Source of the DNA: Galbibacter pacificus
GTDB taxonomy: Bacteria; Bacteroidota; Bacteroidia; Flavobacteriales; Flavobacteriaceae
Length of the DNA stretch: 64,000 nucleotides
Assembly (NCBI RefSeq): GCF_029603165.1
Contig: NZ_JAQSVC010000001.1
Coordinates: forward strand, 558,001 to 622,000
Direction: 5' to 3'
Part shown: piece after piece, positions 1 to 64,000 of the stretch
Numbering within the stretch: position 1 is the first letter of the stretch
Layout of the letters: every line of letters begins with the position of its first letter
Made by a program: the position numbers and the translations under genes
The notes under the pieces: generated by a model
What the model was told of the DNA's origin: nothing
Databases searched by the model: none
The model's input: the letters and a program-made list of their open reading frames with translations, nothing else

Positions 1-359
1 TTATCCCGTGCGGTTCTAAATTTCCCAATCTTTGATATATCTGTAAAATAACAATCGAGATTAACTATATCATCCATTGTACCGCCGGCTTTCTCCACCT
101 GTGATTTTATATTTTTAAAGACCTGTTCTGTTTGTAGTCCTAAATTGTTATATCCAACTAATTTTCCATCTGGATTTACAGGGACTTGTCCTGAAATGTA
201 TATTGTTTTAAAATGGCGAGGGTTGACTTCAATGCTTTGAGAATATCCTCTTTGGGATATGTCATTGAATTTTACATGCGTTTTATTATGTTGTTTGGAA
301 CAGCCAAATATAAAAATCAAAACCCCGAGTATTACTGTTTTTTCCATTGTTTTCTTCAT
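1..359 (-). CDS. RidA-family (YjgF/UK114) lipoprotein, 3' end cut by window edge
   Basis: The minus-strand frame opens at ATG 357-359 and is still open at base 1, so about 119 residues are visible and the C-terminus lies outside. Residues 1-20 form a lipoprotein signal ending in a Phe-Gly-Cys lipobox. The rest looks like the RidA fold: YISGQVPVNPDGKLVG, then LQTEQVFKNIKSQVEKAGG and a Leu-Asp-Cys-Tyr-Phe strand. RidA enzymes hydrolyse reactive enamine/imine intermediates and are normally cytosolic trimers; a lipidated copy would act in the periplasm or at the outer membrane. The family call rests on these motifs; the substrate cannot be told. It neighbours a divergent AraC/hydrolase pair, but nothing shows they work together. 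Confidence 0.75.
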   Translation of the reverse strand, partial: MKKTMEKTVILGVLIFIFGCSKQHNKTHVKFNDISQRGYSQSIEVNPRHFKTIYISGQVPVNPDGKLVGYNNLGLQTEQVFKNIKSQVEKAGGTMDDIVNLDCYFTDISKIGKFRTARD

Positions 360-609
360 AATTGTTGGGTCTATGTAACTTCGCAGGTGTTATCTCAGAA
401 AATGTTCAACCTAATCTTTCCATGGCAGCTTAAACATAACAAATTATATTGAATCCCGATTAGTGCTACATATGAAATATTGCCATTTTTTCTTTTGTAG
501 CTTCGGATATGCTGGAAATGAATTTCCTATATTTTTATCACCGGCCCTGTATGGCAAACCATAGGGCAACCTCTATCGATAAAAACATTATAATTTTCAA
601 AATCAGATG

Positions 610-1473
610 TTAATAGAGGGCTTTCTTTTCTTGTCTGTATTTGCTTGGGCTCATACCTTTGTATTTTTTAAATTGGCGACTGAGATGACTTTCGTCGGTA
701 AAGCCCAATTCGTCCGAAATTTGACCGATAGTATAATCACTGTATAGCAATCGTTGTTCTATATATTTCATTTTGTATAGGGATATATAGTGTTGTAGGG
801 TTTCTCCAGTCAATTTTTTAAAATATTCACCAATATAATTTTTTGAAATATTAAAGGTTTTTGCTAGGGTAGTGGTCTTTAATTGTCCTGGATTTCCTAT
901 ATTTTTTTTTATGTGCGTTAATATTTTATTGATTAACGGTTCATCATTCAGCAGGATTCCCGGATTAGGTTTAGTTGTAAGGTTTCTTGATAAAATATTT
1001 AATATCAATGTGATATACTGTTGCGTATGTTGTTGGGAACATAGCCCTTTTTGATCGTGTTCAATAATGATATTTGAAATAAGGTTTGTGATCATTTGAC
1101 AGTCCTCAATACTTTGAATAACGACCGATTCATACCTGTTATGGTTATAAAAAATCTGTTCTAACTGTTTTAACCAGGAAAGTCTATTGTTTTGAAATGT
1201 AGGATTAGTTTCTGATGTCAGGAAAACTTCTGAAAAACGGATGGAACAGAATTTGGTGGGTTCCCTGCTTTTAAACCCTCTGCAATCCATGGGAGTGAAC
1301 AAGAAAATATCTCCTTTCCCGTAGGTATGATTATTTTCGTTTACGATCCTCTGCCCACTCCCATCCATAATTTGAAGAATCTCAAAAAAATGATAAATCA
1401 ATGCACTCTCTTGCCAATTTTCATTTTCTGAAATAAACAATTCCATGGGCTGGTACAATTGTTTTCTTTTCAC
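610..1473 (-). CDS. AraC-family transcriptional regulator
   Basis: This 287-aa protein has an N-terminal cupin-like sensing region (residues about 1-130, with a GKGDIFLFTP strand-turn). The C-terminal double helix-turn-helix spans about 185-285: LAKTFNISKNYIGEYFKKLTG is helix pair one, and IGQISDELGFTDESHLSRQF is helix pair two, the usual AraC signature. It is divergent from the alpha/beta hydrolase at 1605, with 131 bp between the two starts. That gap holds a perfect 10-bp palindrome GCGGTACCGC at 1524-1533, a possible operator. Control of the hydrolase is inferred from the divergent arrangement only. The ligand is unknown. Confidence 0.9.
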   Translation of the reverse strand: MKRKQLYQPMELFISENENWQESALIYHFFEILQIMDGSGQRIVNENNHTYGKGDIFLFTPMDCRGFKSREPTKFCSIRFSEVFLTSETNPTFQNNRLSWLKQLEQIFYNHNRYESVVIQSIEDCQMITNLISNIIIEHDQKGLCSQQHTQQYITLILNILSRNLTTKPNPGILLNDEPLINKILTHIKKNIGNPGQLKTTTLAKTFNISKNYIGEYFKKLTGETLQHYISLYKMKYIEQRLLYSDYTIGQISDELGFTDESHLSRQFKKYKGMSPSKYRQEKKALY

Positions 1474-1604
1474 AAACCTCAGATTTTACATTATTATCCT
1501 CTTATTTTAAAAGTACAGGGAATGCGGTACCGCTTACTTTTGTCCTCAATATACAAATTGCTTATTCAAAACCATAAAATTTTAATGAACAAAAAGATAT
1601 AAAA

Positions 1605-2426
1605 ATGGAAAACAATACAAATATGACTTCGGGCATATCATTCTTTACAACAGGCGATGGATGTAGAATCGCATACAAGGTCGATGGTGATTTTTCCCTC
1701 CCTGTTTTAGTTTTATCGAACTCTATAGCTACCGATTTTAGCATGTGGGATGGACAGATTGACAATTTTAGCAAATATTTCACAATACTGCGTTTTGATA
1801 CAAGGGGGAATGGTCTGTCGGATGCTCCTATAGGGGATTATTCAATAGATAGGATGTCACTTGATGTGGTAGCGCTTTTAGATTATCTGAAAATTGAAAA
1901 AATTCATTTTCTCGGTCTGTCACTGGGAGGATTTATCGGGCAATGGTTGGGTATCCATAGCCCGGAAAGAATACATAAGTTGATATTGGCAAACACATCA
2001 GCTTATCTCGGACCCGCAAAATTATGGAATGAAAATATAGATTTATTGAATAATGGGAAAGGGATGGCATTTTTTGAAGCGAAGTTTTTAGAAGGCTGGT
2101 TTTCTAAAGAAATGGTGCAGGAGGAGGAAACCATTGTGTGGCTTTTTAGAAAAATGATTCGAAGAATGTCCCATATCGGACTGGCAGGGTCTTATGCTGC
2201 AGTAAGAGATGCAGATTTTCGAAAAACAGATGTGCTTATTCCCAATGAAACTTTAATAATTGCTGGTAAGAATGACCAGGTAACCATAGCCGAACACAGT
2301 GAACAAATACATGCTGTTGTTCGAAATTCAAAATTGGAGGTCTTACCTGTGGTACATTTTTCAAATATTGAAGGTAAGGATGCGTTTGAAAATTTGGTAT
2401 TGGCGTTTTTGAACGATGATTTGTAA
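1605..2426 (+). CDS. alpha/beta hydrolase (3-oxoadipate enol-lactonase-like)
   Basis: This 273-aa single-domain alpha/beta hydrolase has no signal peptide and is therefore cytosolic. The nucleophile elbow GLSLGG puts the catalytic Ser at about residue 106. The acid is probably Asp224 in AGKNDQ and the base His251 in VVHFSN. The oxyanion-side motif and the FDTRGNGLSD segment match the PcaD-like (enol-lactonase) subgroup, but many esterases share these features. No protocatechuate pathway genes are nearby, so a specific lactonase role is not supported. It is probably controlled by the divergent AraC regulator. Confidence 0.85.
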   Translation: MENNTNMTSGISFFTTGDGCRIAYKVDGDFSLPVLVLSNSIATDFSMWDGQIDNFSKYFTILRFDTRGNGLSDAPIGDYSIDRMSLDVVALLDYLKIEKIHFLGLSLGGFIGQWLGIHSPERIHKLILANTSAYLGPAKLWNENIDLLNNGKGMAFFEAKFLEGWFSKEMVQEEETIVWLFRKMIRRMSHIGLAGSYAAVRDADFRKTDVLIPNETLIIAGKNDQVTIAEHSEQIHAVVRNSKLEVLPVVHFSNIEGKDAFENLVLAFLNDDL

Positions 2427-2771
2427 AATGGTGTTCTGCCAAGGGCGGGGGCTGACTAATTTTTGTGGCAAATTAAAAATTCGATGTGCAGGGTTCACCG
2501 CCCCACAGCATATACCATATCCAAGGTAAAAAGAAGCCCTTACAAGGTTTAATAGGATATATTATCCCTACAATATCGAGAACAATTAGGACAAACATTG
2601 TAGAACTAGGACTCGATCATCCAAATGGTGAATTGAATCTGGGACAGTATAGCACTGCTCACAAGGGCCTTTTCCCCGGGCAAGGGAATAAAAATATCAG
2701 AGAGCGATTCATTTACAAGCTTCAAACTTCGATATAAAGTCAGCATTCAACACTATCCATATACCGGAACA
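2427..2771. other. 345-bp gene-free stretch
   Basis: This is the convergent gap between the hydrolase and the aspartyl protease. A plus-strand open frame at 2486-2737 has no signal peptide, no recognisable domain and no promoter, and it looks like chance or decayed sequence. No clear terminator hairpin was found. Confidence 0.4.
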
Positions 2772-3650
2772 CTACTTTCTGATATGCATTTTTTTATTCG
2801 GAATATCGATTGTCAGTTTTTTTCCTATCCAATTTATTCCCATAATCCCTTCATAAATCAAGCCCTCAATAAATGTAGCTTTGAAATTTTCAATGGAGAC
2901 ATTCCTGTTTTTATCTTCCATTTTTGGTAATCGGGAATAATAATAGGTGTTTCCGCTTTCGGGCTTGAAATAACTTGCCTTAAATTCACTTTTTACCGCT
3001 GTTTTGTCGATTCCCAATGTTTCCATAAAACGGGCATTAAATCGGAATACATCAAATCCTGCACCGCTGTCCAGTCTTACACTCAACGTCAGTTTGTCGT
3101 TAAGTCTCACTTGCGTTGATATATTTATTTCGATTTCACGATCGTTTGAAATTTCAATGGGCATTTCAAAGTCTTCTTGTTGTTTAATTTCTTTTAACGT
3201 AGTATCAGATTCGATATTCAGTGTCTTATTCTCAAAATCGATGGTGAAAGGGGTATTTTTCAATGGTGTTAGCGAAATTAATCCGTCAAGCGGGAACTTG
3301 ATGTCATAAACGGCAAAAGTCTCGTTATCGATCTTGAAGTCTTCAACCTTTAGGGATTTGGACTTCCATAAATCTACTTGAAGTTCTTCGCCTGTTGCCC
3401 TATGTCCTGTATAAAAATGGTCGGTTTTTTCTAAATCGGTTATTTTGTCGGCAAAATCTTTAGTGAGAAGGTTTATTCCTGCCCCAGTATCAAAAATAAA
3501 GTTTCCTTTAATCCCATTGACTTCGGCCGAAATAACGATATGTCCACCCTGTGTTAGCGTAAATGGAATTTTGATTTGGGATTTTGGTTTTTCCTGAGCA
3601 TAAGTAAGTGGGGATATTAAAATTAAAAGGATTAAAATAAGTTTGTTCAT
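2772..3650 (-). CDS. secreted retropepsin-like aspartyl protease with two catalytic lobes
   Basis: This 292-aa protein has a signal peptide (residues 1-18, cut after TYA). Two aspartyl-protease half-sites are visible: FIFDTGAG with Asp54 and VRLDSGAG with Asp194. Each lobe is followed by a hydrophobic Gly motif (LDGLISL near 121, and YEGIMG near 265). Most bacterial retropepsin-like proteins carry one lobe and dimerise; here two lobes on one chain imitate the pepsin arrangement. Secreted or periplasmic peptidase activity is inferred from the motifs. Neighbours give no clue to the substrate. The start was chosen because it gives a complete signal peptide. Confidence 0.75.
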   Translation of the reverse strand: MNKLILILLILISPLTYAQEKPKSQIKIPFTLTQGGHIVISAEVNGIKGNFIFDTGAGINLLTKDFADKITDLEKTDHFYTGHRATGEELQVDLWKSKSLKVEDFKIDNETFAVYDIKFPLDGLISLTPLKNTPFTIDFENKTLNIESDTTLKEIKQQEDFEMPIEISNDREIEINISTQVRLNDKLTLSVRLDSGAGFDVFRFNARFMETLGIDKTAVKSEFKASYFKPESGNTYYYSRLPKMEDKNRNVSIENFKATFIEGLIYEGIMGINWIGKKLTIDIPNKKMHIRK

Positions 3651-3836
3651 AAAGCTGTAGCATTTTGTGTGTATATGTACGACGATTGCCTTTCTATTTT
3701 GTTACAATTTAAAACATGTCCTTACCTGGTAGAGCTGATTGTTTCAATAGTTATATGTCCCGATTTATTGTTATATTTTTTGAAGTGTCCTCTTTCTTCT
3801 GTTTCCAGTTCTAATTATTTTGTAGCTGTTCATTTT

Positions 3837-4205
3837 TCAAATCCATCTTAGAACTGCTTCATAAGAGTCTGAAGGTCTGGTATTGAAGCAGATTTTAGAT
3901 TGTGCTGCATTGCTGTGGATTACATTTATTATTTTTTCAAGAAGGAATAAATGCGCATTTATCATACGAATACCGGCACCTATCATAATGCAATCAAACC
4001 GGTTATTGTTTAAAAATTCCAAAATTGTTGACTCAGCTGTTTCACCCAAATCAGTAAAACAGTTATAGATTTCATATCCCAGTTCACTTAATTTCTGATT
4101 TGCTTGAATTGCTTCTCTCCGAATCAATTCAATGTCTATGTCCTGTGGAAGATTGTTAAAATCAATTAACTTTGGATCAATTCCTATTAATAAAACCTTT
4201 TTCAT
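3837..4205 (-). CDS. small hypothetical protein, possibly Rossmann-like
   Basis: This 122-aa protein opens with MKKVLLIGIDP, a beta strand and Gly-rich turn. It continues with a second strand, RFDCIMIGAGIRM, as in flavodoxin-like, receiver-like or nucleotide-binding alpha/beta folds. It has no signal peptide and no transmembrane segment. Proteins of this size and pattern occur as isolated cytosolic genes in Flavobacteriaceae. I do not recognise the function. It stands alone: 186 bp from the protease and over 400 bp from the rha operon. Confidence 0.6.
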   Translation of the reverse strand: MKKVLLIGIDPKLIDFNNLPQDIDIELIRREAIQANQKLSELGYEIYNCFTDLGETAESTILEFLNNNRFDCIMIGAGIRMINAHLFLLEKIINVIHSNAAQSKICFNTRPSDSYEAVLRWI

Positions 4206-4624
4206 CTTATAAATATTAATATATGCTTATGAATTATAGCTGATCGGTCTTTTGGAGATACAACCAGTTGATATAATTTTATAAAGTCGGACAAAGGTAC
4301 CTGCCGTTGAATATCAGTTGTTTTTTAGCATTTAAAAAACCGGGAATTTTCTCAATATACTAAAGACCTTGTCTTTATGTTTTTCTATTGATAGTTTATC
4401 AATCAGGTCTCCTACAAATTTAAGTGCTTTAGGACATTCAACAAAGAATATGGATGAGAAATCGGTTCCTTAACAATGTCTTACTTGCATAAATTCCCAA
4501 AAAGGGATTTATAGGGAAAATGTTCTATATTTTTTTATTGCGAGCAAAGGAAATATAGGCCGTCTGGTCCTGCTGGCAAGTTTTTATAAAACAGGATTTA
4601 TTGGACTATAGTTTGATATGTTTT
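4206..4624. other. 419-bp gap containing a possible decayed gene end
   Basis: Mostly AT-rich non-coding DNA downstream of the rha operon. On the minus strand, 4332-4469 stays open for 45 codons after an in-frame stop, has no start codon, and ends in KDKVFSILRKFPVF. The amino-acid pattern looks like coding DNA, so it may be the 3' remnant of a lost gene. The family was not recognised. Confidence 0.3.
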
Positions 4625-6040
4625 TTAAACAGTATGTTTTTTCTGATAATACCTGCTGAAAGCTATGTATAAAAATCCGCAGCAAATCCATGTGGGCAAT
4701 GTAACAAAGGATAAGAAAACATTAAACTTCAACGAAATAAAATAAAAAATACCGAAGCTGAATAGCCATGCCCATAATACAGCATAGTTAAAGCTAATAT
4801 TTGTTTTTTCAGCATAAAAAGAGGTAATTCCTGCCCTTCTGGCAAAGAAATGATCAAAAACGATAATGGCGCCGATTGGAGCGAGGATAAAGCCATAAAG
4901 TGCTACAAAATCCAATAATTTCATGGCAAATGCAGGAAAAAGCCCGGCAATGGTAGCTATTGCACCCGCTAAAATGGTAACCCAAAAAGTAGAGGTTTTC
5001 GGTATAATGGCTTGAAAGGCAAGTCCTGCTCGGTAAATTGTTGGATTTGCCGTTGTCCAACCTGCTAAAATAACCGCGAGTATACCAAAAATGCCAATCG
5101 CATTGTAGGCCAATGGGCCTGGTGCTACCGTTGGTGCTTGTCCGTTTGCCAAAAAAGCCTGGGCTTCCGGGGATTTTAAATAAACGGCATATAACAAAGC
5201 TGCTGCAATCCAGGCAATGTAATGTCCAATATATATCCCGCCGGCGGTTGTCCACCCGATAGAAGGGTTTTTGGCAAACCTGAAAACAGAGAGGTCAGAC
5301 ATGCCAATATGCATGGCCGCATTGGCAAACCAAGACCATAAAAACACATGCCAAAACGTATATTTTATCTGCCCGGGAAAGGGTTCGCTGCCTTCCCCCC
5401 AAAGGTTCCAAAAATCTGAAAAACTGTGTACTTCCAATTGAGATAAGGCCACGATGCCACAAACAATAAATGCCAAAACAATTATGGGCGACATCCAGTT
5501 GGCCGCTTTGGCCACTGTATTGTATCCTTTTGCAGCGATTATCGAAATAACGGCCCCCAAAACCAGTACAATGGTTATCCATGTAATGCCATTGGGCAGG
5601 GTATCGGTTAATTTGGGCATTTCCATATTAAAGGGAATTCCAACGGCGGTTGCCGAAACGGTTATCATGGCCCCGGCCAAAAAACAGAACAATACCCCAT
5701 TTGCCAAATTATAAACAGTCACCAATTTTTTACCACATATTTTTTCTAAATGAAAATAAAGGGTATACCTAAATTTTGTCCCGATTTCAGCGGTTAAAAA
5801 ACGCCAGCTCAATACGGCCATTAAGTTTCCGAGCAGAAGCCCGATAATTAAATCAAAAGCACTTACGCCCGTTGTAAGAAACAAAGGTCCGATTACAAAT
5901 TCGGTTCCGGCGGCGTGTTCCCCGGCATACATTCCCAAAAAGCTTTTCCATCCTTTTAGTTTAGAATCCGGAACGCGTTCCCTTTCATATTCGCCTCCTG
6001 CAATTTGCTCGATATCTTCTTCAATGGTGTATTGTGTCAT
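4625..6040 (-). CDS. NCS1-family (cytosine/purine permease-like) transporter
   Basis: This 471-aa integral membrane protein has about twelve hydrophobic segments. Family signs include the N-terminal amphipathic region with GWKSFLGMYAGEHAAGTEF, and the central SWFANAAMHIGMSDLSVFRFA and GWTTANPTIYRAG segments. NCS1 carriers usually import nucleobases, hydantoins or vitamins by Na+ or H+ symport. Here the gene is the last one of the rhamnose catabolic operon, 16 bp after the lactate dehydrogenase gene, and no other inner-membrane sugar carrier is present. Transport of L-rhamnose, or export/import of L-lactate, is therefore a reasonable inference that the sequence alone cannot prove. Confidence 0.85.
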   Translation of the reverse strand: MTQYTIEEDIEQIAGGEYERERVPDSKLKGWKSFLGMYAGEHAAGTEFVIGPLFLTTGVSAFDLIIGLLLGNLMAVLSWRFLTAEIGTKFRYTLYFHLEKICGKKLVTVYNLANGVLFCFLAGAMITVSATAVGIPFNMEMPKLTDTLPNGITWITIVLVLGAVISIIAAKGYNTVAKAANWMSPIIVLAFIVCGIVALSQLEVHSFSDFWNLWGEGSEPFPGQIKYTFWHVFLWSWFANAAMHIGMSDLSVFRFAKNPSIGWTTAGGIYIGHYIAWIAAALLYAVYLKSPEAQAFLANGQAPTVAPGPLAYNAIGIFGILAVILAGWTTANPTIYRAGLAFQAIIPKTSTFWVTILAGAIATIAGLFPAFAMKLLDFVALYGFILAPIGAIIVFDHFFARRAGITSFYAEKTNISFNYAVLWAWLFSFGIFYFISLKFNVFLSFVTLPTWICCGFLYIAFSRYYQKKHTV

Positions 6041-6056
6041 AATTTGGTTTTGGTTG

Positions 6057-7202
6057 TTAAATTAAGTGTTTGGGCAAGTCGGCAATTTTTTCGCAGCAAA
6101 GCTGATCCATTACTTGCTTTAATTGAATTTTTAACATAGATATGGTATGGTCGCCTCCTTTATTGCCCAAAGCCGCGGCTCCGTACATAAAAGACCTTCC
6201 CATAAAGGTAAATTTTGCGCCACTAGCCAGACTCCTTGCTACATCCGGGCCAGAACGTAGCCCGCTGTCCATCATGACTTCGATCTGGTCACCGTATTTT
6301 TCAGCAATGGTTGTAAGTGGTTTTATGGTAGATTCCCCTGCATCGAGTTGCCTTCCGCCATGATTGGAAACAATTATGCCGTCAAACCCTAAACGGATGG
6401 CTTCCCGGGTATCTGCTTCAGAAGAAACTCCTTTTAACACCAATTTTCCCTTCCATTGGTCGCGAATGGGTTTAATACGGTCCTCATTGAGCCTGCCAGA
6501 AAAAGTTTCATCCATGAATTTTCCCAATTGCTTTAAATTAAGACCGTTTGGCATATAGGGCTTGATATTTTCAAAATTGGGCTGTCCATGTTTAAGTGTT
6601 TCCATGGCCCAAATCGGCTTACCGAGAATTTGTAAAATATTTTGCAGGCTCATCTTTGGCGGAAGTGCCAAACCGTTTCTAAAATCCCTTGGCCGATACC
6701 CAAATGTGGGGACATCGCATAGTAAAACCAATACGGGGCAACCGGCATCCCCGGCACGCTTTATAATATTTTTTCTGATGGAATCATCAACAGGATTGTA
6801 AAGTTGAAACCAAGCATTTCCTTCGGTAAGTTTGCTGGCCCTTTCAATATCCATGGTTGTTACCGTACTTAAAATAAAGGGAATATTATGTTGAAAAGCC
6901 GCTTTGGCTAAAATTTCAGGTGAATTGGGCCACATAAGTCCTTGCAGGCCTACCGGGGCAATACCAAAGGGGGCATCGTATTCCTTCCCGAAAAGTGTGG
7001 TTTTGATAGACGAGTCTTTGTAGTTTTTTAGGTAACGGGGCTCCAATTGGACTTCTCTGAGTTCGGCGGTATTCCGGTGTATGTTTACATCTTCATTGCA
7101 ACCGCCGTCCAAGTATTCAAAAGCAAATCTTGGAATTCTTTTTTGTGCTTTTTTCCTTAAATCTTCAACCGATGGATATTTATAATCGAAACTTAATGCC
7201 AT
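6057..7202 (-). CDS. lldD: FMN-dependent L-lactate dehydrogenase (alpha-hydroxy-acid oxidase family)
   Basis: This 381-aa TIM-barrel flavoenzyme oxidises L-lactate to pyruvate. Family motifs are visible: the FMN/substrate motif SNHGGRQLDAGEST with the catalytic His, the KGVSSEADTREAIRLG strand, and the phosphate-binding MDSGLRSGPDVARSL followed by GRSFMYG. The length matches LldD. Its place in the operon fits the last step after the RhaW domain makes L-lactate from L-lactaldehyde. Electrons would go to the quinone pool or another acceptor. It lies 11 bp downstream of the rhamnulokinase gene, so the two are almost certainly cotranscribed. Confidence 0.9.
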   Translation of the reverse strand: MALSFDYKYPSVEDLRKKAQKRIPRFAFEYLDGGCNEDVNIHRNTAELREVQLEPRYLKNYKDSSIKTTLFGKEYDAPFGIAPVGLQGLMWPNSPEILAKAAFQHNIPFILSTVTTMDIERASKLTEGNAWFQLYNPVDDSIRKNIIKRAGDAGCPVLVLLCDVPTFGYRPRDFRNGLALPPKMSLQNILQILGKPIWAMETLKHGQPNFENIKPYMPNGLNLKQLGKFMDETFSGRLNEDRIKPIRDQWKGKLVLKGVSSEADTREAIRLGFDGIIVSNHGGRQLDAGESTIKPLTTIAEKYGDQIEVMMDSGLRSGPDVARSLASGAKFTFMGRSFMYGAAALGNKGGDHTISMLKIQLKQVMDQLCCEKIADLPKHLI

Positions 7203-7213
7203 GTAATATTTTG

Positions 7214-8587
7214 TTATTTTATAATGAGCGGAACATGTTTTTTTAACGAATAATTCTTTTTGAGGAATTTAGAATTAAGCTGCGTGTCCGAAATACTAAT
7301 GGCCGCACCCAGGGCAGACCCCAAGGAAGCATCTGTTGTGCTCAATTCCATATTCCTTAAATAATGCGATAATAATTTTATATAGATGTCATTATCGCTA
7401 AAACCGCCGTCAATATACAATTTTGTAATGATGTCGCCTTTTTTGACCATTTCTATACTTTTAACCTGTAGTTTAACCAGTTCGATCATTAAATGGTGAT
7501 AGGCATCTTCAAAAGTATCATAAGGTAGCTTGGTGGCAACTAACGGCACTTCGTTGGAAATGCTTTCCCATTTAAAAAGGTGTTCAAATTCTTTGTTGAT
7601 TTCATAATAAGCATCTTCGTTGAATTTTACTGTTTTATGATAATCTTGTGGAACCCCGTACATTTCTGCCAACTTTTTTACCTGAATTTTATACTCGTTG
7701 CCCAAAAATAACCGCGAAGCTTTTACCTGTTTTCCATTAATCCGCATATAATTAATACAATTTTTTGTGACATCGTTTGTGGTTAATTCAGATGACGAAA
7801 AAGGATTTAAAGCAATACTCCAAGTACCTGTGGAAACCAATATAAACGGCTCGCTCAAACTTCTTACATATGGTAATAAAGCCGCGGAGCTATCGTGAAT
7901 GCCTACGCCAATTTTAATGCGTTTTCCATTGTAGTTCATGTTAATACTGGTCTCGGTAGATACAATGGGCGGTAAAATTTTATGGATATCCTCTTGATAA
8001 ACCCACTGGTGATAATCTTTTTTGTAGTAATCCCATAAGGCGGTGTGGCAACCAATACTGGTATATTCGCTTAATGGAATTCCCGTAAAAATATAGCTGA
8101 GGTATTGTGGCAGGTGTAGCGAATACTTGATCTTTTTAAATATTTCGGGTTTGGTATGTTTAAGCCAATACAATTGCATGCCCGAATTGAGCATGCCTTC
8201 CCTGGAGGAACCCGTTTGTCTTGTAAACCCTATTTCCGGGCCGTATTTTTTATAAAATGAATCGATTAACGATTTTTCGATGGGCTTGGTATAATTGTAA
8301 AGGGGGGTGAGCGCCTCCCCGTTTTCGTCCAAATGGACAAAGCTGGCCCCGTAGGATGAAAAGTTAATAGCCTTTACATCAAATTCTTTCGCCTCTAAAA
8401 TTTGGTGGAACAGGTCTTTTAGCCAATTTTGAAGTTTTTCTAGGTTTTCGGTCGGGTGGCCGTCTTCATCTTCAATCGGATCAAAGCGTACATATTCACG
8501 ATACACCTCTTGAAACTCTTCATCAAAAAGGAAAAACTTTTTATTGGTCTTTCCGATATCGAATACAGCGGTAACTTTCTTTTTCAT
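7214..8587 (-). CDS. rhaB: FGGY-family L-rhamnulokinase
   Basis: The kinase phosphorylates L-rhamnulose at C1 with ATP. The N-terminal phosphate-1 motif is VTAVFDIGKTNKK; the second-lobe ATP motifs are GIHDSSAALLPY, LVSTGTWSIALNPF and LYIDGGFSDND. I chose the start at 8587 (MKKKVTAVFD), 10 bp after the isomerase stop, with AGAAAG just before it. A longer frame up to 8629 would overlap the isomerase gene and adds no conserved residues. FGGY sequence alone cannot fully separate rhamnulokinase from fuculokinase; the call rests on the neighbouring rhamnose isomerase and aldolase. Confidence 0.88.
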   Translation of the reverse strand: MKKKVTAVFDIGKTNKKFFLFDEEFQEVYREYVRFDPIEDEDGHPTENLEKLQNWLKDLFHQILEAKEFDVKAINFSSYGASFVHLDENGEALTPLYNYTKPIEKSLIDSFYKKYGPEIGFTRQTGSSREGMLNSGMQLYWLKHTKPEIFKKIKYSLHLPQYLSYIFTGIPLSEYTSIGCHTALWDYYKKDYHQWVYQEDIHKILPPIVSTETSINMNYNGKRIKIGVGIHDSSAALLPYVRSLSEPFILVSTGTWSIALNPFSSSELTTNDVTKNCINYMRINGKQVKASRLFLGNEYKIQVKKLAEMYGVPQDYHKTVKFNEDAYYEINKEFEHLFKWESISNEVPLVATKLPYDTFEDAYHHLMIELVKLQVKSIEMVKKGDIITKLYIDGGFSDNDIYIKLLSHYLRNMELSTTDASLGSALGAAISISDTQLNSKFLKKNYSLKKHVPLIIK

Positions 8588-8597
8588 CTTTCTATCG

Positions 8598-9875
8598 TTA
8601 TAGGCCGGTGGCCACCGTATGCTTTCCACGTTCTTTTACCAGTTGTTCCCTTACCAAAAGCGATCTATAGGCTTTTAAGGGGTTTATAGCTCCATGTTGT
8701 TGCAGCCGGGCTTGTTTTACAAGCGGACGGACGTCTGTTAAATAGGCATTTTGAAGTATTTCTTGGCACAAGGTAACATCATTATTTTTTTGTGCTTCTT
8801 TAAGTTGATGTTGGTCTACCAATAACGCTTTAGCATAGATAACCTGAATGGCTTCCAAAGATTGAATGAGGTCTTCCAACGGGTCTTTTAAATTATGGCT
8901 GGCATCGATCATCCAGGAAAGTTCCGGGTTTTGCGGGTTGTTGTTCATTCCGTAGACCAATTCATTAAAAATAAGGAAAAGTGCATATGGCTTTATGGAA
9001 CCTACCGTTATGTCGTCATCGCCATACTTGCTGTCGTTAAAATGAAAACCGCCCAACTTGCCTTTCCACATCAGGGTAGCAACTATTTGTTCGATATTGG
9101 TATTGGGTAAATGATGCCCCAAATCTACCAAAGTATAGGCCTTTTCGCCACATTCGTTGGCCAGCAGGAAAGAAGTGCCCCAATCTTGAATAACCGTACT
9201 GTAAAAGTAAGGCTCGTAAGGTTTGTATTCAATAAACAATTTCCAGTCATCGGGAAGGACATTATAAATTTCCTTTAGGCTATTTTGCGTGTGCGAAAGC
9301 GCCGTTTGAAAGTTGTTTTGCCCGGGAAACGAACTCCCGTCTGCCAACCAAACGGTAATACTTTTAGAACCTAGTTCTTTGCCAATATCGATAACTTCCC
9401 TGTTATGGGCAATGGCCTGGTCTCTTACAGTTTTGCTGGTATTGCTGAGCGATCCAAATTTATACGATTCTTTGGCATTGGGCTGGTCTTGAAACGTATT
9501 GGAGTTTACCGCATCGAATTTTATATCCAAACTATTTGCCAGCTCCTTAATTGCTTTATAATCTTCAGGAATATCCCATGGAATATGCAGGGAAACAGCT
9601 CCGGCACTTTTTGTAAGGGCATGGATTATCCCAATATCTTCCAGTTTTTGCTCTAATGAAGCCGGTTCACCATAATATGAAAACCGCCCAAATCGGGTTC
9701 CCCCGGCTCCTAATGCCCAACTGGGTATGGCAACCTGAAAATTGGCTAATTTGGCAACAATTTGATCTACTTCTATACCTTGTTTTGAAAGAGATGAAGC
9801 TAAATGATCGAATTGATTTTTATGAATGGAAATATCGTTTTTATTGGTGTTTAGTTGGTCTGGGTTAATAATCAT
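8598..9875 (-). CDS. rhaI: L-rhamnose isomerase (RhaI type, Pseudomonas stutzeri-like)
   Basis: This 425-aa TIM-barrel sugar isomerase converts L-rhamnose to L-rhamnulose. The expected metal and substrate ligands sit in LFIEYKPYEPYFYST, VDLGHHLPNTNIEQ, GGFHFNDSKYGDDD and SWMIDASHN, as in the RhaI family used by rhizobia and Bacteroidota rather than the E. coli RhaA family. There is no signal peptide. It follows the aldolase/dehydrogenase gene after a 111-bp gap that contains two strong hairpins, and it is followed at once by the kinase gene. Confidence 0.9.
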   Translation of the reverse strand: MIINPDQLNTNKNDISIHKNQFDHLASSLSKQGIEVDQIVAKLANFQVAIPSWALGAGGTRFGRFSYYGEPASLEQKLEDIGIIHALTKSAGAVSLHIPWDIPEDYKAIKELANSLDIKFDAVNSNTFQDQPNAKESYKFGSLSNTSKTVRDQAIAHNREVIDIGKELGSKSITVWLADGSSFPGQNNFQTALSHTQNSLKEIYNVLPDDWKLFIEYKPYEPYFYSTVIQDWGTSFLLANECGEKAYTLVDLGHHLPNTNIEQIVATLMWKGKLGGFHFNDSKYGDDDITVGSIKPYALFLIFNELVYGMNNNPQNPELSWMIDASHNLKDPLEDLIQSLEAIQVIYAKALLVDQHQLKEAQKNNDVTLCQEILQNAYLTDVRPLVKQARLQQHGAINPLKAYRSLLVREQLVKERGKHTVATGL

Positions 9876-9891
9876 ATGTTTAGATTGTTTA

Positions 9892-9909
9892 CAGGTTTTT
9901 TAAAACCTG
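9892..9909 (-). other. intercistronic hairpin 1
   Basis: Perfect inverted repeat CAGGTTTT/AAAACCTG with a 2-nt loop in the gap between the aldolase and isomerase genes. There is no U-run, so it is more likely an mRNA processing or stability element than a terminator. Confidence 0.55.
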
Positions 9910-9929
9910 AGTGAATTTAAAAATAAATC

Positions 9930-9954
9930 TCCATAGGTTGGTAAAACCTATGGA
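9930..9954 (-). other. intercistronic hairpin 2
   Basis: Ten-bp perfect arms TCCATAGGTT and AACCTATGGA around a 5-nt loop, 20 bp from hairpin 1 in the same gap. Two stable stems in the middle of an operon could set different mRNA levels for the genes on each side. Confidence 0.55.
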
Positions 9955-9986
9955 AGATTTACTTAAGCTAACTAACAACTGTGCAT

Positions 9987-12083
9987 CTATCTAACAAATG
10001 CATTTGCCATTCCACCGTCCACATTTATTATGTTTCCGGTAGATTTATCCAGAATGGCCACGAGTGAAAATACACCATTGGCAATATCTTCCGGATAAAT
10101 AATTTCGTTCAATAAATTTCTTTTTGCGTAGTGGGCGGGAAGCTCGTCTACGGAAATTCCATAGGCTTTGGCACGGCCTTCGGCCCATTCGCCTTCCCAA
10201 ATTTTACTTCCTACAATAACACCGTCGGGATTTACGGTATTGACCCTTATTTTGTTGGCCCCGAGCTCGGCGGCCAATAGGCGGGTCATATGTTGCTGGG
10301 CTGCTTTTGCGGTTCCATAACCAACATTGTTCGGCCCGGCTACCAGTCCGTTTTTACTGGCAATATTTACAATATCACCTCCCAAGCCTTGTTTTTTTAG
10401 GATGGCAACTCCTTGTTGGGCCATTAAGAATTGCCCTTTTACAAGAATATTTTGCAACAGGTCCCAATCTTTTAAGGTAGTGTCTTCTAAAGATTTGGAG
10501 ATGGCCAATCCTGCGGAATGAACAATAATATCTATGCCCCCAAATGCAAGCGCAGCATGCTCGAAGGCTTTTTGAATAGAATCTTCTTGGGTTACATCGC
10601 AAACAACGGTTGTTACCTGATCTTTTTTATATGTTTTTTCAGCTTCTTTTAAATAGGTTTCATTAATATCGGTCAATACCACATTGGCACCTTCGGCAAC
10701 TAACTTATCGGCTATCGACTTACCAATGCCGCCCCCTGCACCGGTTACAATGGCAATCTTTCTGGAAAGGGGCTGTTCGGCAGGCATGCGTTGCAATTTG
10801 GCTTCTTCGAGTAGCCAATATTCAATATCAAAAGCTTCTTGTCTTGGCAAGGATGTGTATTGAGAAATGGCTTCGGAACCGCGCATTACATTAATGGCAT
10901 TTACATAAAATTCGCTTGCCACACGTGCCGTTTGCTTGTTTTTGGCAAAAGAGAACATGCCAACTCCCGGATAGATAATAATAACCGGATTGGGATCCCG
11001 CATGGCAGGGCTGTTATTGTGTTTACAATTGTTGTAATAATCTTCATATTCTTTTCTGTACCGTTCAAAGGCAGGTGCTAATTTTTTTAAAAGCGTTTGA
11101 TGGGATGTTACATCTTCATTTTTATCCAGGGTAAGAACCAAAGGTTGAATTTTAGTGCGTAAAAAATGATCCGGGCACGAAGTTCCCATTGGGGCCAAAC
11201 GTTCCAGATCGTTACTGTTTATATATTCCAGTACGGTTCTGCTATCGGTAAAATGCCCAATCATTGGTTTTTCAGAAGAACATAACCCCCGTAATAGGGG
11301 CATTAATAGGGCGGCTCTTTCTTTTCTTTTTTCTGAAGGTAGACTTGTTACTTTTTCACCGCCAAAGACGTTGCCATTTTCTTTTACCTTTTTCTCGATA
11401 TATTCCGAGGCCATTTCAATAACCTCCAAACTATTCATATAACATTCATGGGAAGTATCCCCCCATGTAAAGAGTCCGTGGCTTCCCAAAACAATGCCGC
11501 GAATTCCGGGGTTTTCGTTCAGGCATTTTTCTAGTTGTAAACCCAAATCAAATCCCGGTCGTTGCCAAGGTACCCATCCCATGGAATCCCCCCATATTTC
11601 TTTAGTTACCTTTTCACTGTCTTTTGCGGCTGCAACGGCAATCAAGGCATCGGGGTGTAAATGGTCAATATGCTTAAATGGCAATAATCCGTGCAAAGGG
11701 GTGTCAATAGACGGGGCCCTGCTATCGAGATCGTATATGCAATGGTTGAAAAGGCCAACCATCCTATCTTCATCTTCCAAACCTTTATATACATTTTTCA
11801 AGCTTCTTAACCGATTGGTGTATAAACCGGCAATACCGGCACGCGTAAGGGTCCCAATATCGCCACCGGAACCTTTTATCCACATTACTTCCACATTTTC
11901 ATTGGTAAGTGGGTCTTTTTCAATGGTCTTGCAACTGGTATTTCCTCCACCGTAATTGGTAATTCTAAGGTCTGCGCCTAATATATTGGAGCGGTATAAG
12001 AAAAGTTCAACTTCGTTCCCGTTTAGAGCACTGGCTTTTTTATCATCCCAAAGATAGTTTACGTATTTAAAGGTTTTTTTCAT
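9987..12083 (-). CDS. rhaEW: bifunctional rhamnulose-1-phosphate aldolase / L-lactaldehyde dehydrogenase
   Basis: This is a 698-aa fusion. Residues about 1-420 form a class II aldolase domain (NYGGGNTSCK phosphate loop; metal-binding His in PLHGLLPFKHIDHLHPD and GSHGLFTWGD) that splits L-rhamnulose-1-P into DHAP and L-lactaldehyde. Residues about 435-698 form a short-chain dehydrogenase (IAIVTGAGGGIGKS NAD-binding loop; GYGTAKAA catalytic Tyr and Lys) that oxidises lactaldehyde to L-lactate. The same fusion is known from Bacillus and rhizobia. It is the first gene of the catabolic operon, behind a promoter with the 18-bp element at 12148-12165. It is of full family length. Confidence 0.92.
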   Translation of the reverse strand: MKKTFKYVNYLWDDKKASALNGNEVELFLYRSNILGADLRITNYGGGNTSCKTIEKDPLTNENVEVMWIKGSGGDIGTLTRAGIAGLYTNRLRSLKNVYKGLEDEDRMVGLFNHCIYDLDSRAPSIDTPLHGLLPFKHIDHLHPDALIAVAAAKDSEKVTKEIWGDSMGWVPWQRPGFDLGLQLEKCLNENPGIRGIVLGSHGLFTWGDTSHECYMNSLEVIEMASEYIEKKVKENGNVFGGEKVTSLPSEKRKERAALLMPLLRGLCSSEKPMIGHFTDSRTVLEYINSNDLERLAPMGTSCPDHFLRTKIQPLVLTLDKNEDVTSHQTLLKKLAPAFERYRKEYEDYYNNCKHNNSPAMRDPNPVIIIYPGVGMFSFAKNKQTARVASEFYVNAINVMRGSEAISQYTSLPRQEAFDIEYWLLEEAKLQRMPAEQPLSRKIAIVTGAGGGIGKSIADKLVAEGANVVLTDINETYLKEAEKTYKKDQVTTVVCDVTQEDSIQKAFEHAALAFGGIDIIVHSAGLAISKSLEDTTLKDWDLLQNILVKGQFLMAQQGVAILKKQGLGGDIVNIASKNGLVAGPNNVGYGTAKAAQQHMTRLLAAELGANKIRVNTVNPDGVIVGSKIWEGEWAEGRAKAYGISVDELPAHYAKRNLLNEIIYPEDIANGVFSLVAILDKSTGNIINVDGGMANAFVR

Positions 12084-12119
12084 GTTATAATGGGTTTCTA
12101 CTTTTACACAAATTTATTT

Positions 12120-12165
12120 CAAAGTTATATGGCGTACATCGATAAGGTATCCTGCACTATCCTGT
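12120..12165 (-). promoter_or_regulatory. rha operon promoter: -7 box plus 18-bp operator
   Basis: On the minus strand the operator ACAGGATAGTGCAGGATA (12148-12165) is followed by exactly 20 nt and then TAACTTTG (12120-12127), a perfect TAnnTTTG -7 box. The identical operator, same orientation and same spacing, recurs at 15331 before susC. Its core is a direct repeat AGGATA-N4-AGGATA, so both halves lie on one DNA face over the -33 region, which suggests an activator. The regulator is probably the adjacent GntR protein (inference). Confidence 0.8.
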
Positions 12166-12260
12166 AGCAAGGGAAATTATAACAAGATAGGGAATTTGGA
12201 TTATTTGTTTACTTTTATGTCCATTCTTTATGTAATAATAAACTTGGAAAAATCTATTCC

Positions 12261-13307
12261 ATGGACAAGAAATTGAATATTAGTATTTTGGAAGAGTCAC
12301 GTGTGCCTAAATATACACAAATTGTAAACTCGATTATTGGGAACATTAGTAGCGGAAAACTAGAAATGGGAGAACGCATACCTTCTATTAATGAACTTAG
12401 TGCCGAATACTACCTTTCTAGAGATACTGTTGAAAAAGCATATAATATCCTTAAAGAAAAAAAAATAATAACATCGGTAAAAGGGAAAGGATATTATGTT
12501 TCCAGAACACAACTCATAGCAAAAAAGAATATTCTTTTTCTTATTAATAAGCCCAGTTCTTACAAAATGAGGATTTTCAAATCGTTTACCAATGCCATTG
12601 GAGCTGATGTTCATGTAGATTTGAGCATATATCATTGTGATGAGACATTATTTTTAAATTTAATTGAGAAACATAAAAATAGTTACGATCATTATATTAT
12701 AATGCCACATTTTAAAAATGATAGTTTAAAACACCTAAGTTATACTGATGAAATAACGGCTGCAATAAATGAAATCCCAAAGCACAAACTTGTTTTAATG
12801 GATAACAACAAACTGCAAATTTCTGGTACTATAAGGGAAATATACCAAGATTTTGAGAATGATATTTTTGATGCGCTTACCAAGGGGTTTGAAAAATTAA
12901 AACGGTATAAGAAATTGTTTTTAATCTACCCGAGAAAAGTAATCTATCCATATCCATTACGTATTTTAAGAGGTTTTGTAAAATTTTGCGGGACACATGA
13001 ATTTGACTATGAAATTCTTGATGAAGTATACCAAGACATGGAAATAAAGCCCCTTGACGCCTATATTGTAATAGAGGAGAACGACTTGGTTAATTTGGTT
13101 AAAATGATTAGGGACCAAGGGTTTATTATGGGCAGAAGTGTAGGCGTTATTTCTTACAACGATACACCTCTTAAAGAGTTGCTTGATATAACCGTGGTAA
13201 GCACAGACTTTAAGGCAATGGGAGAGAAAGCTGCTGAAATGATTATGAATAATTCTTACGAGAAAATTAAAAATCCTTTCCATTTTATTGAACGTATTTC
13301 TGTATGA
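12261..13307 (+). CDS. GntR-family regulator with periplasmic-binding-protein-like sensor domain
   Basis: This 348-aa protein has two parts. Residues about 10-80 form a GntR winged helix (KYTQIVNSIIGNISSGKLEMG, then LSAEYYLSRDTVEKAYNILKEKKII and the VKGKGYYV wing). Residues about 90-348 form a LacI/ribose-binding-like effector domain (ILFLINKP, MPHFKND, AYIVIEEND, GVISYNDTPLKELLDITVVSTDF). This architecture is common for sugar-responsive regulators in Bacteroidota. It is divergent from the rha operon and precedes the rhamnoside locus, so L-rhamnose or a pathway intermediate is the likely ligand. The fixed-spacing elements at 12148, 13329 and 15331 are its candidate binding sites. Confidence 0.88.
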   Translation: MDKKLNISILEESRVPKYTQIVNSIIGNISSGKLEMGERIPSINELSAEYYLSRDTVEKAYNILKEKKIITSVKGKGYYVSRTQLIAKKNILFLINKPSSYKMRIFKSFTNAIGADVHVDLSIYHCDETLFLNLIEKHKNSYDHYIIMPHFKNDSLKHLSYTDEITAAINEIPKHKLVLMDNNKLQISGTIREIYQDFENDIFDALTKGFEKLKRYKKLFLIYPRKVIYPYPLRILRGFVKFCGTHEFDYEILDEVYQDMEIKPLDAYIVIEENDLVNLVKMIRDQGFIMGRSVGVISYNDTPLKELLDITVVSTDFKAMGEKAAEMIMNNSYEKIKNPFHFIERISV

Positions 13308-13328
13308 CCGAATATAGCAGTACACTAC

Positions 13329-13362
13329 AGGATAAGATTCTTATTATTGGTAATTAATATTG
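13329..13362 (+). promoter_or_regulatory. promoter of the 13403 lipoprotein gene with an operator half-site
   Basis: AGGATA at 13329-13334 begins exactly 26 nt before TAATATTG (13355-13362). The promoter-proximal AGGATA of the susC operator also begins 26 nt before an identical TAATATTG. The upstream half is degenerate here (AGTACA). It is probably a weaker member of the same regulon. Confidence 0.55.
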
Positions 13363-13402
13363 AAATGAAATAAAAGCCAAAATAAGTTAAACAAAACAAT
13401 CT

Positions 13403-15124
13403 ATGTATTACAAAAGAATGATTAAATACCTTATGTGCATCAATAAAAAAAATGCAATAAAGTATACGCTTATAGCAACTTCAATTATTTTCATTACTTC
13501 CTGTAGTAAAAAGAATGATGGGCCTGACAAAATCAATAATCAAGATAAAAAGCCCAAAATAATCAATATTGTAAATTTTATCAGGGATATAGAGCCGAGA
13601 GATCCAAAAATCACAAAAGAAGTATTGTATGAAACTGTTGTAGAGCAGGTTAAAATGATGAAAAAATATAATCTAAAAGGAACATTTTTATTGCAATATG
13701 ATGCTTTGGTCGATAAACGTTACCAAGAATTGTTAAAAAATCTGCCAAAAGATCAATTTGAAATAGGTGCATGGTGGGAAATTCCACAACCGATGGTAAA
13801 GAAAGCAGGACTAATATGGCGAGGGCGTTTTCCATGGGATTGGCATGCCGACGTTGGCTTTTCAACCGGTTATAACCCAGAAGAACGAGAGCAACTGGCC
13901 GATGTATATATGGAAGATTTTAAAAGGGTATTTGGGTATTATCCAAAATCTGTAGCTTCTTGGTTTATAGATGCGCATACCTTAAACTATTTGTACGAAA
14001 AGTATGATATCGTAGTTTCGGCCAATTGTAAAGATCAGTATGGAACTGACGGATATACACTATGGGGAGGATATTGGAACCAAGCCTATTATCCAAGTAA
14101 GGTAAATTCGTATATGCCGGCACAAAATGAAGAAAGTCAAATACCCGTACCAATTTTTAGAATGCTGGGGAGCGATCCGGTAAGGCAATACGATACCGGC
14201 TTAGAATCTGATAGGCAAGGAGTAATAACTTTAGAGCCTGTATATAAAGAAGCTGGAGGAAATAAAGAATGGGTGGATTGGTACTTTAAAGAATTTATTA
14301 ACGGAGAATCTATGGAATATGCATATACTCAAGCCGGTCAGGAAAATTCATTTACATGGTCGGCTATGAAGAAAGGGTTTCATATTCAACTCCCTTTAAT
14401 CGCAAAACTGAGAGATGAAAATAAAGTAAAAGTTGAGACATTAAAAGAGTCTGGTTTCTGGTTTAAGAAGAAATACCAAACAACGCCTGCAACTTCTGTA
14501 ACTGTTACGACCGATATGAAGGGGAGTGACATGAAAACAGTTTGGTACAACAGCAGATTTTATAGAGCAAACTTATTATGGGAGAATAATTCATTACGCT
14601 TTCGCGATATTCATGTATTTGATGAAGACATAGAATCATCTTATCTAACTAAGCCTGTTGCTTCTAATCAGGCACTTTTCTTTACACAACCTATAATTGA
14701 TGGATTCCTGTGGAGTAAAGCCAATGATTTAGCAGGATTACGTTTTAAAATAATGGAACAAGGCAAAGAGTCATTAATAATAGGAAAAACACCAAAAGTT
14801 ACAAGCCCTGAACATGGTGTTTTAAGGGTGTCTTGGCCTATTAAAAATCATGAAGCCAAATTGATTCTGGTTTTTGAGGAACAAGGCATTCAATTAAAAA
14901 TGGAAACAGGCGAAAATCTTATATGGTATTTAGATTTTACAGCTCCTAAAGAAGTAGACTTGCCTTATACATCGATTACAAACAATCAAATTAACTGCAA
15001 TTTTCAAGGTCATGCATATACTTTTAAAGCGTCAACAGGTAATTTTTCTGTTCCAGATAGCTGCACGGTATATAGGATTACACCTAAAGAGAATATCATA
15101 AATGTTAGCTTTTCCAGTAATTAG
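13403..15124 (+). CDS. lipoprotein with a putative polysaccharide-deacetylase/GH-like barrel
   Basis: This 573-aa protein has a lipoprotein signal ending at FITSCSKK and a short Asp/Asn/Lys linker. The first about 330 residues suggest a (beta/alpha)-barrel of the glycoside hydrolase/deacetylase superfamily: GTFLLQYDAL, FEIGAWWEIP, GYYPKSVASWFIDAHTLNYL and a His/Asp-containing WHADVGF. The C-terminal part looks like beta-sandwich. I cannot assign a CAZy family or a reaction. Its place between the regulator and susC, and a promoter half-site like that of susC, suggest a surface or periplasmic role in using rhamnose-containing glycans. A terminator-like hairpin follows it. Confidence 0.6.
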   Translation: MYYKRMIKYLMCINKKNAIKYTLIATSIIFITSCSKKNDGPDKINNQDKKPKIINIVNFIRDIEPRDPKITKEVLYETVVEQVKMMKKYNLKGTFLLQYDALVDKRYQELLKNLPKDQFEIGAWWEIPQPMVKKAGLIWRGRFPWDWHADVGFSTGYNPEEREQLADVYMEDFKRVFGYYPKSVASWFIDAHTLNYLYEKYDIVVSANCKDQYGTDGYTLWGGYWNQAYYPSKVNSYMPAQNEESQIPVPIFRMLGSDPVRQYDTGLESDRQGVITLEPVYKEAGGNKEWVDWYFKEFINGESMEYAYTQAGQENSFTWSAMKKGFHIQLPLIAKLRDENKVKVETLKESGFWFKKKYQTTPATSVTVTTDMKGSDMKTVWYNSRFYRANLLWENNSLRFRDIHVFDEDIESSYLTKPVASNQALFFTQPIIDGFLWSKANDLAGLRFKIMEQGKESLIIGKTPKVTSPEHGVLRVSWPIKNHEAKLILVFEEQGIQLKMETGENLIWYLDFTAPKEVDLPYTSITNNQINCNFQGHAYTFKASTGNFSVPDSCTVYRITPKENIINVSFSSN

Positions 15125-15153
15125 ACATAAAAAGAAACGAAAATATAAATATG

Positions 15154-15186
15154 AAATCCTCTACACATTGTATGGAGGATTTTTTT
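15154..15186 (+). terminator. intrinsic terminator after the 13403 lipoprotein gene
   Basis: Stem AAATCCTC/GAGGATTT with a 12-13 nt loop, followed by TTTTTT. It separates the lipoprotein transcript from susC. Confidence 0.7.
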
Positions 15187-15330
15187 AATGTGCAGGATTT
15201 ATGAAACAAAACATTTTGAAAGCCATGGAGAAAAGTTTACATGAATTCATTACGAAATTCTTTTTTTTTAATACAAAATAGTCCATAAAACTACTTTTTT
15301 TGGCAAATTTTTTATCGCTTTTCCAACTTA

Positions 15331-15376
15331 ACAGGATAGTGCAGGATAGAAATGGGATTCCCTATTAGTAATATTG
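15331..15376 (+). promoter_or_regulatory. susC promoter with the 18-bp rha operator
   Basis: ACAGGATAGTGCAGGATA at 15331-15348 is identical to the rha operon operator. It is followed by 20 nt and the near-consensus -7 box TAATATTG (15369-15376). A 5' leader of about 105 nt separates the expected start site from the susC start codon. The stretch 15187-15330 before it is AT-rich and holds nothing else recognisable. Confidence 0.8.
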
Positions 15377-15487
15377 GTTAAACGTTTACACAGCTTTCTA
15401 CATAAACTCAAAAAATGGAAAGAATTGTAAATATCCTTATATAAACAAAAGGAAAACTAATGTTAACTAATTAATATTCATTTACTT

Positions 15488-18400
15488 ATGAAAAGAAGTA
15501 CAAAGAAGTTCAGCCTAACGACTCTTTTCTTATTGATTTTTGTTTTGGGACAATCCATACAGGCTCAAGAGAAAAGTGTAACCGGGAATGTTACAGATAA
15601 TCAAGGAATACCTATTGCTGGAGCCAACATAATGATTAAAGGGACCTCTAATGGAACGACAACAGATTTTGACGGAAATTTTACAATTTCTATAGGTTCA
15701 TCAACAGTTACTCTGATAGTTTCTTATATTGGTTTTGCATCTACAGAAGTAAAAGTTTCCCCTAATCAAAATATTAATGTAGCACTTAAAGAAGATGTTT
15801 CCCAATTAGATGAAGTGGTTGTAATAGGATACGGAACCCAGGAACGAAAAGATCTAACCGGTTCTGTAGCCACAATAAGTTCAAAAGATATTGAAGATAT
15901 ACCAGTGTCTTCATTAGATCAAAAATTAGCAGGTCAAGTTCCCGGTGTTCAAGTAAGTACTGTTACCGGGACACCCGGTGGAGCTTCAAAAATTAATATT
16001 AGAGGGGTAGGTTCCATTGGAGCTAATTCAGATCCATTGGTAGTAATAGATGGATTTCCTATTAGCAATAGTTTTAATCAAACCAGTAACCCCCTTAACT
16101 TGGTTAACCCTGATGATATAGAATCTATATCCATACTCAAAGATGCCAGTTCAACAGCAATTTATGGGTCAAGAGGAGCAAATGGGGTACTGATTATTAA
16201 AACAAAGCAGGGAAAAACAGGTAAATTGCAAGTCGATCTCAATACATATACTGGTTTTCAAACAGTACCAGAAAAGGGACGACCAGATATGCTTAATGCA
16301 CAGGAATTTGCACAATTTCAAAAAGAGATTAGGGAAGATGCGGCTATTGCAGCTGGTGGTACAGTGGCAGATGCCGTGATTCCAGAAATGTATCAAAACC
16401 CAGAACAATACGGTGAAGGTACCGATTGGTTTGATACCATACTTCAAACGGCACTTCAACAAAATGTAAATTTAAATGTTAGAGGAGGGTCGGAAAGCTT
16501 AAGGGGTTCTATGTCATTAGGGTATTTTAATCAAGAAGGTGTAGTTCGCTATACAGGATATGAAAGGTACACCATGAGAACAAATTTTAATGCTGACATA
16601 GGTAAAAAGGTAAAAGTGGGGTTAAGTCTAGCACCTACATTTAGTAAACAGGATATAAATGATCTGGAACGGGATTTTCTTGATATTATAGGAAAAACAC
16701 AATGGTTTAATCCAATTATTCCAGTAACCGACGAAAATGGAAATAGGACGCCCCATATTGGCGGTCCGGGTCTTTTTAGTGCTCCAAACCCATTAAACGA
16801 ATTGGAATATGCAGGAACAGAAGTAGAGGAGTTTAGGGGAATTGCCAGTGCATTTGCAGAATTTGAAATTTTTAACGGGTTTACAGCCAAATATACTTTT
16901 ACAGTTGATTATAATAACGGGAAGCGTTCACGGTTTTATCCAAGCTTTTTAGGAAATACCAATAGCCCGCCTCCAAATGTTCCCACCCTGAGTGTTTCCG
17001 AAGGGGATATTTTAAATCAGTCTTCAGAATTTTTACTGAATTATAAAAAGGATTTCAATGAAAAGCATTCCCTTGGGATAACAGCAGGATATTCAAATCA
17101 AAAAGAAACGGCAGAATCTATTTCTGTAAATGGAACGGATTTTCCAGATGATGAAATAGAGACTTTAGGGGCAGCTGGAAGAATTTCTTCTTATGGGCAA
17201 GGAGTAGAAGAATGGGCCTTAATATCATATTTTGCCAGGGTAAATTACGATTTTCTAAACAGGTATTTGTTAACTGCTACTATTCGTTCTGATGGTTCCT
17301 CAAGGTTTGGCAGTGAAAATCGTTATGGAACATTCCCATCTATTGGAGCAGCATGGCGTATAAGTGAAGAAAGCTTTATGGAAAATTCTTTTTTTGATAA
17401 TTTGAAATTAAGAACTAGTTATGGTTTGTCTGGTAATTTCAACATCGGGAACTATACATATATCTCAACTGTAGGAACATCTAATTATGTTTTTGGAAAT
17501 AGTATAGCCAGCGGGCGCTACTTGAACTCCCTTGGAAACCCAAATTTAACATGGGAAGAGTCAAGACAATTGGATATAGGGCTTGAGGCTTCTTTTTTAA
17601 ATAATCGTTTGGATTTAACATTGGATTATTACCGAAGAAATACCGAGAATATGCTAATTGATACACAAATTCCTTTTTCGTCTGGATTTGGTTCTGCAAC
17701 TATTAATGGAGGGGAAATCCTTAACCAAGGTCTTGAAGTAGCTATTAATTCCAGAAATTTCACAGGTGATTTTAGTTGGACTACAAACTTTAACATTGCT
17801 TTTAATAAGAATAAGGTATTAGCCCTTGACGGGGATAGCAATTTTATCCTTTCCGGGCGAAGCGGGGAGGGAAACCCAACACATATTACTCAAGTAGGAA
17901 AACCAATCGGGCAATTTTATGGTTATGTAATAGAAGGGGTTTATATGAATGAAGAAGATTTTGACAACTCGCCTAAACATTCTTCATCTGTAGTAGGCTC
18001 TATAAAATATAAAGATGTAAATGGCGATGGAGTAATAGAAGCGGTAAACGATTTTGATGTCATAGGTAATCCATATCCCGATTTTACATTTGGACTTACC
18101 AATTCATTTTCATACAAAAACTTCGATTTAAGTATTGTTATTGACGGTCAATATGGAGGCGAACTTTTAGTGGGTGCCAATCAATTTTTAGATAATATTG
18201 ATGGAATATTCAATGTTACAACCGATGTTTTTAACCGCTGGAGGTCTCCGGAAAATCCGGGCGATGGAAAAACACCCACCACAAATGGAGCAAGAGTGAT
18301 ATATCGGGACGTAAACTCTAGTTGGGTAGAAGACTCTTCGTTTCTTAGGTTTCGGAATATAACATTTGGGTATAACTTACCGAGCGAAATTTTTGGTGAA

Positions 18401-18598
18401 AACAGTTTTATAAAAAGATTAAGGATATATACAACTGTTAACAATGCACTGATGTTCAGTGCCTATGAAAGAGCAAATCCACAAGCAGCGAGTCCATTAA
18501 ACAGAGGGGGAGGAAGCGTGGCACTTGTGCCGGGCATGGATTTTACTTCATATCCATTAGCTAAAACATTCATATTAGGTCTTAATTTTTCATTTTAA
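15488..18598 (+). CDS. SusC/RagA-type TonB-dependent outer-membrane transporter
   Basis: This 1036-aa protein has a signal peptide (1-27, ending IQAQ). A carboxypeptidase-regulatory-like domain (VTGNVTDNQGIPIAGANIMIKGTS) spans about 30-115, followed by a TonB-box/plug transition at DEVVVIGYGTQERKDLTGSV. The plug is next (IRGVGSIGANSDPLVVIDGFPI, then ILKDASSTAIYGSRGANGVLIIKTKQG), then a 22-strand barrel ending in aromatic FILGLNFSF. It moves an oligosaccharide, here probably rhamnosylated, across the outer membrane with energy from TonB. It sits 10 bp before susD and under the shared rha operator. It is of full length. Confidence 0.95.
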   Translation: MKRSTKKFSLTTLFLLIFVLGQSIQAQEKSVTGNVTDNQGIPIAGANIMIKGTSNGTTTDFDGNFTISIGSSTVTLIVSYIGFASTEVKVSPNQNINVALKEDVSQLDEVVVIGYGTQERKDLTGSVATISSKDIEDIPVSSLDQKLAGQVPGVQVSTVTGTPGGASKINIRGVGSIGANSDPLVVIDGFPISNSFNQTSNPLNLVNPDDIESISILKDASSTAIYGSRGANGVLIIKTKQGKTGKLQVDLNTYTGFQTVPEKGRPDMLNAQEFAQFQKEIREDAAIAAGGTVADAVIPEMYQNPEQYGEGTDWFDTILQTALQQNVNLNVRGGSESLRGSMSLGYFNQEGVVRYTGYERYTMRTNFNADIGKKVKVGLSLAPTFSKQDINDLERDFLDIIGKTQWFNPIIPVTDENGNRTPHIGGPGLFSAPNPLNELEYAGTEVEEFRGIASAFAEFEIFNGFTAKYTFTVDYNNGKRSRFYPSFLGNTNSPPPNVPTLSVSEGDILNQSSEFLLNYKKDFNEKHSLGITAGYSNQKETAESISVNGTDFPDDEIETLGAAGRISSYGQGVEEWALISYFARVNYDFLNRYLLTATIRSDGSSRFGSENRYGTFPSIGAAWRISEESFMENSFFDNLKLRTSYGLSGNFNIGNYTYISTVGTSNYVFGNSIASGRYLNSLGNPNLTWEESRQLDIGLEASFLNNRLDLTLDYYRRNTENMLIDTQIPFSSGFGSATINGGEILNQGLEVAINSRNFTGDFSWTTNFNIAFNKNKVLALDGDSNFILSGRSGEGNPTHITQVGKPIGQFYGYVIEGVYMNEEDFDNSPKHSSSVVGSIKYKDVNGDGVIEAVNDFDVIGNPYPDFTFGLTNSFSYKNFDLSIVIDGQYGGELLVGANQFLDNIDGIFNVTTDVFNRWRSPENPGDGKTPTTNGARVIYRDVNSSWVEDSSFLRFRNITFGYNLPSEIFGENSFIKRLRIYTTVNNALMFSAYERANPQAASPLNRGGGSVALVPGMDFTSYPLAKTFILGLNFSF

Positions 18599-18608
18599 TA
18601 CATAGATT

Positions 18609-20138
18609 ATGAAAACGAATATATATAAAATACATAATGTAAAATATTGCCATCTATTATTTATGGCCTTATTCATGGCTGTAAGCTGTAGCGATGACTA
18701 TCTTGAACTTGAACCACAAACAAATCTTAATGAAAAGTCATTTTTTAAAACGCCAACACAAATAGAACAAGCTGTAAATGGAGCTTATGTTCCATTGAGG
18801 AATCTCACCAATTTAGAATATTGGGTTTTTGCTGAAATGCGCTCAGATAATACAACCTTTCAATTTTATCAAGCAGACCGTGGATTGGAAAACAGAGGGT
18901 TGGTAGACTATTTTTTAACAGATGCTTCGCATGACTTATCCATGGGAGGTTTATGGAATGGTTCTTATGACGGAATTGCGCGCTGTAATGCGGTTTTGGA
19001 AAATATTGATAAAATAGAGGGGTTAACAGCTTCCAAAAAAAATCAATTTATTGGTGAAGTTAAGTTCTTGCGAGCTTTTTATTATTACAACTTGGTACTT
19101 CAGTTTGGAGGTGTCCCATTAGAATTATCCACAACTCAAGACCCGGGCGAGGCCAATAGTGATGGTAGGGCTTCAAAAGATGCAATTTACGAAAGTGTTA
19201 TAGCAGATTTAATGGATGCTGAAAACCTACTGCCTAAAACATATGGCGATATCGATCGAGGCAGGGCTACATCGGGAGCAGCAAAAACTCTTTTGGCGAA
19301 AGTATATATGATTCAAAAAAAATATACAGAGGCATTAACAGTATTAAAAGGTATTACAGGCTATAGTTTGGTAACTGGTTCTGATGAAAGTTACAAGGAT
19401 GTATTTAATCCAAACAATAAAGGAAATACCGAAATTATATTTGCGGTACAATATCTTGGTTCTGAAGAAGGTCAGGGGAGTAATTTTATGTACCAGTTTG
19501 CCCCAAATAATTCGGGGAATATTGTTACCGGAGACCCCCAAATGCTCAATTTAAATTCGGGATCGGGGTGGAACACACCAACACAGGATATGATTCGAGC
19601 TTATGAAGAAGGAGACTTGCGCAAAGACATTTCAATGCAGGAAGGTTTTGTTGATAATGATGGTAATTTTGTAAATCAGCCCTATGTAAGCAAATATAAT
19701 TTTGGTTTTGATTTGAGTGGGAGCACAAGTGTTAATTTTCCTACCTTTCGCTATGCTGATGTACTGTTAATGATGGCAGAGTGTTTAAATGAGCAGGCTT
19801 ATGTAGCCAATGGTGAAGCTTTTGATCTTGTAAACCAAATAAGGGAAAGGGCTGGTCTTGAAGACTTAACAGTAGTAGATGCAGGGAATCAAGAAGCATT
19901 TAGAAACGCTGTTTTTCATGAAAGAAGAATAGAACTGGCTTTTGAAAACCACCGTTGGTATGATTTGATTCGTTCAGGTAATGCAGTTGAGGTGATGAAT
20001 GCCCATGGTGAAGAAGAACAGACATTAAGGGCAGATATTATCCCGGCAGGTGCCTATAATGTATCAGAAAATAAACTATTGTTGCCAATTCCTCAACGAG
20101 CAGTAACCTTAGATGGTTTGGAACAGAATCCTCAATAA
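18609..20138 (+). CDS. SusD/RagB-type glycan-binding lipoprotein
   Basis: This 509-aa surface lipoprotein has a signal ending AVSCSDDY (Cys lipidation, with acidic residues after it that favour surface export). The TPR-like SusD core contains IGEVKFLRAFYYYNLVLQFGGVPL, the hallmark helix, and the C-terminal region has FRNAVFHERRIELAFENHRWYDLIRSG. It forms the lid of the SusC barrel and binds the glycan. It lies 10 bp after susC and 19 bp before the GH78 gene, so all three should be cotranscribed. Confidence 0.94.
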   Translation: MKTNIYKIHNVKYCHLLFMALFMAVSCSDDYLELEPQTNLNEKSFFKTPTQIEQAVNGAYVPLRNLTNLEYWVFAEMRSDNTTFQFYQADRGLENRGLVDYFLTDASHDLSMGGLWNGSYDGIARCNAVLENIDKIEGLTASKKNQFIGEVKFLRAFYYYNLVLQFGGVPLELSTTQDPGEANSDGRASKDAIYESVIADLMDAENLLPKTYGDIDRGRATSGAAKTLLAKVYMIQKKYTEALTVLKGITGYSLVTGSDESYKDVFNPNNKGNTEIIFAVQYLGSEEGQGSNFMYQFAPNNSGNIVTGDPQMLNLNSGSGWNTPTQDMIRAYEEGDLRKDISMQEGFVDNDGNFVNQPYVSKYNFGFDLSGSTSVNFPTFRYADVLLMMAECLNEQAYVANGEAFDLVNQIRERAGLEDLTVVDAGNQEAFRNAVFHERRIELAFENHRWYDLIRSGNAVEVMNAHGEEEQTLRADIIPAGAYNVSENKLLLPIPQRAVTLDGLEQNPQ

Positions 20139-20157
20139 TTAACTTAAAAATAATACA

Positions 20158-22929
20158 ATGAAGCAGAAAAACTTAATTTCAATATTTGTAATAGCACTGT
20201 TTTGTTTGCCCACTTTTTCACAGATAAATGTAGACCAGTTACTTGCCGAAAATAGGGTAAACCCTTTGGGAATTGACAATCTTCGACCAAAACTGACTTG
20301 GGTGTTATCTTCAGGAGAAAAGAGTAAAACTCAGTCTGCATATCAAATTCAAGTAAGCAACGATAGAACAGGTTTTAATAATGATTTAATTTGGGATAGT
20401 GATAAAGTAACTTCAAATCAGTCGGTCAGAATTATGTACCAAGGTCCCGAAATGAAATCTTTGAAAAAGTATTATTGGAGGGTTCGTGTTTGGGACGAAA
20501 AGGGGAAAGTATCCAAATGGAGTAATGTTGCTTTTTGGCAAATGGGAATTTTAAATAAAACCGATTGGAAATCCCAATGGATTTCGGCAGGATATCTAGA
20601 GGATTCTTTACGACCAAGCCCAGCTTTGAGGAGTGAATTTAAAATTCAAAAGAAAATAGAAAATGCATATGTTGTAATTACCTCGCACGGAATGTATCAA
20701 GCTTTTCTAAATGGAGAAAAAATCGGAAATGATTACTTAACTCCAGGTTGGACCAGCTACAACAAGCGTTTACAGTATCAAGTGTACGATATAAGCAATA
20801 TGTTGAAACAAGGAAGAAATGCCATTGGAGCCTTGTTAGGCAGTGGGTGGTATAGAAGCGCACTTGGTTGGGGGGATAATGAAAATCTATATGGAAGTGA
20901 ACTGGCATTACTCATGCAGATACAAATAGAATATAGCGACGGTACGCAAGAAATTATAGGCACAGATAAAAATTGGAAATCTGCCAAAAGTGCAATTCAA
21001 AGCTCAGAAATATATAACGGAGAAACAATTGATGCTAGAAAAACACTGGGGGAATGGATAGAAACAGGCTATAAGGACCGTTCTTGGCTACCTGTAAAAG
21101 TACAAAACTACGGATATGAAAATTTAATTGCAACCTATAACGAACCTGTAAGAAAACACGAAATTATAAAGCCCCTAAATATTATTATAACACCCGAAGG
21201 AGATAAAATAATTGATTTTGGGCAGAACCTTGTTGGTTTTGTTGAAGTGGAAGTACAGGGGAAAAAAGGGGATAGTTTAATCATCGATCATGCAGAAGTT
21301 TTGGATAAGGAAGGTAATTTTTATACCGAAAACTTAAGGGCTGCGAAGCAGGAAAATAATTATGTATTAAATGGAGAGGGGAAAGAACATTTTCAACCGC
21401 ATTTTACATGGCAGGGCTTTAGGTACATTAGAATAAAAGGAAACATGAAAGACAAAATTTCATTGAATAACTTTAAAGCGGTAGTTCTGTATTCTGACAT
21501 GCGAAAAACGGGCAGTTTTACCACCTCAAATAAGTTATTGAACCAACTTCAGCATAATATTCAATGGGGGCAAAAGGGAAATTTTTTAGATGTTCCTACC
21601 GATTGTCCGCAACGGGATGAAAGACTTGGTTGGACAGGAGATGCCCAGGTATTTTTTAAAACAGCTGGCTATAATATGCATGTAGATAATTTCTTTTCAA
21701 AATGGATGAAAGATGTTGCTGCGGACCAAAAAAAGGATGGAAGTGTGCCTTTTGTAATTCCAAATGTACTTGGAGAAAATTCTGCTGGTTCAGCTGGATG
21801 GGCAGATGTTGCAACTATCATACCATGGGATATATACTTGATTTATGGAAATAAGGATGTGCTGAAAACGCAATATTCAAGCATGAGATCCTGGGTGGAT
21901 TACATGAGTAGTAAGAGTACAAATTATTTATGGAATACAGGTTTTCATTTTGGGGATTGGCTATTCTATCGTCCAGATGACGATAATGACGGAAGGGCTG
22001 CTATTACCGATAAATATTTAATTGCTCAGTGTTTTTATGCGCATTCCGTTCAATTATTGATCAATGCCGCCAAAGTATTGGAAAATAATAAGGATGTAGA
22101 AAAATATACTGCGCTGCTTCAGCATATAAAAAATGCTTTTGTAAGTGAATATATGACCCCCAACGGAAGATTGGTTTCGAGCTCGCAAACGGCTTATGTT
22201 TTAGCTTTACATTTTGGGATGATGCCTGAAAATTTGAGAGCTCAGGCAGTTGAACGCTTGGTTGAGAATATAAAAAGCTATAATTACCATTTAACAACAG
22301 GTTTTCTGGGAACCCCATACTTATGTTTGGTACTTTCAAGATACGGTTATCACGATTTGGCATATACGCTTTTAATGCAGCAAACATATCCTTCATGGCT
22401 ATATCCTGTAACGGCAGGAGCAACAACAATATGGGAACGTTGGGATGGACGCAAACCCGACGGTTCTTTTCAAACTCCGGGCATGAATTCATTTAACCAT
22501 TATGCATATGGCGCAATCGGTGATTGGATGTACAGAGAGCTCGCAGGAATAAATAATTCTGAAAAAATGGGAGAAACAGGATACAAAAAAATTGTTTTGA
22601 CGCCTCATTTTGAAAGTAAATATGTTTCAGAAGAAGTGAAGAAACAGAACAATGGAGAGCAATTAAATGAAGTAAATGCAAGTTTGGAAACATATTATGG
22701 AAACATACGTTCCCATTGGAAAAGGGATGGTAATCGTGTAATTTATAGGGTTGAAATTCCAGTAAATACTTCTGCTGAAATACATTTTCCGGAAACTCAA
22801 GTAAATAAAATAAAAGAGAATAATAATGAAATAGCTACTTCTGATAAGAACATCAAAATAGAAACCAATTCAGAGGAAACTATTCTTTATATTGGTTCGG
22901 GAGGCTATAACTTTTCAATTGATGATTAA
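20158..22929 (+). CDS. GH78 alpha-L-rhamnosidase
   Basis: This 923-aa secreted enzyme has a signal peptide (1-21) and an Fn3-like N-terminal domain with NPLGIDNLRPKLTWVL. The beta-sandwich (Bac_rhamnosid_N) holds WRVRVWDEKG and FLNGEKIGNDYLTPGWTSYNKR. The (alpha/alpha)6 catalytic barrel has DCPQRDERLGWTGD (residues 482-495; Glu488 is the probable general acid) and TTIWERWDG. The C-terminal beta-sandwich follows. It inverts terminal alpha-L-rhamnosyl linkages. It is the only rhamnosidase here and no rhamnogalacturonan lyase is near, so the substrate is more likely a rhamnose-capped side chain or small rhamnoside than a whole pectin backbone (inference). Confidence 0.94.
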   Translation: MKQKNLISIFVIALFCLPTFSQINVDQLLAENRVNPLGIDNLRPKLTWVLSSGEKSKTQSAYQIQVSNDRTGFNNDLIWDSDKVTSNQSVRIMYQGPEMKSLKKYYWRVRVWDEKGKVSKWSNVAFWQMGILNKTDWKSQWISAGYLEDSLRPSPALRSEFKIQKKIENAYVVITSHGMYQAFLNGEKIGNDYLTPGWTSYNKRLQYQVYDISNMLKQGRNAIGALLGSGWYRSALGWGDNENLYGSELALLMQIQIEYSDGTQEIIGTDKNWKSAKSAIQSSEIYNGETIDARKTLGEWIETGYKDRSWLPVKVQNYGYENLIATYNEPVRKHEIIKPLNIIITPEGDKIIDFGQNLVGFVEVEVQGKKGDSLIIDHAEVLDKEGNFYTENLRAAKQENNYVLNGEGKEHFQPHFTWQGFRYIRIKGNMKDKISLNNFKAVVLYSDMRKTGSFTTSNKLLNQLQHNIQWGQKGNFLDVPTDCPQRDERLGWTGDAQVFFKTAGYNMHVDNFFSKWMKDVAADQKKDGSVPFVIPNVLGENSAGSAGWADVATIIPWDIYLIYGNKDVLKTQYSSMRSWVDYMSSKSTNYLWNTGFHFGDWLFYRPDDDNDGRAAITDKYLIAQCFYAHSVQLLINAAKVLENNKDVEKYTALLQHIKNAFVSEYMTPNGRLVSSSQTAYVLALHFGMMPENLRAQAVERLVENIKSYNYHLTTGFLGTPYLCLVLSRYGYHDLAYTLLMQQTYPSWLYPVTAGATTIWERWDGRKPDGSFQTPGMNSFNHYAYGAIGDWMYRELAGINNSEKMGETGYKKIVLTPHFESKYVSEEVKKQNNGEQLNEVNASLETYYGNIRSHWKRDGNRVIYRVEIPVNTSAEIHFPETQVNKIKENNNEIATSDKNIKIETNSEETILYIGSGGYNFSIDD

Positions 22930-22950
22930 CCTGTTGTCCTTTATTTAACT

Positions 22951-23045
22951 ATGAACAATGTCAAATTTCTTTTTTAAAGGGTCAGTATATGGCTTTATGA
23001 CCAGTCGATATAAGCTGCAATATGATCGGGAATACATATAAATGA
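22951..23045 (-). pseudogene. decayed 3' end of an AraC-family regulator gene
   Basis: The minus strand ends in KKKFDIVHS followed by TAA, with a preceding Gly-His-Lys stretch. This resembles the C-terminus of the AraC regulator at 37400 (GYKNPQHF then FKKKFGIVPS). A run of about 20 nucleotides around the Lys-rich segment is nearly the same. Stops and a short deletion break the frame, so only a remnant is left. Confidence 0.4.
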
Positions 23046-23050
23046 AACAA

Positions 23051-23080
23051 AAAGGTTGTCGTAAGACAGCCTTTTATTTT
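23051..23080 (+). terminator. intrinsic terminator after the GH78 gene
   Basis: Stem AAAGGTTGTC/GACAGCCTTT (one G-U pair) with a GTAA loop, followed by a T-rich TTATTTT. Confidence 0.75.
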
Positions 23081-23122
23081 GGAATAGGGACTGATATAAT
23101 CAACTTTTGGTAATGGTCCTTT

Positions 23123-23271
23123 AAAATATGACCCTTTTTGAAGCTGAAAATTTTTCGTTTAACATGTGCCCGACCCCAGTCCATTGCCATGAATTAATGT
23201 GGTAGCTTATTCTTAAGCACTCCGTAGGTAAAGGTCCCCAGTAATATCCGAGGATAACTACTATGACGGGA
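23123..23271. repeat. 149-bp direct repeat, copy A
   Basis: It matches 31024-31172 over its whole length at roughly nine bases in ten by eye, in the same orientation. The unit holds the 3' flank and the last codons of a yeeE gene. The left edge of copy B coincides with the GH2 stop codon. Copy A is followed directly by the GH43 remnant, which marks a rearrangement junction. Confidence 0.85.
23194..23271 (-). pseudogene. yeeE/yedE 3' fragment
   Basis: On the minus strand it encodes GTFTYGVLKNKLPH then TAA, the same C-terminus as the intact gene at 31094-31519. A one-base deletion relative to that gene breaks the frame before LLG. The upstream part of the gene is missing because the sequence switches to GH43 DNA at about 23270. 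Confidence 0.85.
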
Positions 23272-23538
23272 CCTTATGGGGATGCCGGGAAACCCATAAC
23301 GGGCAATTATTGGGCTGAAGGCCCCACAGTAGCTAAGATTAATGGAAATTGGACGGTATATTTTGATAAATATATCGATAAAAAATACGGGGCTGTCACC
23401 TCTGCTGATCTGCAAAACTGGAGGGATATTTCAAACGAGCTTACCTTTCCGAAAGGAATACGGCACGGAAGTGTGATTGAAATTTCCTTGGAAGAATTCC
23501 GCACGTACTTTGGCGGTATGGAAATCGATGACCAATAA
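23268..23538 (+). pseudogene. GH43 glycosidase, 3' fragment
   Basis: About 90 codons remain of a five-bladed-propeller GH43 enzyme: GPYGDAGKPITGNYWAEGPT, then WTVYFDKYIDKKYGAV and NWRDISNELTFPKGIRHGSV. The conserved Trp-Ala-Glu-Gly-Pro and Arg-His-Gly segments are present, but all N-terminal blades are missing. The ATG at 23263 lies in repeat DNA and is not a true start. The parent enzyme would have been an arabinosidase/xylosidase/galactosidase belonging with the GH31 and GH2 genes downstream. Confidence 0.8.
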
Positions 23539-23683
23539 ATAGCTATACCTATCATCCTCTTTAAAAAGGCTCCGGGGAATAATAGTGGGTCTAATTTTTT
23601 ACGCTTTTCATTTTTCCGACCACGATATAGGCGGGACATTATTTTTTTAACACTCTATATTATTATTATTCATCAATGATGGT

Positions 23684-23691
23684 TAATATTG
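23684..23691 (+). promoter_or_regulatory. probable -7 box of the GH31-GH2 operon
   Basis: TAATATTG, one mismatch from TAnnTTTG, lies 24 nt before the GH31 start codon. The rha operator is not present upstream, so this operon is probably not in the rhamnose regulon. Confidence 0.45.
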
Positions 23692-23715
23692 TAAAATAAT
23701 TATAAAAACAAGGAA

Positions 23716-26700
23716 ATGAAAATAAATAATATTTCTAATAGTTATTTTATTTTTTTATTTACTTTTTTATTTATTTTTCTCACCACAGCCATCAAAGCCC
23801 AAGAACCCTCAGTAAAGGGCGCTGTTAGTGGACGCTCCGATACGATTGTCCATGCCTCTCAGGTCGACAGTACGACCGTTGAGGTATTTTTTTCTGCCGG
23901 GCAAAAAATGATTTTTGATTTTTACGGGGACCATATATTCAGGCTTTTTCAAGATAATTCAAATAAGGGGATGAGGGCTCCCAGCGCAGAACCCCAAGCT
24001 GATATACTGGTGGATCATCCCAGAAAAAAATTCGAGAAACTCCATCTTTCCCAAACGGATCATAGCGTACTGATAACCACCGGTGCCATAGCGGTTTCCC
24101 TGGATAAGGCCACCGCTTTGATAAAGGTACGCAACCTAAAGACCGGGGCTGATGCGATAGAATTCCTGGCACCCGTAAGCTTTGAGAAGAACCGGACCAG
24201 GTTGGCTTTAAAAGAACATGAGGATGAGTACTTTTACGGGGGTGGGGTTCAAAACGGCAGGTTTTCTCATAAGGGGAAGCGTATTTTGATAGCAAATCAA
24301 AACAGTTGGACCGATGGGGGCGTGGCCTCCCCTAATCCCTATTACTGGTCTTCCAGGGGGTATGGGATGATGTGGCATACCTTTAAAAAAGGAACTTACG
24401 ATTTTGGTGCCGAACAAAGCGGTATGGTAAAACTATCCCATCAAACCCCCTATTTGGATGTTTTCTTTATGATTGATCATGGAGTCAAGGACCTGTTGAA
24501 TGATTTTTACCAATTAACGGGGAATCCGGTATTATTGCCCAAATTCGGATTTTATCAGGGACATTTAAATGCGTATAACAGGGATTATTGGAGAGCGGCC
24601 GGGGAAGGGGTTCTTTTCGAGGACGGAAAATATTATCAGGAAAGCCAGAAGGACAACGGGGGTATTAAAGAATCTTTGAACGGGGAAAAAGATAATTATC
24701 AGTTTTCCGCAAGGGCGGTTATTGACCGTTATAAAAATAACGATATGCCATTAGGGTGGATTTTACCAAATGATGGTTATGGTGCCGGTTACGGACAAAC
24801 AAAAACGCTGGAAGGAAACATCCAAAATTTAAAGGAACTCGGGGTATATGCACGTAACAACGGTGTAGAGATCGGTCTTTGGACACAATCCGACCTGCAC
24901 CCTAAAAAGGGCGTAAGTGCTTTGTTGCAGCGCGATATAGTGAAGGAAGTTCGCGATGCCGGGGTACGGGTTTTAAAAACCGATGTTGCCTGGGTCGGGC
25001 AGGGGTATTCCTTTGGGCTTAACGGGGTGGCCGATGTAGGGGAGATCATGCCTGAATATGGCAACGATGCCCGCCCGTTTATTATTTCATTGGACGGTTG
25101 GGCAGGCACACAACGCTATGCCGGGGTCTGGTCCGGTGACCAAACCGGAGGGGTATGGGAATATATACGATTTCATGTCCCTACCTACATAGGTTCCGGT
25201 TTATCGGGACAGCCCAATATTACTTCGGATATGGACGGTATTTTTGGTGGGGGAAACCCCATTGTCAATACAAGGGATTTTCAATGGAAGACCTTTACGC
25301 CCATGCAATTAAATATGGACGGTTGGGGGACCAATGAAAAGTATCCGCAGGCCATGGGAGAGCCTGCAGCTTCCATTAACAGAAATTATTTAAAGTTGAA
25401 ATCGGAACTCATTCCATATACTTATAGTATCGCAAAAGAGGCCACCGATGGCCTGCCGATGATCCGGGCCATGTTTTTAAAGGAGAAAAATGCGTATACA
25501 CAGGGAATACCGACCCAATATCAATTTATGTACGGCCCTAGTTTTTTGGTGGCCCCCATATACAAAGAGACTGATCCGGATACTCATGGGAACGATGTAC
25601 GGCACGGGATTTATCTTCCCAAGGGATTGTGGGTGGATTACTTCACGGGGCAGCAGTACCAGGGAGGTCAAATTATAAATAGTTTTGACAGCCCCCTTTG
25701 GAAGCTCCCGGTATTTGTAGAAAGGGGCGCTATTATTCCAGAGGCCAACCCCCATAACAATGTTTCCGAAATAGATGCCGGGCTGCGAACCTACGAGGTA
25801 TATCCCTATCAGGGTTCTTCCTTTACGGTTTATGATGATGACGGGACAACACAAGCCTATAAAAACGGAGCGGGCCTTTATACAAAAATAACATCAACGG
25901 CAGATGAAAAGGGCAACGCAAAGCTTGTTGTATATCCGGCCCTGGGGGATTTTAAAGGGTTGGTCAAGAAGAAGCTCACCGCATTTAAAATAAATACAAC
26001 GGACCGCCCCACAGCAATCTCGGCCCAGATTAATGGAAAGCATATTGCATTGAAAGAGGCCGGTACCAGGGAAGGTTATGAAAGCAGTACCAATGTTTAC
26101 TACTACGACCGGCGTCCTGACCTAAACCGGTTTTCGACCAAGGGCAGTGAATTCGAGCAGGTCGAAATGGTCAAAAACCCACAGCTCTTGGTACGGATTG
26201 AGGCATCTGATATTACCAAAGATACCATAGGGTTACATGTGCAGGGCTATAAATTCCGACCTGAAAACAAGGATAGGGTAAGCTCCGGATTATTGACCGC
26301 CCCCGGGAATGTTCGATTATCGGACAAAAACATAACGGCTTATACGCTGAAACCTGTCTGGGATAAAGTTACGCATGCCGATTATTACGAAATCGATTTT
26401 CAGCATATGCGTTATACGACCATTAAAGATACCGCCTACCTTTTTGAGAACTTAAGGGCAGAAACACATTATCGCTTTAAACTCAGGGCCGTGAATAAAG
26501 ACGGGGTTTCTCCCTGGAGGACCTTTGAAGCCGAGACAAAATCGAACCCTTTGGAATTTGCCATACAGGGGATTAGTGGAACAACGAACGTTTATAATCA
26601 AGAAGGGTACGAGATCGCTAATTTTTTTGACTTTGATCAGGGAAATATGTGGCATACCCTATGGGGGGAGAAATCGGTCCCCTTTGAAATCGTAATGGAC

Positions 26701-27567
26701 CTACGTTCATTCAATCAACTCGATAAATTTCAATACCTTGCCCGAAGTAGCGGTGGAAACGGCGTGTTTCGCCAGGGAAAGGTATATTATGGAAATGACG
26801 GGAACAACTGGCAGCCTGCCGGAACCTTTCAATGGAACGGGCGGGATGATCAAACCTTTGTCTTTACCGGGCATCCCACCGCGCGGTTTATTAAAATAGT
26901 GGTTACCGAGGGTGTGGGCGGTTATGGTTCAGGTCGGGAACTGTACGTGTTCAAGGTTCCGGGAAGCGAAAGCTACCTGCCCGGAGATATCAATAATGAC
27001 GGGTTGATCGACGAAAATGATTTGACCTCTTACCATAATTACACGGGACTCCGACAGGGAGATGCAGATTTTGAAGGGTACGTAAGCAGGGGGGATGTGA
27101 ATAAAAACGGGCGTATCGATGCCTACGATATTTCTGTAGTGGCAACCCAGCTACAGGGAGGGGTTCAACAGGGACAGCTTGAAAAAGTATCGGGAAGACT
27201 CCATTTGGGCACGCCGAAGAAGGATTATAAAAAAGGAGCGCTTATAGAGGTGACCGTTCGCGGGAGTGATTTAAAATCGGTCAATGCCCTTAGCATGGCC
27301 ATACCGTTTCATACAAGGGATTATGAATTTGTCAGGGTAACCCCATTGGCCATGGGCCAAATGGACAATTTTACCAATGAGCGGTTGCATTCCAACGGGG
27401 ATACCGTATTGTACCCCACTTTTGTCAATATCGGAAACCAACGGACAATAACAGGTGATCGGGCCTTGTTTGTACTTATATTCAAGGCAAAACATTCCCT
27501 TAGGTTTGATTTAAGCCCGGGACAGGGAATCCTGGTGGATAAAAATTTAAATATCATTGATTTTTAA
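23716..27567 (+). CDS. multidomain GH31 glycosidase with Fn3, F5/8C, dockerin-like and cohesin-like tail
   Basis: This 1283-aa protein has a signal peptide (1-29). A mutarotase-like N domain spans about 50-270. The TIM barrel carries the nucleophile Asp423 in VLKTDVAWVGQG and the acid/base Asp475 in WSGDQTGG, followed by beta domains (WVDYFTGQQYQGG; FTVYDDDGTTQAY, DUF5110-like). After about residue 860 come Fn3, an F5/8-type C (CBM32-like) domain to about 1085, two dockerin-like calcium loops (GDINNDGLIDENDL and GDVNKNGRIDAYDI) and a C-terminal cohesin-like beta-sandwich with VRVTPLAMGQ and GDRALFVLIFKA. GH31 covers alpha-glucosidase, xylosidase and galactosidase; specificity is not decided here. 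It is probably cotranscribed with the GH2 gene. Confidence 0.88.
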   Translation: MKINNISNSYFIFLFTFLFIFLTTAIKAQEPSVKGAVSGRSDTIVHASQVDSTTVEVFFSAGQKMIFDFYGDHIFRLFQDNSNKGMRAPSAEPQADILVDHPRKKFEKLHLSQTDHSVLITTGAIAVSLDKATALIKVRNLKTGADAIEFLAPVSFEKNRTRLALKEHEDEYFYGGGVQNGRFSHKGKRILIANQNSWTDGGVASPNPYYWSSRGYGMMWHTFKKGTYDFGAEQSGMVKLSHQTPYLDVFFMIDHGVKDLLNDFYQLTGNPVLLPKFGFYQGHLNAYNRDYWRAAGEGVLFEDGKYYQESQKDNGGIKESLNGEKDNYQFSARAVIDRYKNNDMPLGWILPNDGYGAGYGQTKTLEGNIQNLKELGVYARNNGVEIGLWTQSDLHPKKGVSALLQRDIVKEVRDAGVRVLKTDVAWVGQGYSFGLNGVADVGEIMPEYGNDARPFIISLDGWAGTQRYAGVWSGDQTGGVWEYIRFHVPTYIGSGLSGQPNITSDMDGIFGGGNPIVNTRDFQWKTFTPMQLNMDGWGTNEKYPQAMGEPAASINRNYLKLKSELIPYTYSIAKEATDGLPMIRAMFLKEKNAYTQGIPTQYQFMYGPSFLVAPIYKETDPDTHGNDVRHGIYLPKGLWVDYFTGQQYQGGQIINSFDSPLWKLPVFVERGAIIPEANPHNNVSEIDAGLRTYEVYPYQGSSFTVYDDDGTTQAYKNGAGLYTKITSTADEKGNAKLVVYPALGDFKGLVKKKLTAFKINTTDRPTAISAQINGKHIALKEAGTREGYESSTNVYYYDRRPDLNRFSTKGSEFEQVEMVKNPQLLVRIEASDITKDTIGLHVQGYKFRPENKDRVSSGLLTAPGNVRLSDKNITAYTLKPVWDKVTHADYYEIDFQHMRYTTIKDTAYLFENLRAETHYRFKLRAVNKDGVSPWRTFEAETKSNPLEFAIQGISGTTNVYNQEGYEIANFFDFDQGNMWHTLWGEKSVPFEIVMDLRSFNQLDKFQYLARSSGGNGVFRQGKVYYGNDGNNWQPAGTFQWNGRDDQTFVFTGHPTARFIKIVVTEGVGGYGSGRELYVFKVPGSESYLPGDINNDGLIDENDLTSYHNYTGLRQGDADFEGYVSRGDVNKNGRIDAYDISVVATQLQGGVQQGQLEKVSGRLHLGTPKKDYKKGALIEVTVRGSDLKSVNALSMAIPFHTRDYEFVRVTPLAMGQMDNFTNERLHSNGDTVLYPTFVNIGNQRTITGDRALFVLIFKAKHSLRFDLSPGQGILVDKNLNIIDF

Positions 27568-27647
27568 ACGGACAAAAGGGATGGGCCCTCAAATTCATTT
27601 TTTCTTGAACAATTGATAGGAAAAGAAGTTTTAAAACAATTTATTAG

Positions 27648-31023
<3,376 letters not shown>

Positions 31024-31025
<2 letters not shown>

Positions 31026-31172
31026 AATATGGCTCCTTTAGAAGCTGAAAATTTTTTGTTTAACATGTGCAGGCCCCGGTCCATTGCCGTGAATTAATGC
31101 GGCAGCTTATTCTTAAGTACTCCGTAGGTAAAGGTCCCCAGTAATGCTCCGAGGATTACTACTATGACGGGA
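31024..31172. repeat. 149-bp direct repeat, copy B
   Basis: Partner of copy A at 23123-23271. It starts at the GH2 stop codon and ends inside the intact yeeE gene. Here the yeeE reading frame is unbroken, so B is the functional copy. Confidence 0.85.
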
Positions 31173-31519
31173 TAAAAACCAGCCCCGGCCAAGACAAACA
31201 TCGGTCCCGGACAGGCACCGGTGAGGGCCCATCCCAAGCCAAATATGATACCTCCGATCAAATACCTAGGAATGCTTTTTTGTTTGGGGCTTAACCGTAT
31301 TTCCCGCTTGCCAAAAGTTTTGATATGGTGCCGCTTTATGGCCTGCACCCCGATAGTGCCCAGTAAAAGGGCTGATCCGATAATGCCATACATATGAAAA
31401 GAGCCAAATTGGAACATTTCATAAATTCTAAACCAGGATGCCGCCTCCGATTTGTACATTACGATCCCGAAGAAAATACCCACCGATAAATAGGTTATAT
31501 ATTTCATATTGCTATCCAA
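31094..31519 (-). CDS. YeeE/YedE-family thiosulfate transporter half, C-terminal type
   Basis: This 141-aa membrane protein has about four transmembrane segments and the motif ALTGACPGPMFVLAGAG, whose Cys is part of the thiosulfate relay known in YeeE. It overlaps the upstream partner gene by 8 bp, so the two halves are translationally coupled and together resemble one full-length YeeE. Last gene of its operon; convergent with GH2. The extreme 3' end is duplicated at 23194. Confidence 0.88.
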   Translation of the reverse strand: MDSNMKYITYLSVGIFFGIVMYKSEAASWFRIYEMFQFGSFHMYGIIGSALLLGTIGVQAIKRHHIKTFGKREIRLSPKQKSIPRYLIGGIIFGLGWALTGACPGPMFVLAGAGFYPVIVVILGALLGTFTYGVLKNKLPH

Positions 31520-32072
31520 AAATTAAAGGGTATAATATATGGACCATCACCAGACCTCCGATAAAAAAGCCAATGACCGCAATAAGGGAGGGAACCTGTA
31601 AATTACTCAGACCGGAGATGGCATGGCCCGAGGTACAGCCACCGGCGTAGCGCGATCCAAAGCCCACCAAAAAACCGCCCAGGAGCAATAAACCGATCGT
31701 AAAGGGATCGTCAAGTTGCTCCGTTGAAAACAGCTCAGCAGGCAAATAGGCTTTCCCGGCACTTTCAATGTGATACTCCCTTGAGAGTTGTCCGGCCAAA
31801 TCCGGGTTGATTTTTACAGTATTATCGGACATATACCGGGAGGCCAAAAAACCACCAATGACGGCGCCCAGAACCACCAGTAAATTCCATCCCTGTTTCT
31901 TCCAATCGAATTTAAAAAAACCGGACACCCTCCCGGCACCCCCTATGGAACATAATGTCCGAAGGTTTGAAGACATTCCAAACTGTTTTCCCGTCAGCAA
32001 TAAAACAAACATCACTAGTGCGATGAGCGGGCCCGAAACATACCAGGGCCAAGGGTCATATATCCAACTCAT
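31512..32072 (-). CDS. YeeE/YedE-family thiosulfate transporter half, N-terminal type
   Basis: This 186-aa membrane protein has about five transmembrane segments and the signature RYAGGCTSGHAISGL with the conserved Cys. The pair with the 31094 gene is the split form common in Bacteroidota. It probably moves thiosulfate or a related sulfur species across the inner membrane; the direction is not evident. It has its own promoter with a GTAAC-N4-GTTAC site (32122-32135). Confidence 0.88.
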   Translation of the reverse strand: MSWIYDPWPWYVSGPLIALVMFVLLLTGKQFGMSSNLRTLCSIGGAGRVSGFFKFDWKKQGWNLLVVLGAVIGGFLASRYMSDNTVKINPDLAGQLSREYHIESAGKAYLPAELFSTEQLDDPFTIGLLLLGGFLVGFGSRYAGGCTSGHAISGLSNLQVPSLIAVIGFFIGGLVMVHILYPLIFG

Positions 32073-32091
32073 ATACCTTTGTTTTTAAATG

Positions 32092-32135
32092 CAAATATCT
32101 GGATTTTTAAAAAATGAAACAGTAACATTGGTTAC
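32092..32135 (-). promoter_or_regulatory. yeeE operon promoter with Crp/Fnr-type site
   Basis: The inverted repeat GTAAC-N4-GTTAC (32122-32135) lies 22 nt before the -7 box GATATTTG (32092-32099, one mismatch). It is one of three promoters in this module with the same site and identical spacing. Confidence 0.8.
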
Positions 32136-32192
32136 AGGACAACATATATCTGCATATGAATGATTTCATGAGGCCCCCATAGTCTTCTGTAC

Positions 32193-33611
32193 CTATTTTA
32201 AGGATGCGGGGCATATAGGACCTGAGGTCTTGATACCCGCTTCTTTGACCGCTTTAAAGCCCCCTTTGATATCTATAAGGTTATGAATGCCACGACGCTT
32301 GAGGATAGAAGCCGCAATCATGCTGCGGTAGCCCCCTGCGCAATGGATATAAAACATTTCCTTTTCCGGGAACCGGTTCAAATGCTCGTTGATGGAAGAA
32401 AGGGGCGTGTTTTGCGCATCAAGGATATGCGCTGATCGGAATTCACCTGGCTTTCGAACATCAAATACCGGGACGGGATGCTCACTATCCTGCTTGAGCT
32501 GTAGGAGCTCATCTGCCGGAATAGAAACAACGGTATCGTAGTGCCTGCCTGCTTTTTTCCATGCTTTAAAGCCTCCGTCCAGGTACCCAATGGTGTTGTC
32601 AAATCCGACACGGGACAACCGGGTAAGTACTTCCACGATACGCTGCTTTTCGGCAATTAGTAAAATAGGCTGTTGTACGTCTTTTATCAGCGTTCCCACC
32701 CAAGGGGCAAAATCTCCGTCGATGCCTATGAAGATCGATCCCGGGACATGGCCCCTGGCAAAATCAACCTGATGCCTTGCATCCAATAGTACCGCCCCGG
32801 TATGATTTGCCGCTATTTCAAATGCATCCGGTGCTAAGGCATTTTCACCATGAGCAATGATCTTCTCCATATCCCGATAGCCTTTTTTGTTCATTTTGAC
32901 ATTCATGGGGAAATAGGCCGGTGGAGGCTGTAGACCGGCAATCACCTCTTTGACGAATTCCCCTTTGGTCATATCTGCCCGTAGGGCATAGTTGACCTTT
33001 TTTTGATTCCCCAGGGTATCTACTGTTTCCTTCATCATATTCTTGCCACAGGCAGACCCCGCTCCATGGGCCGGATAAATGATAATATCATCGCCCAGCG
33101 GCATGATCTTATCACGCAGGCTGTCGTACAAGGTACCGGCGAGCTCTTCCTGTGTCATGTGGGCTGCTTTTTGTGCAAGGTCAGGACGGCCAACATCCCC
33201 CAAGAACAGGGTGTCACCTGTAAAGAGGGCATGATCTTTTCCATCTTTATCCTTTAAGAGATAGGTGGAGCTCTCCATGGTATGTCCCGGTGTATGTAAA
33301 ACTATAAGGGTAAGTTCCCCGAGTTTAAATTCCTGACCGTCCTTTGCGATAATGGCCTCAAAGCCCGGGTTTGCGGTAGGGCCATATATAATCGGGGCGC
33401 CGGTCCTTTCGGACAGGGTTACGTGCCCGGAAACAAAATCGGCATGAAAGTGTGTTTCAAAGATGTATTTTATTTTTGCCCCGGCGGCATCCGCTTTATC
33501 GATATAGGGCCGTACTTCCCTCAAGGGGTCGATAATGGCCACCTCACCTTTACTTTCGATATAATAGGCCCCTTGTGCCAGGCATCCGGTATAAATTTGT
33601 TCTATGTTCAT
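32193..33611 (-). CDS. CstB-like persulfide dioxygenase: MBL fold plus two rhodanese domains
   Basis: About 472 aa from the chosen start at 33611 (MNIEQIYTG); the longer frame to 33659 adds unconserved residues. Residues 1-230 form a metallo-beta-lactamase domain (THFHADFVSGH, HTPGHTMESS, FTGDTLFLGDVGRPDL) of the ETHE1/persulfide-dioxygenase type. A central rhodanese-like domain (VLLDARHQVDFARGHVPGS) lacks the active Cys. The C-terminal rhodanese has HCAGGYRS with the catalytic Cys. This order, with an inactive middle domain, is that of staphylococcal CstB, which turns persulfides into thiosulfate. The TauE and YeeE neighbours fit that role. The reaction is inferred from architecture. Confidence 0.88.
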   Translation of the reverse strand: MNIEQIYTGCLAQGAYYIESKGEVAIIDPLREVRPYIDKADAAGAKIKYIFETHFHADFVSGHVTLSERTGAPIIYGPTANPGFEAIIAKDGQEFKLGELTLIVLHTPGHTMESSTYLLKDKDGKDHALFTGDTLFLGDVGRPDLAQKAAHMTQEELAGTLYDSLRDKIMPLGDDIIIYPAHGAGSACGKNMMKETVDTLGNQKKVNYALRADMTKGEFVKEVIAGLQPPPAYFPMNVKMNKKGYRDMEKIIAHGENALAPDAFEIAANHTGAVLLDARHQVDFARGHVPGSIFIGIDGDFAPWVGTLIKDVQQPILLIAEKQRIVEVLTRLSRVGFDNTIGYLDGGFKAWKKAGRHYDTVVSIPADELLQLKQDSEHPVPVFDVRKPGEFRSAHILDAQNTPLSSINEHLNRFPEKEMFYIHCAGGYRSMIAASILKRRGIHNLIDIKGGFKAVKEAGIKTSGPICPASLK

Positions 33612-33663
33612 AGGTTCATTTTTTGTATGTTTTTTCAACGTCATAAAAACAGGGATCATTCAG

Positions 33664-33707
33664 TAAAATTAGATTTTGTCATTATCATATCCTGTAACCA
33701 TTGTTAC
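33664..33707 (-). promoter_or_regulatory. MBL-rhodanese promoter with Crp/Fnr-type site
   Basis: TGTAAC-N4-GTTACA (core 33694-33707), 22 nt before TAATTTTA (33664-33671, one mismatch to TAnnTTTG). This is the best palindrome of the three sites. Confidence 0.8.
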
Positions 33708-33724
33708 ACAAGGCCGTTTTTAAC

Positions 33725-34525
33725 TCAAGCATGTATGTGTGTAAGGGACAGTTCTTTATACAGGATATAAACCCCCATGATGAGAACAAACCAACCAAAT
33801 GTCTTTTTGAGTTTCTTTCCTTCGATGAAATTATTGATCCATATCCCCATGGTAATTCCCATAATTGAGATTCCCGTGAAGGTCAACAAAAAGGGCCAGT
33901 CTATGTCGAGGTTTTGGACATCCCCAAAAAAGCCGGTCAATGAGTTGATCCCAATGATAAAAAGGGACGTGGCCACTGCCTTTTTCATGGGAAGCTTGGC
34001 CAGAAGGACCAGGGCGGGAATTATTAAAAATCCGCCCCCTGCACCTATAATACCGGTGACAAGCCCCACGATCAGGCCCTGTGTTATTAATAAGGGGGCG
34101 TTGTATGTTTTTGGCCCAAGGGACCGTTCGCCGATCATGGTCAGGGAGGCCGATAGCATGACCATGGCAAAGAATAACATAATGGCCAAATCCTTGGTTA
34201 CGGCAAAACCGCCTATTTTGAATAATTCCTTTGGAAGTGCAGGGACCAAGTAGGCCCTGGTCAGGTAGATGGTCACAAATGCAGGAATGGCAAAAGGGAT
34301 GGCCGTTTTAAAATCGACCATCCCTTTTGCCATGTTTTTAAGGGCCCCGATCAGTGATGTGGCCCCCACCACAAACAATGAATATGCCGTGGCAGTCACC
34401 GGATTAAGTGCTAGGGCATATACTAATAAGGGGACGGTAAGGATAGCACCGCCACCACCTATCAACCCTAAGACCAGCCCTATTAAAAATGCTCCTGAAT
34501 AACCGAAAATTTCTACAATGTCCAT
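33725..34525 (-). CDS. TauE/SafE-family sulfite/organosulfur exporter
   Basis: This 266-aa inner-membrane protein has about eight transmembrane segments. Both family repeats are visible: GLVLGLIGGGGAILTVPLLVYALAL at the N-terminus and GLVTGIIGAGGGFLIIPALVLLAKL in the middle, each with the Gly-rich turn. TauE/SafE carriers export sulfite, sulfoacetate or related anions. Next to a CstB-like enzyme it would dispose of the oxidised products, as TauE does in the cst operon. Its own promoter holds the third GTAAC-N4-GTTAC site. Confidence 0.88.
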   Translation of the reverse strand: MDIVEIFGYSGAFLIGLVLGLIGGGGAILTVPLLVYALALNPVTATAYSLFVVGATSLIGALKNMAKGMVDFKTAIPFAIPAFVTIYLTRAYLVPALPKELFKIGGFAVTKDLAIMLFFAMVMLSASLTMIGERSLGPKTYNAPLLITQGLIVGLVTGIIGAGGGFLIIPALVLLAKLPMKKAVATSLFIIGINSLTGFFGDVQNLDIDWPFLLTFTGISIMGITMGIWINNFIEGKKLKKTFGWFVLIMGVYILYKELSLTHIHA

Positions 34526-34544
34526 ATCTATTTTAATTCCGGGA

Positions 34545-34588
34545 CAAATGTAACGGCTGTGCTTTTCAAGTTTGGTAACCGATGTTAC
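34545..34588 (-). promoter_or_regulatory. tauE promoter with Crp/Fnr-type site
   Basis: GTAAC-N4-GTTAC (34575-34588) stands 22 nt before a perfect -7 box TACATTTG (34545-34552). The operator overlaps the stop codon of the Crp/Fnr gene. Confidence 0.82.
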
Positions 34589-35211
34589 AGGACTTCGATA
34601 AAACTGCGATGTAGGTTTATTTTGTTGTTGTTTTCCATTTTCTTCAGCAGTCTCGAGATTACCACACGGCTTGTGTGAAGGTCTGCCGCAATTTCCTTAT
34701 GCGTGGTATATATATGCTTACTTTTTATGACTTTGACTTTATTGTAAAGGTAGTTTTCCAATCGTTGATCCATATTGTTAAAGACGATATTGTCGACACT
34801 TTCCAAAAGCTCCATCATTCGCTGGTGATAGCTGGCAAAAACAAAATTCCGCCAGGTTTTATACCTTGTGGACCAGGTTTCCATTTTATCGACCGGAATC
34901 ATCAATAGGCTTACCGGGGTCTCCGTTACGGCATGGATCTCACTGATGGTATTTCCCATGCAACAGGTCATGGTCATGGCACATGCATCCCCTTTCTCGA
35001 GATAGTACAGCAATAACTCCTCTCCATCGGGATCGGGCCGCATTATTTTAATGCTCCCCGATAACAATAGGGGCATTGATTTAATATATTGCCCGGGTCT
35101 TATCAAATCCTGCCCTTCCGGTAACTCCATAAAAGTAGCGGCCCGGCTGATTTCTTCTATAAGAGCGGGTTCAAACCGTTCCCCGTAATATTTTTTAAGT
35201 TCCGATGTCAT
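34585..35211 (-). CDS. Crp/Fnr-family regulator, candidate sulfur/redox sensor
   Basis: This 208-aa protein has an N-terminal cyclic-nucleotide-binding-like beta-roll (residues about 15-120) and a C-terminal winged helix (HKEIAADLHTSRVVISRLLKKME). The N-terminal Fnr cysteine cluster is missing. Instead Cys77, Cys83 and Cys84 sit in GDACAMTMTCCMG, where Crp proteins have the phosphate-binding loop. A cysteine-rich sensor beside a persulfide-oxidising operon suggests thiol chemistry as the signal (inference). The three 14-bp inverted repeats placed at the class II activator distance are its likely targets. Confidence 0.88.
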   Translation of the reverse strand: MTSELKKYYGERFEPALIEEISRAATFMELPEGQDLIRPGQYIKSMPLLLSGSIKIMRPDPDGEELLLYYLEKGDACAMTMTCCMGNTISEIHAVTETPVSLLMIPVDKMETWSTRYKTWRNFVFASYHQRMMELLESVDNIVFNNMDQRLENYLYNKVKVIKSKHIYTTHKEIAADLHTSRVVISRLLKKMENNNKINLHRSFIEVL

Positions 35212-35300
35212 TGTTTACCGGTTATGTAAGGGATGTTTTTTATCATACGCATGGTGCTATTTATTAAAATCACTGCTCTGTCCTCTAACCAAGCGGTTTT

Positions 35301-36221
35301 TCAGTTAAACGACCCACGAAATTCCAAAGGGGTCATATCGGTTTTGTTTTTGAACAATTTACTAAATGATTGTGAGTACTCAAAGCCCAGCTCGTAAGCA
35401 ATTTCACTCACGGACATGGCCGTTGTCGATAATTTTTCCTTGGCCTTTTCAATAAGCCTATTGTGGATGTGCTGTTGGGTATTCTGCCCGGTCAATCCCT
35501 TGAGCAGCGTACTTAAATAGCCGGGGGAGGTATTTAGGGCATCTGCAATGTACTGTACTGTCGGGACCCCTTTAAGAATCAGATCGCCATTGTTAAAATA
35601 ATCTGTCAGTACGTTTTCCAAACGATCGAGGATTTGATGGCTGCTAATCTCACGGGTTATAAACTGCCGCTTGTAAAACCTGTCCGAATAGTTGAGCAAG
35701 GTCTCGATTAGCGGTACGATGATCCTTTGACTGAATTGATCTATGTTTTCATTGGATTCTTTGGCGATATTTTGGATAATGCCATTTAAAATAGCCTCCT
35801 CTTTATCCGAGAGGAACAAGGCCTCGTTTACGGCATAATCAAAAAAGCCATAGTTTTTAATGTTTTTGGCCAAGTAGGTATTCCACAAAAAATCAGGGTG
35901 GATAAGCAGCATCCATCCCGAGCGCTTTTCATCTGAATTTAATACCGGTTCTATACCGAACACCTGATTGGGAGCAATAAAGAACATTATGCCCTGATCA
36001 AAATCGTATACTTGTTGTCCGTATTTTAATTTGGCACCGATCCCCCTTTTTACCGCAATGTTGTAAAAATCGAAAACCACATTGGATACGCCTTCTTCGC
36101 TGTGGCATTGCATGGCCCCGTAATCGATGGCGCTGATCAGCGGATGCCTGGGCGCCGGTAGTCCTTTGAATTTATGAAATTCAGCGATGGTTTTGATTCT
36201 ATGTGGTCTCATACCTGGCAT
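35301..36221 (-). CDS. AraC-family transcriptional regulator
   Basis: This 306-aa protein has a cupin-like N-terminal half (QGIMFFIAPNQVFGIEPV) and a C-terminal double HTH (VQYIADALNTSPGYLSTLLKGLTGQ, then MSVSEIAYELGFEYSQSFSKLFK). It begins 15 bp after the NmrA-like gene, so the two form an operon. It probably regulates that gene; the ligand is unknown. Confidence 0.9.
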   Translation of the reverse strand: MPGMRPHRIKTIAEFHKFKGLPAPRHPLISAIDYGAMQCHSEEGVSNVVFDFYNIAVKRGIGAKLKYGQQVYDFDQGIMFFIAPNQVFGIEPVLNSDEKRSGWMLLIHPDFLWNTYLAKNIKNYGFFDYAVNEALFLSDKEEAILNGIIQNIAKESNENIDQFSQRIIVPLIETLLNYSDRFYKRQFITREISSHQILDRLENVLTDYFNNGDLILKGVPTVQYIADALNTSPGYLSTLLKGLTGQNTQQHIHNRLIEKAKEKLSTTAMSVSEIAYELGFEYSQSFSKLFKNKTDMTPLEFRGSFN

Positions 36222-36236
36222 TTTACAAAATTAGGT

Positions 36237-37139
36237 TTATTGATTGTAAATTTCGGCAAATTCCCGGGCGAATTCAGTAAATTTCACCTTGCCGGGTTCC
36301 GGCCGGTTGTGATAATAATCTTTGTACAGATGGCCATTTCTTTGGGCAGCCTGCATCTCTACAAACCCTTTGGACAATTCTGCATTCATTCCATGTGAGC
36401 GCATACGGTTCAACATATCCTGGTCGGAAATGGTCATCCATTTTAAATCCGGTCTGCCTATAGCCGTACCAAGTGTTTTCGCAATTTCCACCGCTGAAAT
36501 TTCTTCACTGGCAATATACCGTACCTCCCTTCCTTTAAATTCCGAACCCATTTCACGGGCGATGGTGTGGGCGATATCCAGCGGTGCGACCCATGGTTCT
36601 TTTGCGGTGCCGCCAAAGTTTTGGACAATGGCCCCTTCTGCCTTTATAGTGGGGATGGACCGTAAGAGGTTGGTGTAGAATCCAACGGGCCGCATATATT
36701 TTATTAAAAAGGCAGCGGGCAGTCTGTTTAAGACCTGTTCTACATGATGATGATATTTCAAGGCCCCTATGCCGTTAGCTGTATGGGCACCGATCGTACT
36801 TAAATAGATAATCTTCTTAATCCCGGTTTGTTCAAGTACCTTTTTGTAATTGTGGGCCATTTTGATAAATCCCGATTCAAAATCGACCTTGTCGTCCATT
36901 GCGCTTCCCATGGCCTCCCATATCCCCATAAGGTATACGGCATCTGATCCATCAAAGGCACGCTTTAGGAACTCCGTATCCATGATTGTACCTATGGCCG
37001 CCCTTGCGCCCATTGCCTCAATTTCCCTTTTTCTTTCGGCCGTACTACTGATAAGGGTTACCGCATGTCCGTTTTTAATTAATTCCCGGGTCAGGGGTTT
37101 TCCTATGTTCCCCAAGGAACCCATTGCTGTTATTTTCAT
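36237..37139 (-). CDS. NmrA-like NAD(P)-binding SDR-family protein
   Basis: This 300-aa atypical short-chain dehydrogenase starts with the Rossmann motif MKITAMGSLGNIGKPLTRELIKNG, where NmrA and QOR2-type proteins bind NADP. YLSTIGAH and KYMRPVGFYTNLL follow, as in that family; the YxxxK catalytic pair is not clear. These proteins act as redox-sensing regulators or as quinone/NADPH-linked reductases, and sequence does not separate the two. Cytosolic. First gene of a two-gene operon with the AraC regulator. Confidence 0.85.
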   Translation of the reverse strand: MKITAMGSLGNIGKPLTRELIKNGHAVTLISSTAERKREIEAMGARAAIGTIMDTEFLKRAFDGSDAVYLMGIWEAMGSAMDDKVDFESGFIKMAHNYKKVLEQTGIKKIIYLSTIGAHTANGIGALKYHHHVEQVLNRLPAAFLIKYMRPVGFYTNLLRSIPTIKAEGAIVQNFGGTAKEPWVAPLDIAHTIAREMGSEFKGREVRYIASEEISAVEIAKTLGTAIGRPDLKWMTISDQDMLNRMRSHGMNAELSKGFVEMQAAQRNGHLYKDYYHNRPEPGKVKFTEFAREFAEIYNQ

Positions 37140-37399
37140 TTTTGATCGTTTTTATTAAATACAAAATTCAACAATCACATGCCGGGATATGTATCCATAT
37201 CTTTTCCCGATGTATCCAAAATGAAACATATCAACGTAAAGTTCAAAACAGGGCCTTACATAAAAGCGTTGGGCTTATGCCGCGCCCCATAGTATGTTCG
37301 AAAAAACGATGATTGTCATAACCAACAATAACAGGGTTGTATCTAAAGGCCATTCAGCGTAAGATCATCCTAATGATCAGGTGGAAAAGGGGACCGTTA

Positions 37400-38371
37400 T
37401 CATTTAAATTTACTGGGGACAATGCCAAATTTCTTTTTAAAGGCGGTGGTAAAATGTTGCGGGTTTTTATAGCCGACCATTTCGGAAACCTGAGAGATGC
37501 TTAGGTTTTTCTGAGCTAATAGTTTTTTAGCCCTGTGCATTTTAATATCATTGATATAACCGAATACGGTAGTGCCAACAAGTTCCCTGAACCCTTTTTT
37601 TAAGGTAAATTCGTTCGTTCCTATGAGTTTTGCCAGCTTGGGGATGGTAATCTGTGCATCGTAGTTGTTTATGATGTGTTCCTTGGCCCGCTGAATTTTA
37701 ACGGCATCCAACTCCGATAGGGTCGAGCTGGGGGCCGTGGAATCATAGCGGCACTGGTCCAGCTGTAAAAGCAGTAACTCCAATACCTTGGCATGAAGGA
37801 AAATTTTTCGGTAATGCCCCTTCCAGGGCGACTCAATAATTTCTTCTAAAATTAGCGCTATGGCAGGGGTGATGGGGAAATTACTGTGCTGTAAATATCC
37901 GGTCTGCCGGTTCTGTATGAGATTTTTAAAAGTATCAAATGCCTTACCCCGTGGCATGAAACCTTCAAAAAAAGAAGGCGCCAATTGGATGTTTATAAAA
38001 TGCATTTTCTTTTCCTTGAACTCAATAAGGGCATGGTTATTGGCACAATGGAAGAGATTATGGGTATCGCCCTTAAAACGCTGTTTTTCTTCGGTGTCGG
38101 GTAAATGTGCCTTGACGGTCCCTTTTAAAACAAAAATCATTTCAATGGTAGCATCGGTATAGTTACAGTGGACCTGCATTGGTCTTGACACGGTCAGTTT
38201 CCCATGGCCTATTTTAAGGTCGTCATATACTATTTCCTTATACCAGCCTGAAAAATACGGTTCCTTAAACTCACTGTATAATTCCTTGGTGTTACAATCA
38301 TCTTTTTGGATATCCTTTTTTCCAAAATTAAATTCCGTCAGCCTGGAATTGTTCTTGTTTACCTCCAACAT
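37400..38371 (-). CDS. AraC-family regulator of the iron/siderophore locus
   Basis: This 323-aa regulator has an N-terminal sensing half (VHCNYTDATIEMIFVLKGTVKAHL, then FHCANNHALIEF). The C-terminal AraC HTH pair is KLAKLIGTNEFTLKKGFRELVG, then ISQVSEMVGYKNPQHFTTAFKKKFG. The arrangement is that of PchR-like siderophore regulators. It is divergent from the methyltransferase-like gene, and the three 30-bp elements of the locus lie upstream of that gene, the reductase gene and the TonB receptor gene. It is the obvious candidate to bind them; the inducer would be a ferric siderophore (inference). Confidence 0.88.
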   Translation of the reverse strand: MLEVNKNNSRLTEFNFGKKDIQKDDCNTKELYSEFKEPYFSGWYKEIVYDDLKIGHGKLTVSRPMQVHCNYTDATIEMIFVLKGTVKAHLPDTEEKQRFKGDTHNLFHCANNHALIEFKEKKMHFINIQLAPSFFEGFMPRGKAFDTFKNLIQNRQTGYLQHSNFPITPAIALILEEIIESPWKGHYRKIFLHAKVLELLLLQLDQCRYDSTAPSSTLSELDAVKIQRAKEHIINNYDAQITIPKLAKLIGTNEFTLKKGFRELVGTTVFGYINDIKMHRAKKLLAQKNLSISQVSEMVGYKNPQHFTTAFKKKFGIVPSKFK

Positions 38372-38384
38372 ATTTATTATTTCG

Positions 38385-38445
38385 TATTACGTAGGTTTTA
38401 TTCCGTTTAGCGTAATTACGGTACGAATTACCTCCATTATATTTG
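38385..38445 (+). promoter_or_regulatory. iron-locus 30-bp element 1 plus -7 box
   Basis: The element 38385-38414 contains TATTACGTAGGT and ends TTTAGCGTA. Exactly 23 nt later comes the perfect -7 box TATATTTG (38438-38445). Across the three copies 24 of 30 positions are the same. An extra imperfect palindrome (GTAATT to AATTAC, 38412-38431) lies between them only here, in the divergent region with araC. Confidence 0.85.
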
Positions 38446-38526
38446 TCTCCAAAGTTAGTTATTTATATTTAATCTAAATAAGATTAATAACTATTTTTAA
38501 TCCTTAATTTAAAACAAGCCATTAAA

Positions 38527-39168
38527 ATGAAAGCGGAAATTGCCATGGAGAATTGGGAAGGGGGGCCGGGAGGGGCCCTTATAAATGCGTCCAATATCGA
38601 AACTATTGAATTGGAGTATAGGGATGCCGTTAAGCTTGTTGTTGAATCGTTGCGTCTTTACCCGAAATTGCGGTTGTTGGATTTATATTTTGGGAAGAAT
38701 CCGCTGTTGCCTTTTTTCTTTAAGGCAAGTCCTCTCAGTTACTTCGGGTTTGAGACCGCTAACAAACTTGTTGAAAAAAGTAAAGCGGATTACCAATATT
38801 ATATTCGACAGCGCAAGGCTGTTTTTGACGATTTTGATGGCCTGCACATCCCTTATGTAATGAACTTTTTTCATCGCGTAATCAGTATCAGCCCAAGAAT
38901 AGACCCCTATCTTATTGAAGCATATCTTCAGGAGGCCTATAGGGTAATGGCCCCTGGCGGGGTCATGGTCTTTACGTTTAAAATTAAAAATTATGAACAG
39001 GCACTGCAACTTATTCAACGTGCCCGGTTATCCCCTTTTAGGATCGATGATTTAAAAATTTTAAATATGAATTTAGAGGACCCTTTATTGGTTAACCACA
39101 AATCGGTCTTTTTTGTATTGACCAAAGCGGTTGTAAAAAAGATACCCGATGAAGGATCCCAGCAGTAG
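38527..39168 (+). CDS. class I methyltransferase-like protein of the iron locus
   Basis: This 213-aa cytosolic protein carries LDLYFGKNPLLPFFF near the N-terminal third, and then YLQEAYRVMAPGGVMVFTFK, which matches the 'leader-RvLkPGG' motif of class I SAM methyltransferases. The Gly-rich SAM-binding motif I is degenerate (LDLYFG), so catalysis is uncertain. It is the first gene after the divergent AraC regulator and has its own copy of the 30-bp element. A role in modifying or processing a siderophore or heme-like ligand is only a guess. Confidence 0.6.
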   Translation: MKAEIAMENWEGGPGGALINASNIETIELEYRDAVKLVVESLRLYPKLRLLDLYFGKNPLLPFFFKASPLSYFGFETANKLVEKSKADYQYYIRQRKAVFDDFDGLHIPYVMNFFHRVISISPRIDPYLIEAYLQEAYRVMAPGGVMVFTFKIKNYEQALQLIQRARLSPFRIDDLKILNMNLEDPLLVNHKSVFFVLTKAVVKKIPDEGSQQ

Positions 39169-39187
39169 CAAATATATGGGGATTCCC

Positions 39188-39248
39188 TATTGCGTAGGTA
39201 TTTTTCCGTTTTGCGTATGATCAGAGGCGAAAGGTTGAAATATATTTG
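39188..39248 (+). promoter_or_regulatory. iron-locus 30-bp element 2 plus -7 box
   Basis: Element 39188-39217 (TATTGCGTAGGT to TTTTGCGTA), then 23 nt, then the perfect -7 box TATATTTG (39241-39248). Drives the reductase/PepSY genes. Confidence 0.85.
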
Positions 39249-39311
39249 CATTATTTAGACTGTGTCTTAATAAAGGAAGCGTCAATTGAAATAAAAGCTA
39301 AGCATTTTAAA

Positions 39312-40367
39312 ATGATCAAAACAGATATACTTATTATCGGAGCGGGCCCCACGGGACTGTTCACGGTATTTGAAGCCGGTCTATTAAAACTCAAATGTCA
39401 TTTAATAGATGCCTTGCCGCAACCTGGGGGGCAATGTTCGGAGATTTATCCCAAAAAGCCCATTTATGATATTCCGGCCTTTCCGGAAATTCTAGCGGGG
39501 GATTTGGTAAACAACCTTTTGGAACAGATAAGGCCATTCGAGGCCGGGTACACCTTGGGCGAGCGTGCAGAGACCATAGAAAGACTGGAAGACGGGACCT
39601 TTATCGTAACAACAAACAAAGGCACGCAACATCATGCTCCGGTAGTGGTCATCGCTGGGGGATTGGGGAGCTTTGAGCCCAGGAAGCCGCAACTGGAAAA
39701 CATTGCCAGGTATGAAGATAATGGCGTTGCATACATGATCAAGGACCCGGAAGCCTACCGGGATAAAAAGGTATTGATAGCCGGGGGCGGCGATTCTGCA
39801 TTGGACTGGTCCATTTTCTTGTCCGGGGTAGCTTCTGAAGTATATTTGGTTCATAGGCGAAATGAATTTAGGGGCGCCTTGGATTCGGTTGAAAAAGTAG
39901 CCGAACTTTCCAAAAAAGGAAAAATCGAACTCATAACCGAAGCCGAAGTAACCCATTTGCACGGAAATGAGAAATTGGAGGCTGTAACCGTAAAACATTT
40001 AAAGGACGGGGAGTCTCATATAGAAGTGGATAATTTTATCCCTTTGTTCGGGCTTTCGCCAAAATTGGGGCCTATCGGGAATTGGGGCCTGGAAATTGAA
40101 AAAAATGCGATAAAAGTGGACAATTCTTACGATTATGCTACGAACATCCCGGGGATCTATGCCATTGGGGACGTAAACACCTATCCCGGAAAGTTAAAGT
40201 TAATTCTTTCCGGTTTCCACGAGGCGGCCATTATGTGCCAAAGTGCTTACCAGCGCATTTTCCCCGATAAGAAATATGTCATGAAATACACCACGGTAGG
40301 GGGTGTACAAGGTTTTGACGGCACCAAAAAAGAAGCTAAAAAAGAAGTGGTAAAGCGTATCTCATAA
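39312..40367 (+). CDS. ferredoxin--NADP(+) reductase, thioredoxin-reductase-like type
   Basis: 351 aa from the chosen start at 39312 (MIKTDILIIGAGPTG). The longer frame from 39246 would start inside the promoter -7 box. FAD-binding GAGPTGLF is near the N-terminus, followed by LPQPGGQCSEIYP. The second dinucleotide motif VLIAGGGDSALDW binds NADPH, and AIGDVNTYPGKLKLILSGFHEA closes the FAD site. There is no CxxC pair, as expected for this FNR class. In an iron locus it probably supplies electrons for ferric-siderophore reduction, directly or through ferredoxin. It is followed by the small membrane protein and PepSY genes. Confidence 0.9.
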   Translation: MIKTDILIIGAGPTGLFTVFEAGLLKLKCHLIDALPQPGGQCSEIYPKKPIYDIPAFPEILAGDLVNNLLEQIRPFEAGYTLGERAETIERLEDGTFIVTTNKGTQHHAPVVVIAGGLGSFEPRKPQLENIARYEDNGVAYMIKDPEAYRDKKVLIAGGGDSALDWSIFLSGVASEVYLVHRRNEFRGALDSVEKVAELSKKGKIELITEAEVTHLHGNEKLEAVTVKHLKDGESHIEVDNFIPLFGLSPKLGPIGNWGLEIEKNAIKVDNSYDYATNIPGIYAIGDVNTYPGKLKLILSGFHEAAIMCQSAYQRIFPDKKYVMKYTTVGGVQGFDGTKKEAKKEVVKRIS

Positions 40368-40452
40368 ATATGTCCTACCCCCCATTAGATATAAAAAGCA
40401 ATTGCACACGATCGGTATCCATTGTGATTGTCCGAACAAACCAAACAGATAA

Positions 40453-40746
40453 ATGCCTGCCAATAAAAAATATTTAACAAAATCCCCCCTTCAGAAATTC
40501 GCAAAAATAACTGCTGCTTTTATCGGGGGATACATCCTTACCGAAGCCTTTTTTATGGTCCTGATTGCCTGGACGGCCCCGGCCTCTATGATATTTACCT
40601 TGCGGTATGCCGGTTTTGTCTTATGGGCGGTACTGATGATCATAGCTTTTATCGCCAAAAATGGCTGGTCCATATGGGGCATTTACCTATTGGCGACTTT
40701 GTCCCTGTCGTTAATCGCATACTGTGGAAACACAATTATTCCCTAA
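40453..40746 (+). CDS. small inner-membrane protein (DUF3649-like, iron uptake)
   Basis: This 97-aa protein has three predicted transmembrane helices (about 18-38, 45-65 and 72-92) and no signal peptide. Size and position directly before a PepSY reductase gene match the small 'iron uptake' proteins that accompany PepSY genes in other phyla. The match is by pattern, so the family name is tentative. It ends 14 bp before the PepSY start. Confidence 0.6.
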   Translation: MPANKKYLTKSPLQKFAKITAAFIGGYILTEAFFMVLIAWTAPASMIFTLRYAGFVLWAVLMIIAFIAKNGWSIWGIYLLATLSLSLIAYCGNTIIP

Positions 40747-40760
40747 TTCCCTATAGTTTT

Positions 40761-42341
40761 ATGACCAATCGCGTATACAATATCCTTTTTCATACCCATA
40801 CCATCAGCGGTATTGTCATTAGTGCCTTATTATATGTTATTTTCTTTACCGGCTCCATTTCCTTTCTAAGGGATGAAATCAATGCCTGGGAAAGAAACGA
40901 GCCAATTCAAGAACACTATTTCAGGAGCATAGATTTTGATACGGCCATTGAAAAATTGGATTCCGAAGAGAAATTATATAGCAAGGATGTAACCTTTTCG
41001 CACCGTTATTACGAGAAAAGGATTGGCGCCTTTGTTTCGCCCGCAAAAGATACCACGCTTGCCAAGGAGAAAAAGCAGGGGAGAAGAAGGGGCTTTTTCT
41101 ATCTCGATGCCGAAAAGCACCACAGGACCGACTATACCTCTAATTATTCCCTTGGGGAGTTTTTCTATAGGCTCCACTTTTTTGCACAACTTAATTTTTT
41201 TGGGCGTTCCGGGTACTTTTTATCCGGTTTGGTGGCATTATTCTTTCTCTTTGCGGTGGTTACCGGGGTAATCGTGCATTGGAAGAAGATTGTACCGAGC
41301 TTTTATGTTTTTCGCCCCAAGGCAAAATGGAAAACCATATGGACCGATGCCCATGTAGCCCTGGGACTAATAGGACTGCCTTACCAATTCATGTTTGCCG
41401 TAACAGGTGCCTTTTTAATTATAGGATATACGGTAATGCTGCCACCGGTTCAAAAATTTCTTTTTGATGATGACCAACAAGCTTTTAATAAAGTTGCAGA
41501 TTTCAATGAAGAAGAAGTCTATCCATTTATTGGGGAGCGTGCCAATTTCCATGTTTCTTACAACGATTTTATTAAAAAAACACAAGAAAAATGGCCCGAT
41601 TTGGTAATTAATGGCCTCAAAGTGATTAATTATGGCGATAAAAACATGCATATTCAGGTGAGCGGGTCGCCCGATTATAAAGATGCGCTTACCGGGGCGG
41701 GGCACCTTACCTTTAGGGCGAGCGATGGAAAGTTGGTAAAGGCAAAAAATCCGTATGAAGTATCTTATATTGAAGGGGCCAATGGTGTTTTAAGAAGGTT
41801 GCATTACGGCGATTACGGTGGGTATGGAATGAAGCTTATTTATCTCGTACTTGGGTTTGTAACGTGTTTTGTCATTATTTCCGGGGTGCTTATATGGCTG
41901 GTGGCCAGGGACAAGAAAAATGTTCCCGAATACAAAAGACGCTTTAACTCATGGCTGGTAAGAATATACATGGCCGTATGCTTGGGCATATATCCGGTTA
42001 CCGCATTCACCTTTTTGGTGGTAAAGCTCTTTGCCAATGGAACGCTTGTCGATCGCAAGGCCTTTATCAACCGGACGTTCTTTTGGTCATGGCTGGCGGT
42101 ATCGCTTCTTTTGCTGATAAAGAAAAACCATTATTCCATTAATAAGCTATGCCTTGTTTCTGGAGGAATTATAAGCTTAATGATTCCTTTTGCAAACGGA
42201 TTTATAACCGGAAACTGGTTATGGACCTCCGTTGAAAACGGATATTCCCAAATATTGGTAGTGGACCTTTTTTGGACATGCTCCGGGGTCATTTCCTTTC
42301 TCGTCCTATACAAAATGAAGCAGAAGGCGTCCAAGGCCTAA
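40761..42341 (+). CDS. xusC: PepSY-associated transmembrane ferric-siderophore reductase (XusC-like)
   Basis: 526 aa from the chosen start at 40761 (MTNRVYNILFHTHTISG). The longer frame would overlap the upstream gene out of frame. Helices lie at about 13-35 and 150-180, and a group at 310-500, with large periplasmic loops and His residues near membrane edges (HTHTISG, IVHWKK, DAHVALGL, LRRLHYGDYGG). This is the PepSY_TM type. In Bacteroides thetaiotaomicron the XusC protein of this type works with XusA and XusB in xenosiderophore use, probably reducing or importing the iron complex at the inner membrane. Function by homology and context. Confidence 0.8.
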   Translation: MTNRVYNILFHTHTISGIVISALLYVIFFTGSISFLRDEINAWERNEPIQEHYFRSIDFDTAIEKLDSEEKLYSKDVTFSHRYYEKRIGAFVSPAKDTTLAKEKKQGRRRGFFYLDAEKHHRTDYTSNYSLGEFFYRLHFFAQLNFFGRSGYFLSGLVALFFLFAVVTGVIVHWKKIVPSFYVFRPKAKWKTIWTDAHVALGLIGLPYQFMFAVTGAFLIIGYTVMLPPVQKFLFDDDQQAFNKVADFNEEEVYPFIGERANFHVSYNDFIKKTQEKWPDLVINGLKVINYGDKNMHIQVSGSPDYKDALTGAGHLTFRASDGKLVKAKNPYEVSYIEGANGVLRRLHYGDYGGYGMKLIYLVLGFVTCFVIISGVLIWLVARDKKNVPEYKRRFNSWLVRIYMAVCLGIYPVTAFTFLVVKLFANGTLVDRKAFINRTFFWSWLAVSLLLLIKKNHYSINKLCLVSGGIISLMIPFANGFITGNWLWTSVENGYSQILVVDLFWTCSGVISFLVLYKMKQKASKA

Positions 42342-42355
42342 GGTCAATTATTCCG

Positions 42356-42416
42356 TATTACGTAGGTATTTATCCGCTTTGCGTATATGGGGACCCTGTT
42401 TAATATTATACTTTCG
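42356..42416 (+). promoter_or_regulatory. iron-locus 30-bp element 3 plus -7 box
   Basis: Element 42356-42385 (TATTACGTAGGT to CTTTGCGTA), 23 nt, then TACTTTCG (42409-42416, one mismatch). Drives the TonB receptor and DUF4374 genes. Confidence 0.82.
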
Positions 42417-42453
42417 CATAAAATTTATATTAATTAAGTCTAAATAAAAATAA

Positions 42454-44829
42454 ATGCAAACCCTCATCCCCCGTACTATTATATTGATAGGCAGTCTGCT
42501 GCTAGGTTTTTTTTCTTTTCCACAGCAGGGAAAAACGACCGTAAGCGGCGTTGTAAAAGATACAAACGATAAGCCTATTTATGGGGCCACGGTATTGGTA
42601 GAACCTCTTAACAAAGGGGTGTCGACAGATGAACAGGGATATTTTCAGCTGAGTATCGGTACTGGCAACGGGTCCTATACCCTTAGGGTGACCTATTTGG
42701 GATTCGATGAAAAAAGGGTCCCAATCGAACTGGGTCAAACTGGTGAAAGCCCGTATAATATTGTGTTGGAAGAATCTTCATACGACCTTGATGAAGTGGT
42801 GGTCTCGGGAAAAAGTATCGTCAATCAGGTTAAGGAAAAGGCCTTTAACGTCAATGTGATCGATGCCAAGAAATTGCACAATACGACTTTGGACCTCGGG
42901 CATGCCCTGGACAGAACATCCGGGATCAGGGTGCGGGAGAGCGGCGGGGTGGGTTCCCAGATGAATTTTTCCCTGAACGGTTTTAGGGGGAAACAGGTAC
43001 GTTTTTTTATTGACGGTATTCCCATGGACAATTTTGGGTCTTCCTTTCAGCTTAATAACATTCCCGTAAACCTGGCGGAGCGGGTAGAGGTATACAAGGG
43101 GGTGGTCCCCATTGGCCTGGGTGCCGATGCCTTGGGCGGGGCGGTAAATATCATTACCAATACCTATGAAAAAAGCCATTTGGATGCTTCTTATTCTTAT
43201 GGTTCCTTTAATACGCACCGTTCCATGGTAAATGCCATTTATGTTTCTAAATCTGGATTTACGGCACAATTAAATGCCTATCAGAACTATTCGGACAACA
43301 ATTATGATGTTACGGTAGATGTAGCAGACATCAATACCGGGGAATACTATCCGGATCAAACCGTGGAGCGCTTTCACGACAAATACCATAATGAAACGGT
43401 CATTGCCAATATCGGGGTCGTCAACAAATCGTATGCAGACCAATTGTTACTGGGGGTAACTACCGGATCGAGTTACCGGGAAATTCAGACAGGGGCACGT
43501 ATTGTAAGTGTATTCGGGGCCTGGCACCGAAAAGGGAACATTCTTATGCCGAGTTTGAAATACATTAAAAAAGACTTTATAGCCAATGGGCTGGACGTCC
43601 GCTTGAATGCCAATTATAATTTTGGACAGGAAAAAAATATAGACACGCTGCATAGAAGATACAATTGGTTTGGCCAATATAAAGAATATGACAATCCCGG
43701 CGGGGAACGCTCTTATTCTTTATATGAATACCGGAACAACACGGGTATTGCAACGGCAAGTTTTGATTATGAATTATCCCAAAACCACAAATTTTCACTG
43801 AGCAACACCTTTAATACCTTTAACAGGAAAGGAGAAGACCAGCTGGACCCCGACAGTGAGATATACGAACAACCGCGAAAGACCATTAAGAACATTCTCG
43901 GGCTGGGATATGGGTATGAGGCCGAAAACTGGAGTGCCAATATTTTTGCCAAGCAGTATTTCCAGCAGAATAAATTCAGTCAATCCTATAACCCATCCGG
44001 CGACTATGGGGACATAGCCTATAGGGACCAGACCAATAAGTTCAGTTATCTGGGCTATGGCCTGGCCCTGACCCACTTCTTTAACGATGATTTCCAAATA
44101 AAGGCCTCTTTTGAAAAAAGTTACCGTATGCCCGAGACGGAGGAGCTCTATGGCGACCTTGTCAACCTGCAGGGGAATATTGATTTGAAACCCGAACAAA
44201 GTTATAATTACAATTTGGGGGCCAGCTACTGGTGGCATATGGGGACCCAACATCACATTAACTTGAATGCCAATGGTTTTTACAGGGATGCCAGCGATTT
44301 TATCCGCCCTGTTTTAAACAACAACCAGACCATGCAGGTAATGGATAATTTGGGGAGCGTTACCAATTTAGGGATCGAATCGGAAATTAGGTATCAGTAT
44401 AGGGAAAAATTTAGTGCCGGGGTGAACGTTACCTATCAGAACTTACGGAACAATACAAAGTACGAAGGCGGGCAGACTACCGAAAGTGTCGTGTACAGGG
44501 ACAGGATTCCAAACATGCCATATCTCTATGGAAATGCAGATATGAGTTATACGTTCCAAAATGTAGGGGGGACGGGCAACCTTTTATCTATTGGATATAA
44601 TATGCTGTATGTGCACGCATTTTACCTCTATTGGCCAAGTTTAGGCGATGATAAGTTCGATATTCCAGAGCAGATATCACAGGATTTCAATATTACCTAT
44701 ACCTGGAAAGAGGATTTACAGTTCACCTTTGAGTGCCGGAATATCTTCAATAAAAAGTTGTACGATAACTTCAGCTTGCAAAAACCCGGCAGAAGTTTTA
44801 CCGGAAAGATCAGGTATACCTTTTTTTAA
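42454..44829 (+). CDS. xusA: TonB-dependent siderophore receptor (XusA-like)
   Basis: This 791-aa outer-membrane receptor has a signal peptide (1-24) and a carboxypeptidase-like regulatory domain (VSGVVKDTNDKPIYGATVLVEP). A TonB-box region (LDEVVVSGKSI) leads into the plug with LDRTSGIRVRESGGVGSQMNFSL-type motifs (GFRGKQVRFFIDGIPMDNFG, VEVYKGVVPIGLGADALGGAV). The barrel ends in GRSFTGKIRYTFF. It is shorter than SusC and has no SusD partner, as is usual for siderophore or metal receptors. It is followed by two DUF4374 lipoproteins, which is the XusA-XusB order. The ferric ligand is unknown. Confidence 0.88.
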   Translation: MQTLIPRTIILIGSLLLGFFSFPQQGKTTVSGVVKDTNDKPIYGATVLVEPLNKGVSTDEQGYFQLSIGTGNGSYTLRVTYLGFDEKRVPIELGQTGESPYNIVLEESSYDLDEVVVSGKSIVNQVKEKAFNVNVIDAKKLHNTTLDLGHALDRTSGIRVRESGGVGSQMNFSLNGFRGKQVRFFIDGIPMDNFGSSFQLNNIPVNLAERVEVYKGVVPIGLGADALGGAVNIITNTYEKSHLDASYSYGSFNTHRSMVNAIYVSKSGFTAQLNAYQNYSDNNYDVTVDVADINTGEYYPDQTVERFHDKYHNETVIANIGVVNKSYADQLLLGVTTGSSYREIQTGARIVSVFGAWHRKGNILMPSLKYIKKDFIANGLDVRLNANYNFGQEKNIDTLHRRYNWFGQYKEYDNPGGERSYSLYEYRNNTGIATASFDYELSQNHKFSLSNTFNTFNRKGEDQLDPDSEIYEQPRKTIKNILGLGYGYEAENWSANIFAKQYFQQNKFSQSYNPSGDYGDIAYRDQTNKFSYLGYGLALTHFFNDDFQIKASFEKSYRMPETEELYGDLVNLQGNIDLKPEQSYNYNLGASYWWHMGTQHHINLNANGFYRDASDFIRPVLNNNQTMQVMDNLGSVTNLGIESEIRYQYREKFSAGVNVTYQNLRNNTKYEGGQTTESVVYRDRIPNMPYLYGNADMSYTFQNVGGTGNLLSIGYNMLYVHAFYLYWPSLGDDKFDIPEQISQDFNITYTWKEDLQFTFECRNIFNKKLYDNFSLQKPGRSFTGKIRYTFF

Positions 44830-44860
44830 CTAAAACCAATCGATTAAAAAAAATGGCATT

Positions 44861-46117
44861 ATGAAACAAAAACTATTCACAACTTACCTATTTATAAATG
44901 CACTTATTTTATTAGGTGCCTGTAGTAGTGATGATGACAGTGCAACGGATAATGGTGGGGAAGGGCCCGTGCCTACTTCAAAATATATCATTACCGCAAA
45001 TCCAACGGCCTCGGAAGGGGTGGCCGATTACATTTTAACAACAGAAGATCTTACCCAAGGAAGTATTACCACCGAAGGAAACGGCATAGAACAAGATGGC
45101 ACTTACCGGTATTATGTGACCAACAACAATAAATTCTTTAGTCTTTTATATGGTCAGGGAAATCCTGGGGCGGTTACCACTTATGAATTAAATGCAGATG
45201 GGGAACTGGAAAAATTATCTGACTTTCAATCGGAGACCGTTCAGGCACGCGCAGCGGTTAATGATGATGTCCTTATGATAAAGCTTTCCAGAGATCTTGA
45301 GTCGCCTTATGCATATTGGTACCGTCTGGATACCAATACATCCACTTTTGTGGATGAAGGACAAATAAATACCGAAGTATTGGCAGACAACGGAGAGTTG
45401 GCTTATTTTTCGTGGATAACACAGGTCGGTGATATGGTTTTTTTGCCCTATTTCGGAATTAAGGCCTGTTGCAATGATGCCGATGGGACCAACTTCCCGG
45501 ACCAGGCCAATATTGCCGTGTATTCATATCCTGAAATGGAGCTGCAAACAGTTATTCACGATAATCGTACCAGCTTTATAGGAAGGTATGCCAATACCGG
45601 ACTTTCGGTAGATGAAAAGGGGGATGCCTATACTTTTTCTTCTTCGGTAGCAATGAGCAACGGCGAATTTACTTCTACCAAGCCATCGGCCGTTACCAAG
45701 ATAACCAGCGGTTCCCTGGAATTTGACACCGATTACTTTTTTAACCTTGAAGAGGCCTCCGGTGGTTATTACCTGACCAATCATTACTATGTTTCCAACG
45801 GTAAGTTTTTAGGCTTTATGGAAAAAGAAAAAGTATCACAATATGATACGGGAAGGCGCTTGGCCGTTATCGATGTCTATAATCAGTCCTTTACTTGGAT
45901 TGAAGGCCTGCCCGAATATACAACGGTTACCAATGTTACGGCAAGGAACAATTATGTATCCGAAGACGGAACGACCATTTATACGGGCATAACCTCCGAG
46001 TCAGATGGAAGCTATGTATATGCCATTGACATACTAAATGCCACGGCCGAGAAAGGATTAAAAGTTGAAGGTGGCGTCATCAGTGCCATTAGTAAGCTGG
46101 ACATAGCTCAACAATAA
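44861..46117 (+). CDS. xusB: DUF4374 surface lipoprotein, XusB-like, copy 1
   Basis: This 418-aa lipoprotein has a signal ending LLGACSSDDDS; acidic residues after the Cys favour export to the cell surface. The body is repetitive beta structure, as in the beta-propeller of XusB, which captures ferric siderophore in Bacteroides. Conserved blocks include YILTTEDLTQGSITTEGNGI, RYYVTNNNKFFSLLYGQGNPG and KACCNDADGTNFPDQANIAVYSYPEMEL with a vicinal Cys pair. It lies 31 bp after the receptor gene and 63 bp before its paralog. Confidence 0.85.
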   Translation: MKQKLFTTYLFINALILLGACSSDDDSATDNGGEGPVPTSKYIITANPTASEGVADYILTTEDLTQGSITTEGNGIEQDGTYRYYVTNNNKFFSLLYGQGNPGAVTTYELNADGELEKLSDFQSETVQARAAVNDDVLMIKLSRDLESPYAYWYRLDTNTSTFVDEGQINTEVLADNGELAYFSWITQVGDMVFLPYFGIKACCNDADGTNFPDQANIAVYSYPEMELQTVIHDNRTSFIGRYANTGLSVDEKGDAYTFSSSVAMSNGEFTSTKPSAVTKITSGSLEFDTDYFFNLEEASGGYYLTNHYYVSNGKFLGFMEKEKVSQYDTGRRLAVIDVYNQSFTWIEGLPEYTTVTNVTARNNYVSEDGTTIYTGITSESDGSYVYAIDILNATAEKGLKVEGGVISAISKLDIAQQ

Positions 46118-46180
46118 AGAGGCAACATACATTAAAGCAATATATAGAACTGAATAATTGAATTTTTAAATTTTTATACA

Positions 46181-47446
46181 ATGATCAAGCAATCTAATTT
46201 TTACTTTGGATTAATATTTTTAGGGGCTACGACCCTTATAGGATGTAGTAGTGACGACGATGCAGGAAATCCTGATGATGGTGGGGAAAACCCGGCGGCC
46301 GAGTCACAATATTTAATCACGGCCACGCCAACCGCCTCGGAAGGGGTAGCCGATTACATTTTAACCACGGACGACCTTACGCAAGGAAGTATTACTACCG
46401 AGGGAAATGGTATTGAGCAAGACGGAACGTACCGTTATTATGTAACGCATAACAATAAGTTTTTCAGTCTTTTATATGGGCAGGGGAATCCGGGAGCGGT
46501 AACTACCTATCAACTAAACGCTGAAAGCAATTTGGAGAAGATTTCTGATTTCCAATCAGAGACCGTTCAGGCTTTTGCCCCCGTAAATGATGATATCCTC
46601 ATGATCAAGATTTCCAGAAATGCCGAATCCCCCTATGCGTATTGGTACCAACTGGATACAGAAACTTCTCAGTTCACCGGGGAAGGTCAAATCAACACTC
46701 AGGAACTAGCCGATAAAGAAAATGGGGAATTGGCTTTCTTTTCCTGGATTACCCAGGTTGGCGACAAGGTGTATTTGCCATATTTTACGGTAAAGGCATG
46801 TTGCAATGATACTTTTGGGACAGATTATCCTGATGAGGCCAATATAGCGGTGTATTCATATCCGGAAATGGAGCTGGAAACCGTTATTCACGACGACCGT
46901 ACAAGTTATATTGGTAGATATTTCGACAACGGACTTTCTGTAGATGAAAACGGGGATGCCTATGCTTTTTCAGCTTCAGTAGCAACTACCAACGGTGAGT
47001 TGACTTCTACCAAGCCTTCGGCCATTACAAGAATTAAAAGCGGTACATCGGAATTCGACCAGGATTATTTGTTTGATATAGAAGCAGCCTCGGGCGGGGC
47101 CTATATTACCGATCATATTTATGTAGGGAACGGTAAGGCCATTGGAATACTTATGGATGAGAAAACCTCTGCCTACTCAACCGGAAACAGATTGGCGGTC
47201 ATCGACCTGTATAATCAAACCTTGGAATGGGTAACCGGGATGCCAAGCCCAGAAACAATCCTAAATGTTACCAAAGGGATGGACAATTATGTTTCTGAAG
47301 ACGAAAGCACTGTTTTTGTTGGCGTAACAACCGAAGGCGGAAGCTTTATATACAATATTGATGTTGCCGGAGCAAGTGCAACGCAGGGACTGGAAGTAGA
47401 AGGAGGACAAATTACAGCGATAAACAGGTTGGACCCTGTAGAGTAA
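46181..47446 (+). CDS. xusB: DUF4374 surface lipoprotein, XusB-like, copy 2
   Basis: This 421-aa paralog of the preceding protein has a signal ending LIGCSSDDDA. Long segments are identical or nearly so (YILTTDDLTQGSITTEGNGI, FFSLLYGQGNPGAVTTY, KACCND, NIAVYSYPEMELETVIHDDRTS), while the signal, linker and C-terminal blades differ more. This points to tandem duplication followed by divergence of the ligand face. The two copies may bind different siderophores or form a relay to the receptor. It is followed by a strong terminator. Confidence 0.85.
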   Translation: MIKQSNFYFGLIFLGATTLIGCSSDDDAGNPDDGGENPAAESQYLITATPTASEGVADYILTTDDLTQGSITTEGNGIEQDGTYRYYVTHNNKFFSLLYGQGNPGAVTTYQLNAESNLEKISDFQSETVQAFAPVNDDILMIKISRNAESPYAYWYQLDTETSQFTGEGQINTQELADKENGELAFFSWITQVGDKVYLPYFTVKACCNDTFGTDYPDEANIAVYSYPEMELETVIHDDRTSYIGRYFDNGLSVDENGDAYAFSASVATTNGELTSTKPSAITRIKSGTSEFDQDYLFDIEAASGGAYITDHIYVGNGKAIGILMDEKTSAYSTGNRLAVIDLYNQTLEWVTGMPSPETILNVTKGMDNYVSEDESTVFVGVTTEGGSFIYNIDVAGASATQGLEVEGGQITAINRLDPVE

Positions 47447-47480
47447 GTGCAAAGTTAATGCATAATTTTTATTGTTGGTA

Positions 47481-47512
47481 AAGCAGCTTCACAAACGAAG
47501 CTGCTTTTTTTT
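47481..47512 (+). terminator. intrinsic terminator of the iron/siderophore operon
   Basis: Perfect 10-bp stem AAGCAGCTTC/GAAGCTGCTT with a 6-nt loop, then a run of T. Confidence 0.9.
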
Positions 47513-47528
47513 AGGGCTGTCCTGATAT

Positions 47529-47572
47529 TTATTGCGATGTAGTCGCAATAATGATTTCTATTCGTATCTTTG
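47529..47572 (+). promoter_or_regulatory. promoter of the flavoprotein gene with a 9-bp inverted repeat
   Basis: TTATTGCGA-N5-TCGCAATAA (47529-47551) covers the -33 region of a perfect -7 box TATCTTTG (47565-47572). The position would let a repressor block RNA polymerase. The pattern resembles Fur/Irr-family boxes, but the binding protein is not identifiable from sequence. Confidence 0.7.
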
Positions 47573-47602
47573 CTTATATAAGCATTTATAAAATTCATCG
47601 AT

Positions 47603-48517
47603 ATGAACCATTTGGAAAAATACGCTGTTATTATTATCGGGGGAAGTTATGCAGGGCTTTCAGCGGCCATGTCTTTGGGGCGCTCATTGCAAAAAACCTT
47701 GATTATAGATAACGGGAGGCCCTGTAATATACAAACCCCGCATTCACATAATTTCTTGACCCAGGACGGTAAGGCCCCAAATGAGATCACGGCCCTTGCC
47801 AAAGAACAGGTACTCAATTACCCAACGGTAACTTTTTATAAAGGAAAGGCTCTTCAGGGAAAAAGAATAAAAGACGGGTTTGAAATCGGGACCGGGATCG
47901 GTGATAAGTTTCAGGCAAAAAAATTGATCTTTGCCACGGGAATAAAGGATGAAATGCCAAATATAAAAGGTTTTAAAGCCTGTTGGGGCAAAACCGTTAT
48001 CCATTGTCCTTATTGCCATGGCTATGAGCACAAAGCGCAGCCAACAGGGATATTAGCCAATGGTCCGGGGGCCGTACATTTGGCCGGTCTTGTAAGAAAC
48101 CTTACCGGTTCCGTAACCATATTTACCAATGGAAAAGCTGATTTTACGGGCGAAGCGCTTCAAAAGTTAAGCAAGCGTGGAATACCTATCGTGGAAACCG
48201 AAGTAAAGGCATTGGAACATACCGATGGGATCCTTGAAAATGTAGTACTTGCCGATAGGACCAAGGTCTCGCTTAAAGCTTTATATGCCAAGGTCCCGTT
48301 TGTTCAACATTCGGACATCCCGGAATCCTTGGGCTGTGAAATCACCGAGCACGGCTACATCCAGATTGATCAAATGCAAAAGACCTCCGTGGCAAATATC
48401 TATGCCTGTGGCGATAATTCAACAGGAATGCGATCGGTCGCCAATGCCGTATATACAGGAAACCTGACCGGTGCCATGGTCAATATGGAATTGGTAGGGG
48501 AGAAGTTTGATCGATAA
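47603..48517 (+). CDS. thioredoxin-reductase-like NAD(P)/FAD oxidoreductase
   Basis: This 304-aa flavoprotein has FAD-binding GGSYAGLSAAMSLGRS, the redox-disulfide motif HCPYCHGYE, a weak NADPH loop (ILANGPGAVHLAG) and a closing FAD motif YACGDNSTGMRSVANAVYTG. The single CxxC with Tyr-Cys-His-Gly is that of the small thioredoxin-reductase-like branch rather than housekeeping TrxB. Electron acceptor unknown. It has its own promoter under a strong inverted repeat and is separate from the upstream operon because of the terminator. Confidence 0.85.
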   Translation: MNHLEKYAVIIIGGSYAGLSAAMSLGRSLQKTLIIDNGRPCNIQTPHSHNFLTQDGKAPNEITALAKEQVLNYPTVTFYKGKALQGKRIKDGFEIGTGIGDKFQAKKLIFATGIKDEMPNIKGFKACWGKTVIHCPYCHGYEHKAQPTGILANGPGAVHLAGLVRNLTGSVTIFTNGKADFTGEALQKLSKRGIPIVETEVKALEHTDGILENVVLADRTKVSLKALYAKVPFVQHSDIPESLGCEITEHGYIQIDQMQKTSVANIYACGDNSTGMRSVANAVYTGNLTGAMVNMELVGEKFDR

Positions 48518-48593
48518 TATAAATGATATATGTATAGGTAATGTATGAAGTTGGTTATTTAACGTATGGAGAGAACCCATACAAATGAGAAAT

Positions 48594-48616
48594 AAATCCT
48601 TATGTTCAGGATTTTT
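48594..48616 (+). terminator. weak intrinsic terminator after the flavoprotein gene
   Basis: Stem AAATCCT/AGGATTT with a 7-nt loop and TT after it. The rest of the gap to 48811 is AT-rich, with one more 6-bp hairpin (GTATGG/CCATAC) and nothing else recognised. Confidence 0.5.
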
Positions 48617-48811
48617 AATTATGTCAATAATATGAAGTTTACCGTTTTATTAATATATAAAGTTCTGTTCCTACCAGAAACACATAATATATAAAAAATC
48701 CACTTTGGGAGTTAGGTCATAATGATGCCTATAGATACCAATCAAACTCATAAAACAAGAAACCGGTCGAAAGAGCAAATTATATATAATATTACTCTTC
48801 CCCTTTACCCA

Positions 48812-49285
48812 TTATACTCCAACAATTGGCCGTTTTCCGTCGTCGTATAAGTAATGAAAGAGCTGGCTTGGTTTAAGGCTGAGGGATTTGGCGAGGCCAT
48901 AGACTTCATTTGGGTACAGATGTATAAATTCACCGCTTAGCAACCTGCTCAATCTTGTATTCTCAATATTTGCAGCAGAGGCAATATCTTTTGTACCCTG
49001 AACAAAGGGAGACAAAAAGTCCTTTAACTTGTTATTAGAATCGGACTCTAGGTGAAGTAATGTGAACTTATGTTTTTTGAATAATTCATCACACAAGACA
49101 TCAATATTTAAGTTTAACAATTGCAATACATAGTAAAAAGTTTCCGCTAAAACATGTTTCCTCGTGCCAAGAATATCCTTAACATAAGTTTCTAGTTCTC
49201 GCTTAGACTTTCCCTTATATTCTTTAGATATAATTTTTAGAACAAAATCTAAAAAATATGTTGTTTTTAATTTACTAGTATTCAA
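48812..49285 (-). CDS. small protein with a C-terminal XRE-like helix-turn-helix
   Basis: This 157-aa protein has an N-terminal helical region of unknown type (residues 1-90, rich in Lys/Leu). Its C-terminal part, FVQGTKDIASAANIENTRLSRLLSGEFIHLYPNEVYGLAKSL, contains a Cro/C1-like HTH; the segment IASAANIENTRLSRLL is the helix-turn-helix. It is probably a DNA-binding regulator. It is divergent from the structured region that begins at about 49360, and a 12-bp inverted repeat lies 22 bp upstream of its start, so autoregulation or control of that transcript is possible. Confidence 0.7.
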   Translation of the reverse strand: MNTSKLKTTYFLDFVLKIISKEYKGKSKRELETYVKDILGTRKHVLAETFYYVLQLLNLNIDVLCDELFKKHKFTLLHLESDSNNKLKDFLSPFVQGTKDIASAANIENTRLSRLLSGEFIHLYPNEVYGLAKSLSLKPSQLFHYLYDDGKRPIVGV

Positions 49286-49306
49286 TATATTATAACTTTT
49301 TATTGA

Positions 49307-49354
49307 ATAAACAGCAAAAATATTTGCTGTTTATGTATATTGTTTTTATATTTG
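49307..49354 (+). promoter_or_regulatory. consensus promoter overlapping a 12-bp inverted repeat
   Basis: ATAAACAGCAAA-AATA-TTTGCTGTTTAT (49307-49334) is a perfect inverted repeat. Its right arm supplies a -33 TTTG (49323-49326), followed by 20 nt and a perfect -7 box TATATTTG (49347-49354). It reads rightwards into DNA without a confident protein gene. The divergent HTH protein is the natural candidate to bind it. Confidence 0.75.
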
Positions 49355-49360
49355 TTCAAA

Positions 49361-49608
49361 ACCAACAAAAAAGTTGGTACGATATAGCTAAAAAACGTAT
49401 CACCAAATAGGTGAGCATGAGTTTTTAAGAGCCTCTGAGTCCGAAACTAGCACATTCATACTCAAATCCGAGGCGGTAGATTAAAAACCTATGTCTAAAG
49501 TTATTGTGTATCTTTGCACAATTCTTTGGGCTGGGTGTCTATCGAATGCCGGGTTTGGGGCTAGTGCTAGTGCCTGGACAAAGGCAGGACATAGCCCCAG
49601 CCTTTTTG
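49361..49608 (+). ncRNA. candidate structured non-coding RNA
   Basis: Downstream of the promoter the plus strand folds into successive hairpins. These are ACCAAC/GTTGGT (about 49362-49379), TCACC/GGTGA (about 49400-49414), and a longer stem GCCTC-TGAGT with ACTCA and GAGGC (49431-49475). Last is a multi-part stem with outer arms GGCTGGG (49529-49535) and CCCAGCC (49596-49602), ending in TTTTT like an intrinsic terminator. A second -7-like TATCTTTG at 49508-49515 could start a shorter RNA. It matches no RNA family I know (not tmRNA, 6S, SRP or RNase P). Boundaries are approximate. An open frame at 49491 overlaps it but looks incidental. Confidence 0.45.
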
Positions 49609-50490
49609 TATTATACAGCAGAGACTCGCTAATCATAACACCATTTATGAAATCGAGTAAGGCAAATCCATCAAAGCTTCTTTACTGCAAATCATATGCA
49701 GCAGTTGTCTACTATGTTGGTGCCAAACGGACAAAATTCCTTGAATCCATATCAAAACATTAATATGCACCTAAATAAAAGATTAAAAACCGAAATCAAA
49801 ATTAGAAACCATACCATTTTAATTAAGGGTATATATTCTAATGGCTACTGTTCGGTAGCACCGACACCATGCCTATGGAAACGCTTGTGTTTGCCACAAG
49901 ATGCAAGACGGCTATATCTATCGGATAATAACAAATATAAATGTAGTCCCTTTTTCCCTTTCATGCAAATTCACCTTTGCATTCTTATAGCATGTGGGAT
50001 CGGTTTATAAACATAGAGTTTTCTTAAATCATTAATAACCAGTTAAAAACACTGAAAAATGATGCTTTTTTATTTAAGAAAAATATTAATTAATGGCTTT
50101 TACTTATTATTTAGGAAAATACCAAAAAAACCTGTTTAAGCCTTATCTATTGTTCGATTGGCAACATCTTAATTATTGATTTTAGTTAGCCATTTTCTGA
50201 TATCGATCAATTTGTACACTTCACGAATCATGCTATCTGGCATGTCAAATATTAGCAAGCTTAGAACGAAATTTTAAGGCTTTTCTGTTTCCTTTTACGT
50301 CGACATTTTGTCTTCGTGTTTAGGCATGAAAACGCCATTGTTTAACTATTAAAAATGGAAGTATATAAGGAGTAAAAAATATACATATCAGCTTAAAACC
50401 AAAAAGAAAGAAGGGCTTCCTGAGTTGTGGAAGACCATAGAAGCCCTTTGTATCAATTAAACGAAGTCTAACTAATAACAATTCAAAATT
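49609..50490 (+). other. about 880 bp without a confident gene, upstream of susC
   Basis: Two overlapping plus-strand frames (49491-49763 and 49696-50010) have no recognisable domain; they may be decayed coding DNA or chance. The stretch 50040-50400 is AT-rich. The last part holds the hairpin at 50411-50448. Confidence 0.4.
50411..50448 (+). other. hairpin in the susC leader
   Basis: Perfect 9-bp stem AAGGGCTTC/GAAGCCCTT with a 20-nt loop, 42 nt before the susC start. The T-run is very weak. It may be a leader or attenuator structure, or an upstream terminator. Confidence 0.5.
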
Positions 50491-53400
50491 ATGCAAAAAA
50501 AATATAATATAAAGGATAGTTGCATCCTTTTATTTGCCCTTCTCATTTTCTTTACGGGCATCTATTCCCTCTTCGGGAATATCAAGGATGTTAATTTGTT
50601 TGATTTGGCTGCCTATCAGCATCGGATCAAGGGGACGGTCACCGATTCCAACGGTGTTCCCATTCAGGGAGTGAACGTAGGGATAAAAGGTTCATCAAGT
50701 GGCACTTTTTCGGATGAAAAAGGGACCTTTTACCTGGAGGCCGCCCCTTCCGATGTTTTGATACTGAGCTATATCGGGTTCAAGAAACTGGAGGTTGCCG
50801 TGGGAAGCTCGGCGGAACTTTCCCTGGTGCTGGAAGAGGACGTAATGGATCTGGGTGCCGTTACGGTCAATGCCGGGTATTATACGGTAAAAGAAAGGGA
50901 GCGGACAGGGAACATAGCCAAGGTGACCTCTGAGGAAATCGAGCTGCAGCCCATTGTGAGTCCATTGCAGGCTTTAGAAGGCAGAATACCCGGCGTGGAA
51001 GTAGAGCAAGGAAGCGGAATTAACAGATTAGCGCCGAGTATTCGTATACGCGGAACGAACAGTCTGCGCAACGATGGAAATTATCCCCTGTACATTGTTG
51101 ATGGTGTGCCCATTAATTCCAGTCCTGTAAGAAGTAGTGGGGCATTAACTGACGTGGCCGGTATCGACCCTCTTAGCTCATTAAACCTGTCAAACATTGA
51201 GACTATAGAAATCTTAAAGGATGCCGATGCCACGGCTATTTATGGATCCCGGGGTGCTAATGGAGTAGTGCTGATAACTACCAAGAAGGGGCATGGAAAT
51301 GATGGAAAACTTCGATTTGAGACTAAACTATATTCGGGAATCTCAATTGTTCCTAACAGAATGAAACTATTAAATACCCCGCAATATATAGCTATGCGAA
51401 AAAAGGCATTCGAAAATGACGGGGTTGAACCTACCCAACGAAATGCCCCTGACTTATTGTGGGAGGACCAACAGCGTTATACAGATTGGCAAGATGTATT
51501 TTTTGGAGGAGCATCGGAGGTGACCGATACGAATTTGGCAATATCCAGTGGGAACGAGACCACCTCTTTTTTGTTGGGCGGATCTTATCATAAAGAGGGT
51601 ACGGTTTTTCCTGGAGATTTTGGATATAACAAGTTTACAGCAAATTTAAGCTTAAATCATAGTTCCATAAATCAAAAGTTTCATATCAATTTATCTATAA
51701 ATTATGGTATAGACAATAACACGTTATTTAACAGTGTTAATTTAATAAATTATGCCTTAACATTACCCCCAAACGGCCCTGCCATATATAATGGGGATGG
51801 TAGTCTGAATTGGACAGATTGGATATGGGGAAATCCTTTTTCCGAGTTATATAAACCCCAGGAAATTAAAACCAACAGTCTTCTATCTAATATGGGGGCC
51901 TCCTATGAGTTCATGAAGGGATTGAAGTTAAAAGCAAGTTTAGGATATTCCAGCCTCAATAACGAAGAGGTCATTAAAACACCTAAATTGGCTTACAATC
52001 CCATATATTGGGATGTGGTGAATTCATCTTCTACCCACTCACTTGTCAAAAGGCTATCATGGATCATTGAGCCTCAGATCCAATATGAACGAAATTTTGG
52101 AAAATTTAATTTAAGGACATTAGCAGGTTTTACCTTTCAAAATAGTCAAAACGATCTTTTACTTTCGGTGGGGACCGGTTATAGTGATGAGAATTTGATG
52201 GGAAACCTGGCCGCTGCTGATCAGGTCCAGGTGCAAGCAAATGAAAATATTGAATATAATTATAATGCCATTTTTGGCCGGTTGGGGGCAAATTGGGATA
52301 AAAAATATTTTATCAACCTAACTGGCAGAAGGGATGGTTCTTCCCGGTTTGGGCCTGATAAACGTTTTGCCAATTTTGGTGCCGTTGGCAGCGCCTGGAT
52401 ATTCTCCGAAGAAGGGCTTATTAAAAGACTCCTTCCTTTTTTAAGCTTTGGGAAGTTAAGGGGAAGTTATGGAACCACCGGAAGTGACCAGATACCCGAT
52501 TATGGTTATCTGGATACTTACCAGCCCACTCCTGGCCCTGGAGGGTTGTACCCCACGCAACTTACCAATCCCGATTACTCATGGGAAGTTAATAAGAAAT
52601 TAGAGACGGCACTTGAATTGGGGTTCGTTAGGGATCGCATAAATTTAGGCATTAGCTGGTATAAAAATAGGTCATCAAATCAACTGGTCGGGTATCCTCT
52701 TCCTGCGATAACAGGTTTTACTTCCGTTCAAGCCAACCTTCCCGCAACCGTTCAGAATACGGGATGGGAGATAGAGCTATCCACAATTAATTTCAATGTT
52801 AAAGACTTTAGCTGGCAGACCTTTTTAAACCTTACTTTTCCTGAAACGGAATTAGTAGCATTTAAAAATCTCGATCAAACTTCATACAGGAATAAATATA
52901 AGGTAGGACAGCCGTTAAACATCGTCCTACTTTATCAATATGACGGTATTGACCCTAAAACCGGGCTATATAAGGTAAAGGACCTCAATGAAGACGGCAA
53001 ATATAATTTTGATGATCGTGCCATTATAAAAAACCTTGACAGGAAATATTATGGGGGAATTAGTAATAACATTGTTTATAAAGGGCTTTCATTACAATTC
53101 CTGTTCGAGTTCATAAAGCAAGATAATTACACTCATTTAGCTGCACTAACTGCTCCGGGAACTTATGGAAATAAATCGACCGACGTACTTAATGCCTGGA
53201 CGGGAAGTGAAAATGTCACTGGTATTCAAAAATTATCGCAATTGACCACAGCAAACCGGGCTTACTCCAATGCTATAAAAAGTAACCTTGCCATTGGGGA
53301 TGCCTCTTTTTTAAGATTAAAAACGTTGTCTTTGTCCTACCAACTTCCGCCTAGCATTTTAAATAGGTATAAAATTCAGAAATGCACCCTATTTGTACAT

Positions 53401-53508
53401 ACTCAAAACCTATTTACAATTACAGATTATAACGGTTTGGATCCCCAAGGGGGACAAGTCTTGCCCCCATTACAAACGGTTACTTGTGGAATCCAATTAA
53501 ACCTTTAA
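50491..53508 (+). CDS. SusC/RagA-type TonB-dependent transporter of the M16 locus
   Basis: This 1005-aa protein has an N-terminal hydrophobic signal (about 10-30). The carboxypeptidase-like domain is IKGTVTDSNGVPIQGVNVGIKGSS. The TonB-box region has GAVTVNAGYYTVKERERTGNI, distinct from the VVIGYG type of the first SusC. Plug motifs are IRGTNSLRNDGNYPLYIVDGVPI and ILKDADATAIYGSRGANGVVLITTKKG, and the barrel ends in TVTCGIQLNL. No glycoside hydrolase is linked; the next genes are susD and a metallopeptidase, so the cargo is probably peptide or protein (inference). It has no anti-sigma/sigma pair or other regulator nearby. Confidence 0.93.
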   Translation: MQKKYNIKDSCILLFALLIFFTGIYSLFGNIKDVNLFDLAAYQHRIKGTVTDSNGVPIQGVNVGIKGSSSGTFSDEKGTFYLEAAPSDVLILSYIGFKKLEVAVGSSAELSLVLEEDVMDLGAVTVNAGYYTVKERERTGNIAKVTSEEIELQPIVSPLQALEGRIPGVEVEQGSGINRLAPSIRIRGTNSLRNDGNYPLYIVDGVPINSSPVRSSGALTDVAGIDPLSSLNLSNIETIEILKDADATAIYGSRGANGVVLITTKKGHGNDGKLRFETKLYSGISIVPNRMKLLNTPQYIAMRKKAFENDGVEPTQRNAPDLLWEDQQRYTDWQDVFFGGASEVTDTNLAISSGNETTSFLLGGSYHKEGTVFPGDFGYNKFTANLSLNHSSINQKFHINLSINYGIDNNTLFNSVNLINYALTLPPNGPAIYNGDGSLNWTDWIWGNPFSELYKPQEIKTNSLLSNMGASYEFMKGLKLKASLGYSSLNNEEVIKTPKLAYNPIYWDVVNSSSTHSLVKRLSWIIEPQIQYERNFGKFNLRTLAGFTFQNSQNDLLLSVGTGYSDENLMGNLAAADQVQVQANENIEYNYNAIFGRLGANWDKKYFINLTGRRDGSSRFGPDKRFANFGAVGSAWIFSEEGLIKRLLPFLSFGKLRGSYGTTGSDQIPDYGYLDTYQPTPGPGGLYPTQLTNPDYSWEVNKKLETALELGFVRDRINLGISWYKNRSSNQLVGYPLPAITGFTSVQANLPATVQNTGWEIELSTINFNVKDFSWQTFLNLTFPETELVAFKNLDQTSYRNKYKVGQPLNIVLLYQYDGIDPKTGLYKVKDLNEDGKYNFDDRAIIKNLDRKYYGGISNNIVYKGLSLQFLFEFIKQDNYTHLAALTAPGTYGNKSTDVLNAWTGSENVTGIQKLSQLTTANRAYSNAIKSNLAIGDASFLRLKTLSLSYQLPPSILNRYKIQKCTLFVHTQNLFTITDYNGLDPQGGQVLPPLQTVTCGIQLNL

Positions 53509-53519
53509 ATACTAACGAC

Positions 53520-54938
53520 ATGAAATTTAAATTATTCGATATTTATCTGTATCAGACACTTTTTGTCCTGCTTTGTAGTTTACTTTCTTCCTGTGAAGAT
53601 TTTGTTGATGTAGAAATCCCGGAGCATAAAATTGTGAGTGAGACTGTTTTTAATGATAACACTACGGCAAACAGTGCCGTAGTGGGCATATATAATGAAT
53701 TGTTTCGATCTTATTTTTCAGGAGGCGGAAGAAATTCGACCCAAGTGCTGGCAGGGCTATCTGCAGATAACCTTCGGACCATCATATTGGACGATGACTT
53801 GATTGAATACGAACAAAATAAAATTTCTATTCAAAATTCTTCCAACCTCAATCTCTGGTCCAGCGCATACAACATTGTTTACATGTGCAATGCCGTATTG
53901 GACGGTTTGCAAAAATCTGAGGGGGTCTCGGCAGAAATGGAAGTTCAACTAACGGGAGAAGTACGGTTTGTACGTGCCTTCGTGTATTTCTACCTCGTTA
54001 ATTTATATGGCGAAGTTCCATTGATACTAACCCCGGATTACCGGAAAAATGCCTTGGCATCGAGAAATACTATAGATGAAATATACAGCCTCATGATAGA
54101 CGACTTGGAGAATGCTGTAGCTGTTTTGGGGAATACCTATAAAGACGGTGAACGTACACGAGCCAATAAGTTTACTGCTATGGCTTTACTGGCAAGGGTG
54201 CATTTATACAAAGGGAATTGGGATCGTGCCGAAACTTTGAGCAACCAAGTTATTTTGGAATCTCAAACCTACGAACTTTTGGATGATATGGGTCGGGTTT
54301 TTTTGGCCAATAGCAAAGAAGCCATTTGGCAGATATCCCCAATAGGCTCTGGATCCTCGTTGGCACATACTAAAGAAGGCAACCTGTTTATTATATTAGA
54401 AAACCCTAATTACGCTACACCAGTTTCGTTATCAAACAATTTTGTGGAATCCTTCTCTAAGGAAGACGCTCGACTCACTAGTTGGATACATACCTTTTCT
54501 ACAGAAAGCAATACATTTTACCATCCTTTTAAATACAAGGTAAAATATGCTTCTTCTGGAGAGATTACAGAATACTCCATGGTTTTAAGACTTGCCGAAC
54601 AATATCTTATACGATGTGAAGCGCGTACACATCAGGGTAAATTGCTTGGAGCTATAGCTGATCTGGACAGGATCAGGGAACGGGCTAATCTAAGCTTAAT
54701 TTCAAATATAGCTCCCGGAATCGATCAAAAGGCCTTGTTAGACTCTATAAGTGCCGAGCGAAGAAGGGAACTGTTTACCGAGTGGGGGCATCGATGGTTG
54801 GACTTAAAACGTACCGGAAGGATATCAACCGTGTTAAGCCCCATAAAAACATCCTGGCAGGACCTGGATGCATTATATCCCATACCGGAGGGCGAAATAA
54901 GTAAAAACCCGAACCTGACACAAAATAATGGATATTAA
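53520..54938 (+). CDS. SusD/RagB-type lipoprotein of the M16 locus
   Basis: 472 aa from the chosen start at 53520 (MKFKLFDIYLYQ). The longer frame from 53484 overlaps the susC end. The lipoprotein signal ends SLLSSCEDF. Core SusD helices are TGEVRFVRAFVYFYLVNLYGEVPLI and, near the C-terminus, ISAERRRELFTEWGHRWLDLKRTG. It pairs with the preceding SusC. Only 11 bp separate them. Confidence 0.93.
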   Translation: MKFKLFDIYLYQTLFVLLCSLLSSCEDFVDVEIPEHKIVSETVFNDNTTANSAVVGIYNELFRSYFSGGGRNSTQVLAGLSADNLRTIILDDDLIEYEQNKISIQNSSNLNLWSSAYNIVYMCNAVLDGLQKSEGVSAEMEVQLTGEVRFVRAFVYFYLVNLYGEVPLILTPDYRKNALASRNTIDEIYSLMIDDLENAVAVLGNTYKDGERTRANKFTAMALLARVHLYKGNWDRAETLSNQVILESQTYELLDDMGRVFLANSKEAIWQISPIGSGSSLAHTKEGNLFIILENPNYATPVSLSNNFVESFSKEDARLTSWIHTFSTESNTFYHPFKYKVKYASSGEITEYSMVLRLAEQYLIRCEARTHQGKLLGAIADLDRIRERANLSLISNIAPGIDQKALLDSISAERRRELFTEWGHRWLDLKRTGRISTVLSPIKTSWQDLDALYPIPEGEISKNPNLTQNNGY

Positions 54939-54953
54939 ATTCAGCTGAATATT

Positions 54954-57821
54954 ATGAAGGATCAGATCATAAAAGATATTTTTTTCAAATTACTTATTAA
55001 TGTTTTCATTTGGAGCTCTCTTCCGATGTATTCATTGACCTATCGGGATACCATACCCTTAGATCCCGGTATACGATACGGGAGATTACCCAATGGGCTT
55101 ACTTATTATATCAAATCCATTAATACTGCATCTAAAGAAATAGACATGAGGCTTATTGTTAAGGCCGGGTTTAACCAGGAAGACCCGGATCAATATGAGT
55201 TTGCACATTTTATGGAACATATAGCGTTAAAAGCCGGCAAGCACATATCGACTAGAATGCTGTATGGATCGGAATTGTTCAATCAATTAGGTATTAAGCC
55301 AAATGCCATTAATGCACTGACATCAGGGGAATATACAGAGTTTAGGTTTATTCTTCCAAATCATAACCATAAAGCTCAAACAGTATCTTTTCGCTTATTT
55401 CGGGATATTATTTGGGATTTAGAATTTAAACCGATCTATATAGATAGCGAACGTTCTCCGTTTTTGGATGAATCCGAATTTAGGGGAGGAAAGACTTCCG
55501 TAACCAGCATGAACCATATTTTGGATTCGAGATTAATGGGATGCGGGGGAAAGTTCCCCAAAGATTATGCTCATCATATTAACACCTTTGAACATAAGCG
55601 TTTGATACGGTTTTATAACGATTGGTACCGTCCAGATTTAATGGCATTGGTCATTATGGGGAACATAAAAGATATCAATGGTTTGGAAAATGAGATAAAG
55701 AAAAAATTTTCTGCTTCTAAAACTATAAAAAAACCGAGACCACGTTTGGACTGTAATGAAAGTTACCTGAATGGGGATATGAGATTTGTCAGACTGGAAC
55801 GGGAAATATTACCGCAGGAGAACATAACTGAACCCGTTTTCCTTCGTCTGTACATGAGAGAAAATAAAAAAAAGGAAAGGGGGACCATAAAAGGGCTTAA
55901 AAATGGCCTGAAAAGAGACCTGTTTATTAAAATGCTCAATGCCAGGTACACGCAAATGCAATGGTCTTATAATAACCATTTTGATATTTACAGTGAATTT
56001 TCAGAGTATCCATCGGCGTTTAAAATTAATATATGCGCATATGGAAATCAAGAAAGATTAGCGGTAATTGAGGCTTTAAAAACTTTAAAACAGGTAAAAG
56101 CATATGGTTTTACGAATACTGAGTTTAATAAGACAAAAACGGATTTATTTGAATCTTTGAAAAAGTCGGATACTACAGCCGTTTCCTATTGGAGGGAAGA
56201 ATTTCGGAATCATTTTGTTTATGGTAAGGGATTGCCACAAAACAAAATTGGGCTTTTAAAAAAGATATTAAATAATCTTACCTTGGAAGAAGTCAACAAT
56301 TTTTTCAAAGATCGTATCAATAAAACACCGGAAGATATTGGTTTAATTGCTCCAACAGCCAATATGGCCCTTTCTTACACGGAAAAAACAATTAGAAACT
56401 GGTTTTTTGAAGCCGATACTTCTAAAACAATACCATATACCGATCCCATTATCCCGTCAACATTAATGGATCCGATAAAAGTTTCAGGGTTAAAATGCTG
56501 TGACTATAAAGAAGGGACTACCGACATTCCCGGTATAAAGAAATACTTATTAAGTAATGGGGTTAAGTTGATTTTCAATTCCTTTAAACCCGCCCCCGAT
56601 ATTTTGGGAGGTAGTGAATCTGTTATATTTAAAGGTTTTGTTTCTAATGGGGCGAGCTGTTTTTCTAAAAAAGATTATTTTTCTGCCATTAATGCACCTG
56701 GAATAATTAAAAATTCGGGTGTTGGCGGAAAGGATAAATTTGACATAGAAAGATATTTATCCAATCAAGGTTTTAAACAGTATGTGACCCCTTATATAGG
56801 GTATAAGGAGAGCGGGATACGTGGGAGTACCACAACAACATTGAAAGATTTGGAAACGGCCCTACAATTAACCTATCTTTATATCACGGCCCCAAATTAT
56901 AATGAATTGGCATATGAGGATTGGAAGATGAGTGCCCCGAAAAGATATTTGAACGATCTTGTTCAAGATGACCTTATAACAACAGTTAAAAATGTATTGA
57001 ATGATAGCTTATTTCTTCCTAAAGGCTCTAAACGAATGGAAGGGGTAGGACATACCGATATGCGGCTAGCTTATAGCATCTATAACAAATTATTCGGAAA
57101 TGTACAGGATTTTACGTTTTTATTTTCTGGAAATTTTCAGGAAGAAGAACTCTTGCTTTTGTGCAGAAAGTACCTGGGAAATATACCAAATACTACCGAA
57201 CATGTCGAATGTGAACAGGGTTTAAAAACTCAAGAGGATATTCCCGAAGCTCCATTTATTAAAATATTCCCTGCTCGAAAAAACATACATAACGTACGGG
57301 TACGTATGGTATATGTTACCCCTTTGGACAAGATCTCCCTGGACTGGAAAGAGAAAACAAAATTAATGTTACTCTCCAGATTTCTGGAATATTCATTTTT
57401 AAAGCATTTGAGAAAAAATTCGGAAAAAGGGGGGCCTTATGTGGCTTTTGTAAGTAATGACAACAATGACGGGGTATCTGGGTATAATAAGTTTTCCATT
57501 GATTTTGGATGTAGCCCAGAGGATGTAGATCGACTGGTTATGGAGTCAAAGCAAATTATAGAAAATCTAAAAAAATCGCCTTCAACAGAGATAAAGTTAT
57601 TTAAAGCGGTTAAGAAGAGATTAATGCCGGTAAGTGATATAGAAACCAATAAGGAGATGTTAGAAAAGATGTATTTGCATTATAAATACGGATATCCCTG
57701 GGTAGGTATATCGGATGTTCGGGATTACATGGGTTCACTTTCGTTAAAAGATTTACAGGAATCAGCACAAAAGTGGTTAATATCGGAGCCTTTTGAATTT
57801 AAGATGGTGCCTCCAGAATAA
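54954..57821 (+). CDS. M16-family (insulinase/pitrilysin) zinc metallopeptidase
   Basis: This 955-aa protein has a signal peptide or membrane anchor (about 8-28). The inverted zinc motif HxxEH is present as AHFMEHIAL (residues about 83-90), with the third ligand expected near ERSPFLDESEFRGG. The second half (about 540-955) repeats the M16 fold without the zinc motif, as in classical two-domain enzymes. It would cut oligopeptides in the periplasm or at the surface. It lies 15 bp after susD, in the same operon. M16 enclosing chambers act on short unfolded peptides, which fits imported peptides. Confidence 0.9.
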   Translation: MKDQIIKDIFFKLLINVFIWSSLPMYSLTYRDTIPLDPGIRYGRLPNGLTYYIKSINTASKEIDMRLIVKAGFNQEDPDQYEFAHFMEHIALKAGKHISTRMLYGSELFNQLGIKPNAINALTSGEYTEFRFILPNHNHKAQTVSFRLFRDIIWDLEFKPIYIDSERSPFLDESEFRGGKTSVTSMNHILDSRLMGCGGKFPKDYAHHINTFEHKRLIRFYNDWYRPDLMALVIMGNIKDINGLENEIKKKFSASKTIKKPRPRLDCNESYLNGDMRFVRLEREILPQENITEPVFLRLYMRENKKKERGTIKGLKNGLKRDLFIKMLNARYTQMQWSYNNHFDIYSEFSEYPSAFKINICAYGNQERLAVIEALKTLKQVKAYGFTNTEFNKTKTDLFESLKKSDTTAVSYWREEFRNHFVYGKGLPQNKIGLLKKILNNLTLEEVNNFFKDRINKTPEDIGLIAPTANMALSYTEKTIRNWFFEADTSKTIPYTDPIIPSTLMDPIKVSGLKCCDYKEGTTDIPGIKKYLLSNGVKLIFNSFKPAPDILGGSESVIFKGFVSNGASCFSKKDYFSAINAPGIIKNSGVGGKDKFDIERYLSNQGFKQYVTPYIGYKESGIRGSTTTTLKDLETALQLTYLYITAPNYNELAYEDWKMSAPKRYLNDLVQDDLITTVKNVLNDSLFLPKGSKRMEGVGHTDMRLAYSIYNKLFGNVQDFTFLFSGNFQEEELLLLCRKYLGNIPNTTEHVECEQGLKTQEDIPEAPFIKIFPARKNIHNVRVRMVYVTPLDKISLDWKEKTKLMLLSRFLEYSFLKHLRKNSEKGGPYVAFVSNDNNDGVSGYNKFSIDFGCSPEDVDRLVMESKQIIENLKKSPSTEIKLFKAVKKRLMPVSDIETNKEMLEKMYLHYKYGYPWVGISDVRDYMGSLSLKDLQESAQKWLISEPFEFKMVPPE

Positions 57822-57863
57822 ATAAAATAAGATTATCGATTCAAGAGAGACATAAAATTAATT

Positions 57864-57912
57864 AAAAATGGAGCACACTGCAGTATAATTGTCCGCAGCG
57901 TACTCCATTTAA
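57864..57912. terminator. bidirectional terminator between convergent genes
   Basis: Long stem AAATGGAG...CTCCATTT extended by further pairs towards the loop (two mismatches), with A/T runs on both sides. It can end both the M16 operon and the DUF6520 transcript. Confidence 0.75.
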
Positions 57913-57936
57913 ACAAAATTTTCTCATTCAAGAAAA

Positions 57937-58200
57937 TTAGAGATCCACTACTTCACCAGAGCCATCAAGTGGCTGTGAAGTATCAGGGGTTGCATAAACT
58001 TTATAAATCGTTGGGTCGGGCAAAAATCTTATTTTACAATCACTGGAGCCCTCACAATCAACATTTACTGATTGCCAATTTCCCGGAGATGCTTCATAAT
58101 ATCCTTGTACAACGGTTTTATTTGCGTCCACAAACGCAAACGACATTCCAATGGCCATAATAAAGGCCAACATCGGTAACATTAATTTTAAATTTTTCAT
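57937..58200 (-). CDS. secreted two-cysteine small protein (DUF6520-like)
   Basis: This 87-aa protein has a clear signal peptide (LKLMLPMLAFIMAIGMSFAF). The mature part of about 64 residues contains one Cys pair in VDCEGSSDCKIRF (C-x5-C) and an acidic C-terminus. Size, signal and Cys spacing fit DUF6520, known only from Bacteroidota and of unknown function. It lies downstream of a MauE/DoxX membrane protein that may help form or maintain its disulfide, and convergent with the SusCD/M16 operon. It could be a secreted signal or precursor peptide; this is speculation. Confidence 0.75.
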   Translation of the reverse strand: MKNLKLMLPMLAFIMAIGMSFAFVDANKTVVQGYYEASPGNWQSVNVDCEGSSDCKIRFLPDPTIYKVYATPDTSQPLDGSGEVVDL

Positions 58201-58398
58201 GATTAAAATAATTTTAATTGTTAATACTATGCCTACTTCTATGGGGGCAGGTTTTCGGCGTTTTCTTCCCTGCTTTTGTTGCGCAACAAAATATCGTGGC
58301 GCCTAGAAAGGGTCAAGGCGGACTTTTAAACAATCGAGCAGGAACGGGGGAATACACGGGACGGTCCATCGGGGTCCGTATTGCTGCCCCGACATACT

Positions 58399-58860
58399 TT
58401 AGGGGAACGTTGGTTTCTTTTTCCCGTACAGCCTTATACCGGTTATAGCCAGTAAGATGAGCACTGTATTGAGCACCAAGTGCTGCGGCCAGGATAACAG
58501 CGTGATCACCCCGCCACAGGAGCATGGGACATAGGGGCTGAAAAATACGATGCCCGCTACATAAAGGGTGAAAAAGGCCATAAGGGCAAGGGCGCTGTAA
58601 AGGCCCTTGAGCCGGGTGGCGGGCCAAGCGATAAGGGCGGCCACTGCAATTTCCAAGAGGGGTACCGCCCAACTGAGCACAATGGCTATTGCTTTGCCGG
58701 GGATAATAGGGGAGTTGTTCAGGTTATTGAAAAAACGGTCCCCTTCCATAAGTTTGGTCGCTCCCGTAAAGACAAAAAGCAGTACAAAAAGGAAAACGAT
58801 AAGTTCCAATAATAACTTATGATGTTTACCGACGAATTCATATGGATACCTTGCTCTCAT
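58399..58860 (-). CDS. MauE/DoxX-family redox-associated membrane protein
   Basis: This 153-aa protein has four transmembrane helices (about 15-35, 55-78, 85-107 and 125-145). The first has LFVFTGATKLMEGDRFFNNL and the third ends at FSPYVPCSCGGV with two close Cys residues. MauE-like proteins are linked to disulfide formation in periplasmic partners. It is followed by the DUF6520 gene after a 198-bp gap with no other frame or clear terminator, so cotranscription is possible. The Cys-x-Cys-Gly-Gly motif at the membrane edge is the likely redox site. Confidence 0.85.
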   Translation of the reverse strand: MRARYPYEFVGKHHKLLLELIVFLFVLLFVFTGATKLMEGDRFFNNLNNSPIIPGKAIAIVLSWAVPLLEIAVAALIAWPATRLKGLYSALALMAFFTLYVAGIVFFSPYVPCSCGGVITLLSWPQHLVLNTVLILLAITGIRLYGKKKPTFP

Positions 58861-59063
58861 AGCGTTTTGAATTTAATCGAGTAGTCGGGGGGCAGCTTTT
58901 ACATGGTATAAAGTTACAATCCCGGATGTTAAAGCCGGTATCCGTTCCGAATACTTTTTTTATTCAAAAGGTATAATTATAAGCCGTTTTTTAACATTTT
59001 AAGGTGTTGTATGTCCAGATGAAGGCGCAGAGCAGTCTTTTTAAGGACCGAGGGGGACGGTTT

Positions 59064-59741
59064 TTAAATAAACCCCATTTCTTTGGCCTTGCGTACCAGT
59101 TCACGATCATTTCTGCCTTTCACGTTGAAGTATGTCCGCAACTTGGACTTACGGTTTAATAAAGTGGAATGTGCCAGTGGGATGATTTCGTCCATGTCGT
59201 TAAGGGTGCCACCTTGGGAAAGTTCATAGAGTATTCGCCGATCATGTTCATCAATGGTAAAAGTCTTTGCCACATAGGAGCGCATAGCTAGCCATACGCT
59301 GGGACTATAATAGGGCTCGTTATTTAAAACAAGGCTTAAATTGCTGTTCAGTTCATCCGGTTTTAAGTCATTTTTTACCATAAAACCTTCCGGATTAATG
59401 CTCTGCAGAATATTGTGTATGCGAAAAGGTTCGTTGTGAGTGGTTGCAATGATAATTCGGGTTTCCGGGTACTCCTTACGTATTTTAAGCCCTAGGTCTT
59501 CTCCCGATATTATCTTATTGTCCAAAGACGGGGGCAGGTTAATATCCAAAAAGAGGTAATCTATTTTGTAAAGGGACGATACCCTGTTAAATACCGCAAG
59601 GGTTTCATCAGAGGAATGCACCTCTATGATGTTCAGATTGAGTAGCTTATGATCGGCCACATCGATCAGCGTGTCACGAATGGCTCTTGTGAAGATCCGA
59701 TGGTCATCCAATAGTACTACATTATAATTTTCTTTTTTCAT
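59064..59741 (-). CDS. response regulator (receiver plus divergent HTH)
   Basis: This 225-aa protein has a receiver domain with VVLLDDHRIF (acidic pair), phospho-acceptor Asp in DYLFLDINLPP, Thr in IIIATTHNE and Lys in FMVKNDL. The C-terminal helical part (TIDEHDRRILYELSQGG to LNRKSKLRTYFNVKGRNDRELVRKAKEMG) sits where LuxR-type HTH domains do, but it is divergent. The gene lies 7 bp after its sensor kinase. The targets are not visible; the adjacent MauE/DUF6520 genes are the nearest candidates. Confidence 0.88.
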   Translation of the reverse strand: MKKENYNVVLLDDHRIFTRAIRDTLIDVADHKLLNLNIIEVHSSDETLAVFNRVSSLYKIDYLFLDINLPPSLDNKIISGEDLGLKIRKEYPETRIIIATTHNEPFRIHNILQSINPEGFMVKNDLKPDELNSNLSLVLNNEPYYSPSVWLAMRSYVAKTFTIDEHDRRILYELSQGGTLNDMDEIIPLAHSTLLNRKSKLRTYFNVKGRNDRELVRKAKEMGFI

Positions 59742-59748
59742 AATTCGG

Positions 59749-61770
59749 TTATATTTTAGTTAAGGGGATTCGGATGTGGAGGATCGTTCCTTTTCCCGGT
59801 TTGGATTCAATTACAAAACGCCCATTGAGTTCTTTTACATTGGATTCAATATGGGAAAGGCCGATACCATGCGTTGTTTCCTGTTTCTTGATTCCTTTTC
59901 CGTCATCTGCCATGGTTAGGTGTATTTCCGGTTCCCGATAGGATAAACATACCTTTAGGTGCTTGGCTTGTGCGTGTATGATACAGTTTCGGACCCCTTC
60001 TTCAATGATGTTATAAAGGTGGTTTTTGATCATTAGCGGGACTGCCTTCCAGGGGATACCGCTATCGTTGTTTAAGTAATATTTCAGGTTTATGGTATTA
60101 CACCGGGTTTGGATTAGTTTCTCGATTTCCTCTATAAAATTATTTTCAATGGCCGAAGCCATTTTATGGAGCTTATGCGAGGCATCCCGTATTTGCTGCT
60201 CGTATTCCCGGAGTTTCTCTATATTTTCCTTATGTTCCTGCATTATTTCAGGGGGACCGGTCAGTGGTAACCTGAACCAACTGATACGGAAACCTGCCAT
60301 ATCTCCCAATATCTTTCCGTGCAATACCTTTGATATGCGTTCCCGTTCTTTTTGAAGGGCCTTGTGCTTTTGATTTTCCTGATAAAGGAGCTTGTTGCGT
60401 ATGTGCTGCTGTTGATTCTCCAGGTGCAACATCCGGTTACGGGCAATTTCACGGTAATAAAAATACGTGGTTGCCAGAAGGATAAAGACCACAACCGAAA
60501 CAGAAATGATCCACAATCTTTGGGTAGTGAGCGTTTTGGTCCTTTCAATGTACTTATTGGTTTCGTATCGAACCCGGGCAAACTTGTTACGTACCTTTCT
60601 CTCATGGTTATGAATCCTTTCGGTAAGGATTGAAAATTCCTCCAGATAGGAGCTCTTCGAAGAGGGGTCTACTTTAGAGAGAAACTTCAAGCTTTTTAGG
60701 GTTTCACTGTTATTTTTTATTTTTCTTGCTTTCTGTAATGCTTCTTTAGCCAGTGAAATGGCCCGTTCCGTATTTTTTTTAAATGCAAAATATGCCGCCA
60801 GGTGCAGCATGCTGGTCACAACACCGGTCTGTTTATTTAGGCTATCGCGTAGATACAGAGCCGGATAAAAATCATTTTCATTTATGGTAGGATCTTTCAT
60901 TAATAAGCGGGTATAGGCAACATTGTCTTTAAGACGGGCATATAAAGCGGGGTCTGTGGTTTTTAAATCTAACATCCTCAAAGCGTTATCGAAGTAAAAA
61001 AGGGAGCGGTCATACTGCTTCTGGTCCTGGAAAAGAATCCCCAGGTTATTGTTTAGATGGGCATTTAAAAGCTCTGTACAGCCTATTTTCCTGAGATTGT
61101 TCATGGCCATTGTGTAATATTCAATAGACCTTTCAGGTTCGTTGAGCTCGTAATAGACAATTCCCAATAGGTTATAGCAATAGTATAACTGTTTGTGTTT
61201 TTTAAGCGGCTCCAGGATAGTAATAGCTTGGAAAAGAAGTACTTCACAGGCCGTATAATCTTTGATACGGCTGTGTACGATGGCCATATTATACAGCATT
61301 TTACCGGTATAATATGGAGCAGGGATTCTTTGATAAAGGTTCAGGGCCTCATTATAGTGATAGTAGGCGCTATCATAACATTCCTTTTGAAGGTAAAATG
61401 CGCCATAGTTCCAATGAGCATCTGCTTTGACCGTATTGTCCCCATAGCTAGTAGCCAGATCCAAGGTTTTTTGATTCGCAGCCATGAAAAGTACGGAGTC
61501 TTTTAGTTGAAAGGCCCGGTAGGCAATGGTCGCCAAATACGATTTCTTTATGGAGTCATTGGTAAGGGTATTGGCATAGGTATAAGCACTGTCCAAATAA
61601 AACTTTCTCTTAGTGAGCGAGTGGTTGTCGTTCTGTGTTTGATGCAGCCATAGGGATACCTTGTCCTCATGGTCTTGTTCTTTGGATATTTTTTGGTTAC
61701 AAGAAAAAAAAGAAACAACAATAACAAGAAGAAAAACACAGTAACAGTATGTTAGTCTACCAGCAATCAA
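59749..61770 (-). CDS. TPR-containing sensor histidine kinase with altered H-box
   Basis: This 673-aa protein has an N-terminal hydrophobic/lipobox-like segment (SFFSCNQK), six or so TPR repeats (about 80-390, e.g. AHWNYGAFYLQKECYDSAYYHYNEALNLY), one transmembrane helix (about 425-445) and a coiled coil. The HisKA_3-like dimerization region (RISKVLHGKILG) and HATPase (EEGVRNCIIHAQ N-box, DDGKGI, HGIGLSHIESNV) follow. The family usually has His-Asp at the H-box; here His is followed by Gly. That Asp is needed for efficient catalysis in NarX/DesK-type kinases, so activity may be changed. Pairs with the response regulator. Confidence 0.88.
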   Translation of the reverse strand: MIAGRLTYCYCVFLLVIVVSFFSCNQKISKEQDHEDKVSLWLHQTQNDNHSLTKRKFYLDSAYTYANTLTNDSIKKSYLATIAYRAFQLKDSVLFMAANQKTLDLATSYGDNTVKADAHWNYGAFYLQKECYDSAYYHYNEALNLYQRIPAPYYTGKMLYNMAIVHSRIKDYTACEVLLFQAITILEPLKKHKQLYYCYNLLGIVYYELNEPERSIEYYTMAMNNLRKIGCTELLNAHLNNNLGILFQDQKQYDRSLFYFDNALRMLDLKTTDPALYARLKDNVAYTRLLMKDPTINENDFYPALYLRDSLNKQTGVVTSMLHLAAYFAFKKNTERAISLAKEALQKARKIKNNSETLKSLKFLSKVDPSSKSSYLEEFSILTERIHNHERKVRNKFARVRYETNKYIERTKTLTTQRLWIISVSVVVFILLATTYFYYREIARNRMLHLENQQQHIRNKLLYQENQKHKALQKERERISKVLHGKILGDMAGFRISWFRLPLTGPPEIMQEHKENIEKLREYEQQIRDASHKLHKMASAIENNFIEEIEKLIQTRCNTINLKYYLNNDSGIPWKAVPLMIKNHLYNIIEEGVRNCIIHAQAKHLKVCLSYREPEIHLTMADDGKGIKKQETTHGIGLSHIESNVKELNGRFVIESKPGKGTILHIRIPLTKI

Positions 61771-61803
61771 AAAGATTTGGAATATTTTGCAAAAACAAAT
61801 TTA

Positions 61804-61840
61804 TAAAAAAACCCTCAACAAATACAGTTGAAGGCTTTTT
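61804..61840 (-). terminator. terminator between the small lipoprotein and the kinase gene
   Basis: Stem CCTTCAAC/GTTGAGGG (one mismatch) with a 7-nt loop. On the minus strand it is followed by a T-run (61804-61811). It isolates the 52-aa lipoprotein transcript from the kinase operon. Confidence 0.7.
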
Positions 61841-61893
61841 CCGGATATAAAGATTAATTAAAATGTACCGATCCGCATTACTAAAATCGGTAT

Positions 61894-62052
61894 TCAATCT
61901 TTTTCATTATCGGGTGGAATACTCACTTCATCCCCAGTAGCATATATATTGCTGGAGGTTTGTTGCTCATCGGCAAGGTCTTCTGGTGGCGTACAGGATT
62001 GTACGACCATCATGGACACTGCCAAAAGCAGTATCGTGCCTACGGTTTTCAT
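61894..62052 (-). CDS. 52-residue lipoprotein
   Basis: Start ATG at 62050-62052, stop TGA at 61894-61896. It has a signal peptide with lipobox MMVVQSCTPPED, then a short acidic tail with Asn-Ile-Tyr-Ala-Thr-Gly-Asp-Glu and IPPDNEKD at the end. There is no domain. Tiny lipoproteins with a 'YATGDE' motif and acidic end recur in Flavobacteriaceae, often beside TPR-type kinases. It lies upstream of such a kinase and ends at its own terminator. Function unknown; a possible surface ligand or sensory partner is only a guess. Confidence 0.7.
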   Translation of the reverse strand: MKTVGTILLLAVSMMVVQSCTPPEDLADEQQTSSNIYATGDEVSIPPDNEKD

Positions 62053-62352
62053 GATTTAATATTTTAAAAAGGATCATTAGATGTCAGGGCCGTCAATGCG
62101 GCCTATTGCTAATCCGTAGTGCACTATGGAGGTATGAGCGGCGATATTTGCCCATACATAAAAAGCGGCTTTCAATGTGATAAAAGTAGATGGAGAAAAT
62201 GTTAAAACACTGGTATAAACAGATAAAAAAAAGGATCATTACATATAATTTTTATTGCCCATAGAAAGGTAAATTGGAGCCCTTAAATTCCTTCCTTCAT
62301 TTTTTTTGAACCTCACCCCCGGCCTTTTCATAAAGCAAAAAACTACCTGTAT

Positions 62353-63198
62353 ATGAATGATTATGAGAAATTGCTCAATGAGTTGGAAAATCAGCTAAAT
62401 CAAATGGAAATCAATGAAAATGACGTATTAATAAGAGCGGAAAAAGGAATTCAGATTACCAAAGGGATTGTAGGGCGGATTAGGCGAATGGTCTTGGAAA
62501 GGGATTTTGTTAATAAAGCGGAAGAAAAAGATTTTTTTCGACGGATTAAACCGCGTGCCGTGAGCAGGTTCATCTGTTATACAAAGTTATATGACCTGGA
62601 GAGTAAACGGCCAATGAGCAGCAGCAAACTTCAAAAGCGTTATTTACAACATGCGATAAAAGAACTACAGTCCTATTTCACTGATAATATCGAATTTTAC
62701 AATTATTACAGAAGGGGAGCGACCATCTTTGACGACGTATTTTTTTTAAGGAATAAATCGAACATCCGCATGGCCCCGGATGCGTTAGGCTCCTTTATGG
62801 ACAGTGAATTCTCTACCAGCCATGATAATGTGGTGGCCATTATTTTAGGCCATGACATGCTAATTGATTATCTAAAAAAAGAAATGAAAAAGATAAGGGC
62901 AACAAACCGCACACAGCTGGCATCCACATCCCTTCCGGACCTAAGGTTGTCCTGGACCGCTTCCAAAGCTGCCTTAACAGAACTTATCTATGCCCTGTAT
63001 TCCAGTGGGGTATTTAATCACGGGAGAAAGGACTTAAAGGGGATTACTGCAGCCTTTGAAAGGTTATTTGATATACGGATGGATACCGTTTATAAAAGTT
63101 ATTCCGATATAAAGGCCCGAAAGGGAAACCGGGCCCGTTTTTTACAGGAACTGATCGACCGGTTCAATGACCGCATGGATGCGGATGATGCCCTATAG
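62353..63198 (+). CDS. RteC-family protein
   Basis: This 281-aa protein shows the RteC pattern along most of its length: a helical N-terminal region, FFRRIKPRAVSRFICYTKLYDLES, a central FYNYYRRGATIFDDVFFLR, and the C-terminal hallmark LSWTASKAALTELIYALYSSGVFNHGRKDLKGITAAFERLFDI. The C-terminal half of RteC from the conjugative transposon CTnDOT is a winged-helix DNA-binding domain that activates excision genes. Here no conjugation or integrase genes are near, so this is a chromosomal relative or a remnant of a mobile element. Targets unknown. Confidence 0.85.
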   Translation: MNDYEKLLNELENQLNQMEINENDVLIRAEKGIQITKGIVGRIRRMVLERDFVNKAEEKDFFRRIKPRAVSRFICYTKLYDLESKRPMSSSKLQKRYLQHAIKELQSYFTDNIEFYNYYRRGATIFDDVFFLRNKSNIRMAPDALGSFMDSEFSTSHDNVVAIILGHDMLIDYLKKEMKKIRATNRTQLASTSLPDLRLSWTASKAALTELIYALYSSGVFNHGRKDLKGITAAFERLFDIRMDTVYKSYSDIKARKGNRARFLQELIDRFNDRMDADDAL

Positions 63199-63242
63199 GC
63201 CAGGTGAGGGGACCAGCAACTGTCACAATATCCCCGAGGGCT

Positions 63243-64000
63243 TTATAGGTCCCAAAATTCGATGCCGCCTTTAAGGTCAACGGTTACCAGTTGTGATCGG
63301 TCCTGTGTGATATCCATGGCGCTCGGGGTCGCCCTATGTTTTGAGTATGTTTCTACAATCGCCCCGGACGGCTTGTTCCATTTCCTGATCGATTTGTCCA
63401 GGCCATAGGTATATAGATGACCCTTGGTCATCAAGCCTGTAATCACTTCCAGGTTCAAGGGCACGTTCACCGTGGTATCTTTATCAGCGAGATAAATCGG
63501 CCAGTCGGGGTGTTTTTTTGAATAATATAAACTATCTGATGCGGTATTGTAATATCCGAACTCCTTGCCGTCGATTAATAAAAAATTAGCTTCACTATCG
63601 ACATCGGCCAGCTTCCCTTTTATCGTATGTTGTTTGATTTCGTTTGTTTTATAATTCCATACGAGGATCTTATTCATACGCCCGTCAAAGTAAATATCCC
63701 CGTTATCGGTGATATGTTTTGGACGCATTTGTTTTAATTCAGCCGGCGTGTCCAATTGTTTAAAATCATTTTCTGTATCCCATATATAGTGGTTCCCCTT
63801 AAAATCAAAAGTGGCCAGGATACCGTTTTTTTGATTGTAACAAAGCTGGTATGCCCAGCTTGCTTTCAGTGGTATTTTTTTGATAAGCGCGCCGCTTAAA
63901 GTATTAATAACGACAATACCAAGATGTAATGTAGCGGCATACACTTCATTTTTTTCGGCATTGTAGGCCATGTTGTATATCTCATCATCAATAGCGGCTA
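63243..64000 (-). CDS. WD40-like beta-propeller protein, N-terminus cut by window edge
   Basis: The minus-strand frame is open through the window end, where the codons before the Met at 63971 read AAIDDEIYN, so the real start lies outside. About 250 residues are visible with repeated blade patterns: VVINTLSGALIKKIPLKASW, ATFDFKGNHYIWDTEND, FDGRMNKILVWNYKTN, TYGLDKSIRKWNKPSGAIV and TVDLKGGIEFWDL. These are WD40-type repeats (Trp-Asp ends). Such propellers often follow a caspase-like, TIR or kinase domain in larger proteins; what lies upstream cannot be seen. Confidence 0.75.
   Translation of the reverse strand, partial: AAIDDEIYNMAYNAEKNEVYAATLHLGIVVINTLSGALIKKIPLKASWAYQLCYNQKNGILATFDFKGNHYIWDTENDFKQLDTPAELKQMRPKHITDNGDIYFDGRMNKILVWNYKTNEIKQHTIKGKLADVDSEANFLLIDGKEFGYYNTASDSLYYSKKHPDWPIYLADKDTTVNVPLNLEVITGLMTKGHLYTYGLDKSIRKWNKPSGAIVETYSKHRATPSAMDITQDRSQLVTVDLKGGIEFWDL

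Follow-up and report, generated by a model that had tools for sequence, protein, structure and literature searches.

In the sections available to us of the study by Rodionov (2005; PMC1274295), positions 180 and 181 of CRP are tied to letters of the operator, and the palindrome GTAACnnnnGTTAC is predicted as the site of the HcpR2 regulators. According to the same sections, these regulators mostly carry Pro at position 181 (Ser or Gln in three species), control hcp and are tied to nitrogen oxides. Other regulators of sulfide-detoxification genes have been described, and the accessible part of a review of reactive sulfur lists CstR (CsoR-like), SqrR and FisR (Fis-family) as persulfide-responsive (PMC9774590). 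In that part of the review "Fnr" is absent, "Crp" occurs in two reference titles only, and neither "Bacteroid" nor "Flavobacter" is found. None of the matches listed in the open-access literature describes the sulfur regulon treated below; this is weak evidence of absence, and papers that spell Crp/Fnr with a slash were possibly missed.

Here we focus on a module within a stretch of 64,000 nucleotides from Galbibacter pacificus, the window in what follows. The original prediction was that three matching promoter sites define a sulfur-stress regulon under Crp/Fnr control with the geometry of a class II activator. Comparison with relatives supports this outline, with activation and the signal remaining as inferred steps.

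The module and its three promoters

All features of the module lie on the minus strand. Read from high to low coordinates, they are the Crp/Fnr gene (34588..35211, stop codon 34585-34587), site 3 (34575..34588), tauE (33725..34525), site 2 (33694..33707), a metallo-beta-lactamase (MBL)-rhodanese gene (32193..33614), site 1 (32122..32135) and two yeeE-type genes (31512..32072 and 31094..31519). The sites thus stand where they had been placed, site 3 (GTAACATCGGTTAC) before tauE, site 2 (GTAACAATGGTTAC) before the MBL-rhodanese gene and site 1 (GTAACCAATGTTAC) before the yeeE pair, with site 3 overlapping the stop codon of the regulator. They had been called identical, which holds for the arms, an exact GTAAC-N4-GTTAC in all three, and not for the N4 spacers, which differ. 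The base immediately 5' of GTAAC is T in every case. A -7-like box follows each site at exactly 22 nt, again as predicted. Scored against TAnnTTTG, which we take to be the -7 box consensus, the box after site 3 (TACATTTG, 34545..34552) is perfect, and those after site 2 (TAATTTTA, 33664..33671) and site 1 (GATATTTG, 32092..32099) have one mismatch each. The distances from box to start codon are 19, 49 and 19 nt for boxes 1, 2 and 3, with the MBL-rhodanese start set at 33614, where the homologues start (33659 in the ORF listing).

Such promoters are rare in this genome. The exact palindrome occurs seven times in 4,039,961 bases (4.04 Mb), and three of these are the window sites; the other four were dropped as promoters because all of them fall within open frames, three of which are 381, 383 and 407 codons long and one at least 1629. 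The extended pattern T-site-N22-TAnnTTTG, at no more than one mismatch, fits only the three window places in the whole genome, so the claim that this match of sequence and spacing is unlikely by chance stands. When up to three mismatches are allowed, 26 genomic matches compare with 52 for the reversed control, and weaker genomic matches therefore carry no meaning. The bare palindrome with up to two mismatches shows no enrichment in the window either (26 matches where 21 are expected), and mismatched sites were rejected as further members of the regulon on these two counts. No exact copy of the related GTGAC palindrome occurs within the 64-kb window. Next to the module, at 35301-38371, a gene that by eye looks NAD(P)-binding lies between two genes for AraC-type regulators; this region has no exact GTAAC site.

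The regulator is a protein of 208 aa with a cNMP-binding-type beta-roll (PF00027, 39.5 bits, cut-off 27.5) and a helix-turn-helix match (HTH_Crp_2, 24.4 bits, E 2.8e-5) that lies below the curated cut-off of 27 and was counted as present. Its best Foldseek matches are CAP/CRP structures, and profile A1, made from the regulator and its near relatives, aligns with CRP through the helix-turn-helix. The recognition helix reads SRVVISRLLKK, with Arg at CRP position 180 and Val at 181. The genome has 11 cNMP-domain matches, the window regulator included, and among the ten such proteins compared it is the only one with this pair of residues.

The protein differs from CRP in the segment aligned with the cAMP pocket. 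There it reads CAMTMTCC and holds C77, C83 and C84, the only cysteines of the protein, which are invariant in all 29 sequences of the A1 alignment. If Gly71, Glu72, Arg82 and Ser83 are the cAMP-binding residues of CRP, as we assume, the first three are replaced by Ala78, Met79 and Ile89, and Ser83 alone is kept (as Ser90). The N-terminal Fe-S cysteine cluster of FNR proper is absent from the regulator on inspection of its sequence. In the AlphaFold model, pLDDT falls below 50 at residues 80-84, and we therefore make no claim about the geometry of the cysteines. A regulator 62% identical to that of the window is encoded on a 3-kb contig titled Candidatus Rokubacteria (L080), a label that is probably a binning error.

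The genes behind the sites belong to sulfur-handling families. The first encodes a TauE/SafE-family anion exporter (PF01925, 142.1 bits). The MBL-rhodanese protein (PF00753, and PF00581 with two stretches) matches PDB 3tp9 and 3r2u over nearly its full length (3r2u over residues 4-456) and is likely a persulfide dioxygenase/sulfurtransferase. The first of the YeeE/YedE-type pair is a Sulf_transp protein (PF04143, 67 bits) that resembles part of the thiosulfate transporter TsuA, at 43 bits, far under the cut-off of 400, and with an E value of 6.3e-7 to PDB 6leo; the second is assigned by a domain match (Sulf_transp / DUF6691). No clear SQR partner was found in the genome of the window, where the single match is weak (E 1.8e-5), and the local circuit would thus be limited to export, the oxidation of persulfide and the transport of sulfur compounds.

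Site, spacing and targets in relatives

For comparison we used 80 named loci, the best 80 of 576 confirmed relatives of the Crp/Fnr gene. They contain 226 exact sites, against a mean of 1.5 for 59 permuted palindromes of the same letters. Loss of the sites where the regulator is kept was looked for as evidence against the prediction, and 75 of these best 80 loci retain at least one exact site; of the five that have none, L099, L100, L109 and L137 have one site with a single mismatch and L129 has two. The regulator's own promoter was correctly said to lack the site in the window, but an exact copy lies before a crp-family gene in 27 of the same 80. The spacing is also kept. Where a box that fits TAnnTTTG perfectly lies 0-59 nt downstream of an exact site, the gap is 22 in 114 of 132 cases in these best 80 of 576 loci, with 18 at all other gaps taken together, and the 59 permuted palindromes combined give 10 boxes at any gap in that range. 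Among the matches listed from a scan of family genomes (gap 12-32), gap 22 accounts for 121 of 149 spans. The site thus stands at a fixed distance from the core promoter, as is characteristic of class II Crp activators. Two further features that played no part in choosing the promoters recur in 222 distinct aligned ones, T before the site in 89% and G at the second spacer base in 55%. The leader is short, with a median of 21 nt over 115 perfect-box matches, which fits a real promoter. The box often departs from consensus, the last base being A in 13 of 14 SQR-like promoters and the first C or G in 7 of 22 YeeE promoters. The switch thus recurs in many related bacteria, at an unchanged distance from the promoter and near the same regulator gene, which suggests a compact circuit that would control toxic sulfur compounds.

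The pattern also goes with the regulator across genomes. In the family sample of 149 genomes, 103 have the spaced pattern (gap 12-32); 101 of these genomes also have a Crp match (of 129 in all) and 2 do not (of 20). The Fisher p of 5e-9 ignores kinship, which inflates such values, and the genomes that lack the regulator are in many cases small or incomplete. In the class sample of 295 genomes, 50 have the 22-nt pattern, at 68 places compared with 4 for the reversed control. Of these 50, 45 match the regulator alignment (of 181 that do, paralogues being included among the matches) and 5 do not (of 114). Those 5, and the 136 of the 181 that have no pattern, count against the association.

The targets were read from 240 oriented matches (box at gap 21-23, at most one mismatch), of which 233 have a readable downstream frame; the latter include the three promoters of the window and one reverse reading. 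The larger classes are MBL-rhodanese (58), TauE (40), Crp family (27), YeeE (22) and SQR-like (14), followed by peroxiredoxin and SulP (10 each), fatty-acid-hydroxylase (9) and cytochrome c (6), and then by cytochrome bd and YgaP-like (4 each) and SorA-like, SoxA/TsdA-like and TolC (3 each). Three single genes and 17 unclassified ones, some of them reverse readings of a site, make up the remainder. Class names come from one representative each, by Pfam and NCBIfam, and those of SQR, SorA and SoxA score under the NCBIfam cut-offs. Judged by these annotations, the downstream genes are mainly sulfur genes. When 30 genomes were sampled by the pattern alone, at a single place per genome, 26 of the 30 downstream proteins match the target set.

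Two side observations belong here. A gene for a TolC-type outer membrane protein follows the site in 7 of the 30 pattern-only places (L036, L037, L039, L041, L049, L053 and L062), which suggests that in many relatives the regulon includes an efflux system. In three genomes a perfect site and box precede the gene for a small protein of 105-120 aa (L042:1135-1494, L051:1598-1912 and L075, site 17599).

Position 181 and the operator variants

The Val at position 181 fits the rule relating position to operator, as given in the available sections of Rodionov (2005; PMC1274295). It is found in the main homologue of all 80 named loci (the best 80 of 576). Class-wide, the homologues split at this position into Val and Glu types, and the operators mostly vary with them. 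In the loci of 60 distant homologues, GTAAC with a box at 22 was found in 11 of 26 Val loci and 0 of 34 Glu loci (p 2e-5), and GTGAC with a box at 22 in 0 of 26 and 4 of 34 (p 0.13 alone). Regardless of the box, GTAAC sites occur in 12 of the 26 Val and 2 of the 34 Glu loci, and GTGAC sites in 5 of the 34 Glu loci. The pattern GTGAC-N4-GTCAC-N22-TAnnTTTG was found at 24 places, spread over 22 of the 295 class genomes, with no match for the reversed control. Of these places, 18 precede known target families (YgaP-like 7, MBL-rhodanese or rhodanese 6, TauE 3, peroxiredoxin 2), and all five crp homologues within the GTGAC loci are of the Glu type. In these comparisons, Val mostly goes with GTAAC and Glu with GTGAC, at the same gap and before the same gene families.

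The correspondence has its exceptions. Nine GTGAC palindromes lie in the 80 Val-type named loci (the best 80 of 576), eight of them with a box at gap 22. Seven of the eight, in Maribacter and Aurantibacter, precede an MBL-rhodanese gene with no Glu-type paralogue in the DNA examined, and the code is therefore not strict; in the eighth (L078) a Glu-type paralogue stands about 2 kb away. On the tree, a Glu clade (L171, L206 and L219) is nested among Val types, and the independent contrasts that also differ in site type number only two (sign test, p 0.5). A second, Glu-type paralogue with an incomplete cysteine triad is found within 6 kb of the Val-type gene in L078, L082, L086, L094 and L126, and L183 has such a paralogue next to a YgaP-like gene whose site is GTGAC. 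A single regulon may therefore be under two regulators.

Not all homologues retain the three cysteines. The triad is incomplete in 21 of the 60 distant homologues (6 of 26 Val-type and 15 of 34 Glu-type), and in four of the five Glu-type proteins beside GTGAC sites, though their targets are alike. A class-wide reading, in which Crp/Fnr activators of Bacteroidota turned the cNMP pocket into a three-cysteine sensor of reactive sulfur and govern sulfide/persulfide detoxification with rigid promoter spacing, and a switch between Val and Glu re-coded GTAAC to GTGAC with the targets kept, is tentative, and those four proteins weaken it. Bacteroidota are abundant in sea and gut. The regulator, its operator, the spacing rule and the gene set can all be tested, and the two naturally occurring specificity variants connect one amino acid of the protein with one base of the operator.

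Mechanism, alternatives and known systems

Taken together, the regulator, its sites and their sulfur targets probably represent a class II Crp/Fnr activator of sulfide and persulfide detoxification, which would bind its promoters directly. A dimer would bind TGTAAC-N4-GTTAC, and with the palindrome ending 22 nt before the -7 box the site would be centred near -41, on or beside the -33 element; this is the class II position if, as we assume, the box is placed as usual for Bacteroidota. From there the bound regulator would recruit RNA polymerase. It would drive three units in its own genome (tauE, MBL-rhodanese and yeeE-yeeE) and a wider sulfide/persulfide detoxification regulon in relatives, with a crp-family gene included in about a third of loci.

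The signal is, somewhat more likely than not, a reactive sulfur species, perhaps read through C77, C83 and C84 in the segment that corresponds to the cAMP pocket of CRP. The cysteine step, a possible mechanism short of a probable one, is the weakest part of the proposal because of the incomplete triads among the distant homologues and the Glu-type proteins at GTGAC sites. The alternative that survives best keeps the regulator and targets and changes the signal or sensor to copper, sulfite, general thiol oxidation or a pocket ligand. This is a serious contender, though not the favoured one: TauE family members are called sulfite exporters, the targets in relatives include peroxiredoxin and cytochrome bd, and homologues with an incomplete triad have comparable targets. 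However, the MBL-rhodanese family acts on persulfide and is the commonest target (58 of 233), and SQR-like genes are also present.

The protein could also act as a repressor that covers the -33 region and is freed by sulfur stress, since the site presumably lies beside the -33 position of the consensus. We consider this unlikely, as the sharp 22-nt spacing and the centre near -41 fit class II activation and the boxes are frequently off consensus in the SQR-like and YeeE promoters, although the known persulfide-responsive regulators CstR and SqrR are repressors in the accessible part of the review (PMC9774590). Also improbable is a nitrosative-stress regulator of the HcpR2 type that senses NO, with the sulfur genes part of an NO response. 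The motif equals the predicted HcpR2 site (PMC1274295), and HcpR is tied to nitrosative stress in a gut commensal (PMC13370916) and in C. difficile (PMC12915319) in the parts of those papers available; yet the genome of the window has no match to hcp (Prismane, PF03063), found in 5 of 14 control genomes, the targets are mainly sulfur genes and Val replaces the Pro of HcpR2. That another of the 11 cNMP-domain proteins binds the sites, with linkage to the window gene incidental, is very improbable: none of the nine others compared has R180 with Val181, the genomes G064, G078, G099 and G114, where an initial search with the window protein gave a single candidate, keep the spaced pattern, and residue 181 and operator mostly shift together.

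The proposed activator of sulfur detoxification resembles CRP at class II promoters in fold and domain order and, given the assumed placement of the -7 box, in a site centred near -41; it differs in the CAMTMTCC segment that replaces the cAMP pocket, whose residues we take as given above. It shares with CstR, SqrR and FisR the control of sulfide-detoxification genes, and cysteine-based sensing is proposed here too, but those regulators are CsoR-like, presumably ArsR-type and Fis-family, respectively, so far as the review sections cover them, and this one is Crp/Fnr. The match of the window MBL-rhodanese protein to 3r2u brings in the S. aureus cst operon, as we take that structure to be CstB, its MBL-rhodanese enzyme. 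In contrast to the present module, the cst operon is under the CsoR-like repressor CstR (accessible part of PMC9774590). With HcpR2, as described in the available sections of PMC1274295, the module shares the site GTAACnnnnGTTAC and the absence of Glu at position 181, whereas Pro at 181 and control of hcp stand against Val, no hcp match and sulfur targets here. Measured against these sources, the motif (2005, HcpR2) and the superfamily were already known, and the new elements are the subfamily of the regulator, the sulfur regulon and the constant distance from site to box.
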